A stretch of DNA of 53,651 bases from positions 1-53,651 of the forward strand of contig JBAJNM010000010.1 in the NCBI GenBank assembly GCA_036881865.1, given 5' to 3'. Shown one piece after another: positions 1 through 53,651 of the stretch (position 1 is its first letter; every line of letters begins with the position of its first letter). The notes beneath the pieces were generated by a model. The model did no database searches, was not told the DNA's origin, and was given only the letters and a program-made list of their open reading frames with translations. The position numbers and the translations under genes are program-made. Origin of the DNA: Parvularculales bacterium. Its GTDB lineage: Bacteria; Pseudomonadota; Alphaproteobacteria; JAPOUT01; JBAJNM01.

Positions 1-584
<584 letters not shown>

Positions 585-661
585 AGGGCGGTAGCTCAGC
601 TGGTTAGAGCGCAGCCCTGATAAGGCTGAGGTCGGCGGTTCGAGTCCGCCCCGCCCTACCA
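585..661 (+). tRNA. tRNA-Ile (anticodon GAT)
   Basis: This is a full cloverleaf of 77 nt. The acceptor arm AGGGCGG pairs with CCGCCCT and CCA is encoded. The D-arm contains GCTCAGCTGGTTAGAGC, the anticodon arm is CCCTGATAAGG with GAT in the loop, and the T-arm has GGTTCGAGTCC. Its place directly after 16S matches the standard rrn spacer tRNA-Ile. The next gene downstream is protein coding rather than tRNA-Ala, which is unusual. Confidence 0.96.
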
Positions 662-814
662 CTCACCTCACATTTTTCTCTTTTTGACTCTCTTCTCTGT
701 TATGAATAAACCCGCCCATCTGCTTTGTGCAGGGTGAGAGGATTGGTTGATTTTTCATCAATATGCAGGTATGATGGTTTGGTATTTTTGCCTGTGAGAT
801 GGAGTGTTGCGATT

Positions 815-1369
815 ATGGCGTTTAACCCAAGCGTTTTTGTTTTATTGAGTGCCCTGCTCTTTTTTGTTGCCGCTTGCGGCGGTGGTCCGGAGATAGGTGA
901 ATCCCTCTATAGGTCAGGTGAGGTGGGTGTCGCCAAAGCGGTGCAGCGATGCCGTGTACTTGAAGTACGTGAGATTTTCATCCGCGATGATAATGCTGAA
1001 AAGGAGGGTCAGGCGCTCGGAGGGCTTGCCGGTGGCATCTTAGGAAGTGTCGCTGGCCGCTCTGTCGGTAGCGGCTCGGGTCAGGATATTGCATCGACGG
1101 GAAGCGCGATAGCAGGAGTTCTTGGCGGTGCACTTGTAGGTGAGGCTGTTGGCAAGGCTAGAGGAACGCGTAAGGGATTGGAGTATTCCATACTGACTGA
1201 CAATGGTCAGGAGATTACTTTTACACAGGAGTTTCTGGAAGGAGACAGGATTGTGCAGGCCGGTGAGACGTGTCGTTTGCAGGTTGCCGATAATCGCAAT
1301 CGGGTTTTGCCCTCAGAGCAGTTGCCCGAGACTGTTCAGAGGCCAAAGACAACTACATTTGCCCCCTAA
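815..1369 (+). CDS. Glycine-zipper outer-membrane lipoprotein (SlyB / 17-kDa antigen type)
   Basis: The 184-residue product begins with a lipoprotein signal: a short N-region, a hydrophobic stretch, then FVAACGGG with the lipidated Cys at about residue 21. A central glycine-zipper segment (about residues 65-115) has repeated GxxxG spacing (GGLAGGILGSVAG, GVLGGALVGEAVG), as in Rick_17kDa_Anti and SlyB family proteins. It is followed by a short C-terminal beta-rich segment. Such proteins sit in the outer membrane and are linked to envelope integrity; the precise role here is inferred. The ATG at 815 is preferred over an upstream frame extension because a GGAG lies 10 bases before it and the signal peptide starts there. 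The odd point is the location: the gene sits between tRNA-Ile and tRNA-Ala of a split rRNA operon. Confidence 0.8.
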   Translation: MAFNPSVFVLLSALLFFVAACGGGPEIGESLYRSGEVGVAKAVQRCRVLEVREIFIRDDNAEKEGQALGGLAGGILGSVAGRSVGSGSGQDIASTGSAIAGVLGGALVGEAVGKARGTRKGLEYSILTDNGQEITFTQEFLEGDRIVQAGETCRLQVADNRNRVLPSEQLPETVQRPKTTTFAP

Positions 1370-1478
1370 TTATTTTGCGTCCCAAGCCACTTTGAAAATA
1401 CCTAATTTGTGTTTTCAATAAGATTAGGTTGGGTTTGTGATTGTGCTTTGCCTGTCGTAGACTGCGTTGTAGCGCTGA

Positions 1479-1554
1479 GGGGCCGTAGCTCAGTTGGGAG
1501 AGCGCCGGCTTTGCAAGCCGGAGGTCGTCGGTTCGATCCCGTCCGGCTCCACCA
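1479..1554 (+). tRNA. tRNA-Ala (anticodon TGC)
   Basis: This is a 76-nt cloverleaf. The acceptor arm GGGGCCG pairs with CGGCTCC, CCA is encoded, the anticodon loop in GGCTTTGCAAGCC gives TGC, and the T-arm has GGTTCGATCCC. It is the second tRNA normally found in the 16S-23S spacer, here separated from tRNA-Ile by about 820 bases that include a protein gene. Downstream is metX, not 23S rRNA. Confidence 0.96.
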
Positions 1555-1620
1555 CTGTGTCGAATTTCACCAAGAATGATAAAAAAACCGATAACGTAAT
1601 CTAACATGAAAGGATGCGCT

Positions 1621-2805
1621 ATGGCGCAGGAGGCAATACAACAATCTGGCCAGAAGTTTGGGCAAGAGGCTGTATTTGAAGCATCAGAGCCTCTGGCGCT
1701 GGATTGTGGGGTGAGTCTTCACCCTTTCACCATTGCTTATCAGACGTATGGCTCGCTGAACAAAGACCGCTCCAATGCTGTCCTCATCTGTCATGCGCTC
1801 ACCGGTGACCAATATGCTGCCGCCCCTCATCCTATAACCGGTAACCCCGGTTGGTGGCGTTTTGTGGTAGGGCCAGATCTTCCGGTTGATACGGATCGTT
1901 TTTTTGTCATCTGCGCTAATGTTTTGGGGGGGTGTATGGGCACCACTGGCCCTACCAGCATTAATCCGGAAACAGGTAAGGCTTATGGTCTTTCCTTTCC
2001 CGTGATTACCATCCGCGATATGGTGCGTGCTCAGGCGATGCTGATTGATCATCTAAATATACAGTCGTTATTTTGCGTGATCGGTGGCTCTATGGGTGGT
2101 ATGCAGGTGTTGCAATGGGCGGCGAACTATCCAGAGCGGGTTTTTTCAGCTATACCGATTGCGACGAGTGCGCGTCATTCGGCCCAGAACATTGCTTTCC
2201 ATGAGGTTGGTCGTCAGGCCATTATGGCTGATCCTGATTGGCGGCAGGGTAATTATCTTGAGGATAATACACATCCTGCTAAGGGCTTGGCCGTAGCGCG
2301 TATGGCAGCTCACATTACATATTTGAGTGAGCCGGCTCTCCATAACAAGTTTGGACGCGACCTTCAGGATCGCAAAGAGATAACGTACGGCTTTGATGCT
2401 GATTTTCAGATAGAAAGCTATCTACGTCATCAAGGATCCAGATTTGTGGACCGCTTTGATGCTAACAGCTATTTGTATATCACTCGCGCTATGGATTACT
2501 TTGACCTGCCTGCCGACCATAATAATGTTCTGGCGACGGCTTTTCGTGGTACTGAGACGCGTTTTTGTGTTGTATCGTTTACGAGTGACTGGTTATTTCC
2601 TACAGGAGACAGCCGTCAGATTGTGCAAGCCCTTAATGCAGTGGGATCTAATGTTAGTTTCGTAGAAATTGAAAGCGACAAGGGGCATGATGCATTTCTT
2701 CTTGATGAGCCCGAAATGTTCACCACCTTGAGGGGTTTTATTGCTGCTGCTGCTCATCGTCGCGGTCTTCAAGAGCGTGATTTTCAGGGAGAGGTGTCAA
2801 AGTGA
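1621..2805 (+). CDS. metX: Homoserine O-acyltransferase (MetX)
   Basis: MetX transfers an acyl group from acyl-CoA to homoserine, the first committed step of methionine synthesis. The 394-residue protein has the alpha/beta-hydrolase layout: nucleophile elbow GGSMGG (Ser157), the Asp of FTSDWLFP, and the His of DKGHDAFL near the C-terminus, which together form the catalytic triad. Start ATG 1621 is chosen because AAAGGA lies six bases before it; an in-frame ATG at 1606 has no such site. metW begins within its stop codon (4-base overlap), the classic metXW pair. Sequence reading cannot settle whether the donor is acetyl-CoA or succinyl-CoA. The presence of a MetZ-type sulfhydrylase later in the window makes succinyl-CoA possible. 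Confidence 0.95.
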
Positions 2806-3410
2806 CAGTGATGCCTTCTCGTGGTGACCTTGAGTTAATTGCGGGCATTGTTGAGTCATCTTCACGGGTGTTGGATATTGGTTGTGGAGACGGGCTGTTA
2901 TTAGATTTGCTCGCGAAGAGGCGAGGCGTTGACGGTCGCGGGTTAGAGATTAGTCAGGCGGGGGTGAACGCGTGTGTTGCGAGGGGTCTTTCGGTTATTC
3001 AGGGGGATGCTGATCATGACCTTGTGAATTATCCTGATGATACGTTTGATTATGTGATTTTAAGCCAGACCATACAGGCGACTCATCGTCCAGCGGAGGT
3101 TTTGCAGCAGATGTTGCGTATTGGCAAGCGGGCGATTGTATCTTTTCCCAATTTTGGGCATTGGCGGGTGCGTTTATATTTAATGTACGCCGGGCGGATG
3201 CCTGTAACGAGATCATTGCCGGATAGTTGGCATACAACGGCTAACATTCATTTTTGTACCATTCGAGATTTTACGGCTCTTTGTGAGGACCAGAGATGGC
3301 ACATTACACAAGCGCTTGCGTTGAAGAGCGATGGCTCACGGGCGGGTCCTGTAGGGGGATGGGCTAATATGCTGGCACCGCAAGCGTTGTTTGTTCTGGA
3401 GCGGGTATAA
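2802..3410 (+). CDS. metW: Methionine biosynthesis protein MetW
   Basis: The 202-residue protein has a Rossmann methyltransferase fold with motif [10 protein letters not shown] at residues 24-32. It matches MetW, which is always found next to MetX in alphaproteobacteria and supports homoserine acylation. The start is GTG 2802, overlapping the metX TGA, with GGGAGAGG 6-7 bases upstream; an ATG at 2811 is too far from that site. The 3' end overlaps the convergent methyltransferase gene by 47 bases. Confidence 0.93.
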
Positions 3411-4134
3411 GCCGAAGCGCTGCTGCTTTCTGGGGAGAGGTATGGGCGGAAACAGGTTTTAGATGAAGCTTGAGAGGTGCATAGAGTTGCTTGCTGGCTT
3501 CTACAATAAAGACACCCGCAAGGCCCGGGGTTATGTGTCTGCCGCACCACTCCCATCTCTGTGTCATGCGGCTCGGCATCCGCCATGATAGGGCCGGTGG
3601 CACGTGGAGAGCCGTATCCCATACTTCGGGGGTGAGCATGGCGTTGATTAACAGGTTTGCCAGTTCATTATGTGAAAAAGTGTATCCGGCAGAAAACGGT
3701 GTGGAGGATAGATGCCCCCATAGTCCCCGGCGGTTGGGAACAATCACTAAAGCCTTGCCGCCAGGTTTGAGGGTGCGCCATATTTGACGTAAGAGAACGG
3801 GTGCGTCCTGGCTTACTTCAAGAGCATGGATGATGAGTATTCTGTCTAAACATTCGTCCGGCAGGGGGAGTTGCATGTCAGTGATAAGGCTTGTGCGGCG
3901 TTGTCCTGAGGGTGGCCATATAAGAGCACCTTGTTTGGCCGGCATAAGGGCCAGGGTGTGGGTGACCGTTGAGGTATAATCCTCAAGCCACGGGAGAGCA
4001 TAGCCAATGCCTGCCATGGAGAGTTTCGGGGTTGGTGGCCAGAGGTTGATTATACGCACACCGATGAGGCGTTGGGTTTCCTGCCCTTGAGGGCTTGCGT
4101 AAAAATCCCGCAATGTTGCGGCTTCAACTATCAT
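3364..4134 (-). CDS. Class I SAM-dependent methyltransferase, gloB-linked
   Basis: This 256-residue protein has a methyltransferase type 11 core. The motif I region is degenerate (MAGIGYALPWL), followed by a SLITDMQLPLPDECLD segment and the post-motif signature LKPGGKALVIVPNRRGLW. In alphaproteobacteria a protein of this type is commonly encoded head-to-head with gloB; its substrate is unknown. The start is the ATG at 4134 (MIVEAATLRDFYAS), which matches how the family begins (a short segment before DFYASP). A longer frame reaches 4227 but would overlap the gloB start. Its last 47 bases overlap metW on the other strand. Confidence 0.8.
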   Translation of the reverse strand: MIVEAATLRDFYASPQGQETQRLIGVRIINLWPPTPKLSMAGIGYALPWLEDYTSTVTHTLALMPAKQGALIWPPSGQRRTSLITDMQLPLPDECLDRILIIHALEVSQDAPVLLRQIWRTLKPGGKALVIVPNRRGLWGHLSSTPFSAGYTFSHNELANLLINAMLTPEVWDTALHVPPALSWRMPSRMTQRWEWCGRHITPGLAGVFIVEASKQLYAPLKLHLKPVSAHTSPQKAAALRLIPAPEQTTLAVPAY

Positions 4135-4218
4135 AGTGCGTTGATTATATACATAATCTCTGGCTCTTGGGCGGTGAGATGGGTTATGGTGGGGTGTTAT
4201 ATCAAAGGAGTAAGGCTT

Positions 4219-4989
4219 ATGGCTCAATTAGATATTCATCAGTTTCCCTGTCTCGATGACAATTACGGTTATCTTGTACATGAGGGAACGAGTGGCGTAA
4301 CAGCAGCGATTGATACGCCCGACGCTAATGTCATTATGGCTGAACTGGACAAAAAAGGATGGTCTCTTACTCATATTCTGAACACCCATCACCATGGCGA
4401 TCATACGGGCGGTAATTTAGCGCTCAAGGAGGCTACAGGTTGTGTGATTGTTGGCCCGCGTGCCGATGAGGGACGTATTCCAGCTATTGACCATGGGGTT
4501 GGTGATGGTGATGGGGTTGAGTTTGGGAGTGCGCAGGCGCAGGTTTTTGACGTACCAGGTCATACTCGTGGGCATATTGCGTATTATTTTTCCGAGAGTG
4601 GTGTAGCTTTCGTGGGGGACACTCTGTTTGCATTGGGGTGTGGGCGATTGTTTGAGGGTACGCCTGCCCAGATGTGGACGTCTTTACAGAAGCTGATGGC
4701 ATTACCTGATGAGACGGTTATTTATTGTGCTCATGAGTATACGCAAGCCAATGCGCGATTTGCTTTAACGGTGGATCCTCAAAATGAAGCATTGCGGATG
4801 CGGGCACAGGAGATTGATGTGTTACGGAGTGAAAATCGCCCGACAGTACCGACAACGTTAGCGCTTGAGAAGGCGACCAATCCTTTTTTACGTCCTGACA
4901 GCACGGCTATTCAGGATATGTTGGGCATGAGGGGTGATGATGTGGTAGCAGTGTTTGCTGAGATTCGCCACCGTAAGGATAATTACTAG
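4219..4989 (+). CDS. gloB: Hydroxyacylglutathione hydrolase (glyoxalase II)
   Basis: GloB hydrolyses S-lactoylglutathione to lactate and glutathione, the second step of methylglyoxal detoxification in the cytosol. The 256-residue protein has the metallo-beta-lactamase motif THHHGDH (about residues 56-62) that binds the two metal ions. Further metal ligands follow in PGHTRGH and FVGDTLF, and a C-terminal CAHEYT segment binds substrate. The start ATG 4219 has AAAGGAG nine bases upstream. The stop TAG shares the palindrome CTAG with the stop of the convergent HTH gene. Confidence 0.95.
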   Translation: MAQLDIHQFPCLDDNYGYLVHEGTSGVTAAIDTPDANVIMAELDKKGWSLTHILNTHHHGDHTGGNLALKEATGCVIVGPRADEGRIPAIDHGVGDGDGVEFGSAQAQVFDVPGHTRGHIAYYFSESGVAFVGDTLFALGCGRLFEGTPAQMWTSLQKLMALPDETVIYCAHEYTQANARFALTVDPQNEALRMRAQEIDVLRSENRPTVPTTLALEKATNPFLRPDSTAIQDMLGMRGDDVVAVFAEIRHRKDNY

Positions 4990-5348
4990 CGGGGTGAGGG
5001 GGGGTTGTCTTGAAGCAGTGACTTAATTTCCTCAAGATTATACTCTAACCGTCCAAGACGCCTTCTTATGTCATCGAGGCTTTGGGCCAGCTCCGCCGTA
5101 TCACCTGCGCTGCCACCAACTACCGGAACAGGCGTTGCAATGCCGGCCCTGTCTGCTACGTCTTCCGGGGGCACATTCAACAAAGCTGCTAATACAGAAA
5201 CCTCTCTGGTCATAAGTTCGCGTTGGTCTTTCCACATTTCTTCAATCTCGGTAGGAGATAACCCTAAAGCACGTGCAACATCATCCCGCGTCAAATGATG
5301 CGCCTGCAGTTTTTCGTCAAACCAACTCTGATCAAAAAATAAAGCCAT
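4986..5348 (-). CDS. Small helix-turn-helix (XRE-like) protein
   Basis: This is a 120-residue protein. Residues about 15-65 resemble an XRE/Cro helix-turn-helix (LTRDDVARALGLSPTEIEEMWKDQR). A linker follows, then a C-terminal predicted coiled coil (LAQSLDDIRRRLGRLEYNLEEIKSLL). Its ATG lies directly after the TAG of the tlpA-like gene with no gap, so the two are probably co-translated. The function is not established; it is likely a DNA-binding regulator or an adaptor. Confidence 0.7.
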   Translation of the reverse strand: MALFFDQSWFDEKLQAHHLTRDDVARALGLSPTEIEEMWKDQRELMTREVSVLAALLNVPPEDVADRAGIATPVPVVGGSAGDTAELAQSLDDIRRRLGRLEYNLEEIKSLLQDNPPSPR

Positions 5349-5951
5349 CTAACGAAGCGCTAACGCCGCGCGAATAAGAGCAATCGCTTCATCACTATCC
5401 CATTCAGCAGGACCAGCCAGACGGCCTAACTCACGACCATCACGTCCCAACAATAAGCTGGCAGGTAATCCAAACGACCCTAAAGCCGGACCTATCCGAG
5501 CAGTTGAGTCTACATAAACCCCCAAAGTGTTAGCGTCAATCTCTGCTAAAAAAGTACGAGCTGCCTCCACACCACCCCGGTCGCTGGCTATCGCCACTAC
5601 AGAGAAATCCTCACTATCCAGATGCTGCTGAAGGCGGTCGAGAGACGGCATCTCCTCCCGACAAGGCGCACACCACGTAGCCCACAAATTAACCAGAACA
5701 ACTTGCCCCTTAAAATCCGCCAGTGTCAAAGTCTCGCCATCCCCCCCAACAAAGGGAGCAACGGCAGGTTTAACATCCTCCTCTACCGGTACAAAATTAG
5801 CCATCGCCCCATGGGCATAACTCCCTAGATTACCTGCGTTCCCTTTCGATTCTTCCTGCCGATCAGAGGGTGATTGCATCAACCAAACTCCCAAAAATGC
5901 AACAACAAGCCCTATGCCCACCAGAGCTAAAATCCAACGTTGTGTAATCAC
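5349..5951 (-). CDS. Membrane-anchored TlpA-like thioredoxin
   Basis: Residues 4-25 form a single N-terminal membrane anchor (WILALVGIGLVVAFLGVW). The rest is a periplasmic thioredoxin-fold domain with the redox motif WCAPC at residues 93-97 and the cis-Pro loop at FGLPASL. Proteins of this TlpA/ResA class reduce disulfides in cytochrome maturation and similar tasks. I place the start at GTG 5951, ten bases after AAAGGA. An open frame continues to ATG 6107, but that would overlap argH and read through two imperfect 36-base repeats. The HTH gene follows immediately. Confidence 0.8.
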   Translation of the reverse strand: MITQRWILALVGIGLVVAFLGVWLMQSPSDRQEESKGNAGNLGSYAHGAMANFVPVEEDVKPAVAPFVGGDGETLTLADFKGQVVLVNLWATWCAPCREEMPSLDRLQQHLDSEDFSVVAIASDRGGVEAARTFLAEIDANTLGVYVDSTARIGPALGSFGLPASLLLGRDGRELGRLAGPAEWDSDEAIALIRAALALR

Positions 5952-5968
5952 CGCTAGACGTTCCTTTC

Positions 5969-6066
5969 GCGTTCCGTCATATATCCTTGTTATTATGGCA
6001 CGAGTAGTCGGAAGGATAAAAAAGACCTTCCACGTTCCAACATATATTCCTGCTATTATATCACGA
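5969..6066. repeat. Imperfect direct repeat upstream of the tlpA-like gene
   Basis: Two copies of about 36 bases at 5969-6004 and 6032-6066 share the pattern CGTTCC..CATATAT.CCT followed by TATTAT and CACGA. The period is 63 bases, exactly 21 codons. They lie in the divergent region between the tlpA-like gene and argH. They could be duplicated regulatory sites or an in-frame duplication in an extended tlpA N-terminus. Confidence 0.6.
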
Positions 6067-6098
6067 ACAAAATGAACTATGGCTAAAAGGGCTAAAAA

Positions 6099-7490
6099 AT
6101 GAGTCACAAAATGTGGGGTGGGCGCTTTGAAACCAGCCCCGATGGCATACTGACACGCATCAATGGATCCATTGGCTTCGACCGGCGGTTGTTCGCCCAG
6201 GACATTGCCGGTTCAAAAGCGCATGCGGCGATGTTGGCCGCTTGCGGCATCATCGGTGCCGAGGATGGTGTGGCCATTCAACAGGGTCTTGAGACTATAG
6301 AGGTAGAGATTAGAGAAGACAGGTTTCCCTTTGATGAGACATTGGAAGATATTCACATGAACATTGAGGGACGCCTTGCTGACTTAATCGGAGAAGCCGC
6401 TGGCCGTCTCCATACGGCGCGGTCTCGTAATGACCAAGTGGCTACAGACTTCCGGTTATACATGAGAGAGGCCGCCGATGCCCTGAATGGGCAATGCGCA
6501 GCTTTTCAGAATACTCTTTTGACGTTGGCGGAAAGCCATACAGAGACCGTAATGCCAGGTATGACTCACTTACAGGTAGCCCAACCGATTACGTTTGCCC
6601 ATCACCTGCTAGCATACGTAGAAATGATAGCACGTGACCGGAGTCGCTTTAATGATGCTCGCAGACGTATGAACGAGTGTCCTCTTGGTAGTGCGGCGCT
6701 GGCGGGGACATCCTACCCCATAGACCGCAACATGACGGCGGAGGCTTTGGGCTTTGACCGGCCTTGCGCCAATTCTTTGGATGCTGTCTCGGACAGGGAT
6801 TTTGTTATGGAGATGTTAGCGTGTGCCAGCATTACAGCCGTGCATTTATCGCGTCTTGCTGAAGAGATGGTGTTGTGGATGTCGCCGCACTTTGGCTTTA
6901 TTCAACTGTCAGAAGCTCATACTACCGGCTCGTCCATTATGCCTCAGAAGCGCAATCCGGATGCAGCCGAACTGGTTCGTGCCAAGACCGGACGTATTGT
7001 TGGAGCGCTCAATACTCTTCTGGTCGTTATGAAAGCTCTGCCCCTTGCGTATTCAAAGGATATGCAAGAAGACAAGGAGCCCGCATTTGATGCTCTTGAT
7101 TCTTTGAGCCTGTGTCTTGCCGCCATGACGGCCATGACCGGTGCTATGACCGCCAACCGGGATGCTATGGTGTCAGCTGCCGGACAGGCCTTTGCAACAG
7201 CGACAGATTTGGCCGACTGGCTTACCAGAGTAGCGGGGTTGCCTTTTCGGAAGGCGCATCATGTTGCCGGTGCTCTTGTAGCTTTAGCTGAAAAGCGTAA
7301 CGTTGACTTGTCAGACCTGTCTCTTGACGATATGTGCTCTGTTGAGCCCCGCATCACGGCAGAGGTTTATTCCGTTTTAACTCCAGAGGCCTCTGTGACC
7401 AGCCGTACGAGCTATGGCGGAACAGCGCCTGATAATGTCCGGGCAGCTATTTCGGTTTGGCGGAGACGTCTTGAAGAGGAGGGGCACTGA
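6099..7490 (+). CDS. argH: Argininosuccinate lyase
   Basis: ArgH splits argininosuccinate into arginine and fumarate, the last step of arginine synthesis. The 463-residue protein carries the fumarase/aspartase superfamily signature [12 protein letters not shown] at residues 277-288, with the catalytic Ser in it. It also has the SRNDQ segment near 109-113 and the THLQ catalytic His near 157. Length is typical. AGGG lies eight bases before ATG 6099. lptM starts inside the stop codon and lysA follows, the conserved argH-lptM-lysA order of Proteobacteria. Confidence 0.97.
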
Positions 7491-7618
7491 TGCGGTATGT
7501 GTTCTATGGGTTATTGGTACTTGCGCTAGCGATCGGTGTTTCGGCATGTGGTAAAAAGGGAGATCTGGAACTTCCTTCTGCTACACCCTCTGATGAGGCG
7601 TCGCCAATCAGCGAGTAA
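7490..7618 (+). CDS. lptM: LptM-like small lipoprotein (YifL)
   Basis: This 42-residue lipoprotein precursor has an N-terminal hydrophobic signal, lipobox GVSACGKKG with Cys20, and the family hallmark CGxKGxLxLP (here CGKKGDLELP), followed by a short acidic Pro/Ser tail. LptM assists assembly and disulfide maturation of the LptD outer-membrane translocon in E. coli; that role is carried over by family. Its ATG overlaps the argH TGA by one base, and lysA starts six bases after its stop. The place between argH and lysA is the standard one. Confidence 0.88.
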   Translation: MRYVFYGLLVLALAIGVSACGKKGDLELPSATPSDEASPISE

Positions 7619-7623
7619 TCTCC

Positions 7624-8898
7624 ATGAGCTTTTTTACGTACAACAACGGCGTACTAAACGCTGAAAAAGTACCACTGTCTGATATCGCTGCTCGTGTAGG
7701 TACACCTTTTTATTGTTATTCCAGCGCCGCCTTGCTGCATTCCTATCAGGCTCTTGAGGAGGAATTTGCCAATAAGGGCGGCGTGGATATTTGCTATTCC
7801 GTCAAGGCAAACTCTAACCTTGCGGTTGTTGCAACTTTAGCTGCAGCGGGGGCAGGGGCTGATGTGGTTTCAGAAGGTGAACTGCGCCGGGCGCTGGCGG
7901 CGGGTATTCCATCAGACTGTATTGTGTTCTCCGGCGTGGGCAAAACAGACCGCGAACTCATTGCGGGATTGGAGGCCGGTATTGCTCAATTCAACGTAGA
8001 GTCAGAACCAGAACTGGAGCGCCTCAATGCTCTGGCTTGCGAGCGTCAGTGTGAGGCTCCGGTTGCTTTGCGCATCAACCCCGATATTGACGCGCAGACT
8101 CACGAGAAAATAACAACGGGTCGGTCTGACAATAAGTTCGGTATTGATTGGCGCACGGCGCAAGCCCTCTATGGGCGCGGAGTGGCTATGGCCGGTGTCC
8201 ACATGATTGGCATTGGTCTTCACATAGGCAGCCAGATTACAACATTGACTCCTTTTGAAGAAGCTTTCCAGCTTTTAGCCTCTCTGGTTACCGCTGTACG
8301 TGCTGACGGTCATGAAGTCTCCCGCTTAGACCTTGGTGGTGGCCTGGGTGTGCCGTATGAACCGGGGGGAGGACTCACGTTTTCTCTGACAGAATACGCC
8401 GATATGATAGAAAAAACGTTGGGTTCCCTTGGGTGCTGTCATATTCTGGAGCCTGGACGTTTTCTTGCCGCTCAGGCAGGGGCGCTGGTAGCCTCCGTCG
8501 TGTATGAAAAAGAAGGAGAACATAATTCTCTCCTGATCATTGACGCTGCCATGAATGATTTAATCCGTCCCGCGCTTTATAATGCTCGCCACACTATTTT
8601 GCCGGTTCGTGAGGTATCTCAAGACACACTGGTGCAATTTTATGACGTGGTTGGCCCCATTTGCGAAACCAGTGACGTGATGGCACGATACTATCCTCTG
8701 CCCCCCTGTCGGGCAGGCGATTTAATTGCCCTCATGGATACCGGTGCTTATGGGGCAGTCCAGGCGTCAACCTACAACAGCCGCCCCCTTGTGCCGGAGG
8801 TGATGGTGCAGGGAAGGGATATGGCCATCATCCGACCCCGCCAAAGCCTCGAAGAGCTTTTGGCGATGGACACCATGCCGGACTGGCTTGAGCCATAA
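7624..8898 (+). CDS. lysA: Diaminopimelate decarboxylase
   Basis: LysA decarboxylates meso-diaminopimelate to lysine. The 424-residue protein has the alanine-racemase-like barrel with the PLP lysine in CYSVKANSN (Lys61), the HIGSQI segment, the glycine-rich phosphate loop LDLGGGLGVPY, and the C-terminal CETSDV and GAYGA motifs that complete the active site across the dimer. It ends argH-lptM-lysA. ftsE starts 24 bases downstream. Confidence 0.97.
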   Translation: MSFFTYNNGVLNAEKVPLSDIAARVGTPFYCYSSAALLHSYQALEEEFANKGGVDICYSVKANSNLAVVATLAAAGAGADVVSEGELRRALAAGIPSDCIVFSGVGKTDRELIAGLEAGIAQFNVESEPELERLNALACERQCEAPVALRINPDIDAQTHEKITTGRSDNKFGIDWRTAQALYGRGVAMAGVHMIGIGLHIGSQITTLTPFEEAFQLLASLVTAVRADGHEVSRLDLGGGLGVPYEPGGGLTFSLTEYADMIEKTLGSLGCCHILEPGRFLAAQAGALVASVVYEKEGEHNSLLIIDAAMNDLIRPALYNARHTILPVREVSQDTLVQFYDVVGPICETSDVMARYYPLPPCRAGDLIALMDTGAYGAVQASTYNSRPLVPEVMVQGRDMAIIRPRQSLEELLAMDTMPDWLEP

Positions 8899-8921
8899 AA
8901 ATATAGAGTGAGTCCAAGGTC

Positions 8922-9614
8922 ATGTTGCATCTTGAGGATGTCAGTGTAAGTGACAAGTCAGAAAATATTATTCTAGAGCATGTCAATTTGCATATTGAAC
9001 CTGGCGGGTTTTATCTGCTAACGGGAGCATCCGGTTCAGGTAAGACGGCGCTTTTTGAACGTCTGGCCCTTGTGCGTCCTCCCTCTAGGGGTGTGTTCAC
9101 ATTTTGCGGCTATAATGTTTCAACTTTGACGTCGAATCAGGCTCAATCCCTTCGGCGGCGCATCGGGATCTTTTTTCAAAAACCTCGCCTGATGGATTAC
9201 CTTACCCTTTACGAAAATATAGCTCTGCCCCTGGAAATTGCAGGTGAGGAGCAAAGTCGTTATCATCACAACATCCTTGAATTGCTCAGCTGGTTTGGTT
9301 TGGAGGGCAGAGAGAATCAATGTCCCACCTCTCTTTCTCCTAGTGAACAACGTGATCTAGCGCTAGCACGTGCCGTTGTAACTCGACCTCCTTTGTTGGT
9401 AGCAGATGATCTGTTAGCGGATAGTGACAAGACCGCTACAAAACGAATTTTAAGTCTGCTTACAACCCTCAATCGCTATGGCATGACCATTGTGATGACT
9501 TTGTCAGGCCAAACAGTGCCGGATGTGATTGCCCATAAGGTCGCGCATCGGCACTATCATCTACAAAGCGGTGTGCTTGCAGGTGTGAAAGAGGGGCATC
9601 GTGGCTCACCATAG
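8922..9614 (+). CDS. ftsE: Cell-division ABC ATPase FtsE, with degenerate motifs
   Basis: FtsE with FtsX forms an inner-membrane ABC complex at the divisome that controls cell-wall hydrolases. Walker A GASGSGKT is intact at residues 35-42 and the Q-loop Gln86 is present (FFQKPRLMDYLTLYENIALPL, read in shorter pieces, matches FtsE). Other parts depart from the family. The ABC signature reads LSPSEQ instead of LSGGE. The catalytic Glu after Walker B is Asp163 (LLVADD). The H-loop His is replaced (MTLSG, residues 192-196). The protein may bind ATP yet hydrolyse it poorly. The assignment rests on overall sequence and on ftsX, which overlaps by 14 bases. Confidence 0.85.
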   Translation: MLHLEDVSVSDKSENIILEHVNLHIEPGGFYLLTGASGSGKTALFERLALVRPPSRGVFTFCGYNVSTLTSNQAQSLRRRIGIFFQKPRLMDYLTLYENIALPLEIAGEEQSRYHHNILELLSWFGLEGRENQCPTSLSPSEQRDLALARAVVTRPPLLVADDLLADSDKTATKRILSLLTTLNRYGMTIVMTLSGQTVPDVIAHKVAHRHYHLQSGVLAGVKEGHRGSP

Positions 9615-10491
9615 AGCAGGGCGGTTGCCTCTTGCGCCTCAACCGGCTTATTGGCGCTCTGCCATGATGGGGTTGGTGGTGATGAATTATCTTGTTGGTT
9701 TGGCGTTAATTTTATTTTTGGGAGGGCTTTATGAAGTCATAACCGGTAGAACCGGATCAGCGCATAATGCAACCGTTGAAATCCCTTATGCGCAAGAGCG
9801 CGATATGGCCGCCGTTGAAAGATCTATTTTATCGATTCTGGAGACAACTCCCGGTGTGCTTTCGGTGCGTCCTATCAACAGAAGAGGCGTTATAGATCTC
9901 ATTCAGCCCTGGTTAAACGATGCTCCCGTTCCGGAAAACTTACCCCTACCATATTTAATTGAATTAACCTTAGAACCAGACAAAGCCCCTACACGTAGCA
10001 CTCTTGTGGCGCAACTTAACAGCCAGATTCAAGGTGTGAGTATTGAATACCATACAGAGACAAGCGCAAAAAGTGTGCCTATGGAGACGACTCTTTCGCT
10101 GATTTTGGGCCTTTTGGCTTTGCTACTGTTTGTCGCTGTACTGGCAGTAACAGCATTTGTCGTGCGTGTTGCACTTTATTCCCAACAAGACGTGATAGAT
10201 ACGCTTCATTTTATGGGGGCCGGGTTGTGGTTTATCATGCGCCGGTTGCTGAGGCGATTTACTTTGCCGGTTCTATTGGCGGCTTTGCTGGGGGTTGCTC
10301 TGGCATTGTTGACCTATCTGCCGTGGGTGACAGGTATTTCTACGCCATGGTCTTTGCTGGCCTTTCCTTTTGTTAGGGAGGGTCCCCTGGTTTGGCTTAC
10401 ACCACTGATGATTGTTCCGGTTGCAGAGATGGGGTTTGTGACTGTCGTAGCACGGCGTTTGATCCGAAAACACCTCAACCGCTATATCTAA
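9601..10491 (+). CDS. ftsX: Cell-division protein FtsX
   Basis: This 296-residue membrane protein has the FtsX topology. One transmembrane segment lies near residues 20-45, followed by a periplasmic domain of about 120 residues (ERDMAAVERSILSILETTPGV, in shorter pieces, is typical of alphaproteobacterial FtsX). Three transmembrane helices then span about residues 165-290. The start is GTG 9601, within ftsE (14-base overlap), so translation is likely coupled. It partners with the degenerate FtsE. Confidence 0.9.
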   Translation: MAHHRAGRLPLAPQPAYWRSAMMGLVVMNYLVGLALILFLGGLYEVITGRTGSAHNATVEIPYAQERDMAAVERSILSILETTPGVLSVRPINRRGVIDLIQPWLNDAPVPENLPLPYLIELTLEPDKAPTRSTLVAQLNSQIQGVSIEYHTETSAKSVPMETTLSLILGLLALLLFVAVLAVTAFVVRVALYSQQDVIDTLHFMGAGLWFIMRRLLRRFTLPVLLAALLGVALALLTYLPWVTGISTPWSLLAFPFVREGPLVWLTPLMIVPVAEMGFVTVVARRLIRKHLNRYI

Positions 10492-10517
10492 AATAGTGAT
10501 ATATTCCCCCCACGAAG

Positions 10518-11135
10518 ATGTGGAACATGAGTAAATCCTGGAGCAAGTATATAATGGTGTGGAGAGGGTTAGGGGGGGTATCCATTATGGTGGTATTGGT
10601 TTATGGGGCAGGCTTCATTACCTTTTCCAGAGCCGTTGAGACCAAACCTCTTATGCCGGAAGTGGCTACAGAGGCTATTGTTGTGCTGACAGGCGCTTCT
10701 GATAGACTAGACGTTGCTATAGATTTGTTGATATCAAATCGGGGCGAGCGACTTTTGATTTCTGGTGTTGATCCTTCAGTTCGCCGCGATACGATCATAA
10801 AACTTACGGGTAGCAATAGTGCTCTTTTTGAGTGCTGTGTGGATATGGACAGGTATTCCACAAACACGGCGGGTAATGCCGTAGAGACAGCCCAATGGGT
10901 GAAAGAACACAAATATACCTCTCTGATGATTGTCACCAGTGCCGACCACATGCCCCGGGTGTTAGTGGAGATGGAGCGCCGTATGCCGGGTGTGAGTCTT
11001 GTTCCTTATCCGGTTTCCGGAGCCTCTATCTTCCGCCCGTATTGGTGGCTTGATCCACCAATTGTGTGGCGTCTGGCGACGGAGTACACCAAATATCTGC
11101 TGGCTTTGGGAGTTGGATTCAGAGCTAGCCTATAG
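10518..11135 (+). CDS. YdcF family (DUF218) membrane-anchored protein
   Basis: The 205-residue protein has one N-terminal membrane segment (about residues 17-38) and a DUF218 domain: AIVVLTGASDRLDVAIDLL, a middle LLISGV segment, then SLMIVTSADHMPRV, the conserved T-S-x-x-H-x-x-R-A-like motif of the family. The function is not firmly known; some members act in envelope polymer metabolism. It lies 26 bases after ftsX and 19 before plsC, suggesting one operon. An ATG at 10527 is an alternative start. Confidence 0.82.
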   Translation: MWNMSKSWSKYIMVWRGLGGVSIMVVLVYGAGFITFSRAVETKPLMPEVATEAIVVLTGASDRLDVAIDLLISNRGERLLISGVDPSVRRDTIIKLTGSNSALFECCVDMDRYSTNTAGNAVETAQWVKEHKYTSLMIVTSADHMPRVLVEMERRMPGVSLVPYPVSGASIFRPYWWLDPPIVWRLATEYTKYLLALGVGFRASL

Positions 11136-11154
11136 GCCTATGGGAGGGTAGAAA

Positions 11155-11880
11155 ATGATTATCCTTTGTGTGCGGTCATTGATATTTGCGGTGTGTTTTT
11201 ACAGTCTTGTTGTAGCCAGTGCCATACGTTTTATCGTGTGGTCTCCCTCAACCCCTGAGGGCGTACAGCGCTATCAAGAACGCTGGCTTGGGCGGATTAC
11301 AACCGCCATGCGGGTGGTCGTTGGAATAAAAAGTGAAGTGCGCGGTTATGAAAACATTCCCGACGGCCCGGTGATATTTGCGTCAGCCCATCAATCGGCG
11401 TGGGATACCTTGTATTGGCCTTTGTTTGTGAGCAAGCCCTCTATTGTACTCAAAAAAGAACTGACATACATCCCGTTGTTCGGACGGATGATTATGAATA
11501 TGAATAGCGTGAGTATTAACCGATCCATGGGAGCTACAGCTCTTAAGAGTTTGATCAGGCAATCCCGGAGTATGGTTGAACAGCAGCGCTCTATTGTTAT
11601 TTTTCCCACCGGAACCCGCACACAGCCCGGTGTTCGGGCAGACTATAAACCCGGCGTTGCAGCGCTTTATACAAACCTCAATATGCCCTGTGTGCCGGTA
11701 TCAACGAATCTGGGTGTGTTCTGGCCACGGCGTTCATTTATCCGCAAGCCCGGTGTTTATGTTGTCTCCTTTGGCGAGCCGATACCACCGGGCCTTAAAA
11801 GACGAGAGTTTATGGCACAATTGGAACAGCGCATAGAGACCGAAAATGAACGCTTGTTAGAGGAAACTCAAAACGCATAG
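11155..11880 (+). CDS. plsC: 1-acyl-sn-glycerol-3-phosphate acyltransferase
   Basis: PlsC acylates lysophosphatidate to phosphatidate at the inner membrane. The 241-residue protein has an N-terminal hydrophobic helix and the catalytic H-x4-D motif HQSAWD (His79, Asp84). The substrate-binding motif reads FPTGTR at residues 150-155, where most family members have FPEGTR. A final CVPVSTNLG segment matches motif IV. GGGAGGG lies eight bases before ATG 11155. The Glu-to-Thr change is the only notable deviation. Confidence 0.9.
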   Translation: MIILCVRSLIFAVCFYSLVVASAIRFIVWSPSTPEGVQRYQERWLGRITTAMRVVVGIKSEVRGYENIPDGPVIFASAHQSAWDTLYWPLFVSKPSIVLKKELTYIPLFGRMIMNMNSVSINRSMGATALKSLIRQSRSMVEQQRSIVIFPTGTRTQPGVRADYKPGVAALYTNLNMPCVPVSTNLGVFWPRRSFIRKPGVYVVSFGEPIPPGLKRREFMAQLEQRIETENERLLEETQNA

Positions 11881-11894
11881 GATGATAAGAGCAC

Positions 11895-13088
11895 ATGTCT
11901 TCTCCCCTGATAGTGACCAACAGACAAGCGCGGCGGTGGTTGATACATCTTTCCGGTCTTTCATGTTCGCCGGTGGGACGGGTCGGTGGCACGAAGGTTC
12001 TGAAAAAAACAATCCATCAGCTAGGCTTTGTACAACTGGACAGTATCAACACTGTAGAGCGTGCCCACCATCTGATTTTGTTCTCCAGAAATCATGCTTA
12101 CCGGCGGGAAGATCTTACACATCTCCTGGAAAAAGAGAGGTCTTTGTTTGAACACTGGACTCATGATGCCTCTGTTATTCCGTGCGAGTTTTATCCTCAT
12201 TGGCAGCACCGGTTTGCGGCCTCCCGTAGGCGCTTAACCCGGCGGTGGGAGAACCGCCTTGGACCTGAGCCAGAACGGGTTATTGCTCATGTGCGTCGTC
12301 GCATTACAAAAGAAGGCCCCTTAATGGTGCGAGATTTTGACGATGCGCACAAAGGAGTTGGTGGCTGGTGGGGGTGGGGGCCTTCTAAGACAGCACTGGA
12401 ATATCTGTGGCATACGGGCGTATTGGCGATTGCCGGACGGCAGGGGTTTCAGAAACGCTATGATCTGGCACGGCGGGTTATTCCGTCTGAGTATAATACG
12501 CAAAAGCCGAAACAGGCCGAGACGGTGGATTGGCTTTGCCGTATGGCGCTTGAGCGCCTGGGGTTTGCTACACCGCGAGATTTAGCGGCGTTCTGGAACG
12601 GTGTCTCTGTTGATGAAGCGCGGCGTTGGGTTGAGATAAATAAAGGCCGTACAATTATAGAAATTATGGTGGACTCGCGCCTAAACCATTCACCTCAACG
12701 TGTCGTGGTGCCTTGCGACATTGAGGACAGGTTGCATAATTTACCCCCTGTGGAGCGGCGGCTACGATTACTTAGCCCGTTTGATCCTTTGGTGAGAGAC
12801 AGGCAACGCTTGAGCCGAGTGTTCGGCTTTGACTATCGCATTGAGGTTTTTGTGCCTGTTGCTAAACGGCGTTATGGCTATTATGTTCTCCCTGTCCTGG
12901 AGGGTGACCGCTTTATCGGGCGCATTGATCTGAAAGCCAATCGCAAGGCGGGCATTCTTGAGGTGAAGGGATTATGGCTTGAAGCGGGCGAGAAGATGAC
13001 AAAGATCCGTTCAACGCGGGTTGTGGATGCGCTAAAGCATTTAGCAGATTTTACCGGTTGTGAGGCCGTTACGGGGTTTCAGATTTAA
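11895..13088 (+). CDS. YcaQ family (HTH_42) DNA glycosylase, AlkX-like
   Basis: This 397-residue protein of the winged-helix HTH_42 family includes glycosylases that unhook DNA interstrand crosslinks and bulky alkyl lesions. The catalytic motif region VQLDSI gives Gln47-x-Asp49, the Q-x-D form seen in E. coli AlkX/YcaQ rather than the Q-x-Q of AlkZ. Other family landmarks are the ERAHHL segment, EYLW, and the C-terminal LSPFDPLVRDR. It is probably a repair enzyme for bifunctional alkylation damage. It starts 14 bases after plsC on the same strand. Confidence 0.88.
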   Translation: MSSPLIVTNRQARRWLIHLSGLSCSPVGRVGGTKVLKKTIHQLGFVQLDSINTVERAHHLILFSRNHAYRREDLTHLLEKERSLFEHWTHDASVIPCEFYPHWQHRFAASRRRLTRRWENRLGPEPERVIAHVRRRITKEGPLMVRDFDDAHKGVGGWWGWGPSKTALEYLWHTGVLAIAGRQGFQKRYDLARRVIPSEYNTQKPKQAETVDWLCRMALERLGFATPRDLAAFWNGVSVDEARRWVEINKGRTIIEIMVDSRLNHSPQRVVVPCDIEDRLHNLPPVERRLRLLSPFDPLVRDRQRLSRVFGFDYRIEVFVPVAKRRYGYYVLPVLEGDRFIGRIDLKANRKAGILEVKGLWLEAGEKMTKIRSTRVVDALKHLADFTGCEAVTGFQI

Positions 13089-14029
13089 GAGTCGCCGGTG
13101 GTGGTTTTTGTGTGAGTACTCTTGCGGGCAAAATCAGGCTCCGGGCTTTCTTGCCCTGCCTCTATGATGCGCTGGCGTATGTTGCGTGTGCTGGTGAATA
13201 AATCTTGCAGTGCTTTTCCATCAGAACGCTCAATGGCTTGTTTGAGATGATCCATATCGTTTTGAAACCTGTCCAGCATATCCAGAACCGCCGTTCGGTT
13301 GTTGAGAAAAATGTCTCGCCACATTACAGGGTCTGAAGAGGCAATGCGGGTGAAGTCTCGAAAGCCACCGGCTGCATATTTAGTTACTTCAGAATTAGTA
13401 ACCACCCCTAAACGCGCCGCCGTGCCTACAATGTTGTATGCGATAAGATGGGGTACATGGCTGGTAATGGCCAAAACCAAATCATGGTGGTCCGGTTCCA
13501 TCACCTCAACCATGGCACCACACTCTATCCAGAATGTTTTAAGGTGCTGAACCGCCTCAACGTCACTGGTAGGTGTAGGGGTGAGGATGCACCAACGTCC
13601 GTCGAATAATTCTGCAAAGCCTGCATCAGGCCCGGACTCTTCTGTGCCTGCAACCGGATGGGCCGGTACAAAATGCACGCCTTCAGGAATAAAGGGGGCC
13701 ATATCGCGGATAACAGAGGCTTTTACAGAGCCTACGTCGCTTATAATCGCGCCGGATGCGAGGGCAGGTGCAAGAGTCCGGGTGATGTCGCCTAACGCAC
13801 CAACCGGTGCGCATAAAATAACCAAGTCGGCACCTTCAACGGCGGCCTGAGGTGTATCATAAAGACTGTCACAAAATCCCAATGTTTTAGCACGAGCACG
13901 GGTTTCAGCAGATGGGGCATAGCCTGTGATGTGCCCGGCCAGCTGCTTGCGTTGCACCGCATGAGCGATAGAGGAGCCGATCAATCCAAGCCCTATAAGA
14001 GCCAGGCGTTGAAACAAAGGTTTAACCAC
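13085..14029 (-). CDS. tyrA: Prephenate / arogenate dehydrogenase
   Basis: TyrA oxidises prephenate (or arogenate) with NAD(P) in tyrosine synthesis. The 314-residue protein starts with the Rossmann motif [13 protein letters not shown] (GxGxxG, about residues 10-20). A conserved [14 protein letters not shown] motif holds the catalytic His, and [17 protein letters not shown] is in the dimer/active-site helix. GTG 14029 is chosen as start because GGGGG lies nine bases before it; a TTG at 14047 also keeps the frame. It overlaps hisC by 8 bases and its stop overlaps the convergent glycosylase by 4. Confidence 0.93.
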
Positions 14030-15125
14030 TTGTATTTTCCCCCACAAACTTTTTCAGGGCGGCAACAACGGCATGGTTGGCTGCTTCATCACCCACTGTT
14101 AAGCGCAAGCAATGGGGAAGACCATAAGCATCAAGGGTACGCAGAATAAGACCTTGCTGTGCAAGAAAGTCATAAACTTCTTGAGCAGTAAAGCCGGAAG
14201 CTTCAGAAAAATCAATCAACAGGAAATTACCAACGCCGGGGTGAACGGTTAACCCTATGGCCGTAATGTTCTCTGCCAGCCATGAATACCATTGTTCGTT
14301 ATGGGCTATAGCAGCCTCCGTAAAGGCTTTGTCATCAAGCGCTGCTATGCCTGCCGCTTGAGCGGCTGCACTGACATTAAACGGATTGCGCAACCGATTG
14401 AGGGCATCCGTTACTATTGGTGATCCAAAACACCAGCCAAGACGCAACGCTGCCAACCCATAAACCTTTGAGAAGGTGCGGGTGATAACCACATTGTCAT
14501 ACTCACAAGCCAGCGCAAAACCGGCTTCATAGTCATTACGCCGTACGTATTCAGCATAGGCAGCATCTAACACCAGGAGAATATTGCTGTTTAGCCCGTC
14601 ACACAGGCGTTTAATCTCCGATTGCGGCAGATAGCTGCCGGTGGGGTTATTAGGGTTAGCCAAAAACACAACCCGCGTGCGGGGTGTCACGGCAGCCAGT
14701 ATGGCATCTACATCCGTTGTCAGGTTTTGTTCCGGAACGGGTATAGGCTGTGCCCCTGCTGCCAGAGTGACAATTCGATAGAGTAAAAATCCATGAGATG
14801 AAAAAATGGCCTCATCACCCATCCCGAGATAAGCCTGTGCCAGCAGAGATAATAATTCGCCGGATCCTGCACCACACACAATACGTCCGGGATCAAGGCC
14901 ATGATGGTGACCCAAAGCTTGTCGTAAGGCATCCGTGCTACCATCGGGATAAAGTGCTAACCGTCCCCCAACCTCTTGAAAGGCAGTCACAGCACGAGGG
15001 CTGGCTCCAAGAGGAGTTTCGTTGGAAGACAATTTAACAGGGCTAGCTACACCCGCCACAACAGAGCGTCCCCCCACGTAAGGAGGAATGGCCAAAACAC
15101 CATCTCGTGGACACGGGTCTGTCAT
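14022..15125 (-). CDS. hisC: Histidinol-phosphate / aromatic aminotransferase
   Basis: This is a class I/II PLP aminotransferase of 367 residues. It shows KLSSNE at the N-terminus, the ANPNNPTG motif near 156-163, DAAYAEY, and the PLP Schiff-base lysine in [17 protein letters not shown] (Lys220). Its setting between chorismate mutase and tyrA suggests that it serves aromatic amino acid transamination as well as, or instead of, histidine synthesis. The ATG at 15125 overlaps the upstream chorismate mutase stop by 4 bases. Confidence 0.93.
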
Positions 15126-16003
15126 GGCACAATAACAGGATTAGGAAATCCGCCTAACCAACTCAATTTTTTTCCCTGCCGGCCGAGGGCTAAAAGACGT
15201 TTGTCATCTTGCGGGATAAAGCCATCCAGCGCTACAAGGTTCGCATTGTTGCTACCGGAGAGGACGCCCTGAGCCATAAGACGTCCGGCTAATTCGCAAG
15301 ACTCAAAAAGCGCCTCACTCTCCTGAGTCTTTATGGGCTTTGGTGTTGCTATGCGTATCAGAGTCGTATCCTCTCCTGAAGGTTCATAGAGCGCACGGGC
15401 AACTGCCAGAAAAGAAGGTTCACCTGATAGACTTTTCCGAACTAAGAAAGGCAAGCGCGCAACAACTCTTGGGCTGTTTTCTTCAACATCTGCCAGATGA
15501 CACCACCAATCATTGTTTTCTGCCCGCAAATCAGGAGAAGGAAACAGCGCCATCATGTGTGAGTCTTGAGTGAGAGCCTCCATAAGCGCCCCGGCACTGT
15601 CATAAAAGACAGGCGTAATAGCGCCACCATAAATCCGGTACGCTAAATCCCGCATTTGCGGCATAGCTCCACCGCCATATATGCCAACACTAAAACCACT
15701 CTCTATGATAATGCTGGCTGCAAACAACGTTCGCCACAGGTGAAAAATAACCTGCACGGGTAACGCCCCCTCATGCCGGGCTGCCAGACGGCGCATAATC
15801 ATAGCCTCACGTGCCATGCGCATCGCCAAACCTCGTTCGCCCCCCGTTGCGTGTGCCTTGAGGCCGGCTACCCGATGCACAATTTCGGTGCGCCGCATAA
15901 GACGCTGGTGAATCTCATCATCCAGAGTATCAATCTGGTGGCGTAAGTCATCCAAAGAGAGCGCTAAATCGTCTAAATTACCAGTGTTCATTTGCGTTTC
16001 CAC
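15122..16003 (-). CDS. Chorismate mutase with C-terminal regulatory-like domain
   Basis: The first ~90 residues are an AroQ-type chorismate mutase domain ([33 protein letters not shown], in shorter pieces), which makes prephenate from chorismate. The remaining ~200 residues resemble the domain found with alphaproteobacterial chorismate mutases beside hisC and tyrA ([28 protein letters not shown] at the end). I place the start at GTG 16003, eight bases after GGAGA (293 residues). The frame stays open to GTG 16099 and would add a hydrophobic, signal-like N-terminus, so an exported form cannot be excluded. It is the first gene of the mutase-hisC-tyrA operon. Confidence 0.82.
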
Positions 16004-16239
16004 AGGGCTTGTCTCCGCCCACAGCCCTACCATCTCCCACAGGCAGACTATGGCAACACAAAGAGCAAAAAGCAAAGCAAAACCCATCCCCACCCTCACG
16101 TATGTTGAACACGGGTTTGACCGTGGGGTTTTCTTCCAAACATAAGGTGTGGTGTATCATTGCAAGATGGTGCGAAAATGACAGGCACACATCCCACAAG
16201 ACTCTTTCTGTGCCAAATTACCCACGCTGGCGATGCACA

Positions 16240-17592
16240 CTAACGTGCCGTCTTAAGAAGACCATCTATAATGCGCTCCAGATGACGCAATGTGTTAGCG
16301 GTGCGCACCTCATGGCAATAGGGGGCAAAGCGACCCATTTCAGAATCGCCTGTATCCCACAGAGTGCGAGGTTCGGGGTTAAGCCAAATCAAGCGGCGGG
16401 CGCGGGCGCTTATCACTTTGAATATATCCGTGCGGGGATCGCCATAATTAGAACGTGCATCCCCCAATAGAATCACCGTGGTGTGGAAATCAATATCATC
16501 AAGAATCAACGACTCAAGCCCCTCCATGGCAGCCCCATAATCTGTCGCCCCCCCTCCATGGCGGCGCATGGTCTCGGCGATGGCAGTTTCTATATCTTCT
16601 TTCAAGAATAAATCCGTTACCTCAGCGAGGTCTCCGGAAAAAGCAAAAGCGCGTACCTTCGGAAGCACTTCCGTCAAGGAATAAAGAAACATAAGCAAAA
16701 ATCGTGCTACGGCTCTTACGGAGCCACTCACATCGCAGATTACTACCACTTTGGGCCTATCAATGCGTGTTTTCTTCCACAAAGTCTCAAAGATGACACC
16801 GTCATAGCGCACATTACGCCGAATGGTATGGCGCAAATCTAAATGTCCGCGTCGCGCCCGACGTCTGCGGCGAGAATGAAGGGATGACAGTTTCTTTGCC
16901 ATCTTTCTGACTAACTGACGCATCAATTTAAAATCACCATGCTCCACATTAGAAAGACTAATGCGCGATAAAATATCAGTCCGCACCAGACGACCCGCAT
17001 TAGCCGTCTGTAGAGCCATTTGACGCTGCACATAGTCGGAGGTTTCCTTGCGGGCGCGCTCCCGCAATGTTGTAAGAGAGCGTTGCAATTCATTATTGTC
17101 TGCTCGTTCAGCCGCAATAATGGCCTCGGTCAAATTACCCTCACCCATAGCATCCAATATGCGGCGGGTGTAAAGACCGCTCTGGGTAAAAAGACGGATT
17201 TGATTCAAGTCTACCGCTTGAGCTGCAACTGCCAAACGGCGAGCCAGCTCCGCCTGGTCACCGGAAGCAATAAGATCTGCTAAACCGCTATCCTGAGGTA
17301 TCTCTGTTTGGGTATTTAGGCCGCCTATGGGCGCTCCGTGTTCGTCCGTATCTGCTGTATCTGTCGGCCCGGAGAAAGCATCAAAACTAAAAAAACGATC
17401 AAACACATCACTGAATACGGCTTTTTCTTCTGCCGTCTTGGCCAGTGATTGAGAGAGGGCGTCATGAAATAATACCCTGTCTGAAATGCCTACTATCTCC
17501 AGAACCTTTTGGGCCTCAATGCTTTCTGCCGGCGAGACCCTTACATCTGCTGCCCTGAGGGCCTTGATAAAGTCAGCTAGCATGGCCGGCAT
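16240..17592 (-). CDS. CoxE-like VWA domain protein
   Basis: This 450-residue protein has a C-terminal von Willebrand A domain carrying the metal-binding motif DVSGS at residues 287-291. An Arg-rich linker (residues 241-260) precedes it, and there is an acidic, poorly conserved segment near 75-105. It belongs to the CoxE family, which works with MoxR-type AAA+ ATPases as chaperones for metal-cofactor insertion or complex assembly. The moxR gene lies 6 bases upstream on the same strand. No CO dehydrogenase genes are in the window, so the client is unknown. Confidence 0.88.
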   Translation of the reverse strand: MPAMLADFIKALRAADVRVSPAESIEAQKVLEIVGISDRVLFHDALSQSLAKTAEEKAVFSDVFDRFFSFDAFSGPTDTADTDEHGAPIGGLNTQTEIPQDSGLADLIASGDQAELARRLAVAAQAVDLNQIRLFTQSGLYTRRILDAMGEGNLTEAIIAAERADNNELQRSLTTLRERARKETSDYVQRQMALQTANAGRLVRTDILSRISLSNVEHGDFKLMRQLVRKMAKKLSSLHSRRRRRARRGHLDLRHTIRRNVRYDGVIFETLWKKTRIDRPKVVVICDVSGSVRAVARFLLMFLYSLTEVLPKVRAFAFSGDLAEVTDLFLKEDIETAIAETMRRHGGGATDYGAAMEGLESLILDDIDFHTTVILLGDARSNYGDPRTDIFKVISARARRLIWLNPEPRTLWDTGDSEMGRFAPYCHEVRTANTLRHLERIIDGLLKTAR

Positions 17593-17598
17593 GAAACG

Positions 17599-18570
17599 TC
17601 AGGGTGCGGTTTTCGCTACCTGCTCCTTGGCTAAACGGGTGAGTTTTTCAACTGCTCCGCCGATATGCTCCATGTCGGTTTGAACTTTTAGCAATACATT
17701 AAGTGTGTTTCTTACAACATCAGCATCAAGAACCGGCGCATTGAGTAAAATCAGCGCCCGTGCCCAGTCCAGAGTCTCAGAGACAGAGGGTGGTTTTTTT
17801 AAATCCTGCTCCCGTAAAGTCTGCACAAACGCCACGATCATAGACCGCAATATTTCGGAAGCCCCCGGTACTCGCACCTCAATAATCCGCCGCTCCAAAT
17901 CTGCGTCAGGAAAAGGAATGTACAAGTGCAAACACCGACGCCGTAACGCATCACCAATATCGCGGGTTCCGTTGCTGGTGAGGAAAACCAAAGGTGGTGT
18001 CTGGGCTTTCACCGTGCCAATCTCCGGAATGGATATCTGATAGGCCGATAAAATCTCCAGCAGAAAAGCCTCAAACTCATCGTCTGCTTTGTCAATTTCG
18101 TCTACCAGCAAAACAGCACCGTCCGGCTCCTTCAAAGCCCGCAACAAAGGACGCGGCTCCAGAAAGGATTCGTTGAAAAAAATATCGTCAAACGAATGAA
18201 TCCGCTCAAGAGAGGCCTTGAAATCTTTTGTGTCTCCTATCATGTCGTTGAGTCTGTCTTTAAGCAACTGGGTGTAGAGCAGCTGTTTGCCATATTTCCA
18301 TTCATAAAGAGCGCGAGATTCATCAAGCCCCTCGTAGCATTGAAGGCGTATCAGAGGTCTTTCAAACAAGCCTGAGGCGGCGTGAGCTAATTCGGTCTTG
18401 CCGACGCCCGGGGGGCCTTCTACGAGTAGGGGTTTGGCCAGAGTTCGGGAGAGATAAACGGCTGTTGCGAGCCGTGCGTCGCAGATATAACCGCTTTCTG
18501 CGAGGCCCGTGCGAACGGCCTCGATATCGTGCGCGGGAGAATTGTCCGGTGTTATGGGTAATATGGTCAA
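17599..18570 (-). CDS. MoxR family AAA+ ATPase
   Basis: This 323-residue ATPase has Walker A GPPGVGKT at residues 52-59, Walker B AVLLVDEID at 152-160, sensor 1 in VFLTSNGTRD, and an Arg finger region ALRRRC. It is of the CoxD/MoxR type that pairs with VWA proteins, as seen with the CoxE-like gene directly downstream. It is transcribed divergently from the fatty-acid oxidation gene, with a 125-base gap that must hold both promoters. Confidence 0.92.
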   Translation of the reverse strand: MTILPITPDNSPAHDIEAVRTGLAESGYICDARLATAVYLSRTLAKPLLVEGPPGVGKTELAHAASGLFERPLIRLQCYEGLDESRALYEWKYGKQLLYTQLLKDRLNDMIGDTKDFKASLERIHSFDDIFFNESFLEPRPLLRALKEPDGAVLLVDEIDKADDEFEAFLLEILSAYQISIPEIGTVKAQTPPLVFLTSNGTRDIGDALRRRCLHLYIPFPDADLERRIIEVRVPGASEILRSMIVAFVQTLREQDLKKPPSVSETLDWARALILLNAPVLDADVVRNTLNVLLKVQTDMEHIGGAVEKLTRLAKEQVAKTAP

Positions 18571-18695
18571 TATACGACTTTCTTCATCAATGCTTGCATC
18601 CTGTGGAGTGGCCTATAGGATAATAGAATAGTGGAAAAAGCAACCATCCGGGGCCACAAGAACTGCAACACGGGACAGAAAGAGGTATTACCGCC

Positions 18696-20771
18696 ATGAC
18701 CAAGATAAACGACGTCACCACTTTGGAGCAAGACAACGGCGTTGCCATTTTAACCCTCAACTCACCACCTGTGAATGCATTATCGGCCGTGGTTCGAGAA
18801 GGTCTTTTGGAGGGCGTTAAGCAAGCCGTTGCGAGTGATGCCGGGGCTATTGTGTTGATTTGCGATGGTCGTACGTTTATTGCCGGTGCGGATATTAGCG
18901 AGTTTGGCAAAACACCATCGGGGCCATCTTTGAGGGATGTGCAAAACGTCATAGAGGATGCCCCAAAACCCGTTGTGGCCGCCATACATGGAACGGCCTT
19001 AGGGGGCGGTTTTGAGGTTGCGTTGGTATGTCATTATCGTGTGGCAGTTCCCTCGGCGCGGTGTGGATTGCCGGAAGTGAAACTGGGCTTGTTGCCGGGA
19101 GCGGGAGGCACACAGCGCTTGCCCCGTGTGGTGGGAGTGGAAAAGGCGCTGGAAATGGTCACAGGCGGCAATCATGTCCCGGCCAAGGCAGCTCTTGATA
19201 TGGGCTTGTTTGATGAATTGACCGAGGAAGGGAGTTTGCGGGATGGCGCAATCGCTTTTGCCCGCCGGGTGGTAGAGGAGAAGCGCCCGTTGGTAAAAAT
19301 CCGCGACCGCAACGACAAAGTTCAGGCTGCGCAGGGTAAGCCCGAGATTTTTGATGAGTTCCGTAAGTCTATTGCGCGGCGTACGCGGGGCTTTCTGGCA
19401 CCGGAGTATAACATTCAGTGTATTGAGGCGGCCGTTAATCTGCCTTTTGACGAAGGGTTGAAAAAAGAGAGCAAACTGTTTGGAGAGTTGGTAAGTGGTG
19501 TTCAATCGGCGGCTCAGCGTTATGTATTTTTTGCAGAACGGCAAGTGGCCAAGATCCCGGATGTTTCTCGTGAGACACCCCTTGTTGATGTAAGGAAGGT
19601 TGGCATTATTGGGGCCGGTACCATGGGTGGCGGTATTGCGATGAACTTTGCCAATGCAGGTATTCCTGTCACCATTGTAGAGGCAGAGGCTGCGCGTCTG
19701 GAAAGCGGTTTGGGGGTTGTGCGTAAGAATTATGAAAACACGGCTCGCAAGGGACGCATCACACAGGACGATGTAGAGACCCGCATGGGGCGCTTGACGC
19801 CGTCTACGTCTCTTGATGATTTAGCGGATTGTGACATGGTTATTGAGGCGGTGTTTGAGAACATGGCACTCAAGAAGGAAATTTTTGCGAAGCTAGATAG
19901 CATCGTGAAGCCCGGATCAGTTTTGGCGACAAACACCTCGGCGTTAGACATAAACGAGATCGCCACGGCAACGAAGCGTCCGGAAGCGGTTATCGGGATG
20001 CACTTTTTTAGTCCGGCGAATGTTATGCGTCTTTTGGAGGTGGTACGGGCTGAAAAAACTGATCATGCTACTATTGCCACCGCTATGGATATAGGTCGCA
20101 AGGTAGGCAAGATTGCGGTTCTTGTTGGTGTGTGTCCGGGTTTTGTTGGCAATCGTATTTTGGCCCGCCGACAAGAGCAGGCTCAACGCCTTATATTGGA
20201 GGGCGCTTTGCCGTGGGATGTTGACAGGGTGTTGTATGACTTTGGCTTTCCTATGGGGCCGTTTGCCATGAGTGATTTAGCGGGACTGGATATTGGCTGG
20301 AGTAAGGAGGACTCCAAGGGCGAGACGTTGCGGGATATTTTGTGCGAGGCGGGGCGTTTGGGGCAGAAGTCGGGTGCGGGTTATTATCTTTATGATGAGA
20401 ACCGTAAGGCTACGCCTGACCCGAAAGTAGAGGCTATTATTCAAGAGTATGCCGAGGCGCGACAGATTAAGCGCCGTGAGGTCTCAGATGAAGAAATCCT
20501 TGAGCGTTGCGTTTATCCGATGATTAACGAGGGTGCGAAGATTTTGGAGGAGGGGATGGCTCTGCGCCCGGGTGACATTGATATTATCTGGGTTAATGGG
20601 TACGGCTGGCCTGTTTATCGGGGCGGTCCGATGTTTTATGGCGACACGGTAGGCCTGGATAAAGTGTTGGCGCGGATGCAAGCGTTTGAAGTAGAGTTTG
20701 GTGAGGCGTTTACGCCGTCCCCCTTGTTGGCCCGTCTTGCTAAGGAGAGTAAGGGATTTTCTAGCCTGTAG
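18696..20771 (+). CDS. Bifunctional enoyl-CoA hydratase / 3-hydroxyacyl-CoA dehydrogenase
   Basis: This 691-residue FadB/FadJ-like protein carries out two steps of beta-oxidation. Residues about 1-190 form the crotonase domain, with the oxyanion motif [13 protein letters not shown] and the second catalytic Glu in [15 protein letters not shown]. Residues about 295-475 are the NAD-binding dehydrogenase domain ([14 protein letters not shown]), followed by the catalytic His in [11 protein letters not shown] and CPGFVGNRI. The C-terminal repeat domains complete it. AGAGG precedes ATG 18696. No thiolase gene is adjacent, so this is not a full fadBA operon here. Confidence 0.94.
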
Positions 20772-20817
20772 GCCGGTTCAGAAATTTATATTTGCCGGAA
20801 CCGGTCTACCAAATCAT
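20770..20817 (+). repeat. 10-bp inverted repeat at the end of the hydroxyacyl-CoA dehydrogenase gene
   Basis: AGGCCGGTTC at 20770-20779 pairs with GAACCGGTCT at 20808-20817 (one G-T pair) around a 28-base A/T-rich loop. The left arm overlaps the TAG stop. No T-run follows, so it is not a standard intrinsic terminator; it could stabilise the mRNA 3' end or act with Rho. Confidence 0.5.
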
Positions 20818-20905
20818 TATGGTATTTGAGCAGTTTTTGCTTAAATAGCCAGCGTCTGGCACCATAGTGATGCACCATTGTAAATGCACAAAAAAGTGGC
20901 CGACC

Positions 20906-21451
20906 TTAGCCGCCTACAGGAGTGATAAGGCCACAACCAATGCGGGAACCTGAGCCACCTATGGGCTGGCTTTTATAGTCGTCTTCATAGAGATGAATGA
21001 CCAATGCAGAACCATCGTCATCTAACAGGGCAGGTTGTCCCCACCGACCGTTTAGTGACACAAGTTCGCTATAGAATTCTGCATGGGCTGTGCCATCTTC
21101 GTGAACAATCAAATTGGGCATATCCCCTGCATGGGGGCCATCCGGATTGAGTAGTCCATGAGGAACCGTGTCTGACTCAATATGGCCCCCGGACATCTGA
21201 AAGTCATACGCGTCATGACAAATGCCAACACGATGAAAGTGAAGACCGTGTTTGCCCGGAGATATATTCCTGACCTTAACTTCCAAGACCACACCCTCGG
21301 TGCCCTGGATAAAACTGGCCTCGCCTATGGTGTCTCCATCATTACCGATGATTGTGGCTTCGGCCCTTGTACCTATATCATCTGCATCCGAACAGGCTAC
21401 ATTTGCGAACATAAACGCAGCAAGCCCTGCCTTTAAAACCGGTTTATTCAC
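20906..21451 (-). CDS. sodC: Cu/Zn superoxide dismutase, exported
   Basis: SodC dismutes superoxide in the periplasm. The 181-residue protein starts with a hydrophobic signal ending ANVAC-SD, possibly a lipobox (Cys20) though with Asn at the -3 position. Metal ligands are visible: HGLHFH (Cu), GGHIES (bridging His90), DGPHAGDMPN (Zn His and Asp) and VIHLYEDD (Cu). The disulfide cysteines are in GICHDAYDF and RIGCGL, with the active-site Arg in GSRIGCG. It is transcribed away from the mobile island. Confidence 0.93.
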   Translation of the reverse strand: MNKPVLKAGLAAFMFANVACSDADDIGTRAEATIIGNDGDTIGEASFIQGTEGVVLEVKVRNISPGKHGLHFHRVGICHDAYDFQMSGGHIESDTVPHGLLNPDGPHAGDMPNLIVHEDGTAHAEFYSELVSLNGRWGQPALLDDDGSALVIHLYEDDYKSQPIGGSGSRIGCGLITPVGG

Positions 21452-21753
21452 CCCAATTCCTTTCTATTGATTGGAGGTGAGAACACCACAATATGAAACC
21501 TGCATAGACTCCTCTGATCCTATTCACAATGCAATGCATTAATCCTCAAAATACTGCATTTTACCCTTAATCAATGAAAGTGATTAGGAGTTTCAATACT
21601 TAATGTTTAAGCCCGTCAGAGTGAAGAGTTTGGTGTCAGCGGTGGCATTCAAAGCATTTCGAAGCCCCGGAGAGCAAGAGAGACCTGTATAAGGCCCTCT
21701 AAGTTGGGTGATGCCTGACAGAACACCTTCGGTGATTGTACATAATATGGAAA
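21452..21753. other. Intergenic region between sodC and the mobile island
   Basis: The 302 bases hold the sodC upstream region and A/T-rich sequence leading to the outer element's left inverted repeat. I see no coding region with a plausible start and no recognisable RNA. The palindromic stretch TGCAATGCATTAA near 21529-21541 lies upstream of sodC and could be regulatory, but this is weak. Confidence 0.4.
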
Positions 21754-21780
21754 GGGGAACTATATACTAAAATACCCAAA
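21754..21780 (+). repeat. Outer terminal inverted repeat, left
   Basis: The 27 bases start GGGGAACTATATACTAAAAT and are the inverted partner of 25780-25806 with two mismatches. The transposase remnant begins a few bases inside. Confidence 0.75.
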
Positions 21781-21788
21781 TTCCAGTT

Positions 21789-21995
21789 TTGGAGCTTGAC
21801 TTTCGCGGCTATTACGATACCTATCATTACATGAGCCATAAGCACCTTGGGCGCTATGTGAACGAGTTTTCCGGCAGATATAATGACAGGGATAGTGATA
21901 CCCTTATTCAAATGGGAAACATTGTCGCGGAACTAAGTGATAAGCGACTTTCCTATAAGGATTTGATTGCCAAAGAAAGGGGCTTATATACTTAA
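21789..21995 (+). pseudogene. IS1595/ISXO2-like transposase, C-terminal remnant interrupted by the inner element
   Basis: The translated stretch FRGYYDTYHYMSHKHLGRYV, followed by NEFSGRYNDRD and KRLSYKDLIAK, matches the C-terminal part of IS1595 family DDE transposases (the RGxYGTYHHVSxKHLxRYVxEFxxRxN motif and the final GKRLTYxDL). The N-terminal two thirds, including the zinc ribbon and catalytic Asp residues, is absent. The frame now ends inside the inner element's left repeat. When 21979-23683 (the element plus one target copy) is removed, the frame continues GCC AAA GAA AAC TGA, giving a natural end at 23687-23689. Confidence 0.82.
21971..21978 (+). repeat. Target-site duplication, left copy (CAAAGAAA)
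   Basis: The 8 bases CAAAGAAA directly before the GGGG end of the inner element are identical to 23676-23683 directly after its other end. An 8-bp duplication is characteristic of IS1595 family transposition. Confidence 0.85.
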
Positions 21996-22002
21996 GTAAC
22001 GT
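21979..22002 (+). repeat. Inner terminal inverted repeat, left
   Basis: The 24 bases beginning GGGGCTTATATACTTAAG are the exact reverse complement of 23652-23675. The ankyrin gene starts 44 bases inside this end, so any outward or inward promoter lies close to the repeat. Confidence 0.9.
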
Positions 22003-22045
22003 AAATCTTGCTCACCTGTTTTTGATGGCTTTTTGGAAGTCTGGC

Positions 22046-23089
22046 ATGAAAACAATATCTACCATCCTTTGTAGTATGTTTTTTCTGGTTTTCACACCAG
22101 TGACACTTCATGCGCAGGAGAACGTGTTTCTGTCCTGGGGTTTCTGGAAAAATGCGACTGCTGCCGATGTGCAGGCTGAAATCGAGAGGGGTTCTGATAT
22201 AAAGGATACCTTTCACGAAGAAGACTGTTTGCCGCAAATCTGTAATAATGGATGGACACCCCTTCATTATGCAGTGCGTTATAACCATTCACCGGAGAGT
22301 GTTCGGGTCTTGATTGAACACGGTGTCCATATTGACGCAAAGACAGATTATGGCCAGACTCCTCTTCATTGGGCAGCGGACTACAACGAAGAGCCCGCAA
22401 TAGTCAAACTGCTGCTTGACCACGGGGCCGACATAGAGGCCCGGAACAGGTGGGGAAGTACGCCCCTACATGGGGCTGTAGAAAAGAATAAATCAGCAGT
22501 CATAAAAGCCTTGCTGGAGAGAGGGGCTGATATAGAGGCACGTGACAAGCACGGAACGACGCCCTTTCTCGGGGCAGTAGGTTTTAACGGAAGACCGGAC
22601 GTGTTGAAACTGCTTATAGAGTACGGCGCCGACATTGAGGCGCGTGACGGAAAAGGAAGGTCGGCTCTGCACTGGGCCGCCGTACGTGACGATGTGCTTA
22701 TGGCCGTTCCTATAGATGAAGCAATAGTTTTAAAGAATATTGAGTTATTGCTGGATCATGGCATGGACATAAATGTACGGGATAACCCTGAAAACGCAAC
22801 ACCTCTGCTCTGGGCGGCGGTACGGAGTAAAAGTCCTGCAGTGCTGGAACTCTTGCTTAACCGTGGGGCAGATATGGAGATCCGTGGCGGTGCATTTGGT
22901 CATACGCCTTTGCTTACTGCCGCACGGCTCACAAGCAATCCGGCTATCGTGGAAACACTGCTCAGGGGGGGAGCAGACGCAACGGCGCAGGATGAATTCG
23001 GTCGCACAGCATTTGAACTCGCCAAGGAGAATGAAAGTCTGAAAGACACCAAAGCCTACTGGCTGCTCAACGAGGCACAGTACAGGTAG
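22046..23089 (+). CDS. Secreted ankyrin-repeat protein (element cargo)
   Basis: The 347-residue protein has a clear Sec signal peptide (MKTISTILCSMFFLV... ending LHAQE, cleavage after about residue 23). It is followed by about eight ankyrin repeats of roughly 33 residues with the hallmark TPLHxA...LLxHGADIEAR (for example GQTPLHWAADYNEEPAIVK). Repeat 5 has a 13-residue insertion. Ankyrin repeats bind proteins, and here the product would act in the periplasm or outside the cell. ATG 22046 is preferred over upstream TTG/ATG codons because GGAAG lies eight bases before it and the signal peptide begins there. The C-terminal AKENESLKDTKAYWLLNEAQ recurs in a short ORF downstream. The partner is unknown. 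Confidence 0.9.
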   Translation: MKTISTILCSMFFLVFTPVTLHAQENVFLSWGFWKNATAADVQAEIERGSDIKDTFHEEDCLPQICNNGWTPLHYAVRYNHSPESVRVLIEHGVHIDAKTDYGQTPLHWAADYNEEPAIVKLLLDHGADIEARNRWGSTPLHGAVEKNKSAVIKALLERGADIEARDKHGTTPFLGAVGFNGRPDVLKLLIEYGADIEARDGKGRSALHWAAVRDDVLMAVPIDEAIVLKNIELLLDHGMDINVRDNPENATPLLWAAVRSKSPAVLELLLNRGADMEIRGGAFGHTPLLTAARLTSNPAIVETLLRGGADATAQDEFGRTAFELAKENESLKDTKAYWLLNEAQYR

Positions 23090-23167
23090 AGTGAAAAAAC
23101 ATGAAAAAACAGATTGTTACCATGGCATATAAACTTAAAAAAACTAGCAATACTGTGAGGGGATAAT

Positions 23168-23389
23168 ATGGAGATTGGACTTATAGTGTTTCTAGGAATC
23201 ATAATCTTATTCTTTTATTTATGGCTTCGTGTTGATGAAATAAAGTCGCCGTTTTGGAATTCGTTCTGGCATAACATGTGCATTGCTGTGACGATCTGTT
23301 TTTCTGGCATGTTTATACTTGTGGAAGATTTCACTCTTGTGGAGATAAGTGACTTTTTTAATAGAGTCTTGTTTCACTTGGTAACATGA
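23168..23389 (+). CDS. Small membrane protein in the ankyrin element
   Basis: This is a 73-residue product with two predicted membrane helices (about residues 3-21, LIVFLGIIILFFYLWL, and 36-52, MCIAVTICFSGMFILV). GAGGGG lies seven bases before the ATG. I recognise no family. It lies 78 bases after the ankyrin gene on the same strand and inside the same inverted repeats, so it may be co-transcribed. It could be an accessory or immunity-like partner, but nothing in the sequence proves a role. Confidence 0.55.
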   Translation: MEIGLIVFLGIIILFFYLWLRVDEIKSPFWNSFWHNMCIAVTICFSGMFILVEDFTLVEISDFFNRVLFHLVT

Positions 23390-23454
23390 AAGGAAAAAGC
23401 GGCGCTTGATGATATTCGACTTGCTCAAGCCGCATGCTTAAAGGAGATGTTCCA

Positions 23455-23613
23455 ATGAATAGAATGATGGAAGAAGAGCTTAGGGAAACGGCCAGTGGCA
23501 TGACATGCAAACAGGGCAAACAGGGTTTTACCCCATTTGACTACGCCAAGGAGAATGAATATCTCAAAAACACCAAAGCCTACTGGCTGCTCAACGAGGC
23601 GCAGTACAGGTAG
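23455..23613 (+). CDS. 52-residue ORF ending in an ankyrin C-terminal copy
   Basis: The ORF has a strong ribosome-binding site (AAAGGAG, eight bases before ATG). Its first 22 residues are unrelated to the ankyrin gene. Residues about 24-52 (GFTPFDYAKENEYLKNTKAY, then WLLNEAQYR) copy the C-terminus of the ankyrin protein at 22999-23089 with a few substitutions. It is either a degenerate remnant of a second ankyrin gene or a short expressed fusion. At DNA level the last ~90 bases are clearly homologous. Confidence 0.55.
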   Translation: MNRMMEEELRETASGMTCKQGKQGFTPFDYAKENEYLKNTKAYWLLNEAQYR

Positions 23614-23651
23614 AAATTTGTGTTTTTGGCTAAAATATTGGAAAAATGAGA

Positions 23652-23675
23652 ACGTTACTTAAGTATATAAGCCCC
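23652..23675 (-). repeat. Inner terminal inverted repeat, right
   Basis: This is the exact 24-base reverse complement of 21979-22002, ending ...AAGCCCC at the element boundary. Confidence 0.9.
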
Positions 23676-23683
23676 CAAAGAAA
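23676..23683 (+). repeat. Target-site duplication, right copy (CAAAGAAA)
   Basis: CAAAGAAA follows the right inverted repeat and is identical to 21971-21978. It is followed by ACTGACGG, which supplies the original last codons and stop of the interrupted transposase. Confidence 0.85.
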
Positions 23684-23816
23684 ACTGACGGTCTCTACGG
23701 AAGGTAGGAAGCGGGGCATTGAACGTCATAAGGAGCGCAAGACCGGTGCCGATACCCTTGCCGCCTTCTCCCCTTTCATCCGGTGCCCCATGTCAACCAC
23801 CGGAGGTTAAAACCTC
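23684..23816 (+). other. Outer-element spacer before the Sel1 gene
   Basis: This segment contains the tail of the transposase (stop at 23687-23689) and about 125 bases with no recognised gene. It ends with GGAGG at 23803-23807, nine bases before the Sel1 ATG. A frame reading RKRGIERHKERKTGADTL is open through part of it but has no start and no known match, and may be a remnant. Confidence 0.45.
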
Positions 23817-25328
23817 ATGAGAACGTTTCAAGAGTGGCTAGAACTTGCTGAGCAGGGCGATGCAGAAGCGCAATTTATTGTGGGGAAGAGGTGTGCCGAG
23901 GGAGACGGTGCCCCGCAAGATTACAATAAGGCCGTTACATGGTTTCGCCTTGCTGCTGAGCAGGGTAACGCAAAGGCACAAAATGGTTTGGGGGTGATGT
24001 TTCAAGCTGGGAGAGGCGTACCGCAGGATTACAAGCAGGCGGTAAAATGCTATCGCCTTGCTGCCGAGCAAGGCTATGCAAGCGCACAAATCAATCTGGG
24101 CGTTAAATATAAAACCGGACGAGGTGTACCGCAGGATTACAAGCAGGCGGTAAAATACTATCGCCTTGCTGCTAAGCAAGATCATGCAGAAGGACAATAC
24201 AATCTGGGAACAAGTTATCATAAAGGAGAAGGTGTTCCCCAAGATTACAAACAAGCGATAGAATGGTTTCGCCTAGCCGCCGAACAAGACCATGCAAGGG
24301 CGCAATGTGCTCTGGGCGTAATGTATGCAACCGGGCAAGGCGTGTCACAAGATGAAGTTCTGGCAATCCAGTGGTATCGCCGCGCCGCCCAACAAGGAAA
24401 CGCTAAGGCGCAATATAATTTGGGGCGGAGATATGCTAGGGGAAACGGCGTCCCGCAGGATTACGAGCAGGCAGCAACATGGTACCGCCGCGCCGCCGAA
24501 CAGGGTGATGCAAAGGCTCAATTTAGCTTGGGAATGATGTATGCCAGCGGAGATGGTGTTCCGCAGGATTATAAACAGGCGGTCAAATGGTACCTCCTTG
24601 CTGCAGAGCAGGGGATTGCAGGTGCACAAAATAATTTGGGGGTAGCTTATTACAACGGAAAAGGCGTTCCCCAAGATTACAAACAGGCGATGACATGGTT
24701 TCGCCTTGCCGCCGAACAAGGCCATGCAAAGGCACAATATAATCTGGGAGAGATGTATAATGAGGGGCGTGGTATCCCGCAGGATGACGAACACGCTTAC
24801 ATGTGGTTTAACATTGCCGTATCAAATGACCACGAAAGAGCAAGAGAAGAGATAGAGGACATTGTGAAAATGATGACCCCAGAGCAAATAACAAAAGCAC
24901 AATTTAATCTGGGAGTGATGTATAACAAAGGAGAAGGCATCCCGCAGGATGACGAACAGGCGCTAACATGGTTTCACCGCGCTGCCGAACAAGGCCTTGC
25001 GGAGGCACAATACAATCTAGGGAATATGTATCGCACTGGAAGGGGTATTCTACAAGATAACGAACATGCAGCGAAATGGTATTACCTTGCTGCAGAGCAG
25101 GGGATTGCAGCAGCGCAAAACAATCTTGGCCTGATGTATGCCAACGGAGACGGCGTTCTGCAGGACTACGTACCCGCTTACATGTGGTTTAACATTGCCG
25201 CATCAAATGGCAACACAGAAGCAAAAAAATCAAGAGAGGGTATAGAGCAACAGATGACCTCTAAGCAGATAGCAGAAGCACTAGCTCTGGCACAAGAGTA
25301 CATAAGAAAAAACTATCAGGGCTGTTGA
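23817..25328 (+). CDS. Sel1-like repeat protein with 12 repeats (outer element cargo)
   Basis: This 503-residue protein is made almost entirely of 36-residue Sel1/TPR-like repeats (consensus AEQGxAxAQxNLGxMYxxGxGVPQDYxQAxxWxRxA). I count 12. There is no signal peptide, so it is probably cytosolic. Residues about 325-360 (AYMWFNIAVSNDHERAREEI then MMTPEQI) look like the C-terminal cap that also ends the protein (AYMWFNIAASNGNTEAKKS then QQMTSKQIAEAL). Three more repeats follow this inner cap, so two Sel1 genes may have fused in frame. The start ATG has GGAGG nine bases upstream. Sel1 proteins act as scaffolds; the partner is unknown. Confidence 0.92.
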   Translation: MRTFQEWLELAEQGDAEAQFIVGKRCAEGDGAPQDYNKAVTWFRLAAEQGNAKAQNGLGVMFQAGRGVPQDYKQAVKCYRLAAEQGYASAQINLGVKYKTGRGVPQDYKQAVKYYRLAAKQDHAEGQYNLGTSYHKGEGVPQDYKQAIEWFRLAAEQDHARAQCALGVMYATGQGVSQDEVLAIQWYRRAAQQGNAKAQYNLGRRYARGNGVPQDYEQAATWYRRAAEQGDAKAQFSLGMMYASGDGVPQDYKQAVKWYLLAAEQGIAGAQNNLGVAYYNGKGVPQDYKQAMTWFRLAAEQGHAKAQYNLGEMYNEGRGIPQDDEHAYMWFNIAVSNDHERAREEIEDIVKMMTPEQITKAQFNLGVMYNKGEGIPQDDEQALTWFHRAAEQGLAEAQYNLGNMYRTGRGILQDNEHAAKWYYLAAEQGIAAAQNNLGLMYANGDGVLQDYVPAYMWFNIAASNGNTEAKKSREGIEQQMTSKQIAEALALAQEYIRKNYQGC

Positions 25329-25505
25329 CGTAATTAACGTCCGTGCTTCTAAAAACCCTGTATTCATTTATGCTTGTCTTGTTTCGTGGGGATATGTGAT
25401 AAGGGTGTGTCGCCTAGCAAGCCGTTTTCGGTAACGGGAACATCGATTCTACCCAAACAAGAACCTAGAGACAGTGGCGGCCTAATCTTGTGAGGAGTGA
25501 ATGTA

Positions 25506-25658
25506 ATGGCCGAAAAAAGCAAAGACAGAGGGAGACCCCCACGGGTTATCCCCCCGATTAAGGACACGCCGGAGCGTGTTGCACGGGCTACCATGCAGGC
25601 TCCCCCCAAAAAGGAGTGGGACTATATGAAGGAAAACCCTAAAACTTCTCATTCATAA
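25506..25658 (+). CDS. Conserved-looking 50-residue ORF at the outer element's right end
   Basis: The product is basic and Pro-rich: GRPPRVIPPIKDTPERVARA, then MQAPPKKEWDYM. GAGGAG lies nine bases before ATG 25506, and a perfect intrinsic terminator follows 22 bases after the stop, so it looks expressed. I recall similar short IPPIxxTPExxA...PPKKxWxYL proteins next to IS1595-type transposases, but I could not check this. It may be an accessory transposition protein; function is unknown. Confidence 0.6.
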   Translation: MAEKSKDRGRPPRVIPPIKDTPERVARATMQAPPKKEWDYMKENPKTSHS

Positions 25659-25680
25659 TTCTCGGTAGCTATAACGATGA

Positions 25681-25717
25681 AACGGCAATCCAAGACGCTC
25701 GGATTGCCGTTTTTTTT
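25681..25717 (+). terminator. Intrinsic terminator after the 50-residue ORF
   Basis: AACGGCAATCC at 25681-25691 pairs perfectly with GGATTGCCGTT at 25701-25711 around a 9-base loop, followed by a run of T. This is a strong Rho-independent terminator on the plus strand, inside the outer element's right end. Confidence 0.92.
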
Positions 25718-25779
25718 GTGAAAAATGGACTCATAAGGGGATGATGAAAAACTCAAGCAAAGCCATCAGTAAATGAGGC

Positions 25780-25806
25780 TTTGGGTATTTTAGTATTTAG
25801 TTCCCT
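25780..25806 (-). repeat. Outer terminal inverted repeat, right
   Basis: The 27 bases TTTGGGTATTTTAGTATTTA... match the inverted left end (21754-21780) at 25 of 27 positions. Chromosomal genes resume right after, with cytochrome b561 ending at 25845. Confidence 0.75.
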
Positions 25807-25844
25807 TTAGATAGTGCGTCAGAGTTATTCAGCGTCTAGGCAAA

Positions 25845-26450
25845 CTAAATATCAACAGTCAGCATCCGCTTTAATACGGCATCTTTTCTAATAAAATGGT
25901 GATAAAGAGCTGCTCCCGCATGGAGCGCAATGAGTACCCACACTACATACGCGCCGCCATTTTTGTGAATGGCGTCCATAACAGATTCAAAACTCTTCCA
26001 GTCTGTCTCTAGCCATTGCTCAACAATCAGCGGGTAAAGCCACGTATCATTAAATTTTGGAATATCAAACAGGAAGAAAAAATTCGTATCCAGCTTTGTG
26101 CCCATATAACCTGTGACAGGCATGATGATCATCACCGCATACAGCGTCCAATGCATGCCATGTGCGGCGAGATGTTCTAATTTATTACCACCTGATACAT
26201 CATCAGGTGTTTTATTCATCAACCTCCAGATAATCCGCAGCACAACAAATACAGCAATCGTGATACCAAAAGACAGGTGCAGATAGAGAGAAATCATATT
26301 TGAGTTCAGCTCTGTCATGCTAAAGCCGCCTGTACTGAACCAGTGACGGTAGTACACTGCTGCGTAAGCACCGAGAAAACCAAATGCGACAATCCAATGA
26401 AGCAGAATAGAGATCAAACCGTAATTCTTTTTTGTATTTTTAATTGTCAA
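25845..26450 (-). CDS. Cytochrome b561
   Basis: This 201-residue di-heme membrane protein transfers electrons in the inner membrane (the bacterial cytochrome b561 group). Four membrane helices are visible, with heme-ligand histidines in SILLHWIVA, SLYLHLSFG, AAHGMHW and ALHAGAALYHHF. The start is uncertain: I use TTG 26450 (TIKNTKKNYGL). A longer frame runs to 26519 but reads through tRNA-Ala and cannot be the natural N-terminus. It lies immediately beside the outer element. Confidence 0.85.
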   Translation of the reverse strand: MTIKNTKKNYGLISILLHWIVAFGFLGAYAAVYYRHWFSTGGFSMTELNSNMISLYLHLSFGITIAVFVVLRIIWRLMNKTPDDVSGGNKLEHLAAHGMHWTLYAVMIIMPVTGYMGTKLDTNFFFLFDIPKFNDTWLYPLIVEQWLETDWKSFESVMDAIHKNGGAYVVWVLIALHAGAALYHHFIRKDAVLKRMLTVDI

Positions 26451-26474
26451 TTTACACAATCCACCGAATGAAGA

Positions 26475-26550
<76 letters not shown>

Positions 26551-26615
26551 TACAGCAACAACCTTCTGACAAAACTATGGTCACATGGGGTCTTAATCAA
26601 GCAAAAATCGTGACC

Positions 26616-26861
26616 CTAGCCAGCCTCATCATCATCGCTACCGGCGTCATCGTCCGTATCAATATCATCCAACGCTCTATCAAGAGCATCATCCTCAGTC
26701 ATTGGCGGCTTTGATGCCACTGCAGAACGAGAGGCCACAACATGTGGCCTCTTTACCTTCTGACCACATTTAGGACAAGCGGCAGGCTCACGGTTTAGGT
26801 CATAGAATTTTGTGCTACACTGTGGGCATATATGTCTATGCCCCAAATCAGGCGTCTTCAT
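26616..26861 (-). CDS. FYDLN-acid (TIGR02300) zinc-ribbon protein
   Basis: This 81-residue protein has a zinc ribbon CPQC...CPKC (Cys12, 15, 29, 32) around the family hallmark KFYDLNR. A very acidic Asp-rich tail follows (DDIDTDDDAGSDDDEAG). The family is nearly confined to alphaproteobacteria and is typically found near aroA and tRNA-Ala, as here. Its function is unknown. Confidence 0.9.
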   Translation of the reverse strand: MKTPDLGHRHICPQCSTKFYDLNREPAACPKCGQKVKRPHVVASRSAVASKPPMTEDDALDRALDDIDTDDDAGSDDDEAG

Positions 26862-27082
26862 TTGCGCAACTCCGTAATATCACCGAATATCAACGTGTTA
26901 CATCGCAACATAAATCTTATGTCACGATTTGGCGCAATCACTTGCCACGATAAAATGCCTCTGTCAAAAACTATTTGCACCCTACGGGCTATTTTATCTA
27001 CCGAGCAGGTGCCTGATGTCCCAGATGAAGGCCGAGCGAGCCTCTTTTTTGGTATTTTTTCTCTAGTTTTTTGGGGGAAGCG

Positions 27083-28432
27083 ATGAGTGTAGCCCCGACT
27101 CCCTCTGCAATGGTCCCTCTTATATCTGAGCCGGTCTCCCGATTAGCCGGACGGATACAGGTGCCCGGGGATAAATCCATATCTCACAGGGCGCTCATTC
27201 TGGGTGCTCTGGCAGTAGGCCGGACCTCCATTGAAGGCCTCAGCGAGGGGGCCGACGTCATGGCCACAGCCCAAGTGCTTCAGGCCCTTGGAGCCAAATT
27301 AGAACATGAAGCCGGACAATGGATGCTTTCCGGCGTAGGCATTGGTGGTCTACGGGCACCGGACCAACCTCTTGATTTCGGTAACTCCGGAACCGGCGTA
27401 CGCCTCATGATGGGTGTGTTAGCAACTCATCCATTTACGTCTGTCTTAACGGGAGATCCCTCTCTCAGCGCCCGGCCTATGGATAGGGTCATGTCTCCTC
27501 TGCAATCTTTTGGTGCTCAGTTTGAGGCACGCGAGCCGTGTCTCTTGCCGGTTATCGTGCGTGGGGCGGCCTCGGCCATACCTATCTCTCATGTTTTGAC
27601 GGTAGCATCCGCTCAGGTGAAATCAGCTCTCCTGCTAGCGGGTCTCAATGCGCCGGGGGTAACAACCATAGAAGAACCTGTTCTAACCCGCGACCATACC
27701 GAACGCCTCTTAAATTACTTTGGCGCACAACTTTCTATAACAAACCGCGATGAAGGCGGCGTTGTTATCCGTCTTGAAGGGCAACCGGAATTGCATCCGG
27801 CATCTCTCAGTGTGCCGGGTGACCCGTCAGCGGCGGCGTTTCCTATGGTGGCCGCTTTGATAGTTCCCGAGGCCTCAATCGTTATTGAGAATATAATGCT
27901 CAACGCCGGACGCAATGGCTTGATAGAGGTGCTGCAGGAGATGGGCGCACATATCCGGATGGTGAATAAACGCCAGGAAAGTGGTGAGGATGTTGCAGAT
28001 ATTGAAGTCGCTTCCGGTCCCCTGCAAGGAGTTCATGTTGCAGCCTCCCGTGTGCCTTCCATGATTGATGAATATCCGGCCTTTATGGTTGCTGCCGCTT
28101 ATGCTCAAGGAGATACAGTCATGGAGGGCTTAGGTGAGTTGCGGGTGAAAGAGACAGATCGCCTCACCGCTATGACGGCTTTGCTGGAGGCAAATGGTGT
28201 ATTACACACCCTCAAGGGTGATAACCTGACGGTTCATGGGCAGGGTGTGCCACCTCAAGGGGGTGGTGTGGTTGCCACTCACATGGATCATCGCATTGCC
28301 ATGGCTGCACTGACTTTAGGGGTGGGGGCAAAACAGCCGGTGGCAGTTGAGGATACGCGCATGATCGCTACGAGCTTTCCCAATTATGTTGCCGTGATGA
28401 CGGCGCTTGGCGCCCGCTTTAAGACACCGTGA
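27083..28432 (+). CDS. aroA: 3-phosphoshikimate 1-carboxyvinyltransferase (EPSP synthase, class II)
   Basis: AroA joins PEP and shikimate-3-phosphate in aromatic amino acid synthesis. The 449-residue protein has the class II features: PGDKSISHRALILG near 28-41, SAQVKSALLLAGL, EPVLTRDHTE, and MIDEYP with the catalytic Asp. Its phosphoenolpyruvate loop reads GNSGTG, with Gly103 where the glyphosate-tolerant class II enzymes have Ala, so this copy is probably of the sensitive kind (inference). The start ATG follows GGGGGAAG closely; an upstream TTG also keeps the frame. cmk overlaps by 4 bases. Confidence 0.95.
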   Translation: MSVAPTPSAMVPLISEPVSRLAGRIQVPGDKSISHRALILGALAVGRTSIEGLSEGADVMATAQVLQALGAKLEHEAGQWMLSGVGIGGLRAPDQPLDFGNSGTGVRLMMGVLATHPFTSVLTGDPSLSARPMDRVMSPLQSFGAQFEAREPCLLPVIVRGAASAIPISHVLTVASAQVKSALLLAGLNAPGVTTIEEPVLTRDHTERLLNYFGAQLSITNRDEGGVVIRLEGQPELHPASLSVPGDPSAAAFPMVAALIVPEASIVIENIMLNAGRNGLIEVLQEMGAHIRMVNKRQESGEDVADIEVASGPLQGVHVAASRVPSMIDEYPAFMVAAAYAQGDTVMEGLGELRVKETDRLTAMTALLEANGVLHTLKGDNLTVHGQGVPPQGGGVVATHMDHRIAMAALTLGVGAKQPVAVEDTRMIATSFPNYVAVMTALGARFKTP

Positions 28433-29088
28433 CTGTTATTGCTATAGATGGTACGGCGGCGGCGGGCAAAGGCACGTTGGCGCGGGCTATTGCGGCTCAC
28501 TATAATTTTGCCCACATGGATACGGGGCTTTTGTATCGTCTTGTGGCACGGGCGGTATTGGAGGGGGGGCATGATCCTGCCGATGAAGCACAGACGCTGG
28601 CGGTTGTGCAGTCACTTTCCCCTGAAGCGCTGGATCCTGGCCGGGTGGCCTATGAGGTGTTGCGCACGCCTGATATATCGGCTGCAGCGGCTCTGGTTGC
28701 AACTCATCGGATGGTGCGTACTGAAATCCTCGGCGTACAACGGCGGTTTGCAGCCTCTCCGCCCGGGGGGGCGTCCGGTGCGGTGCTTGATGGACGCGAT
28801 ATCGGTACGGTGGTCTGCCCTGAGGCTACGGTCAAACTGTTTGTGAATGCCATCCCCGAAGTGCGGGCATTCCGACGTTGGAAAGAAATGGGAGAAAAAA
28901 CCTCCGGTGTTACAAAAGAGGCCGTTTTGGGGGATATTTTAGAACGCGATGAGCGTGATCGTACCCGCTCTATAGCTCCTCTCAAGCCAGCTATAGACGC
29001 ACACTTGCTAGATACCTCGAAATTAGGTATAGAAGCGGTGCGGGAGGCCGCCATTGACATCATTGACGCTAGGCTTAAACGACAATAG
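28429..29088 (+). CDS. cmk: Cytidylate kinase
   Basis: Cmk phosphorylates CMP and dCMP. The 219-residue protein starts AIDGTAAAGKGTLA, the P-loop (residues 8-16; most family members have GPAASGKGT). It has DTGLLYR for the nucleotide base, LDGRDIGTVV, and a lid region RDERDRTRS. GTG 28429 overlaps the aroA stop. Length is typical. The aroA-cmk-rpsA-ihfB order is the conserved one. Confidence 0.95.
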   Translation: MTVIAIDGTAAAGKGTLARAIAAHYNFAHMDTGLLYRLVARAVLEGGHDPADEAQTLAVVQSLSPEALDPGRVAYEVLRTPDISAAAALVATHRMVRTEILGVQRRFAASPPGGASGAVLDGRDIGTVVCPEATVKLFVNAIPEVRAFRRWKEMGEKTSGVTKEAVLGDILERDERDRTRSIAPLKPAIDAHLLDTSKLGIEAVREAAIDIIDARLKRQ

Positions 29089-29188
29089 TCCTTTAGCATG
29101 ATGGTGACTTTTTTCTTGCATCAGGAGCCCTAGTTCAAGGGCCGTAGACGCATCGGTAGCCCGTGCCGTTTTGTAACCACCAGGAGCT

Positions 29189-29197
29189 ATGAATTGA
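29189..29197 (+). promoter_or_regulatory. Two-codon ORF overlapping the rpsA TTG start
   Basis: AGGAG at 29182-29186 is followed by ATG AAT TGA, whose stop overlaps the TTG of rpsA. The same ribosome-binding site could serve both. Translation of the short frame would place a terminating ribosome on the rpsA start, a plausible means of coupling or autoregulation. Confidence 0.45.
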
Positions 29198-30957
29198 CCG
29201 ATACCGCAACCGGGAGCACGACTGAATCTCTGGCCGCGCCCAGCCGAGAAGAGTTTGCTGCGATGCTTGAAGACAGTTTTACACACACCAATACTCAAGA
29301 GGGTACCGTGACCCATGGTAAAATTGTCGCCATAGAACAAGATTGTGCCGTCATTGATGTAGGGTTAAAGACAGAGGGCCGGGTTCCACTCAAAGAGTTT
29401 TCCATAGGCGGCGTGGTGGGTGATATCTCCATTGGAGATGAAGTGGAGGTTTATCTGGAGCGTGTAGAGAATGCGGTGGGCGAGGCAGTTTTATCTCGTG
29501 ATAAAGCACGGCGTGAAGAATCTTTGAGGCTTTTGGAAGAGGCACATGAGGCCGGCACGCCGGTTGATGGCGTTATTTTTGGTCGCGTACGGGGTGGCTT
29601 CACGGTAGACCTTGGGGGCGCTACGGCTTTTCTGCCCGGCAGTCAGGTAGATGTGCGTCCGGTGAGGGATATAGCGCCTTATATGAATACACAGGAGCAC
29701 TTCCAGATTCTTAAAATGGATCGCCGGCGTGGCAATATTGTTGTCTCCCGCCGTGCTGTGCTGGAAGAGGCCCGTGCCGAACAACGCAACGAATTAGTAC
29801 AAAACCTCGCCGAGGGCAGTGTTCTGGAGGGTGTTGTCAAGAATATCACAGACTATGGGGCCTTTGTTGATTTAGGTGGTATTGATGGCTTGTTGCACGT
29901 AACGGATATTGCTTGGCAGAGGGTTCATCATCCCTCAGATGTACTAAGCGTAGGGCAGACGGTTAAAGTGCAGGTAACCCGTATAAATCAGGAAACCCAG
30001 CGTATCTCTTTAGGTATGAAGCAGCTGGAGTCTGACCCATGGGAAAGCGTTGTTGAGCGTTATCCCGTGGATACCAAGTTTATGGGGCGGGTCACAAATA
30101 TCACTGACTATGGAGCTTTTGTTGAACTAGAGCCGGGCATTGAAGGATTGGTTCATGTCTCCGAAATGAGTTGGGTGAAAAAGAACGTACATCCCGGAAA
30201 AATTATCTCTACTAGTCAAGAGGTGGAAGTCATGGTGTTGGAGGTAGATCCAGCCAAGAGGCGTGTTTCGCTGGGCCTTAAACAATGCGGCGCTAATCCG
30301 TGGGAAGATTTCTCCAAACGGTTCCCCAAAGGCACCCTTGTTGAAGGCCCCATCAAGAACATTACGGATTTTGGCATGTTTATAGGTCTGGATGGTGATG
30401 TAGATGGTATGATTCACATGTCGGACCTAGACTGGAATAAACCCGGCGAGGAAGCTCTGGCGGAATATGAAAAGAGCCAAAACGTAAAAGCGGTTGTACT
30501 GGGCGTTGATATTGAGAAAGAGCGTATTTCTTTGGGGGTTAAGCAACTCAGTGATGATCCCATGGGGGAGCTCAAAAAGGGTGCCATTGTCACCTGTACG
30601 GTGGTCAAAGTTCAAGACAATGGCATTGAAGTGGAAGTCGGAGAGGATGGCATGCAAGCCTATATCCGGCGTGGCGATTTATCACGCATGCGAGCCGAAC
30701 AACGCCCTGAGCGATTTGCTCGTGGTGATAAGATAGACGCTCAAATCACGCAGTTTGATCCTAGCTCTCGCACTCTTGGGCTTTCCATTAAGGCTCTTGA
30801 GATTGTTGAGGAGAAAGAAGCGGTGAAGCAATATGGTTCATCTGACTCGGGTGCTTCTTTGGGGAGTATTCTGGGTGCCGCTCTTAAGCGGGTGCGTGGT
30901 GGTGATGGCGAGGGGGGCGATCAGGAGGCCTCAGAAGAGGATACGACGAAATCCTGA
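29194..30957 (+). CDS. rpsA: 30S ribosomal protein S1
   Basis: This 587-residue protein has six S1 RNA-binding domains (for example KNITDYGAFVDLGGIDGLLH and NITDYGAFVELEPGIEGLVH) and a C-terminal acidic tail. It binds mRNA during initiation. The start is unusual: the only fit is TTG 29194, seven bases after AGGAG. An ATG at 29189 next to the same site makes just a two-codon frame (ATG AAT TGA) that ends over the TTG. This minimal ORF may modulate rpsA translation. It follows cmk by 105 bases. Confidence 0.95.
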   Translation: MTDTATGSTTESLAAPSREEFAAMLEDSFTHTNTQEGTVTHGKIVAIEQDCAVIDVGLKTEGRVPLKEFSIGGVVGDISIGDEVEVYLERVENAVGEAVLSRDKARREESLRLLEEAHEAGTPVDGVIFGRVRGGFTVDLGGATAFLPGSQVDVRPVRDIAPYMNTQEHFQILKMDRRRGNIVVSRRAVLEEARAEQRNELVQNLAEGSVLEGVVKNITDYGAFVDLGGIDGLLHVTDIAWQRVHHPSDVLSVGQTVKVQVTRINQETQRISLGMKQLESDPWESVVERYPVDTKFMGRVTNITDYGAFVELEPGIEGLVHVSEMSWVKKNVHPGKIISTSQEVEVMVLEVDPAKRRVSLGLKQCGANPWEDFSKRFPKGTLVEGPIKNITDFGMFIGLDGDVDGMIHMSDLDWNKPGEEALAEYEKSQNVKAVVLGVDIEKERISLGVKQLSDDPMGELKKGAIVTCTVVKVQDNGIEVEVGEDGMQAYIRRGDLSRMRAEQRPERFARGDKIDAQITQFDPSSRTLGLSIKALEIVEEKEAVKQYGSSDSGASLGSILGAALKRVRGGDGEGGDQEASEEDTTKS

Positions 30958-31336
30958 TAGGCTGTTGGCGTTAAGCGGATAAGGGAGTTAAAGCCCATGA
31001 GTTTTGGAGCCGATAGTAGTACAGATGCCGCTGATTAAAGCATCATCTTTCGTTGCGGCATATTTTAGCCGTTGTGATTGTGGTGGTATGATACTTAATT
31101 GTAGCGGGTATTTTGCCGATGCTAGATCATATAGCCAGATGATATAAGGTTAATTGATGGGATTGGTGGTCAAGAGACAATGCTACTGACTTATGGAGAC
31201 TCACTGCATATCCATGGATTACCGGTTCAAAGTTAGTTAGCCTCTTTCGCTTCCCTTGACGGGGTGGCAGATGTTTGGCAAGCTCAGGGTGGAAACTAGG
31301 AATGATTGCGAACAATAAACGTTGGAGAACGGCGTC
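30958..31336 (+). other. rpsA-ihfB intergenic region
   Basis: This 379-base spacer contains no clear gene. A 13-codon frame at 30997-31038 starts six bases after AAGGGAG, but it is too short to claim. No strong intrinsic terminator is visible. The ihfB promoter presumably lies in the distal part. Confidence 0.45.
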
Positions 31337-31627
31337 ATGATTAAATCCGAACTTATCTCCCGTATTGCAGAGGCTAATCCGCATCTATATCGCAATGACG
31401 TTGAATCTGTGGTCAACACGGTTTTTGGAGAGATCATTGAAGCATTGGCTCGTGGTGATAGGGTAGAACTGCGCGGCTTTGGGTCTTTTGGAACAAAAGA
31501 GCGTGCCTCTCGCGTAGGTCGTAATCCCCGCACTGGTGAACGTGTAGATGTTATGGAAAAACGCGTACCGTTTTTCCGCACGGGAAAAGAACTACGTCAA
31601 AAACTTAACAAGAACAATCTCCGTTAG
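31337..31627 (+). CDS. ihfB: Integration host factor, beta subunit
   Basis: The 96-residue DNA-bending protein matches Ihf[21 protein letters not shown], the [22 protein letters not shown] signature of the HU/IHF arm, and [11 protein letters not shown]. It acts as a heterodimer with IhfA in nucleoid architecture, recombination and transcription. ATG 31337 (GGAG about nine bases upstream) gives the usual length; an upstream TTG does not. Confidence 0.96.
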
Positions 31628-31745
31628 CGGTTATTGTTTTTATAGCTCTGTCTTCTGCGGCGTGCTGGGTTCTTTTTCTTGCTCATGCGCTTTATAGTGC
31701 GCACCTCATAATACGCTGCAAGAGCGGTAAAGAAAGTGCTGAACC

Positions 31746-32402
31746 ATGACGGTAGCCGTTAAAATATGTGGCCTAACCACACCACACTCCGTTCAAGCGA
31801 TTGCTGAGGAAAGGGCGGAGATGGTGGGGTTTAATTTCTATCCATCAAGTCCTCGCTATGTAGTTCCTAGGGTGGCTTCAGAATTGGCACACCTGTTACC
31901 CAAATCTGTGCGCACTGTTGCGGTGTGTGTGGATGCCAACGATAAAACACTATCTCAAATCATTGAGTGTCTCAAACCCGATTATGTTCAAGCCCATGGG
32001 AGTGAAAGTCCGGCCCGTATCCAGGATATTAAACAACGTTTTTCTGTGCCGGTTATCAAGAGTTTGTCTGTTGAAACAGCCGAGGACTTAGAGGTTGTTG
32101 CCTGTTATGAGGGCATTGCTGATATGTTGTTATTTGACGCACGCCCTCCCAGACAAGAATCTGCACTCCCGGGGGGTAACGGCCTTGCTTTTGACTGGGC
32201 CTTGCTCGCAGACTTTGTATCTCAAATTCCGTGGGTGTTGTCCGGCGGCTTAACACCAGATAATGTAGATCAGGCTATACGCCTTACCGGGGCATCTGCA
32301 GTTGATGTTGCCTCCGGCGTAGAAGAGTCGCCCGGTCAAAAAAGTGTCGCGCTTATTCAGCGCTTTATACGGGCCGCACGGGCAGCTGATACGGAAGAGT
32401 AA
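31746..32402 (+). CDS. trpF: Phosphoribosylanthranilate isomerase
   Basis: TrpF catalyses the Amadori rearrangement in tryptophan synthesis. The 218-residue barrel begins AVKICGLTTPHSVQAI with the catalytic Cys and has LFDARPP (catalytic Asp) and WVLSGGLTPDNV. It opens the trpF-trpB-trpA-accD-folC run. The often-present lapA gene between ihfB and trpF is absent here. Confidence 0.95.
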   Translation: MTVAVKICGLTTPHSVQAIAEERAEMVGFNFYPSSPRYVVPRVASELAHLLPKSVRTVAVCVDANDKTLSQIIECLKPDYVQAHGSESPARIQDIKQRFSVPVIKSLSVETAEDLEVVACYEGIADMLLFDARPPRQESALPGGNGLAFDWALLADFVSQIPWVLSGGLTPDNVDQAIRLTGASAVDVASGVEESPGQKSVALIQRFIRAARAADTEE

Positions 32403-32413
32403 GATAAGAGGTC

Positions 32414-33631
32414 ATGGCCATGAGAGGTGCTAATTCATTGATGGCGGGTCCTGATGATGCTGGACATTTCGGCCCTTATGGGGGGAGGTACGTGGCTGAA
32501 ACTCTGATGCCTCTTATATTGGCCGTTGAGAAAGCCTATGAAGAAGCCCGCGCAGATAAAGACTTTCAAAACCGGCTGGATGATCTGTTGGCACATTATG
32601 CGGGCCGTCCCAGTCCGCTTTATTTTGCCGAGCGATTAACGGAGCATCTGGGCGGTGCGCGTATTTATTTCAAGCGTGACGAACTCAATCATACGGGTTC
32701 CCATAAAATCAATAATTGTCTGGGGCAAATGGAACTAGCGCGACGCATGGGCAAGAAGCGCATTATTGCTGAAACTGGCGCAGGACAACATGGCGTGGCA
32801 GTAGCAACGGTTGCCGCGCGTTATGATACGCCGTGCGTTATTTATATGGGTGCTACAGACATAGAGCGCCAGAAGCCTAATGTTTTTCGTATGAAACTTC
32901 TGGGCGCTGAGGTGGTTCCTGTAACCGCCGGAGCGGGCACACTCAAAGATGCCATGAACGAGGCTTTAAGAGATTGGGTCGCTCACGTTCACGATACATT
33001 TTACATTATTGGCACGGTGGCCGGACCTCATCCTTATCCGGCCATGGTACGAGATTTCCAATCGGTGATAGGTCGTGAGACCCGTGCGCAAATTATGGAG
33101 CGTGAAAACCGCTTGCCGGATACCCTTGTAGCTTGCATCGGTGGCGGCTCTAACGCTATGGGATTATTTTATCCGTTTTTGGATGATGTCGGTGTTGCCA
33201 TGATTGGTGTTGAGGCTGGGGGGCATGGTCTTGACGGATCTGACCATGCAGCCTCTTTAAGTGGAGGAAGGCCCGGGATTTTACATGGTAACCGTACGTA
33301 TTTGTTACAGGATGACGATGGTCAGATAATCGAAGGTCATTCTATCTCTGCGGGTCTGGATTATCCAGGTATCGGCCCTGAACATGCCTGGCTTCACGAT
33401 CTGGACCGTGTTTCTTACGCAACCGCAACCGACAATGAAGCGTTAGAGGCGTTTCAGCTCTGCGCTCGCCTTGAAGGTATATTACCGGCTCTGGAGCCTT
33501 CTCATGCGTTGGCTCACGTAGCACGTATTGCACCAAAACTCGCCTCAGACCATCTGATAGTGATGAACATGTGTGGGCGGGGCGATAAGGACGTATTCTC
33601 CGTAGCAGATTATCTGGGGGTTAAATTGTGA
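32414..33631 (+). CDS. trpB: Tryptophan synthase beta subunit
   Basis: TrpB condenses indole with serine using PLP. The 405-residue protein has the PLP lysine in [14 protein letters not shown] (Lys98), [17 protein letters not shown] (phosphate loop), and the C-terminal [15 protein letters not shown] lies just before ATG 32414. trpA begins within its stop region (4-base overlap). Confidence 0.97.
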
Positions 33632-34461
33632 GCGCTACCTCTGTTCGGTTATCTGCCTGTTTTGAGGCCTTGCGACCTCACCACGCAGCGTTTATCTCCT
33701 TTGTAACGGCGGGTGACCCCGACCTTGAAACATCGCTGGCGCTTATTCAAGGCCTGCCGGAGGCTGGTGTTGATATCATTGAACTGGGTATGCCCTTTAC
33801 AGATCCCATGGCTGACGGCCCTGTCATTCAGGCGGCTTCACAACGGGCACTAGCAGCGGGGGCTTCTATGGAGCGCACTTTGGGTATGGTGCGCACATTT
33901 CGTAAAGGTAATAACAAAACGCCGATTGTACTAATGGGTTATTGCAACCCCATTCATGCTTATGGGGTTGATCGGTTTGCTCGTGATGCAGCGGATGCCG
34001 GTGTGGATGGATTAATTATTGTTGATTTGCCACCGGAGGAAGATGGAGAATGGCGCGGGATTATTCAAGCGGTGGGCATAGATTTAATTCGTTTGGTGAC
34101 ACCCACCACCGATGAGGCACGCTTAAAGGTTGTGCTTCGGGGGATAGGTGGTTTTATCTATTATGTTGCGGTGTCTGGTGTTACCGGCACAATGGAGGCT
34201 TCTGTTGAGGATATAGAGGCCGCTGTAACGAGCCTTACCCACCATACGGATCTACCGGTTGCTGTGGGGTTTGGTGTCAAAACGCCAGAGCAGGCGTGCG
34301 CCGTAGCACGAGTAGCGGATGGTGTTGTGGTAGGCTCGGCCATTGTGGAGGTTTTGCGGAGCAGTCTTGATAACAAAGGACGTGCGGGAGAAAAAACTCT
34401 CTCAAGCGTTCTGTCCTTTACCGGCGAGCTGGCTGACAGTATACATCAGGTGCATAAATGA
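33628..34461 (+). CDS. trpA: Tryptophan synthase alpha subunit
   Basis: TrpA releases indole from indole-glycerol phosphate and channels it to TrpB. The 277-residue barrel carries the catalytic Glu52 and Asp63 in [18 protein letters not shown], plus [11 protein letters not shown] and [11 protein letters not shown]. The start is GTG 33628. accD follows after 25 bases. Confidence 0.97.
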
Positions 34462-34486
34462 GGATGAAGAGAACAAGGGTAGTTCT

Positions 34487-35389
34487 ATGAACTGGATAAC
34501 CAATGTCGTTCGACCTAAGATACGCAGTGTTTTTAAGGGTAGCGATAATAGTGATACGCTTTGGGTTAAGTGTCCTGAGTGTAGCGAGATGATTTTTCAG
34601 CGCGATCTTGAAGCCAATCTTAACGTTTGTCCACAGTGTTATTTTCACATGAAATTGCCGGGCAAAAATCGCCTTGAGTCTCTGTTTGATGAAGGCCGCT
34701 ACGAAAGTTTGGCAGTCGCCGAATCCCCTCAAGATCCTCTTCGTTTTCGTGATACTCAACGCTATAGTGATCGTTTGAAGCAAGCCCGTGAGAAAACTGG
34801 TGAGGTTGATGCTGTTATTCTAGGCGTAGGGTCCCTTGAACAACAACGTGTTGTGATTGCCGTGCAGGATTTTGCCTTTATGGGCGGATCTTTGGGTATG
34901 GCGGCGGGGGAGGCTGTTTTGACAGGCGCTCAAAATGCATGTGAGCTAGGCATTCCGTACGTGGTTGTGACAGCTTCCGGTGGTGCGCGAATGCAGGAGG
35001 GCATTTTGTCTTTGATGCAGATGCCACGCACAATAGCAGCCATTCAGATGCTTCGTGACAAGGGGTTGCCTTATATTGTGGTGCTGACTGACCCCACCAG
35101 TGGGGGGGTTACGGCCTCGTATGCCATGTTGGGAGATGTTCATATTGCTGAGCCGGGTGCCCTTATTTGTTTTACAGGGCCACGGGTGATTGAGCAGACC
35201 ATTCGGGAGCAATTGCCGGATGGTTTTCAAAGATCTGAATTTTTGAAAGACCATGGTATGATTGACATGGTTGTATCGCGCGAAGAGCTTAAATCAACGC
35301 TGGGCCGTTTGTTGCGTGTTTTGATATCTAATAACCATCGGCCCAGCGGATATGAGACGCTACCATCCAGGGTATCTCCTCTATCTTGA
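34487..35389 (+). CDS. accD: Acetyl-CoA carboxylase, carboxyltransferase subunit beta
   Basis: AccD with AccA transfers the carboxyl group to acetyl-CoA, the first step of fatty acid synthesis. The 300-residue protein has the N-terminal zinc ribbon (Cys29, 32, 48, 51: CPECSE and CPQCYFH) and the carboxyltransferase core [17 protein letters not shown] and [19 protein letters not shown] 34487 ([12 protein letters not shown]) is the family start; a longer frame overlaps trpA and is not used. folC overlaps by 4 bases. Confidence 0.96.
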
Positions 35390-36693
35390 CGGAGTCGGTT
35401 TCTCACATCGTGGAGCGTTTATCGGCGCTTTATCCAAGGCAGATTGATTTATCCTTAACCCGCATGGGGCGTCTCCTTGAGGCTCTAGGTTCCCCTCATA
35501 CTCATCTGCCGACGGTTATTCATGTAGCCGGTACAAATGGCAAAGGCTCTGTCATTGCCTTTTTGCATGCTTTTTTGGAACAAGCGGGGTTGAGGGTCCA
35601 TGTTTATACCTCTCCTCATCTGGTGCGGTTTGAGGAGCGTATTCGCTTAGCGGGATCTGTCATTGATGAGCGTGAGTTAATGGCATTATTGGAAGAATGT
35701 GAGCAGGTCAACAAAGGAGAGCCTATTACTGTTTTTGAAGTGATAACAGCGGCAGCTTTGTTAGCATGCTCACGAGTGCCCGCCGATGTGATGTTGTTGG
35801 AGACCGGTTTGGGGGGGCGGCTGGATGCTACCAATGTTGTAGCGCGCCCCTTGGCGAGTATCATTACGCCGATCTCGCTGGACCATCGGGATTTTTTAGG
35901 TGATACCATAGCGGCTATTGCCGCAGAAAAGGCAGGCATCATTAAAACCGGTGTCCCTGTTATTGTGGGTTGTCAGATGGAAGAGGCACTTGCGGTATTA
36001 CGTGCCCATGCGGCGGATAAGGCCGCGCCGATTTATGAGCAGGGACAAGATTTCACAGCATGGTCTGAAGGGGGCGGCATGGTATATCAGGACACCCATG
36101 GTTTGCTAGATTTATCTCTGCCTGCTCTTAGTGGTATACACCAGATTGATAATGCCGGTGCCGCTATTGCTACCTTGCGCTTTGGCGGTTTATCAGTTGC
36201 AGATAGTGCAATAGAAAAAGGTGTGCGATCTGTTGAGTGGCCGGGCCGTCTGCAAGCATTGACGGCTAATAACCTATCTCTTGCTATTCCTATAAGGCCA
36301 GATGCTGAAATATGGCTGGATGGAGGGCATAATCCGGGAGCTGCTCTCGTGTTATCTTATGCTATGAAATCTATGGCGCAAGCACGTCCTTTACCACTTT
36401 ATTTAATCACCGGCATGATGGCTAATAAAGATGCAGCGACGTTCTTTTCTGTGTTTGGAGATATTGCACATGGAGTGCAGACGGTTGCCCTGCCTGACGG
36501 TAGCGGGTGGTCGGCAGAAAACTTAGCAGATATGGCGCGGGGGGTAGGCCTTGAGGCCTATCCGGCAGCTAATGTTCAGGCCGCGCTTGACGCGATCTTT
36601 CAAAATGAAAAGAACCCCTGCCGTATTTTAATATGCGGGTCGCTTAAGCTAGCAGGTCATATTCTTAAAATGAGTAAAGAGGGTGAAGCTTAA
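35386..36693 (+). CDS. folC: Bifunctional folylpolyglutamate / dihydrofolate synthase
   Basis: FolC adds glutamate to dihydropteroate and folates. The 435-residue Mur-ligase-like protein has the P-loop [11 protein letters not shown] (residues 47-56), [36 protein letters not shown], and [11 protein letters not shown] in the C-terminal domain. The start appears to be TTG 35386, overlapping the accD TGA. It converges with trxA, sharing 4 bases. Confidence 0.95.
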
Positions 36694-37010
36694 AGAGAGC
36701 TTTCAATCCACTCCACGATTTTACCTTTGGACAGAGCACCAACTTTGGTGGCGGCCACTTGTCCATCCTTAAACAACATCAAGGTGGGAATCCCTCTGAC
36801 GCCATATTTTGTGGGCGTTCCCGGGTTTTCATCAATGTTGATTTTAGCAACATTGAGGCGGGTGGTCATATCGCCCGCGATTTCCTCTAGATGGGGGGCT
36901 ATCTGCTTGCAGGGACCACACCATTCCGCCCAGAAATCCACCAGAACTGGGGTTTCGGAATCTATAACGTCTTGGTCAAAAGATGAATCAGTTACGTGGG
37001 TTATGGTCAT
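36690..37010 (-). CDS. trxA: Thioredoxin
   Basis: The 106-residue cytosolic thioredoxin has the redox motif WCGPCK (Cys31, Cys34), the cis-Pro loop GIPTLMLF and a typical TrxA length. It reduces protein disulfides. Its stop overlaps the convergent folC by 4 bases. In many alphaproteobacteria trxA lies next to folC, as here. Confidence 0.97.
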
Positions 37011-37120
37011 AAAAGCGGCCTCCCCTATTGTTGTGGCCTGTTGTTACAGCCCTTTTGCTGAGTGAAGTAAAAATGTAGGAAGAGTAACCCGCTCCGTCAA
37101 CCCTTTGCAGAAAAAACGGT

Positions 37121-37882
37121 TTAATTGCGAGGAAAACGGCGAAAGGTGAGATAGGTGGGGCATCGTCCGGCTTGACGGGCTTTGGTTTCATAGCGAGTCT
37201 GGGGATAACTCATGCCGGTAGGCAGTTTCGGCCAATCGTCAGAGCGTTGCCGCCAGTCGGCGGGGCTTTCCGCCCGCCATTCAAAGTTAGCACTCAGTGT
37301 CGGAGAAGGGGCTGTCATGTGTTGCATCACCCATTTCACGTAACTGGGCTCGTCACTGGCCATGTATAGCCACCCCCCATCAACCAGAACGCGTGTCGCC
37401 TCTTTTATCATGGCTGGATTAACGAATCGCCGCCGCCAATGACGAGTCTTAGGCCATGGATCAGGAAACAGTACAAACATTCGGGTGATGCTGGCGGTCT
37501 CCAGAGACTCTATTATGTCTTGTCCGTGGATATCAGAAAGACGGATGTTGTCCAACCCTTGTTTATTAACAAGCCCTAAAAGGGCGGCCATACCACTGAT
37601 ATAAGGCTCGCAGCCGATAAAACCCACATGAGGGAATCCTCGCGCTAGGGCACTTAGGTGCTCTCCTGCGCCGAAACCTATTTCTAACCATACTTCTCGG
37701 ATAGAATTCTTGAAAAAAGAGGTGGGAGCAAGGCGTCTTCCGTCATCAGGCACAGCCAGACGTAGCAGAGGTAACTGAGTCTCAAGAAGGCTAGTTTTTC
37801 GAGCGCTAAGTTTAGGCCCCTTTCTGCGTCCGTAAAGGCGACGGCTGGAATAAGGGGTACTCTCAGACGTGTCTGCTTTCAT
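37121..37882 (-). CDS. trmB: tRNA (guanine-N7-)-methyltransferase
   Basis: TrmB makes m7G46 in tRNAs. The 253-residue protein begins with the family's RRLYGRRKGPKLSARK segment, has the SAM motif WLEIGFGAGEHL, the FPDPWPKTRHWRRRF signature, and the C-terminal TRYETKA. The ATG at 37882 lies 23 bases after metK, the conserved metK-trmB order in alphaproteobacteria. Confidence 0.96.
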   Translation of the reverse strand: MKADTSESTPYSSRRLYGRRKGPKLSARKTSLLETQLPLLRLAVPDDGRRLAPTSFFKNSIREVWLEIGFGAGEHLSALARGFPHVGFIGCEPYISGMAALLGLVNKQGLDNIRLSDIHGQDIIESLETASITRMFVLFPDPWPKTRHWRRRFVNPAMIKEATRVLVDGGWLYMASDEPSYVKWVMQHMTAPSPTLSANFEWRAESPADWRQRSDDWPKLPTGMSYPQTRYETKARQAGRCPTYLTFRRFPRN

Positions 37883-37905
37883 TTCCGCAACAGGTCACTT
37901 TTATA

Positions 37906-39090
37906 TTATCGATCTGATGAAGGCAGGGCTGCGCGCAACTCATCCACAAGGTCGGTTTTCTCCCAAGAGAAACCACCCTCCATATCGGCTTCGCGTCCAA
38001 AATGACCATAAGCAGCCGTACGAGCATAAATAGGCCTATTCAACTTAAGGTGCTCACGAATACCACGCGGACTTAAGTCCATAACAACTCGCAATGCTTT
38101 TTCCAGAGTTCTATCATCAACGCTACCACTATTATGCTGGTTGACATAAACAGATAAGGGATCCGATACGCCGATAGCATAAGACAACTGAATGGTGCAT
38201 TGATTGGCAAGGCCTGCTGCCACCACATTCTTGGCCAGATAGCGAGCGGCATAAGTAGCAGATCGGTCAACTTTCGTGGGGTCTTTGCCAGAAAAAGCTC
38301 CACCACCATGGGGTGCCGCCCCACCATACGTATCTACAATGATTTTCCGACCCGTAAGTCCGGCATCGCCATCAGGCCCACCAATGACAAACCGTCCTGT
38401 AGGATTCACAAGGAAATCATCTTCCGCACACATCCAGCCCTTAGGCAGGGCTTCCTCTACAAATGGTCTCACCAGAGCGCGAACATCCAGATTATCATCA
38501 TCATGTTGGGTGGAGACGACAATCTTATCGGCTCCTACCGGCTTACCATCCTTATAACGTAGAGTTACCTGACTTTTAGAATCCGGTCCCAATCCCTTGA
38601 TGGCTCCCGTCTTACGTGCCTCAGCCAAAAGACGCAGAATAAGATGAGCATAATAAATGGGTGCCGGCATAAGAGCCTTGGTCTCCCTACAAGCATAGCC
38701 AAACATAATGCCTTGGTCGCCAGCACCTTCACTCTTGTTGCCAGAAGCATCCACCCCTTGGGCAATATCTGCTGATTGCTCATGAACATAAACACGAACG
38801 CCAGTACCCTTGGCTTTGTCCCAATGGAAATTATCCTGCTCGTATCCAATATCCCGCACCGCCTCGCGGGCAATCTTTTCCAAAGTTTCAGCAGACATGC
38901 TACCTTGACTGCGCGTCTCACCCGCTAGAACAATAAGTTTTTTTGTTACGAGAGTTTCTACAGCAACCCGCGCTTCTGGATCTTGCACTAGATATGCATC
39001 TACTACCGCATCAGATATACGATCACATATTTTGTCAGGGTGTCCCTCAGATACGGATTCGCTGGTGAAAAGATAATCAGACCCAGACAT
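37906..39090 (-). CDS. metK: S-adenosylmethionine synthetase
   Basis: MetK makes SAM from methionine and ATP. The 394-residue protein starts [16 protein letters not shown] and has [12 protein letters not shown] and [19 protein letters not shown]-like signatures (here [10 protein letters not shown]). Length is typical. The 5' region on this strand holds no SAM-II motif that I can recognise, unlike metZ. Confidence 0.97.
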
Positions 39091-39505
39091 GCTCGCTTTC
39101 TCCCTCGGTGATGCTCAAAACGAAACCGCGAGCCTCAAGGGCAACGCGGCATTCCATACGTTACGACTGATAGGCGCAAGACTCAACCGGTGATGCCTTA
39201 AAAATCCGAGAAGTTTCATAAAGATTGCCACATTTAATTATTGTGTCATTGTAATCCACGTAGGTATCTATTTTGCTGAGATAGGCGGGCAATGAGGATA
39301 AGGGGTCCAGCGGAGGTGGAGCGTAATCTGTAAATTATAGATGGTATGATAAAATACTAAAAAGTGTTCAGCAGATATAGATATTTGGAGATATTTTTTT
39401 GAGGTTGCTTTTTTGTTCTTTCTGTGACTGCTCCTGAGCCGGAAGTGTCATTGTTTGGCGTTGCGAGCTAGGGTGGGCTATACTGGCTGTCCGCCTGAGG
39501 AGCGG
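39091..39505. other. metK-miaB divergent intergenic region
   Basis: These 415 bases separate the divergent metK and miaB genes and must hold both promoters. A short element CGGTGATGC occurs twice on the plus strand (39106-39114 and 39188-39196); on the metK strand it reads GCATCACCG. The distal half is A/T rich. I see no gene or known riboswitch. Confidence 0.45.
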
Positions 39506-40972
39506 ATGTTTTTATTTAACAACACAGGACTGCTCTTGCCTGTCCCTGAAATAACCCGGACCGTTTTTATCAAGACCTATGGATGCCAGATGAACGTCTA
39601 CGACAGTGATCGTATGGCGGATGTTTTGGGTGTTCATGGCTATGAGTCGGTGCGTCGCGCTGAAGAGGCTGACGTCGTTATTTTGAATACGTGTCATATT
39701 CGGGAGAAGGCCGCGGAGAAAGTTTATTCGGAGTTAGGGCGCTTGAGCCGTCTAAAAGAAGCAAAACGCCGTGATGGAAGACGTATGGCTATTGGCGTCT
39801 CCGGATGTGTGGCTCAGGCAGAGGGTCATGAGATTGTTCGTCGTGCACCGGTGGTTGATATGGTGTTTGGGCCTCAAACGTATCACCGGTTGGGGCAACT
39901 GCTAGATAAAGTATGGCTGAGTGATGACGGGTGTGGAGCAGGTTTTGTTGATACGTCTTTTCCAGAGGAGAGTAAGTTTAATTATTTGCCGCGCCGGGGG
40001 ACAGCGTCTGGGCGTGGAGGCGCAGGGGAGGGCCGGTTAGCTTTGCCTCGCCGTTCTTCCACTTTTTTGACGATTCAGGAGGGGTGCAACAAATTTTGCT
40101 CTTTTTGTGTGGTGCCCTATACGCGGGGGGCGGAGGAATCTCGTGCAGTAACTCCGATTTTAGAGGAAGCTATGGCACTTTTAGAAACTGGTGTATGTGA
40201 GATTACGCTGTTGGGTCAGAATGTGAATGCGTGGCGGGGTGCTGGCCCCGATGGTGAGAAATGGGGCTTGGGACGTCTTATTCAGTGTATGGCTCAGTTG
40301 CCGGAGTTAAAGCGATTGAGGTACACCACAAGCCATCCGCAGGATATGAACGCAAGTCTTATTGAGGCGCACCGTGATGTGCCGCAGCTTATGCCTTATT
40401 TACATTTGCCGGTGCAATCAGGCTCGGATAAAGTGTTGGCAGCTATGAACCGTCGCCATAGTGCAGATGACTATCGGCGGGTGGTTGATGATATTCGCCG
40501 CGTACGACCTGACATGGCGTTGTCTTCGGATTTTATCGTGGGGTTTCCAGGGGAAACGGCTGCTGATTTTGAAGAAACTTTGAAACTTGTAAGCGATATT
40601 GGCTATGCCCAAGCGTATTCGTTTCGTTATAGTCCGCGCCCGGGTACACCTGCCGCTCAACGAGATGACCAAGTGCCGGAAGCAGAAAAGGCAGAGCGGT
40701 TAGCTCGCTTGCAAGAGTTACTCAGTATCCAGAAACGGGCGTTTAATCAATCATGTCTTGGCATGACAATATCGGTTCTTTTTGACCGTAATGGTAAACA
40801 TACCAACCAGATTGCTGGACGCAGTCCTTGGTTGCAGACCGTTCACGTCACAGCCTCTGATACCCTTGTTGGCAGTATAGCGGAGGTGATTATTGAGGAG
40901 GCCTATGAGAATAGTCTTCGGGGAAGGCTAACCTCATCGGATCATGTAGGAGGATGTCGCCCCGCTCCATGA
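39506..40972 (+). CDS. miaB: tRNA-2-methylthio-N6-dimethylallyladenosine synthase
   Basis: MiaB is a radical-SAM methylthiotransferase for tRNA A37. The 488-residue protein has the auxiliary cluster cysteines (YGCQMN Cys27, NTCHIRE Cys63, SGCVAQ Cys101), the radical-SAM motif CNKFCSFC (Cys194, 198, 201) and a C-terminal TRAM domain. A Gly/Arg-rich insertion of about 25 residues precedes the radical-SAM domain (residues about 163-185). The start ATG 39506 has GAGGAG close upstream; a TTG at 39455 also keeps the frame. Confidence 0.95.
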
Positions 40973-42012
40973 GTACATCCAAACCCATCGTGAGTCCCCC
41001 ACGGGACAGCGCTCTTGTTCTCGACTTTGATGACAATCGGCTTTTGTCCGCTCTGTTTGGCGAGCGAGATAGTCATTTGGCGTATCTTGAAAAACGCCTT
41101 GGCATTCATACAGCCTTGCGAGGTAACCGGTTGGTAGTCTCCGGCGCACCAGATGCTTGTCGAAAGGCAGAACACATCTTGCGGGCGCTCTATGATCGGG
41201 TGAGAGATGGACGGGATGTTGGTGCTTATGATGTGGATGATATTTTGCGTATGATGGCAGAAGGGGAGAGCAATGACTCTTATTCTTCTTCTATGTGCCA
41301 TAATGATAAAACGTCCGCACCGCAGGAGATTGTGGGAAGAGAAAGTGCGGATTTGAAAATCATCACCCGGCGTCGCCATATTCAACCACGCTCAGCAGTT
41401 CAGGGTTGTTATGTGGGCGCTTTGCGGGGCCATGATTTGGTATTTGCGCTGGGGCCTGCGGGGTGTGGCAAAACGTATTTAGCGGTAGCCCATGGGGCAG
41501 CTTTGCTGGGAGAGGGGCGGGTGGACCGCATTATATTATCTCGTCCGGCGGTGGAGGCTGGGGAGCGGCTTGGTTTTTTGCCAGGTGATATGCGTGAGAA
41601 AGTAGACCCATATTTGAGGCCTCTTTACGATGCTCTTCATGATGTGTTGCCGTCCAGTCACGTGTCACGCTCTTTGGCAGCTGGAGATATTGAGGTGGCT
41701 CCCTTGGCTTTCATGCGAGGGCGCACATTGAGTAATGCATTTATTATTCTTGATGAAGCGCAAAATTGCACAGCAGCACAAATAAAGATGTTTTTAACGC
41801 GTCTTGGTGAGGGCAGTTCTATGGTTGTAACCGGCGATCCAAGTCAGATTGATTTACCCGGCGGTGCTCGTTCGGGCCTTGAAGAGACTGCCGGTATTTT
41901 AAAAGACGTAGAGGGTATTTCTGTTGTGCGGTTTTCATATCAAGATGTGGTGCGTAACGCTCTGGTGAGCCGTATTGTCAGCGCTTACGAATCTCATGAT
42001 AGGGTGAGATAG
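40969..42012 (+). CDS. ybeZ: PhoH-like ATPase (YbeZ)
   Basis: This 347-residue protein has an N-terminal KH-like region and a PhoH P-loop domain with Walker A GPAGCGKT at 162-169, FIILDEAQN (Walker B) and [11 protein letters not shown]. YbeZ works with the YbeY ribonuclease in 16S rRNA maturation and ribosome quality control. ATG 40969 overlaps the miaB stop as ATGA; an ATG at 40954 right after AGGAGG is also possible. ybeY follows after 3 bases. Confidence 0.93.
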
Positions 42013-42015
42013 GAC

Positions 42016-42567
42016 ATGATGACTGTAGAGCACCACATCTGTAAGGGCGACCATATTGAGAGTAGCTTAACGGTGAACCTTGTAAAACATTGTCAAGGGT
42101 GGCCGGATGATTGGATGAAGCGGGCATCAGACTCTGTGCGTTTGGGCTTTGCCATGGCGCTTGCCTCTGAGGGTACGGCGGAGGTAACGCTAGTGGCAGG
42201 AGATGATGCTCTGTTAGTGGAGTTGAACAGTCGATATAGAAACAAATCTGGACCGACCAATGTGTTGTCTTTTCCCTCGGGTATAGGCGCTGGCATGAGC
42301 TTCCCTGAAGGAGCGGAGGAGAGTGTCTACCTTGGCGATATTGTGCTAGCGCAGGAAACCATCATGCGGGAAGCTTCAACATGGTCTAAAAAAACAGAAG
42401 ATCATGTAGTGCATCTGGCCGTTCATGGGCTTTTGCATTTGCTGGGCTTTCATCATGATGAGGCGGGTCCGGCGACCCATATGGAAAGCATGGAAAAACA
42501 TATCTTGCACCACCTTGGCATTGCAGATCCCTACACGGCGTCTCCTAGTGGGAAAACAATCCTATGA
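42016..42567 (+). CDS. ybeY: Endoribonuclease YbeY
   Basis: YbeY matures the 16S 3' end and degrades defective ribosomes. The 183-residue metalloenzyme has the zinc motif HGLLHLLGFHH (His137, 141, 147) and the family's NxxYRNKSGPTNVLSFP segment near 71-87. corC overlaps by 4 bases, completing the conserved ybeZ-ybeY-corC-lnt order. Confidence 0.95.
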   Translation: MMTVEHHICKGDHIESSLTVNLVKHCQGWPDDWMKRASDSVRLGFAMALASEGTAEVTLVAGDDALLVELNSRYRNKSGPTNVLSFPSGIGAGMSFPEGAEESVYLGDIVLAQETIMREASTWSKKTEDHVVHLAVHGLLHLLGFHHDEAGPATHMESMEKHILHHLGIADPYTASPSGKTIL

Positions 42568-43505
42568 GAAAGCATCTCTCTTGGCGGCGACAGTTTGTTA
42601 ATCGCATACGACGTGGGCTTGGTTTTAATGTTGAGCCTGTTAGTTTGCGTCATCGTTTGGAGCAGATTCTAGGTGAACAGGCGCAACAGGGTTATCCGGT
42701 TGTGGCAGGTGAGCGGCACATGTTGATGAACATCACCAGTTTTTGGGAATGCCGTGTTGATGATGTCATGGTTCCTCGTGCTGATATTGTCGCAGTAGAG
42801 GAAAACACAAATCTTGATGCTTTGATGGCCATATTCTGGGAGGCGGGGCATTCTCGGTTACCGGTTTACAGCGAGACGCTGGATGATCCGGTGGGTATGG
42901 TGCATATAAAAGACGTCATTCAATTTTTGGTGGACGCTCCGGAAAACGGAGACGATGGAGCGATTTCTACTAATTTTTCTTTGAAGACGCTGGTGCGCCG
43001 TATTTTATTTGCGCCGCCCTCTATGCCAGCGGCGGAACTTTTAGTGCGTATGCAAACGGCGCGTATTCATTTGACGCTGGTGGTAGATGAATATGGTGGC
43101 ACAGATGGCTTGGTCTCTATTGAGGATTTGGTAGAGCAAATTGTAGGCGATATTGAAGATGAGCATGACGATAAAGTGCCACCTCATCTCGTGCGTTATG
43201 GTAGGGAGATATACGCTGATGCTAGAACTCCTATTGGGGAGTTGGAAGTTATGATGGGCTTGTCTTTGCTTCCCGAAGATCGTGAGGAGGATATTGATAC
43301 CTTAGGTGGTCTTGTGGTGTCGCTGGCGGGACGAGTGCCGCAGCGGGGCGAACTGGTATGTCATCCGGCGGGCTTTGAGATTGCGGTAACGGACGTAGAT
43401 GCCCGACGCGTCAAGCGGTTGTATATTCATCTACCGCGCAAAGATATCCCACGGACAACCCTGCGACAAGCTAGCGAAGTGAGTTTGGCAGGCGAAGCGG
43501 ACTAG
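42564..43505 (+). CDS. corC: CorC/HlyC family CBS-domain protein
   Basis: This 313-residue protein has two CBS domains (about residues 65-190; VDDVMVPRADIVAVEEN and LTLVVDEYGGTDGLVSIED) and a C-terminal CorC_HlyC domain. There is no membrane domain, as for E. coli CorC (YbeX), which has been linked to magnesium/cobalt efflux and to ribosome assembly. It sits between ybeY and lnt. Confidence 0.92.
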   Translation: MRKHLSWRRQFVNRIRRGLGFNVEPVSLRHRLEQILGEQAQQGYPVVAGERHMLMNITSFWECRVDDVMVPRADIVAVEENTNLDALMAIFWEAGHSRLPVYSETLDDPVGMVHIKDVIQFLVDAPENGDDGAISTNFSLKTLVRRILFAPPSMPAAELLVRMQTARIHLTLVVDEYGGTDGLVSIEDLVEQIVGDIEDEHDDKVPPHLVRYGREIYADARTPIGELEVMMGLSLLPEDREEDIDTLGGLVVSLAGRVPQRGELVCHPAGFEIAVTDVDARRVKRLYIHLPRKDIPRTTLRQASEVSLAGEAD

Positions 43506-43518
43506 GCCGCAGGGGTAT

Positions 43519-45186
43519 ATGTTTACACTATCTCTTCTGGCGCAGTGCGTTGCATCCCTTAAAGGCTGGCGGTCTTTTGTTCTAGCAGTTGGTGTGGGTG
43601 CTCTTGCATCATGCGCCATGGCTCCCTTTCATTTATGGGTTGCGTTGATTGTTGCCGTGCCGGTTTTGGTGTGGATGCTGGATGGGGTTACATTGGGTAA
43701 AACGGGTGTGTCATCAAAGTGGCAGGTGATGGCACGGTCCTTTGGCGTAGGTTGGGCGTTTGGCTTTGGTTTTTTTTTAGCGGGACTTTATTGGGTTGGT
43801 CATTCTTTTTTGGTGGAGGCAGAGCGTTATTTCTGGCTCATGCCTTTTGCTGTTGTATTGTTGCCGTCATGGTTGGCGGTTTTTACCGGCCTTGCCAGTG
43901 CACTTACTCGGTGTTTTCTGTGGGTGGTAGGTCCGCGTCGCACATTGGCTTTGGCGGCGGTGTGGGCTGCTTTTGAGTGGTTGCGTGGCTATGGGCCGTT
44001 TGGGTTCCCGTGGAATCTGACAGGGCAGACTCTGGGGGGTGAGGTTGTTCTGATGCAAATGTTGTCTGTAGTTGGTGTGTATGGAGCAGGTTTGCTGGTT
44101 TTTGGACTGGCCGCCTCGCCTTCTACTCTATGTGACCCCCGTTTGGAGGAGGATTCATTAGAATCTACTCCTAGTAGCAAAGTTTGGTGGCCGGTGGTCT
44201 GGTTTGCGCTGTTTGCTGGTTGGGGGGTGTGGGGTGCGGACCGACTTGGACAGTCTGTAGTGGCGGAGGTGAACCCCCTTACGGTGAGAATAGTGCAACC
44301 CAATGTGCTGCAAGAGGAAAAATGGCAAGCCCACCGGCAAGAAGAGTTTCTGATGCGGTTGCTAGCCATGACCCAACAGTCCTCAGCACTTCCTGAGGGT
44401 GTCATACCTTCTGTTATCATCTGGCCGGAGGTAGCGATTACCGGATTACTGTCAGAACGCCCCGCTCTGCAATCCATTCTTGGTGCTAGTTTGCAAAAAA
44501 CAAGCGTGTTGTTAACTGGTTCGCTTTATCGTCAGGGGGGTTATTATTACAATAGCTTGTTTGTTCTAAATCATGGAGGGAGCATTATAGCACGTTATGA
44601 CAAACGGCATCTGGTACCTTTTGGCGAATATTTGCCCGCTCGTGATGTATTTAAGGCTATCGGCCTGAAGGCTCTTGCCCAACAACGTGGTGATTTTGCC
44701 TCTGGCGAGGGGGATGTTCTGATGACCCTTTCTTCCCCTACACCAGATGTCCCAAATGTGCCGACATTTCGCCCTTTGATTTGCTACGAGATTATTTTCC
44801 CGGAGGCTATTCACCCAACAGCCGACCGCGCCAGTTGGTTGCTCAATATCACCAACGATGGTTGGTTTGGAACATCTACCGGACCGTGGCAACATCTAGA
44901 CCAAGCCCGCTTTCGTGCCGTAGAGCAAGGTGTTCCGGTTATTCGGGCGGCCAATACGGGTATCTCTGTTGTTATTGATGCAGAGGGGCGGATTTTGGAA
45001 AATCTGCCCCTTAACACTCAAGACATTATTGATGCGCCCTTGCCTCCGGCTAGAAAATCAACACTTTATGGACGCTGGGGAGATAGTCTGTTTTTTGCCT
45101 TGCTGATTGGGTTTGTCCTTATTGCCCTGCCCGGGTGCAGAGCATCGCAAGCGCTTAATCCGCTTATTAAGAGAGAGCGGATCTAA
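43519..45186 (+). CDS. lnt: Apolipoprotein N-acyltransferase
   Basis: Lnt adds the third acyl chain to lipoproteins in the inner membrane. The 555-residue protein has about six N-terminal membrane helices and a nitrilase-like domain with the catalytic triad visible as Glu304 (WPEVAITG), Lys362 (RYDKRHLVPFGEYLP) and Cys422 (RPLICYEIIFPEAI). A final membrane helix follows. Its 3' end overlaps dcd on the other strand by 20 bases. It would process the lipoproteins encoded in this window (lptM and the 17-kDa-like gene). Confidence 0.95.
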   Translation: MFTLSLLAQCVASLKGWRSFVLAVGVGALASCAMAPFHLWVALIVAVPVLVWMLDGVTLGKTGVSSKWQVMARSFGVGWAFGFGFFLAGLYWVGHSFLVEAERYFWLMPFAVVLLPSWLAVFTGLASALTRCFLWVVGPRRTLALAAVWAAFEWLRGYGPFGFPWNLTGQTLGGEVVLMQMLSVVGVYGAGLLVFGLAASPSTLCDPRLEEDSLESTPSSKVWWPVVWFALFAGWGVWGADRLGQSVVAEVNPLTVRIVQPNVLQEEKWQAHRQEEFLMRLLAMTQQSSALPEGVIPSVIIWPEVAITGLLSERPALQSILGASLQKTSVLLTGSLYRQGGYYYNSLFVLNHGGSIIARYDKRHLVPFGEYLPARDVFKAIGLKALAQQRGDFASGEGDVLMTLSSPTPDVPNVPTFRPLICYEIIFPEAIHPTADRASWLLNITNDGWFGTSTGPWQHLDQARFRAVEQGVPVIRAANTGISVVIDAEGRILENLPLNTQDIIDAPLPPARKSTLYGRWGDSLFFALLIGFVLIALPGCRASQALNPLIKRERI

Positions 45187-46264
45187 AATGACGAGACAAC
45201 TTCAAGCCTTGGTTTTGATAGTTTGACTTTATATCAACCCCGTAAAGAACATCGGGTATCTCTATTAATGGCTCATAAACCAAACGCCCTATAATCTGCC
45301 CATGCTCTAAAATGAACGGCACTTCATGGCTGCGTACTTCTAAAACAGCCCGACTATTTCCACCGCCTGCTTTGGTATGGCCAAAGCCTGGGTCAAAAAA
45401 CCCGGCATAGTGAACCCGAAACTCTCCAACAAGGGGGTTGTAGGGAATCATCTCAGCTGCATGGGTGGGGGGGATGTTCACAGTCTCCAGAGACGATAAA
45501 ATATAAAACTCATCGGGGTCTAGAATGAGAGTATTGCATCCATGGAGATGAAGAGGTTCCCAAAAGTTCCGTAGATCGTATGCGTCGTGGCTGTCAACAT
45601 CAATCAAGCCCGCATGACGCTTAGCGCGATAACCTGCGATGGTTGTCTGGTCTTCTAGATTAACTCGTAACGCTACCCCCTCATTAATATCAACATTGCC
45701 AGAAACTAGCTCTTCATGTTCATGAAGAAGGCGTAAGGCGGTGTCAGAGTGCGATGTATTACCCTGACGAAAACGCAACTGCGACAACCGCGAGCCAGGG
45801 CGCACCAAAATAGAAAAAGTACGCGGACTTATCTCAAGATAAAGGTTACCTTCATAGCCGGCATTAATTTGGTCAAAATGAACACCATAATCGGTGATGA
45901 GACGGGTGAAAACATCAAGGCGGCCTGTTGAACTTTTAGGGTTAGCCAGAGCTGATAGATGAGGGCTAAGAGATAAAGTTTCTGCAATCTCTGCTAGATA
46001 CACACATCCCGTTTCTAAAACCGATCCACCTGTTAAGTCAACCTCGTGAAGAGCAACAGTTTTAAGACGCTCTTCAACACGAATATCTGGCCCAGGCAAA
46101 AAGCTGGCGCGCAATCGCCACGCCCGCACTCCAAGTCGTAAATCCAGAGAAGCAGGCTGCACCTGAGCAGGTGTTACAGCCTCATCTGAATGGACAATCC
46201 CTGTCTCAATAAGCGTTTTTATATATTGAGAGGGTAGCAATCCGACTTTGTTTTCTGTGGTCAT
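45167..46264 (-). CDS. dcd: 2'-deoxycytidine 5'-triphosphate deaminase, long form
   Basis: This 365-residue enzyme of the long alphaproteobacterial Dcd form has about twice the length of E. coli Dcd, with a duplicated dUTPase-like fold. Recognisable segments are QVQPASLDLRLG, LANPKSSTGRLDVFTRL (the active-site Ser-Ser-x-Gly-Arg), and later FDPGFGHTKAGG. It converts dCTP to dUTP for thymidylate synthesis. ATG 46264 (MTTENKVGLLPSQ) matches the family start; a longer frame reads back through the metZ riboswitch and is not used. Confidence 0.93.
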   Translation of the reverse strand: MTTENKVGLLPSQYIKTLIETGIVHSDEAVTPAQVQPASLDLRLGVRAWRLRASFLPGPDIRVEERLKTVALHEVDLTGGSVLETGCVYLAEIAETLSLSPHLSALANPKSSTGRLDVFTRLITDYGVHFDQINAGYEGNLYLEISPRTFSILVRPGSRLSQLRFRQGNTSHSDTALRLLHEHEELVSGNVDINEGVALRVNLEDQTTIAGYRAKRHAGLIDVDSHDAYDLRNFWEPLHLHGCNTLILDPDEFYILSSLETVNIPPTHAAEMIPYNPLVGEFRVHYAGFFDPGFGHTKAGGGNSRAVLEVRSHEVPFILEHGQIIGRLVYEPLIEIPDVLYGVDIKSNYQNQGLKLSRHFRSALS

Positions 46265-46324
46265 GAGTGTGGCTGTCTTTTTCGTGTTCTTGACCTGTGG
46301 TCTTTTTTGTGTGAAGGTGAACCC

Positions 46325-46385
46325 CTGTGGTGATTTGGGCCGGCTGGCTTGCGACCACATAAAATATCACGCTAAAAGGCCGGGG
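46325..46385 (+). ncRNA. SAM-II riboswitch upstream of metZ
   Basis: The segment matches the SAM-II (metA motif) pattern: GTGGTGATTTG, GGCTTGCGACCAC, then CATAAAATA and CGCTAAAAGG. P1 pairs TGTGGT (46326-46331) with ACCACA (46354-46359). The pseudoknot pairs CCGGC in the loop (46340-46344) with GCCGG (46379-46383). SAM binding should lock the pseudoknot. Downstream CCCGG (46394-46398) can pair with CCGGG at 46380-46384 as an antiterminator or with AACCGGG in the terminator, so SAM is expected to switch metZ off at transcription. SAM-II is known mainly from alphaproteobacterial methionine genes. Confidence 0.9.
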
Positions 46386-46393
46386 ATAAAGAG

Positions 46394-46419
46394 CCCGGTT
46401 AGTAAAACCGGGTTTTTTT
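46394..46419 (+). terminator. Intrinsic terminator in the metZ leader
   Basis: CCCGGTT (46394-46400) pairs with AACCGGG (46406-46412) around a short loop and is followed by seven T. It lies between the SAM-II element and the metZ ribosome-binding site, so it is an attenuator rather than the end of an upstream gene; the upstream gene is on the other strand. Confidence 0.9.
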
Positions 46420-46464
46420 ATTGCCGTTCTGAGGTAATCACCCAAAACTCATATGGAGGTCTTG

Positions 46465-47715
46465 ATGGACAAGGGCTTGATAAACGGGAGCAAAGGCAAG
46501 ACAGGCGAGGAGGGGGATCAAAACCCCCAGAAATCTAATAAGATGAACTGGCGGATGGCCACGACGTTGGTGCATGGAGGGACGGTGCGCAGCGATTATG
46601 GGGAGACAAGCGAGGCGCTATTTTTGACATCGGGGTATGTCTATGAGACGGCGGAATCGGCCCAAAGGCGGTTTAGCGGTGATGAGGAGGGTTTTATCTA
46701 TAGCCGATTTGGCAACCCCACTGTGCGTATGTTTGAGGAGCGGATGATTGAGTTGGAGGGTGCAGAGGATGCCCGTGCGACAGCGACAGGCATGGCAGCG
46801 GTGACAGCATCTCTTTTGTGTCAACTCTCTGCTGGAGATCATGTAGTCTCTGCGCGGGCTTTATTTGGATCGTGTCGGTATGTCATAGAAGAATTGTTGC
46901 CCCGTTTTGGTATTGGGGTAACACTTGTAGATGGTGTTCAGGCAGACGAATGGCGCAAAGCTATTCGTTTGAATACAAAAGTTTTTTTTCTGGAAACACC
47001 GACGAATCCCACTCTTGAGATTATTGATATCGAATCTGTGGCAGATATCGCCCATGAGAACGGGGTGCGGTTAATCGTAGACAATGTTTTTGCCACTCCT
47101 ATACTTCAGCATCCTTTGAGTCTGGGGGCTGATGTTGTGGTGTATTCGGCCACCAAACATATTGATGGTCAAGGGCGCTGTCTGGGCGGTATTGTATTAT
47201 CATCGGCAGAGTTTATTGCTGAGTATCTTGGCAATTTTCTTCGTCAGACAGGTCCTTCTCTTAGCCCTTTTAATGCGTGGGTTATGCTTAAAGGTCTTGA
47301 AACTCTTGATGTGCGGGTGCGGGAGCAATGTCGTCGTTCTCATGACATAGCCATATTTCTAGAGCGGAGTGATAAAATTCAGCGCGTGGTGTATCCCGGT
47401 CTTGAGCATCACCCACAACATAATTTAGCCTGCACTCAAATGGCAATGAGCGGCAATATCATCAGTTTTTACATCAAGGGGGGAAAAGAGAGTGCTTTTC
47501 GGTTTCTCAACGCTCTTTCTCTCATCAGTATTTCTAACAATCTGGGAGACGTAAAAAGCCTGATTACTCATCCGGAAACCACAACCCATCAACGCCTTTC
47601 TGAAGAAGCCCGTGCTGAGCTTGGCATTGATTCAGGCCTTGTGCGCTTGTGTGTGGGGTTGGAAGATACGGTAGATTTGATAGACGATCTTGAGCAAGCT
47701 CTCAACAGATCTTAA
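46465..47715 (+). CDS. metZ: O-succinylhomoserine sulfhydrylase
   Basis: MetZ makes homocysteine from an acyl-homoserine and sulfide, completing the direct sulfhydrylation route begun by MetX. The 416-residue PLP enzyme has ATATGMAAVTASLL, VDNVFATP and the PLP lysine in VVYSATKHIDGQGR (Lys231). About 28 poorly conserved residues precede the core. The start ATG 46465 has GGAGG five bases upstream. It is controlled by the SAM-II leader with its terminator. Downstream is trkH. Confidence 0.93.
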   Translation: MDKGLINGSKGKTGEEGDQNPQKSNKMNWRMATTLVHGGTVRSDYGETSEALFLTSGYVYETAESAQRRFSGDEEGFIYSRFGNPTVRMFEERMIELEGAEDARATATGMAAVTASLLCQLSAGDHVVSARALFGSCRYVIEELLPRFGIGVTLVDGVQADEWRKAIRLNTKVFFLETPTNPTLEIIDIESVADIAHENGVRLIVDNVFATPILQHPLSLGADVVVYSATKHIDGQGRCLGGIVLSSAEFIAEYLGNFLRQTGPSLSPFNAWVMLKGLETLDVRVREQCRRSHDIAIFLERSDKIQRVVYPGLEHHPQHNLACTQMAMSGNIISFYIKGGKESAFRFLNALSLISISNNLGDVKSLITHPETTTHQRLSEEARAELGIDSGLVRLCVGLEDTVDLIDDLEQALNRS

Positions 47716-47777
47716 TGTGCTATCTTGAGCCTCTAACCTCGGATGGATCGTGGAGATGATGGCAAAGGGTGTTTGGG

Positions 47778-49226
47778 GTGGCTAATCTCAGGCCAATATT
47801 GTTGGTAACAGGCGTAATGCTGGCCACCTTGGGCTTGGCTATGACTATTCCCGCCTTGTTAGGGGCTACATCTGGGCTGCCGGATTGGCGAGTGTTTATC
47901 GCCAGTGCAGCGTTTACTCTGTTTGTTTCCGGTGTTCTTATTGTAGCCCATTGGGGGCCATTGAATAACCTAACTGCCCGTCATGCCTTTATGCTGACAA
48001 CACTATCGTGGGTGGTTCTTGTTGCTTTTGCCGCTCTTCCGTTTTTGTTTTCCAGTGTGCAACTTTCTTATACGAATGCGTTTTTTGAGGCTATGTCGGG
48101 TCTTACCACTACCGGCTCTACTGTTCTCACCAATCTGGATGAATCTTCACCGAGCATTTTATTGTGGCGGGCACTTTTGCAGTGGATAGGAGGTATAGGC
48201 ATTATTGTGACGGCCATTGCTATCCTGCCTATGTTGCGGGTGGGAGGTATGCAGCTCTTTCGCACTGAGTCTTCAGATACGTCAGAAAAGATATTACCTC
48301 GCCTCACCCAAATTGCAGCTTCCATTGCGGGCCTATACGTAGGCCTTACATCCTTATGCGCTGCTAGCTATTGGCTTGTGGGCATGACACCTTTTGATAG
48401 TATCGCCCATGCTATGACAACAATTGCTACAGGCGGGTTTTCTACCAGTGATGAGTCTTTTGCCTACTGGAAAAACCCAATGATTGATGTTGTTGCTGTT
48501 ACCTTCATGATAGCAGGTAGTCTGCCGTTTGTGCTTTATCTGCAACTGCTACGGGGGCACGGGAACCCTTTGTTAAATGACACTCAGGTGCGTTGGTTTT
48601 TTGGGCTTGTCCTCTTTGTTGTTGCGGTGTTGTGGATGCATCAATATACCGTTGGACTTAATGAGTTCTGGCCTGCACTGCAATATGCAGCCTTTAATGG
48701 GGTTTCCATACTGACAGGAACCGGCTTTGCTACAACGTCTTATGACGAGTGGAGCGGATTTAGCCTTATGGTGTTTTTTTTCTTAATGTTCATAGGAGGG
48801 TGTGCAGGGTCAACTTCTTGCGGTGTTAAGATATTTCGTGTGGCTATTGCTGCCAAATCCGTTTGGCTTTATGCGCGACGCGCCGTTAATCCAAATAGGA
48901 TTCTACTGGCTCATTACAACGGGCAACCCCTTGGGGATTCTATTATCGCTCCTGTCATGATTTTTTTGCTCTTTTATATCTTATGCTTTGCCGTAGTGGC
49001 AGTTATTTTGAGTCTGATGGGGTTGGATGGCCTAACGGCGGTGTCATCTTCGGCTACGGCGATTTCTAATGTTGGCCCGGGGTTGGGGCCTGTGGTGGGG
49101 CCGGAAGGGTCTTTTGCCAATTTGCCTGATGGAGCAAAATGGGTGTTAGCGTTTACCATGTTGGTAGGACGCTTGGAGGTGTTCACGGTTTTGGTGTTGT
49201 TTACACCGGTCTTATGGCGATCTTAA
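47778..49226 (+). CDS. trkH: TrkH family potassium uptake protein
   Basis: This integral membrane protein of about 482 residues has four pore-loop repeats: GLTTTGSTVL, TIATGGFSTSDE, ILTGTGFATTSYDEW and SSATAISNVGPGLG. Each contains the selectivity Gly. It takes up K+ with a TrkA gating partner, which is not encoded nearby. The start is GTG 47778, eight bases after AAAGGG; GTG 47769 is an alternative. It converges with the RND gene, overlapping by 4 bases. Confidence 0.93.
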   Translation: MANLRPILLVTGVMLATLGLAMTIPALLGATSGLPDWRVFIASAAFTLFVSGVLIVAHWGPLNNLTARHAFMLTTLSWVVLVAFAALPFLFSSVQLSYTNAFFEAMSGLTTTGSTVLTNLDESSPSILLWRALLQWIGGIGIIVTAIAILPMLRVGGMQLFRTESSDTSEKILPRLTQIAASIAGLYVGLTSLCAASYWLVGMTPFDSIAHAMTTIATGGFSTSDESFAYWKNPMIDVVAVTFMIAGSLPFVLYLQLLRGHGNPLLNDTQVRWFFGLVLFVVAVLWMHQYTVGLNEFWPALQYAAFNGVSILTGTGFATTSYDEWSGFSLMVFFFLMFIGGCAGSTSCGVKIFRVAIAAKSVWLYARRAVNPNRILLAHYNGQPLGDSIIAPVMIFLLFYILCFAVVAVILSLMGLDGLTAVSSSATAISNVGPGLGPVVGPEGSFANLPDGAKWVLAFTMLVGRLEVFTVLVLFTPVLWRS

Positions 49227-52200
49227 GGTGCTGAGGGTGCTACGATCCGGCGAAACCAACCAGACAACTGCTGATGCCAGATAGATAGCTTCGCACCGAT
49301 ATCATCTTGAATACCAAACAAGGCAGGAACCAATATCAAAACAAGGCCGGTGGCGATGGTAAGACCTCCGGCTATGGTAATCACCATCGGCAAGAGGAAT
49401 TGCGCCTGAAGGCTGGTTTCAAACAACAGGGGCAGAAGGCCCACTATCGTTGTAAAGGAGGTTAATGTTACGGCTCTAAACCGGTCTTTAACCCCTTGAA
49501 CAACGGCTTCTTTTTTGCTTAACCCTTCTATGATGCGCAGATCGACCTGACTGACCAGAATGATGGAATCATTGATTAAAATACCGCTCAATCCCAACAG
49601 AGAAATAAGACTCAGGATGGTCACAGAAAAACCCATCACAAGGTGACCGAGAATAGCGCCTACAAGACCAAAAGGAATAATACTCATCACCACAATGGGA
49701 CGAATATAGCTGGAAAACACCCATGCCAAAATAATGTAAATCATGGCGAGGGCAAGAAAGCTGCCGATCTGAAGATCAGAAAAGGCTTCTGCCTGTTCTT
49801 CAGCGCGTCCTGAAAAGGTGTAGTCAACACCATGGCGTCGTGCAAGATCCGGTAGAATTTGTTGTGCTAGTTTGGCAACCAATATGCCGCTGCTTATGAC
49901 GCTACTGTCAATTTCTCCTGCAACGGATACGGTTCTTAGCCCATCAATGCGGTTGATACGGGAAAAGCCCGTACTTTCACGTAAAGAAACAACTTCTGTT
50001 AGTGGAACATCCGAACCATCAGAAGCTCTGAGGTAGAGAGTGCGCAAGTTACGGGTTGCATCGGTTTGTCGGGGGAACTGAACTCGAATGGCAACCTCTT
50101 CATCACCTCGCACAAACCGCTTAGCGACCGTGCCTTGGTAGGCATTGCGTAACTGACGGCCAATGCTTTCAGTTGTAAAGCCAAGGGCAGTCCCTCGAGG
50201 GGTCACTTCAATAATGACTTCCTGCTTACCGTAGGGCAGGCTGTCCTCAATATTGGAGACACCGGGAAAAGACAAAAGTATCTCCCGCAAATCATTAGCC
50301 GCTTGTTTAAGGGTATGAGGTGGGGCATTTTGTAGCAGAATATCAATATCACGACCTGGAGGGCCAAGACTTCTCTCACGTACGGTAAAGCGCTCAAGAC
50401 CGGCAATGGGCGGTATTTCTTTCTGCCATTCTTTAGTTAACGTGGCTGTACGTATGGTGCGAAATTCGCCAGGTATAAGTTCTACAAAAATTTTTCCAAA
50501 ATTATCTCCCTTTTTTCCTTCGCCAATGCCCACTGTGCCGAATACTACCGTTATAAGATCACCTTTTTTGCCATTCTCTCCTAGCAATTTGGCCCCAGCG
50601 CGGTGAAGGGCAGCCTCAGCAATTTCCAGAGCAGTTTGGGTTTGCGCTCGCGGTGTGCCTGGGGTCATGATGAGACTGGCGTTTACAACTTCCGACTCAG
50701 GAGAGGGGAAAAACTCAAATTTGACACGGCCCACAGACAGTAGACTTATGGTGATAACCAGCGCCGAAAGTGATACTGCCAGAACGGTATAACGCCATTC
50801 ATAACAACGCCGCACCAGCTGGTCGGCGAACCAATCACAAATGTTGTCAAACGTCTTGTTGAATTTTTGTCGCCACGGGCGGGGGGGGCTCATATGGGAT
50901 AGTCCATGTTTGAGATGACCCGGCAGAATGAGAAAACATTCAATCATGCTGGCAACCAAGATAGCAATGACCACTTGCGGCATGGCAGATATAATCTGCC
51001 CCAACGCATCGCCAATCAGAAAAATAGGCGCAAAGGCAACAATAGTGGTGATGACGGCGGCGGCAACTGGTGGAAGCATGCGGTAAGCAGCGCGCTCGGC
51101 AGCACCGGTGGAATCATAACCTTGCCCTCGTAGGGTAACGGCGTGTTCACCTACCACGATGGCATCATCCACAAGAATGCCGATGGTCAAAATAATAGCA
51201 AACAGTGATATCATGTTGATGGATTGCCCCGTTACGTACATAACGAAAAATGAAAATATAGCCGCTACTGGAATACCCACAGAAACCCAAATTGCAGCAC
51301 GGATGTTGAGAAACAAAAACAGTGTGACTAGTACAAGGGCTAATCCTTGAAGGCCATTTGTGAGTAGAAGATTGATACGTTGCACGGCTAAATCTGCGCT
51401 TACATCAAACTTAGTCACCTCAAGGGAGGCAGGCAGTTGGGGTAGAGAGTTCTCCAGCCATCTGTCCACACGGGCGGCGGTCTGCAAAATATCTGAAGAC
51501 TCTGCACGCTGGATATTAAGCCGAATGGCAGGTTTGTCTCCCTGATGGCTGGTGGGTTGCTGGTTGTTAAAGTTCCTCCGAATGATGGCTATATCCCGCA
51601 AAATAACTTTTTCGCCACTATCAAGGGCACGAATTTCAGTGGTGCCAATGGTTCTTTCTGTATCCACCCGCCCTAGAGAGCGTAGCCGACGCTCTACTTG
51701 TCCCTCAAGTGTTCCAGACGGTAAATCCTGACTCACGGCCCCGATGCGTCCAGCAATATCCTGTAAGGTTAAATTAAGGCGCTGTAATTCAGCCGGTGGT
51801 ACCTCCACCCATATCTCTTCAGCGCGCAAGCCCTCAAAGGATACCTTGTCAACACCGGTGGCCAGCAATTCATCACGTATCTGCTTAGCGTAGCTACGCA
51901 GGGCCGACTCATCAAAGGGTCCCGAAATAGCAAGAGAGGCTACCGTCTCATAAAATAGAATACGCGAAACAACTGGCGTGGATGCCCCAAGTGGCAAGGG
52001 GGGGATGTTCTCTAGGGCTAACTCAACCGAAGACAGAGCGTTTTGCATATCTGTGCCCGGTTCAAACTCAAGGGACATACTGGCGATACCCTCTCTGGAG
52101 ACAGACGTGAGCCTTTTCATCCCATCAACAAAACGGATTTCCGGCTCAATGACCTCAACGATATTGCTCTCAACGTCTTCTGCGCCCGCTCCGGACCATC

Positions 52201-52342
52201 CAACGGATACAGTAATAACGGGAACGTCTACCGTTGGAAAAAACTGAATGTTAAGCTGGGTTATAGAATACAGCCCCATGACGATCAGAAGCCCCATGAG
52301 AAGATTGGCTGCATTGTGATGACGAACAAAAAAAGAAATCAT
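49223..52342 (-). CDS. RND family efflux permease
   Basis: This 1,039-residue AcrB/MdtB-type transporter has twelve membrane helices, with the proton-relay aspartates in TIGILVDDAIVVGEHAV (about residues 385-402), a large periplasmic domain in each half, and the closing LLGLSGILINDSIILV helix. It exports drugs, lipids or metals in complex with a membrane-fusion protein and a TolC-like channel; the substrate is unknown. The fusion-protein gene lies directly upstream, overlapping by 4 bases, and an outer-membrane channel gene is not in the window. Confidence 0.93.
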   Translation of the reverse strand: MISFFVRHHNAANLLMGLLIVMGLYSITQLNIQFFPTVDVPVITVSVGWSGAGAEDVESNIVEVIEPEIRFVDGMKRLTSVSREGIASMSLEFEPGTDMQNALSSVELALENIPPLPLGASTPVVSRILFYETVASLAISGPFDESALRSYAKQIRDELLATGVDKVSFEGLRAEEIWVEVPPAELQRLNLTLQDIAGRIGAVSQDLPSGTLEGQVERRLRSLGRVDTERTIGTTEIRALDSGEKVILRDIAIIRRNFNNQQPTSHQGDKPAIRLNIQRAESSDILQTAARVDRWLENSLPQLPASLEVTKFDVSADLAVQRINLLLTNGLQGLALVLVTLFLFLNIRAAIWVSVGIPVAAIFSFFVMYVTGQSINMISLFAIILTIGILVDDAIVVGEHAVTLRGQGYDSTGAAERAAYRMLPPVAAAVITTIVAFAPIFLIGDALGQIISAMPQVVIAILVASMIECFLILPGHLKHGLSHMSPPRPWRQKFNKTFDNICDWFADQLVRRCYEWRYTVLAVSLSALVITISLLSVGRVKFEFFPSPESEVVNASLIMTPGTPRAQTQTALEIAEAALHRAGAKLLGENGKKGDLITVVFGTVGIGEGKKGDNFGKIFVELIPGEFRTIRTATLTKEWQKEIPPIAGLERFTVRERSLGPPGRDIDILLQNAPPHTLKQAANDLREILLSFPGVSNIEDSLPYGKQEVIIEVTPRGTALGFTTESIGRQLRNAYQGTVAKRFVRGDEEVAIRVQFPRQTDATRNLRTLYLRASDGSDVPLTEVVSLRESTGFSRINRIDGLRTVSVAGEIDSSVISSGILVAKLAQQILPDLARRHGVDYTFSGRAEEQAEAFSDLQIGSFLALAMIYIILAWVFSSYIRPIVVMSIIPFGLVGAILGHLVMGFSVTILSLISLLGLSGILINDSIILVSQVDLRIIEGLSKKEAVVQGVKDRFRAVTLTSFTTIVGLLPLLFETSLQAQFLLPMVITIAGGLTIATGLVLILVPALFGIQDDIGAKLSIWHQQLSGWFRRIVAPSAP

Positions 52343-53583
52343 AAAATCTTAACCTTAACGCCTGCACCCACCTGTGTGAGATGAGTGGTTAAGATACGCT
52401 CGCCTTCTTTAACGGTGCCACGCACGAGAATGCTGTCATTATCATATCCGGCAATTTCTATTTGGCGCGGCTCAAGGCGACCATTGACAATGGCATAAAC
52501 CACATTACCCTCATAAAGTGCGCTCTCCGGCAAGCGCACCACGTCTTCATATATTTTGTCTTTGATATACACCTCGACAAAGGCTCCCGGACGCAAAGGA
52601 GTCTGTGCAGACATTTGTTGCAGGGTGGCAAAAACATCCACACTTCCCGTCGAGGCTGTAATGCTGGCGGCCACCCTATCTATAATGGCTTCATAGGGCA
52701 GAGGTTGACTGCTTGCTCGCCAGACGACCTCTGCTTTTTCTCCTACCAACGTATTTCCTTCTGCAATAAGTCGTCCATATTGAGCATCCGATAAGCTGAA
52801 GCGCACCTCCAGCCGGTCGGCATCGGTTATGATTGCAAGGCGGTCATTGATGCTGACAAGTTGGCCCACGGCCCCCCTTAAGTCTTGGAGAAATCCGCTA
52901 AAAGGTGCCACAAGAAGAGTATTTTCAAGGACCCGCTCGGCGCGCCGAACCCTAACCGCTAGCCGCTCTGCGATGGCTTTTTGTTGCTCAATACGCGCAT
53001 CTTCAATATCTAAATTGTGACGGTGCCTGTCAGACGCTTGTTGTTGTTGGCTGACTCTGAGACGTCTTTCGTCTACCAATTTTTCTGATACCGTTCCCCG
53101 CTGCGATAATTCAACCGCTCGTGCTAAATCCCGCTTTGCAATCTCCAACTGCTCTTCGACTTGCGTCAGAGCATTGCCTTCTTGCTCACGGCGATGGTGG
53201 ACCTCGCTAACCTTAGCCTGCATCTCAGCAAAATTGGCTTTGGCTTCTGAGAGAGCACTTTCATAAACAAATGGGTCAATGCGCAACAAAGGCTCGCCTT
53301 TGCTGATGATTGCGCCTTCCTGAAAAGCGGGCCAAGCTTTTACGATTTCGCCTGATACATGAGCGCGCATTTCGGCCTGCTGTCCGGCGAAGACCTTTCC
53401 ATAAAGCACAAGGGTTGGGGTGGCTGAACCATAACGCGCCGTTATGGCGCGCACGTTCTTTACCTGCTCCAGAACCGTGGGGGATGCGACATCTGGACGA
53501 GTTACCCCCAATAGGCTAACAATTCCGACGGTAATAACGCCAATCACCAGAGGTACAACGATCTTCAAATATCGCTGTTTCAT
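52339..53583 (-). CDS. RND efflux membrane-fusion protein
   Basis: This is a HlyD/AcrA-like adaptor of about 414 residues. It has an N-terminal membrane segment (IVVPLVIGVITVGIVSLLGV), a barrel-sandwich half (AEMRAHVSGEIVKAWPAFQEG), a long coiled coil (LTQVEEQLEIAKRDLARAVEL) and the second half VAPFSGFLQDLRGAVGQLVS. The start is uncertain: ATG 53583 is used. A 57-base repeat makes the frame open to 53643, adding a near copy of the first 19 residues. It forms an operon with the permease. Confidence 0.88.
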   Translation of the reverse strand: MKQRYLKIVVPLVIGVITVGIVSLLGVTRPDVASPTVLEQVKNVRAITARYGSATPTLVLYGKVFAGQQAEMRAHVSGEIVKAWPAFQEGAIISKGEPLLRIDPFVYESALSEAKANFAEMQAKVSEVHHRREQEGNALTQVEEQLEIAKRDLARAVELSQRGTVSEKLVDERRLRVSQQQQASDRHRHNLDIEDARIEQQKAIAERLAVRVRRAERVLENTLLVAPFSGFLQDLRGAVGQLVSINDRLAIITDADRLEVRFSLSDAQYGRLIAEGNTLVGEKAEVVWRASSQPLPYEAIIDRVAASITASTGSVDVFATLQQMSAQTPLRPGAFVEVYIKDKIYEDVVRLPESALYEGNVVYAIVNGRLEPRQIEIAGYDNDSILVRGTVKEGERILTTHLTQVGAGVKVKIL

Positions 53584-53651
53584 CACAGTGATGATCTCTG
53601 TCACCCGTGGCAAGACGATCCTCAAATACCACCGTTTCATCACGGTGATGA
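53535..53651. repeat. 57-base tandem repeat with palindromes at the fusion-protein start
   Basis: Two similar units are offset by exactly 57 bases (19 codons). Each carries the perfect 15-base palindrome TCATCACnGTGATGA, at 53580-53594 and 53637-53651. In the fusion-protein frame this gives MKRWYLRIVLPRVTEIITV then MKQRYLKIVVPLVIGVITV. The palindromes look like repressor operators that overlap the start codon; the second is cut by the window end. Confidence 0.7.

Follow-up and report, generated by a model that had tools for sequence, protein, structure and literature searches.

A probable decayed IS1595-type transposon with a Sel1-repeat passenger gene and a nested ankyrin cassette in a Parvularculales genome

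We analysed a 53,651-nucleotide stretch of DNA from a Parvularculales bacterium (the window), and our results indicated that the segment between positions 21754 and 25806 is probably, with a probability of about 0.72, a decayed IS1595-type transposon with passenger genes, into which an ankyrin cassette was inserted later by action in trans. The outer ends of the segment enclose, in this order, the C-terminus of a transposase, an inner element, a Sel1-repeat gene, a 53-aa ORF and a terminator-like hairpin. The features identified were the following:

21754..21780, plus strand: outer left terminal inverted repeat, with a 29-nt arm from 21752
21789..21978, plus strand: C-terminal remnant of an IS1595 transposase, recognised by the PF12762 tail and by identity to the C49 transposase; its stop is at 23686-23688, beyond the inner element
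21971..21978, no strand: left copy of the inner duplication, CAAAGAAA
21979..22002, plus strand: inner left terminal inverted repeat
22022..23089, plus strand: ankyrin-repeat gene of 355 aa, cargo of the inner cassette (Ank_2, 257 bits)
23168..23389, plus strand: hydrophobic 73-aa ORF within the inner cassette, without Pfam match
23434..23613, plus strand: 3' remnant of a second ankyrin gene (81-nt repeat, 90%), with its stop some 40 nt short of the inner right end
23652..23675, minus strand: inner right terminal inverted repeat
23676..23683, no strand: right copy of the inner duplication, CAAAGAAA
23817..25328, plus strand: Sel1-repeat gene of 503 aa and 12 repeats (441.6 bits), open throughout, with GGAGG upstream of the ATG
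25497..25658, plus strand: small ORF of 53 aa (...DTPERVARATMQAPPKKEWDYMKE...), without Pfam match
25683..25717, plus strand: terminator-like hairpin CGGCAATCC...GGATTGCCG followed by T8, read directly from the sequence
25780..25806, minus strand: outer right terminal inverted repeat, with an arm reaching 25808 and A in place of G as the first base

The two ends of the inner element were identical at 24 of 24 positions and were flanked by an 8/8 duplication; no transposase was found inside the element, and its 355-aa ankyrin gene is open. The stretches of the genome taken for the work on ends and duplications were those with ankyrin, Sel1, transposase or end matches, and a control search for pairs of ends with a duplication, run on 1.8 Mb of shuffled DNA, yielded none. 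The 8-bp duplications seen here agree with the habit of the IS1595 transposases, a family of DDE enzymes which work on the terminal repeats and leave duplications of 8 bp.

The match of the transposase remnant to PF12762 was confined to the final 27 positions (127-153), and its 16.1 bits fell short of the family cut-off. The remnant was 58% identical over 57 aa to the transposase of C49, 44% identical to that of C15 and 33% identical to that of C51, which are all IS1595 transposases according to PF12762 (151.9 bits for the domain of C49). When the sequence was read without the inner element and one copy of the duplication, the end of the transposase was restored (...SYKDLIAKEN, followed by the stop codon), showing that the inner element had inserted into the final codons of this gene. 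The inner duplication and the restored C-terminus together support the nesting of two elements that had been proposed for this region. A truncated IS1595-like transposase had also been proposed, and the C-terminal identity held; the frame resumes past the inner element. The remnant begins within a few bases of the outer left end, in the expected orientation, suggesting a deletion that extended from the inner edge of this end into the transposase gene. Searches at the sensitivity used showed no relatives of the fragment in named genomes or viral contigs, and plasmids yielded distant IS1595 transposases beside which no end of this type could be recognised. The outer segment carries no functional transposase and is not a complete transposon today.

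The outer arms (21754-21780 on the plus strand and 25780-25806 on the minus strand) were identical at 25 of 27 positions and could be aligned with the ends of elements bearing duplications. The pair of 27-base ends described in the original prediction is therefore real, but its arms are longer, reaching 29 nt (21752-21780 and 25780-25808, 27/29 matching). These ends gave the sole two matches in the window with up to 3 mismatches (0 expected from 100 shuffles), and they were unique in the whole 2.33-Mb genome when a 20-nt core was searched with up to 3 mismatches. Further copies were found neither among 385 genomes of the class (24-nt core, up to 3 mismatches) nor in the viral contigs searched, so that the search for other full-length elements with such ends, which had been suggested as a check, yielded none. 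As had been anticipated, no target duplication was detected at the outer ends at offsets within 6 bp and lengths of 5-10, with one chance match of 4/5; the 8-bp comparison was TATGGAAA against TTAGATAG, and no nearby offset matched.

The outer ends start with GGGGAACTATA and AGGGAACTAAA, and the alignment of inner and outer ends revealed a GGGG...TATATACT core in both, corroborating the common start and core noticed previously. A single alignable family holds the inner ends, the outer ends and the end located upstream of a full-length IS1595 transposase at C15, where one GGGGATTATACGCTTAAGT end was present and a search found no second one. Regarding the surroundings of the locus, tblastn of the flanking proteins did not detect a syntenic flank near the tRNA-Ala loci of three other genomes of the order, and the DNA common to the locus and these three genomes is the adjoining tRNA-Ala.

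The cargo between the outer ends, a Sel1 gene and a small ORF, is unrelated to transposition. The 12-repeat Sel1 gene had been correctly recognised (503 aa, 441.6 bits), and the small ORF is indeed present, but with 53 residues rather than the 50 assigned to it; a relative with 61% identity to this ORF occurs in another alphaproteobacterial family. The Sel1 gene is best explained as a passenger with no part in transposition, and its predicted product is probably a protein-binding scaffold, like other ankyrin and Sel1 proteins.

Four Sel1 loci were found in the genome (C10, C22, C42 and C5), and the one at C22 (L039, 8639-10136) lies in a 1498-bp element with inner-type ends matching at 15/16 positions and an 8/8 duplication, TATAATAT. 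Inside this element are the remnant of an ankyrin gene, a piece weakly similar to a DNA methylase (22.9 bits, under the cut-off) and a broken Sel1 gene, whose protein was 57% identical over 155 aa to that of the window, with 72% identity in the DNA. The differences between both genes fell mostly at third codon positions (37/38/61), a pattern consistent with past selection on the protein. Given the insertion signature of the C22 element and the outer ends of the window, two of the four genomic Sel1 loci lie between such ends, and Sel1 recurs once (C22) as cargo with an insertion signature. The Sel1 loci from relatives of the order did not contain any pair of ends with a duplication within their 3-kb loci.

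The right end of the C22 element has a second end-like motif, AGGGAACTATAGCC, buried immediately interior to its last 16 bases; lying downstream of Sel1, the buried AGGGAACTATA motif resembles the outer end. The buried end raised the idea that this was the same element as the outer one, which was dropped because the DNA from Sel1 to the end differs (118 vs 452 nt) and there is no small ORF in common.

The ankyrin genes of the genome showed a fixed relation to these ends. In six cases (C22, C14, C3, C31, the window and C49) an ankyrin stop codon was located 39-41 nt away from the inner edge of an end. All of these spacings except that of C49 came from a scan with an end score of at least 18, which 7 of 1500 random stretches reached; that of C49 was taken from the coordinates of the stop (9991) and of the end (9928-9951). 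The genome has roughly 25 detected ankyrin loci, most of them without a recognisable end of this type. This fixed spacing and the C22 element support the proposal of one family of ends carrying both Sel1 and ankyrin genes.

The region of C49 (L038, 9928-13700) bears an N-terminally truncated IS1595 transposase, two ankyrin genes and an inner-type end, which is the same transposase-passenger-end layout as in the outer element. The C49 transposase adjoins a tRNA-Ser and the apparent C-terminus of another transposase. Degraded IS1595 ends and fragments are scattered through the genome, and a multi-copy IS1595 element seems to interrupt the assembly, as at the end of C51. A 58-bp near-palindrome formed by two inner-type ends (L044, C3, 7033-7090) was located beside an ankyrin element without duplication; the ends of the C3 ankyrin element and of the palindrome match, but the duplication is absent and neither was counted as a proven element.

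It could be argued that the two outer ends are the leftovers of separate insertions of the same IS, and that the Sel1 gene is resident chromosomal DNA which never moved. The absence of a duplication, the single copy of the ends, the transposase fragment cut off right beside the left end and the abundance of decayed IS1595 material in this genome are all in keeping with such a history. We nevertheless consider it unlikely, because a Sel1 fragment sits within a separate element with a perfect duplication (C22), the outer ends are convergent, almost identical and present only here, and the layout fits the one seen on C49. It is highly improbable that the outer repeat arose by chance or has a regulatory role unconnected with transposition: the missing duplication and second copy would fit such a case, but no match appeared in 100 shuffles, the ends align with the family bounding duplication-bearing elements, and the remnant of an IS1595 transposase begins just inside the left one.

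According to the reading that we prefer, a decayed transposon with a later ankyrin insertion, the original outer element would have consisted of an end, a transposase, the Sel1 gene, the small ORF and a second end, and as a transporter IS it would carry Sel1 along with its own transposase. A deletion just inside the left end would have removed most of the transposase, the target duplication being no longer visible. An ankyrin cassette with ends of the same broad family and no transposase of its own would have inserted into the final codons of the outer transposase gene, duplicating 8 bp; an IS1595 transposase produced from another locus of the genome would have mobilised it in trans. Once the transposase had decayed, ends could still serve in trans, as described for mobile insertion cassettes (PMC3129680). 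The outer element presumably once moved as a unit, and its present mobility seems doubtful given the change of G to A at the tip of the right end. Movement of both elements by related transposases had been put forward earlier; the nesting and the relatedness of the two sets of ends are supported, but movement of the outer pair as a unit does not gain the same support, since neither a duplication nor a second copy nor an empty site was found.

Insertion sequences with passengers and transposase-less cassettes are known kinds of element, as can be seen in PMC3129680 and in the 2009 IS1595 paper cited there. In the IS1595 transporter IS (tIS; Siguier, Gagnevin and Chandler 2009), a transposase and passenger genes lie between one pair of ends (PMC3129680). 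The outer element resembles the tIS in its passengers between one pair of ends and its terminal repeats starting with GGG, and its transposase is probably of the IS1595 type; it differs in lacking the outer target duplication, in having a Sel1-repeat gene as passenger and in retaining no more than a remnant of the transposase. We have therefore filed the outer segment as a tIS-like relic and not as an intact member, because neither a target duplication nor an empty site nor a second copy was found. The inner and C22 elements have paired ends, 8/8 duplications (CAAAGAAA and TATAATAT) and no internal transposase, and on these sequence features they were filed as mobile insertion cassettes (MIC) whose mobility in trans is putative. 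A candidate for their cognate IS in this genome is the element at C15, with its full-length IS1595 transposase and one similar end upstream. Like MIC231 of Bacillus cereus, an example cited in PMC3129680, such cassettes have IS-like ends, passengers and target duplications and lack a transposase; here, in contrast, the ends are of the IS1595 type, the duplications are of 8 bp, the cargo is ankyrin or Sel1 and the trans activity is putative.

Our literature search, in which subscription papers were mostly outside coverage and whose negative outcome is accordingly weak evidence, brought up no account of such elements carrying ankyrin or Sel1 genes, a cargo which as far as we found is new. Ankyrin and other eukaryote-like repeat genes have been reported to be enriched in, and laterally transferred among, sponge symbionts of Carteriospongia and Cliona (PMC8163846). 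The point in common with that study is the type of gene, since it reports ankyrin and TPR-type repeat genes to be enriched and laterally transferred; however, it suggests mobile elements in general and names no vehicle (the word 'transposase' is absent from its text), whereas here a specific vehicle was observed in one genome. A family of ends with ankyrin genes at a fixed spacing, and with Sel1 once under an insertion signature, provides a concrete vehicle to look for. Since the cassettes have no transposase, annotation pipelines are likely to call their genes just hypothetical repeat proteins.

Related ends were also found in other genomes. The pattern GGGGNTTATANACTTAARTA matched 32 stretches in 84,980 named species genomes, most of them in the metagenome bins CAR1-3, CLI1 and SB0678, which belong to Aestuariivita, other Rhodobacteraceae, Flavobacteriaceae, Gammaproteobacteria and Hyphomicrobiales. 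The names of these bins, together with PMC8163846, whose text omits them, suggest that they come from sponges, and the genome of the window may have the same origin. Ends in both orientations were present in 5 of the 7 such genomes searched whole, compared with 0 of 7 for a reversed control pattern. Many of the external matches were true elements with 8/8 duplications, and related ends bounded cassettes and mini-elements in genomes of different phyla. Those of Aestuariivita included mini-elements some 109 bp long. The examples from Flavobacteriaceae measured 1628 bp, with an AbiEii gene, and 1940 bp, with a HepT-like/nucleotidyltransferase pair, and the one from Rhodobacteraceae, of 1425 bp, contained a TnpB-like gene; all of these elements had 8/8 duplications. 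Relative G003 of the order, which is identical to bin CLI1_bin_3 over 3021 nt, had an 8/8 duplication around a 799-bp element, whose one gene, of 231 aa, has no Pfam match. No ankyrin or Sel1 genes were detected by tblastn in the 32 external loci.

It is possible, although we hold it as doubtful, that unrelated bacteria sharing a host exchange ankyrin/Sel1, toxin-antitoxin and other cargo through a general vehicle, the IS1595-type cassettes with GGGGnTTATATACTTAArTA ends. If true, this would help to account for the way in which eukaryote-like repeat proteins spread laterally among symbionts.

Several loci deserve mention on their own. Flavobacteriaceae elements with the same type of end (L134, 532-2159; L220, 226-2333; L227, 240-2179; L139/L147) carried AbiE or HepT/nucleotidyltransferase toxin-antitoxin cargo, with duplications from 6/8 to 8/8. 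The main gene of the Rhodobacteraceae element (L222, 215-1639), which has IS1595-like ends and an 8/8 duplication, was TnpB-like (OrfB_IS605, Cas12f1-like TNB), and the 231-aa gene of the 799-bp cassette in the order relative (L129, 1501-2299; perfect 8-bp duplication) was lipoprotein-like. An element-like segment around a tRNA-Ser (GGA) gene (L130, 1501-2091) had ends matching at 18/20 positions and a 6/8 duplication. A 175-bp mini-element (L123, 592-766) had the ends GGTAATTATATACTTT and GGTGATTATATTCTTT and an 8/8 duplication, AAATCTTT, and similar ends were located at L109 and L125. Finally, a mini-element of about 150 bp (L144, L140, L154 and L223-L226) was common to bins of Gammaproteobacteria, Rhodobacteraceae and Arenicellales, with 75-95% identity.

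Follow-up and report, generated by a model that had tools for sequence, protein, structure and literature searches.

How did a secreted ankyrin-repeat gene come to lie between two short inverted repeats with no transposase gene beside it, and has the same process multiplied ankyrin genes in this genome? Eukaryotic-type repeat proteins often occur in large sets in symbiont bacteria, and the route by which such sets expand is seldom traceable. The locus examined here lies in a window of 53,651 nucleotides (the whole stretch of DNA that was analysed), which we call contig C10 of a draft genome in 89 contigs (98.7% complete, 3.0% contamination); the collection searched includes no genome closely related to it. 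Genome-wide counts given below rest on pattern and family searches.

The original prediction described a transposase-less unit of 1,697 bp with 24-bp inverted ends and an 8-bp target duplication, and its coordinates proved exact. The features of this unit, called the inner element below, are as follows.

21971-21978, no strand: target duplication, left copy, CAAAGAAA
21979-23675, no strand: inner element, a mobile insertion cassette of 1,697 bp with IS1595-type ends and no transposase
21979-22002, + strand: left terminal inverted repeat, GGGGCTTATATACTTAAGTAACGT
22046-23089, + strand: gene for a predicted secreted ankyrin-repeat protein, 347 aa (Ank_2, E=1e-77)
23168-23389, + strand: 73-aa hydrophobic (predicted membrane) protein
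23434-23613, + strand: remnant of a second ankyrin gene, 3′ end only
23614-23651, no strand: 38-bp spacer from the ankyrin stop codon to the right end
23652-23675, − strand: right terminal inverted repeat, 24/24 identical to the left
23676-23683, no strand: target duplication, right copy, CAAAGAAA

The two copies of CAAAGAAA agree at 8/8 positions and lie directly outside both ends. The end sequence, allowing up to 3 mismatches, has 2 matches in the window and 0 in 100 shuffles, and this pair gave the top combined score for ends and duplication among all scanned loci, with 0 in the reversed-sequence control. No transposase was found between the ends, either among the ORFs or with family profiles of 21979-23675. 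On these sequence features the 1,697-bp unit is real and has moved recently.

Three ORFs lie inside, encoding the ankyrin protein, the 73-aa hydrophobic protein and a 59-aa product. The ankyrin ORF opens with TTG at 22022 and its likely start is the ATG at 22046; the protein begins MKTISTILCSMFFLVFTPVTLHAQ-, a Sec-type signal as judged by eye from the sequence alone, and ends in a conserved tail, ...LKDTKAYWLLNEAQYR. A profile search gave no family match for the 73-aa protein. The third ORF runs for 59 aa from ATG 23434 or for 52 aa from ATG 23455, and in the shorter form it had been counted as cargo. Its last 29 residues are 79% identical to the tail of the first ankyrin gene and the preceding 30 are unrelated; on this comparison it is a pseudogene remnant, the leftover 3′ end of an ankyrin gene. 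A promoter scan gave fewer matches than it gave in shuffles.

What the original prediction omitted is that the unit is nested, both in the remnant of an IS1595 transposase gene and in an older inverted-repeat element. This outer element comprises the following features.

21752-21780, + strand: left inverted repeat of the outer element, arm of 29 nt, 93% complementary
21754-25806, no strand: outer IS1595-type element, transposase deleted, Sel1 cargo
21789-21978, + strand: C-terminal part of a decayed IS1595-family transposase gene, split by the inner element, stop codon at 23686-23688
23817-25328, + strand: Sel1-repeat protein gene, passenger of the outer element, 503 aa (E=6e-137)
25506-25658, + strand: small ORF, MAEKSKDRGRPPRVIPPIKDTPERVARATMQ...
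25780-25808, − strand: right inverted repeat of the outer element, arm, 93% complementary

The transposase remnant directly adjoins the left repeat of the outer element and has weak matches, in the expected position, to PF12762 and NF033547. When the flanks of the inner element are joined with one copy of the duplication they read ...KRLSYKDLIAKEN-stop (...YKDLIAKEN-stop), a plausible natural C-terminus, so the inner element inserted into this gene a few codons short of the stop. The outer element is the older of the two. It has no complete transposase, and no target duplication with plausible ends was found for it at up to 2 mismatches. A remnant related to its Sel1 gene lies inside an element on contig C22 (below), and its small ORF resembles others in IS1595 transposons of further Alphaproteobacteria, which lie just inside the end away from the transposase. 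Proteins of 50-75 aa with a motif like RGRPxxxPxIxxTPExVARA, encoded at that position, recur in a number of IS1595 transposons from different genomes (window 25506-25658; L185:4035-4202; L196:2344-2565; L200:2006-2185); they match no Pfam family and may be an accessory factor of IS1595 elements.

The original prediction also raised the possibility of further copies of the ends around different cargo, and these were found; the refuting outcome that it named, no second occurrence of the ends anywhere, did not arise. Exact or near-exact 24-bp ends occur on contigs C49, C3, C14 and C58, and a relaxed end pattern has 59 matches in the draft genome; reversed, it has 4. The fetched loci were scanned for ends starting with GG and flanked by 8-bp duplications. 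Besides the element in the window, four pairs with perfect duplications were recovered (none in reversed sequence), together with one imperfect case.

C22:18638-20135 (L052:3139-4636): Sel1/ankyrin mosaic element, duplication TATAATAT, perfect
C60:169-4811 (L106): transposase-less cassette, 4,643 bp, duplication TAAACTTC, perfect
C15:12674-23731 (L105:1675-12732): transposon with a complete IS1595 transposase, 11,058 bp, duplication AAATTTTT, perfect
C1:592-766: 175-bp miniature element, duplication AAATCTTT, perfect
C50:2281-2432: element, duplication with one mismatch

Between intact ends the C22 element holds remnants of an ankyrin gene, of a DNA methyltransferase C-terminus and of Sel1 repeats, a mosaic that suggests passenger exchange between elements. 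The C60 cassette carries a UmuD-like peptidase, a truncated UmuC, a DUF3237 protein, a dehydrogenase and membrane proteins. Besides its transposase, the C15 transposon carries two methyltransferases, an SNF2 helicase, a NOV_C-domain protein and a DrmC-like protein (E=3e-57), which looks like a restriction or DISARM-like system. Miniature elements of 152-175 bp with GGTAATTATATACTTTAGT ends form a family of their own (L044:2594-2745, L112:1594-1745, L111:592-766, L113:1782-1933); they carry no cargo, and one has a perfect 8-bp duplication and one a duplication with a single mismatch. For the solitary ends (C49, C31, C42, C3:80586 and others) no convincing partner with a matching duplication was found. 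Two pairs, C3:20032-21361 and C58:683-2357, were rejected as duplication-flanked elements on their mismatched flanks and are counted as decayed or mixed pairs only.

Of the 29 clusters into which ankyrin matches in the genome fall, nine are no more than 300 bp from an end, where 0.44 would be expected; the maximum in 20,000 random placements was 5. For the other 20 clusters no end can be recognised within that distance, so duplication must have taken other routes as well. A secretion signal is common to many of the ankyrin proteins, as are the motif FWxxATxxDV in the N-terminal part and the tail LKxTKAYWxLNEAQYR at the C-terminus, and we infer from these sequences that they act outside the cytoplasm, in periplasmic or host-directed binding. 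At six loci (C10, C3, C14, C31, C22 and C49) the ankyrin stop codon lies 37-39 bp from the terminal repeat with alignable spacers, which supports carriage of ankyrin genes as cargo of the mobile unit; C48 is a decayed seventh case. Chance insertions next to ankyrin genes would not give so fixed a distance, and therefore terminal repeat and ankyrin 3′ end have moved together. The parts of a mobile unit are thus visible here, namely ends, duplication, interrupted gene and conserved junction of stop codon and terminal repeat, and expansion of an ankyrin family by transposition becomes directly testable.

An element like the probable parent lies on contig C49. Its 24-bp end is identical to that of the cassette, and the right end of the inner element with the next 27 bp is 94% identical to it over 51 bp. 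On the same strand, the C49 end is followed by an ankyrin gene, a membrane protein, a second ankyrin gene, an unknown protein and an IS1595 transposase, which matches NF033547 (E=1e-50) and PF12762. This transposase is without about 75 N-terminal residues and the other end of the element is absent; upstream of it lie tRNA-Ser and the C-terminal part of a further IS1595 transposase. The abutment of this second C-terminus on tRNA-Ser (L041:13640-13791) suggests a deletion or recombination between two transposase copies. The best reading of the cassette is that of a relative of the C49 element without the transposase.

We hold it very probable that the inner unit is a non-autonomous IS1595 element of the mobile insertion cassette type, inserted in trans and probably derived from a C49-like element, and that such elements contributed to ankyrin amplification. 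Its two intact IS1595-type ends bracket passenger genes where a transposase would otherwise lie. The cassette would have arisen from the larger element by loss of the transposase side, keeping the C49 order of ankyrin gene, membrane protein, ankyrin remnant and end, and an IS1595-family transposase supplied elsewhere would have inserted it, duplicating 8 bp. With ankyrin 3′ end and terminal repeat joined in a single module, repeated movement of elements with the same ends would have helped to amplify the Sec-exported ankyrin family of this genome. The stronger proposal is that transposition of such cassettes, by enzymes supplied in trans, was a main route to the roughly 25 secreted ankyrin proteins of this lineage, with terminal repeat and ankyrin 3′ end as a fixed mobile module and the ends decaying later; this we favour only slightly.

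The enzyme may instead have been of the C15 type, a reading that we regard as possible and rather doubtful. The C15 transposase is intact (362 aa) and lies in an element with perfect ends, GGGGATTATACGCTTAAGT, and a perfect duplication; these ends match those of the cassette at 16/19 positions. The C49 transposase, however, is physically linked to the 24-bp-identical end and to the same order of passengers, and that of C15 is only 41% identical to it. A putative N-terminal zinc ribbon, CPYCG...CKDC, is seen by eye in the C15 protein and is missing from the C49 protein, which lacks its N-terminus. Of the full IS1595 transposase with matching ends that the original prediction proposed to look for, a complete enzyme was found on C15 and a single identical end on C49, where the gene is truncated; in the draft assembly there is no complete transposase with exactly matching ends. 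Draft assemblies often lose repeats, and a complete element of the C49 type may thus have been missed.

It might also be supposed that the ends are mere insertion neighbours, left by small IS1595-derived elements that land in AT-rich DNA near ankyrin genes and carry none. Target duplications are AT-rich, as this would have it, and in at least one case a miniature element of 152 bp lies directly upstream of an ankyrin gene (C2:116093-116244). Yet ankyrin sequence lies between two outward-facing ends at C10, C3, C14 and C22, with perfect duplications at C10 and C22, and the 37-39 bp spacing at six loci is not expected from independent insertions, which leaves this account scarcely credible. Segmental duplication or homologous recombination between older copies, rather than transposition of a unit, could likewise have paired the ends: many ends have no partner or a mismatched one, pieces of ankyrin, methyltransferase and Sel1 genes are combined in the C22 element, and two transposase remnants meet at the tRNA-Ser gene on C49. 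Such an origin is very unlikely all the same, given that perfect 8-bp duplications adjoin the ends of the C10 and C22 units and that the gene interrupted at C10 regains a closed reading frame once the unit is removed.

The search of other genomes bears on how far such units have travelled. The 24-bp end, at up to 2 mismatches, is absent from 95 other genomes. Among 385 genomes of the class, the nearest transposases have 55-59% identity, and about 19 of their loci are elements of 1.7-4.5 kb with GGG-start ends and perfect 8-bp duplications; the ends are akin to GGGGATTATATAC (GGGxxTTATATAC-type) and many of the elements have passenger genes. The assignment of the ends to the IS1595 type is thereby upheld, the same end type and 8-bp duplications being found at the nearest IS1595 transposases elsewhere. 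The cargo of these related elements is mostly of methyltransferase or restriction type, as predicted from sequence, or consists of unknown genes, and in the set examined it never includes an ankyrin gene. As a side observation, IS1595 transposons of other Alphaproteobacteria often seem to carry DNA methyltransferases beside the transposase, some with nuclease-like genes (L185, L190, L193, L196, L198, L216, L217), and appear from their predicted genes to be compact mobile units resembling restriction-modification systems.

The ankyrin tail motif has 21 matches in the source genome and 1 to 7 weaker ones in each of 12 others. A scan of 20 loci around ankyrin relatives, drawn from 11 of these genomes, yielded nothing that combined a perfect duplication with ends alike at 13/18 positions or more, whereas a similar scan around IS1595 transposases elsewhere gave the approximately 19 elements noted above. 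The suggestion that the system spreads ankyrin proteins between genomes is thus not supported, since the ends are missing from the 95 other genomes and the ankyrin relatives examined in 11 genomes lie outside such elements; the evidence is for ankyrin amplification inside one genome.

Transposase-less mobile insertion cassettes with passenger genes are a described class (PMC3913671, PMC3129680), and MIC231A1 is moved by the IS231A transposase in trans, as reported in PMC3913671. The inner element has the structure of this class, with IS-type ends, a passenger gene and a target duplication. Like MIC231 of Bacillus cereus and mic-qnrD it combines IS inverted repeats, passenger and duplication with no transposase; unlike MIC231 it has IS1595-type rather than IS231 ends and a secreted ankyrin gene as cargo, and here, in contrast to those cassettes, the ankyrin 3′ end and one terminal repeat form a conserved module at at least six loci. 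The IS1595 family is characterised by 8-bp duplications and the DDE_Tnp_IS1595 domain (PMC8101967), and its members with passenger genes have been called 'transporter IS' (Siguier et al. 2009, as cited in PMC3129680). The inner element has in common with this family the 8-bp duplications and ends that start with GGG, and the C49 end is linked to a DDE_Tnp_IS1595 transposase; it differs in having no transposase of its own and is therefore a non-autonomous IS1595 derivative, not an IS. IS1595-type MITEs are likewise non-autonomous, with IS-type ends and an 8-bp duplication, and examples of 152-175 bp occur in the same genome, but MITEs are short and non-coding, and we rejected this class for a unit that is 1,697 bp long and contains an intact gene of 347 aa. 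We likewise rejected a composite transposon, as the unit is flanked by 24-bp ends only and not by two complete IS copies.

Amplified ankyrin cargo within one alphaproteobacterial genome is known from the RAGE of Orientia, a mobile element that amplifies ankyrin and TPR-type proteins (PMC10732058). RAGE is an integrative conjugative element with an integrase and tra genes, whereas the inner element is a 1.7-kb cassette with short inverted ends only, and no integrase or conjugation ORF was found in 21979-23675 or in the outer element, so an assignment to that class was set aside. In the literature searched, where subscription papers were covered only in part, we found no report linking ankyrin repeats (or Sel1) to IS passenger genes. 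A passenger-only ankyrin unit had been called little described; that holds for the ankyrin cargo, and not for the cassette class. The mechanism is of a known type, and the ankyrin cargo and its amplification appear to be undescribed. Since the class of element is already known, it is the cargo, and the scale reached within one genome, that are of interest: cassettes with IS1595-type ends can carry protein-interaction repeats, besides restriction or resistance genes.
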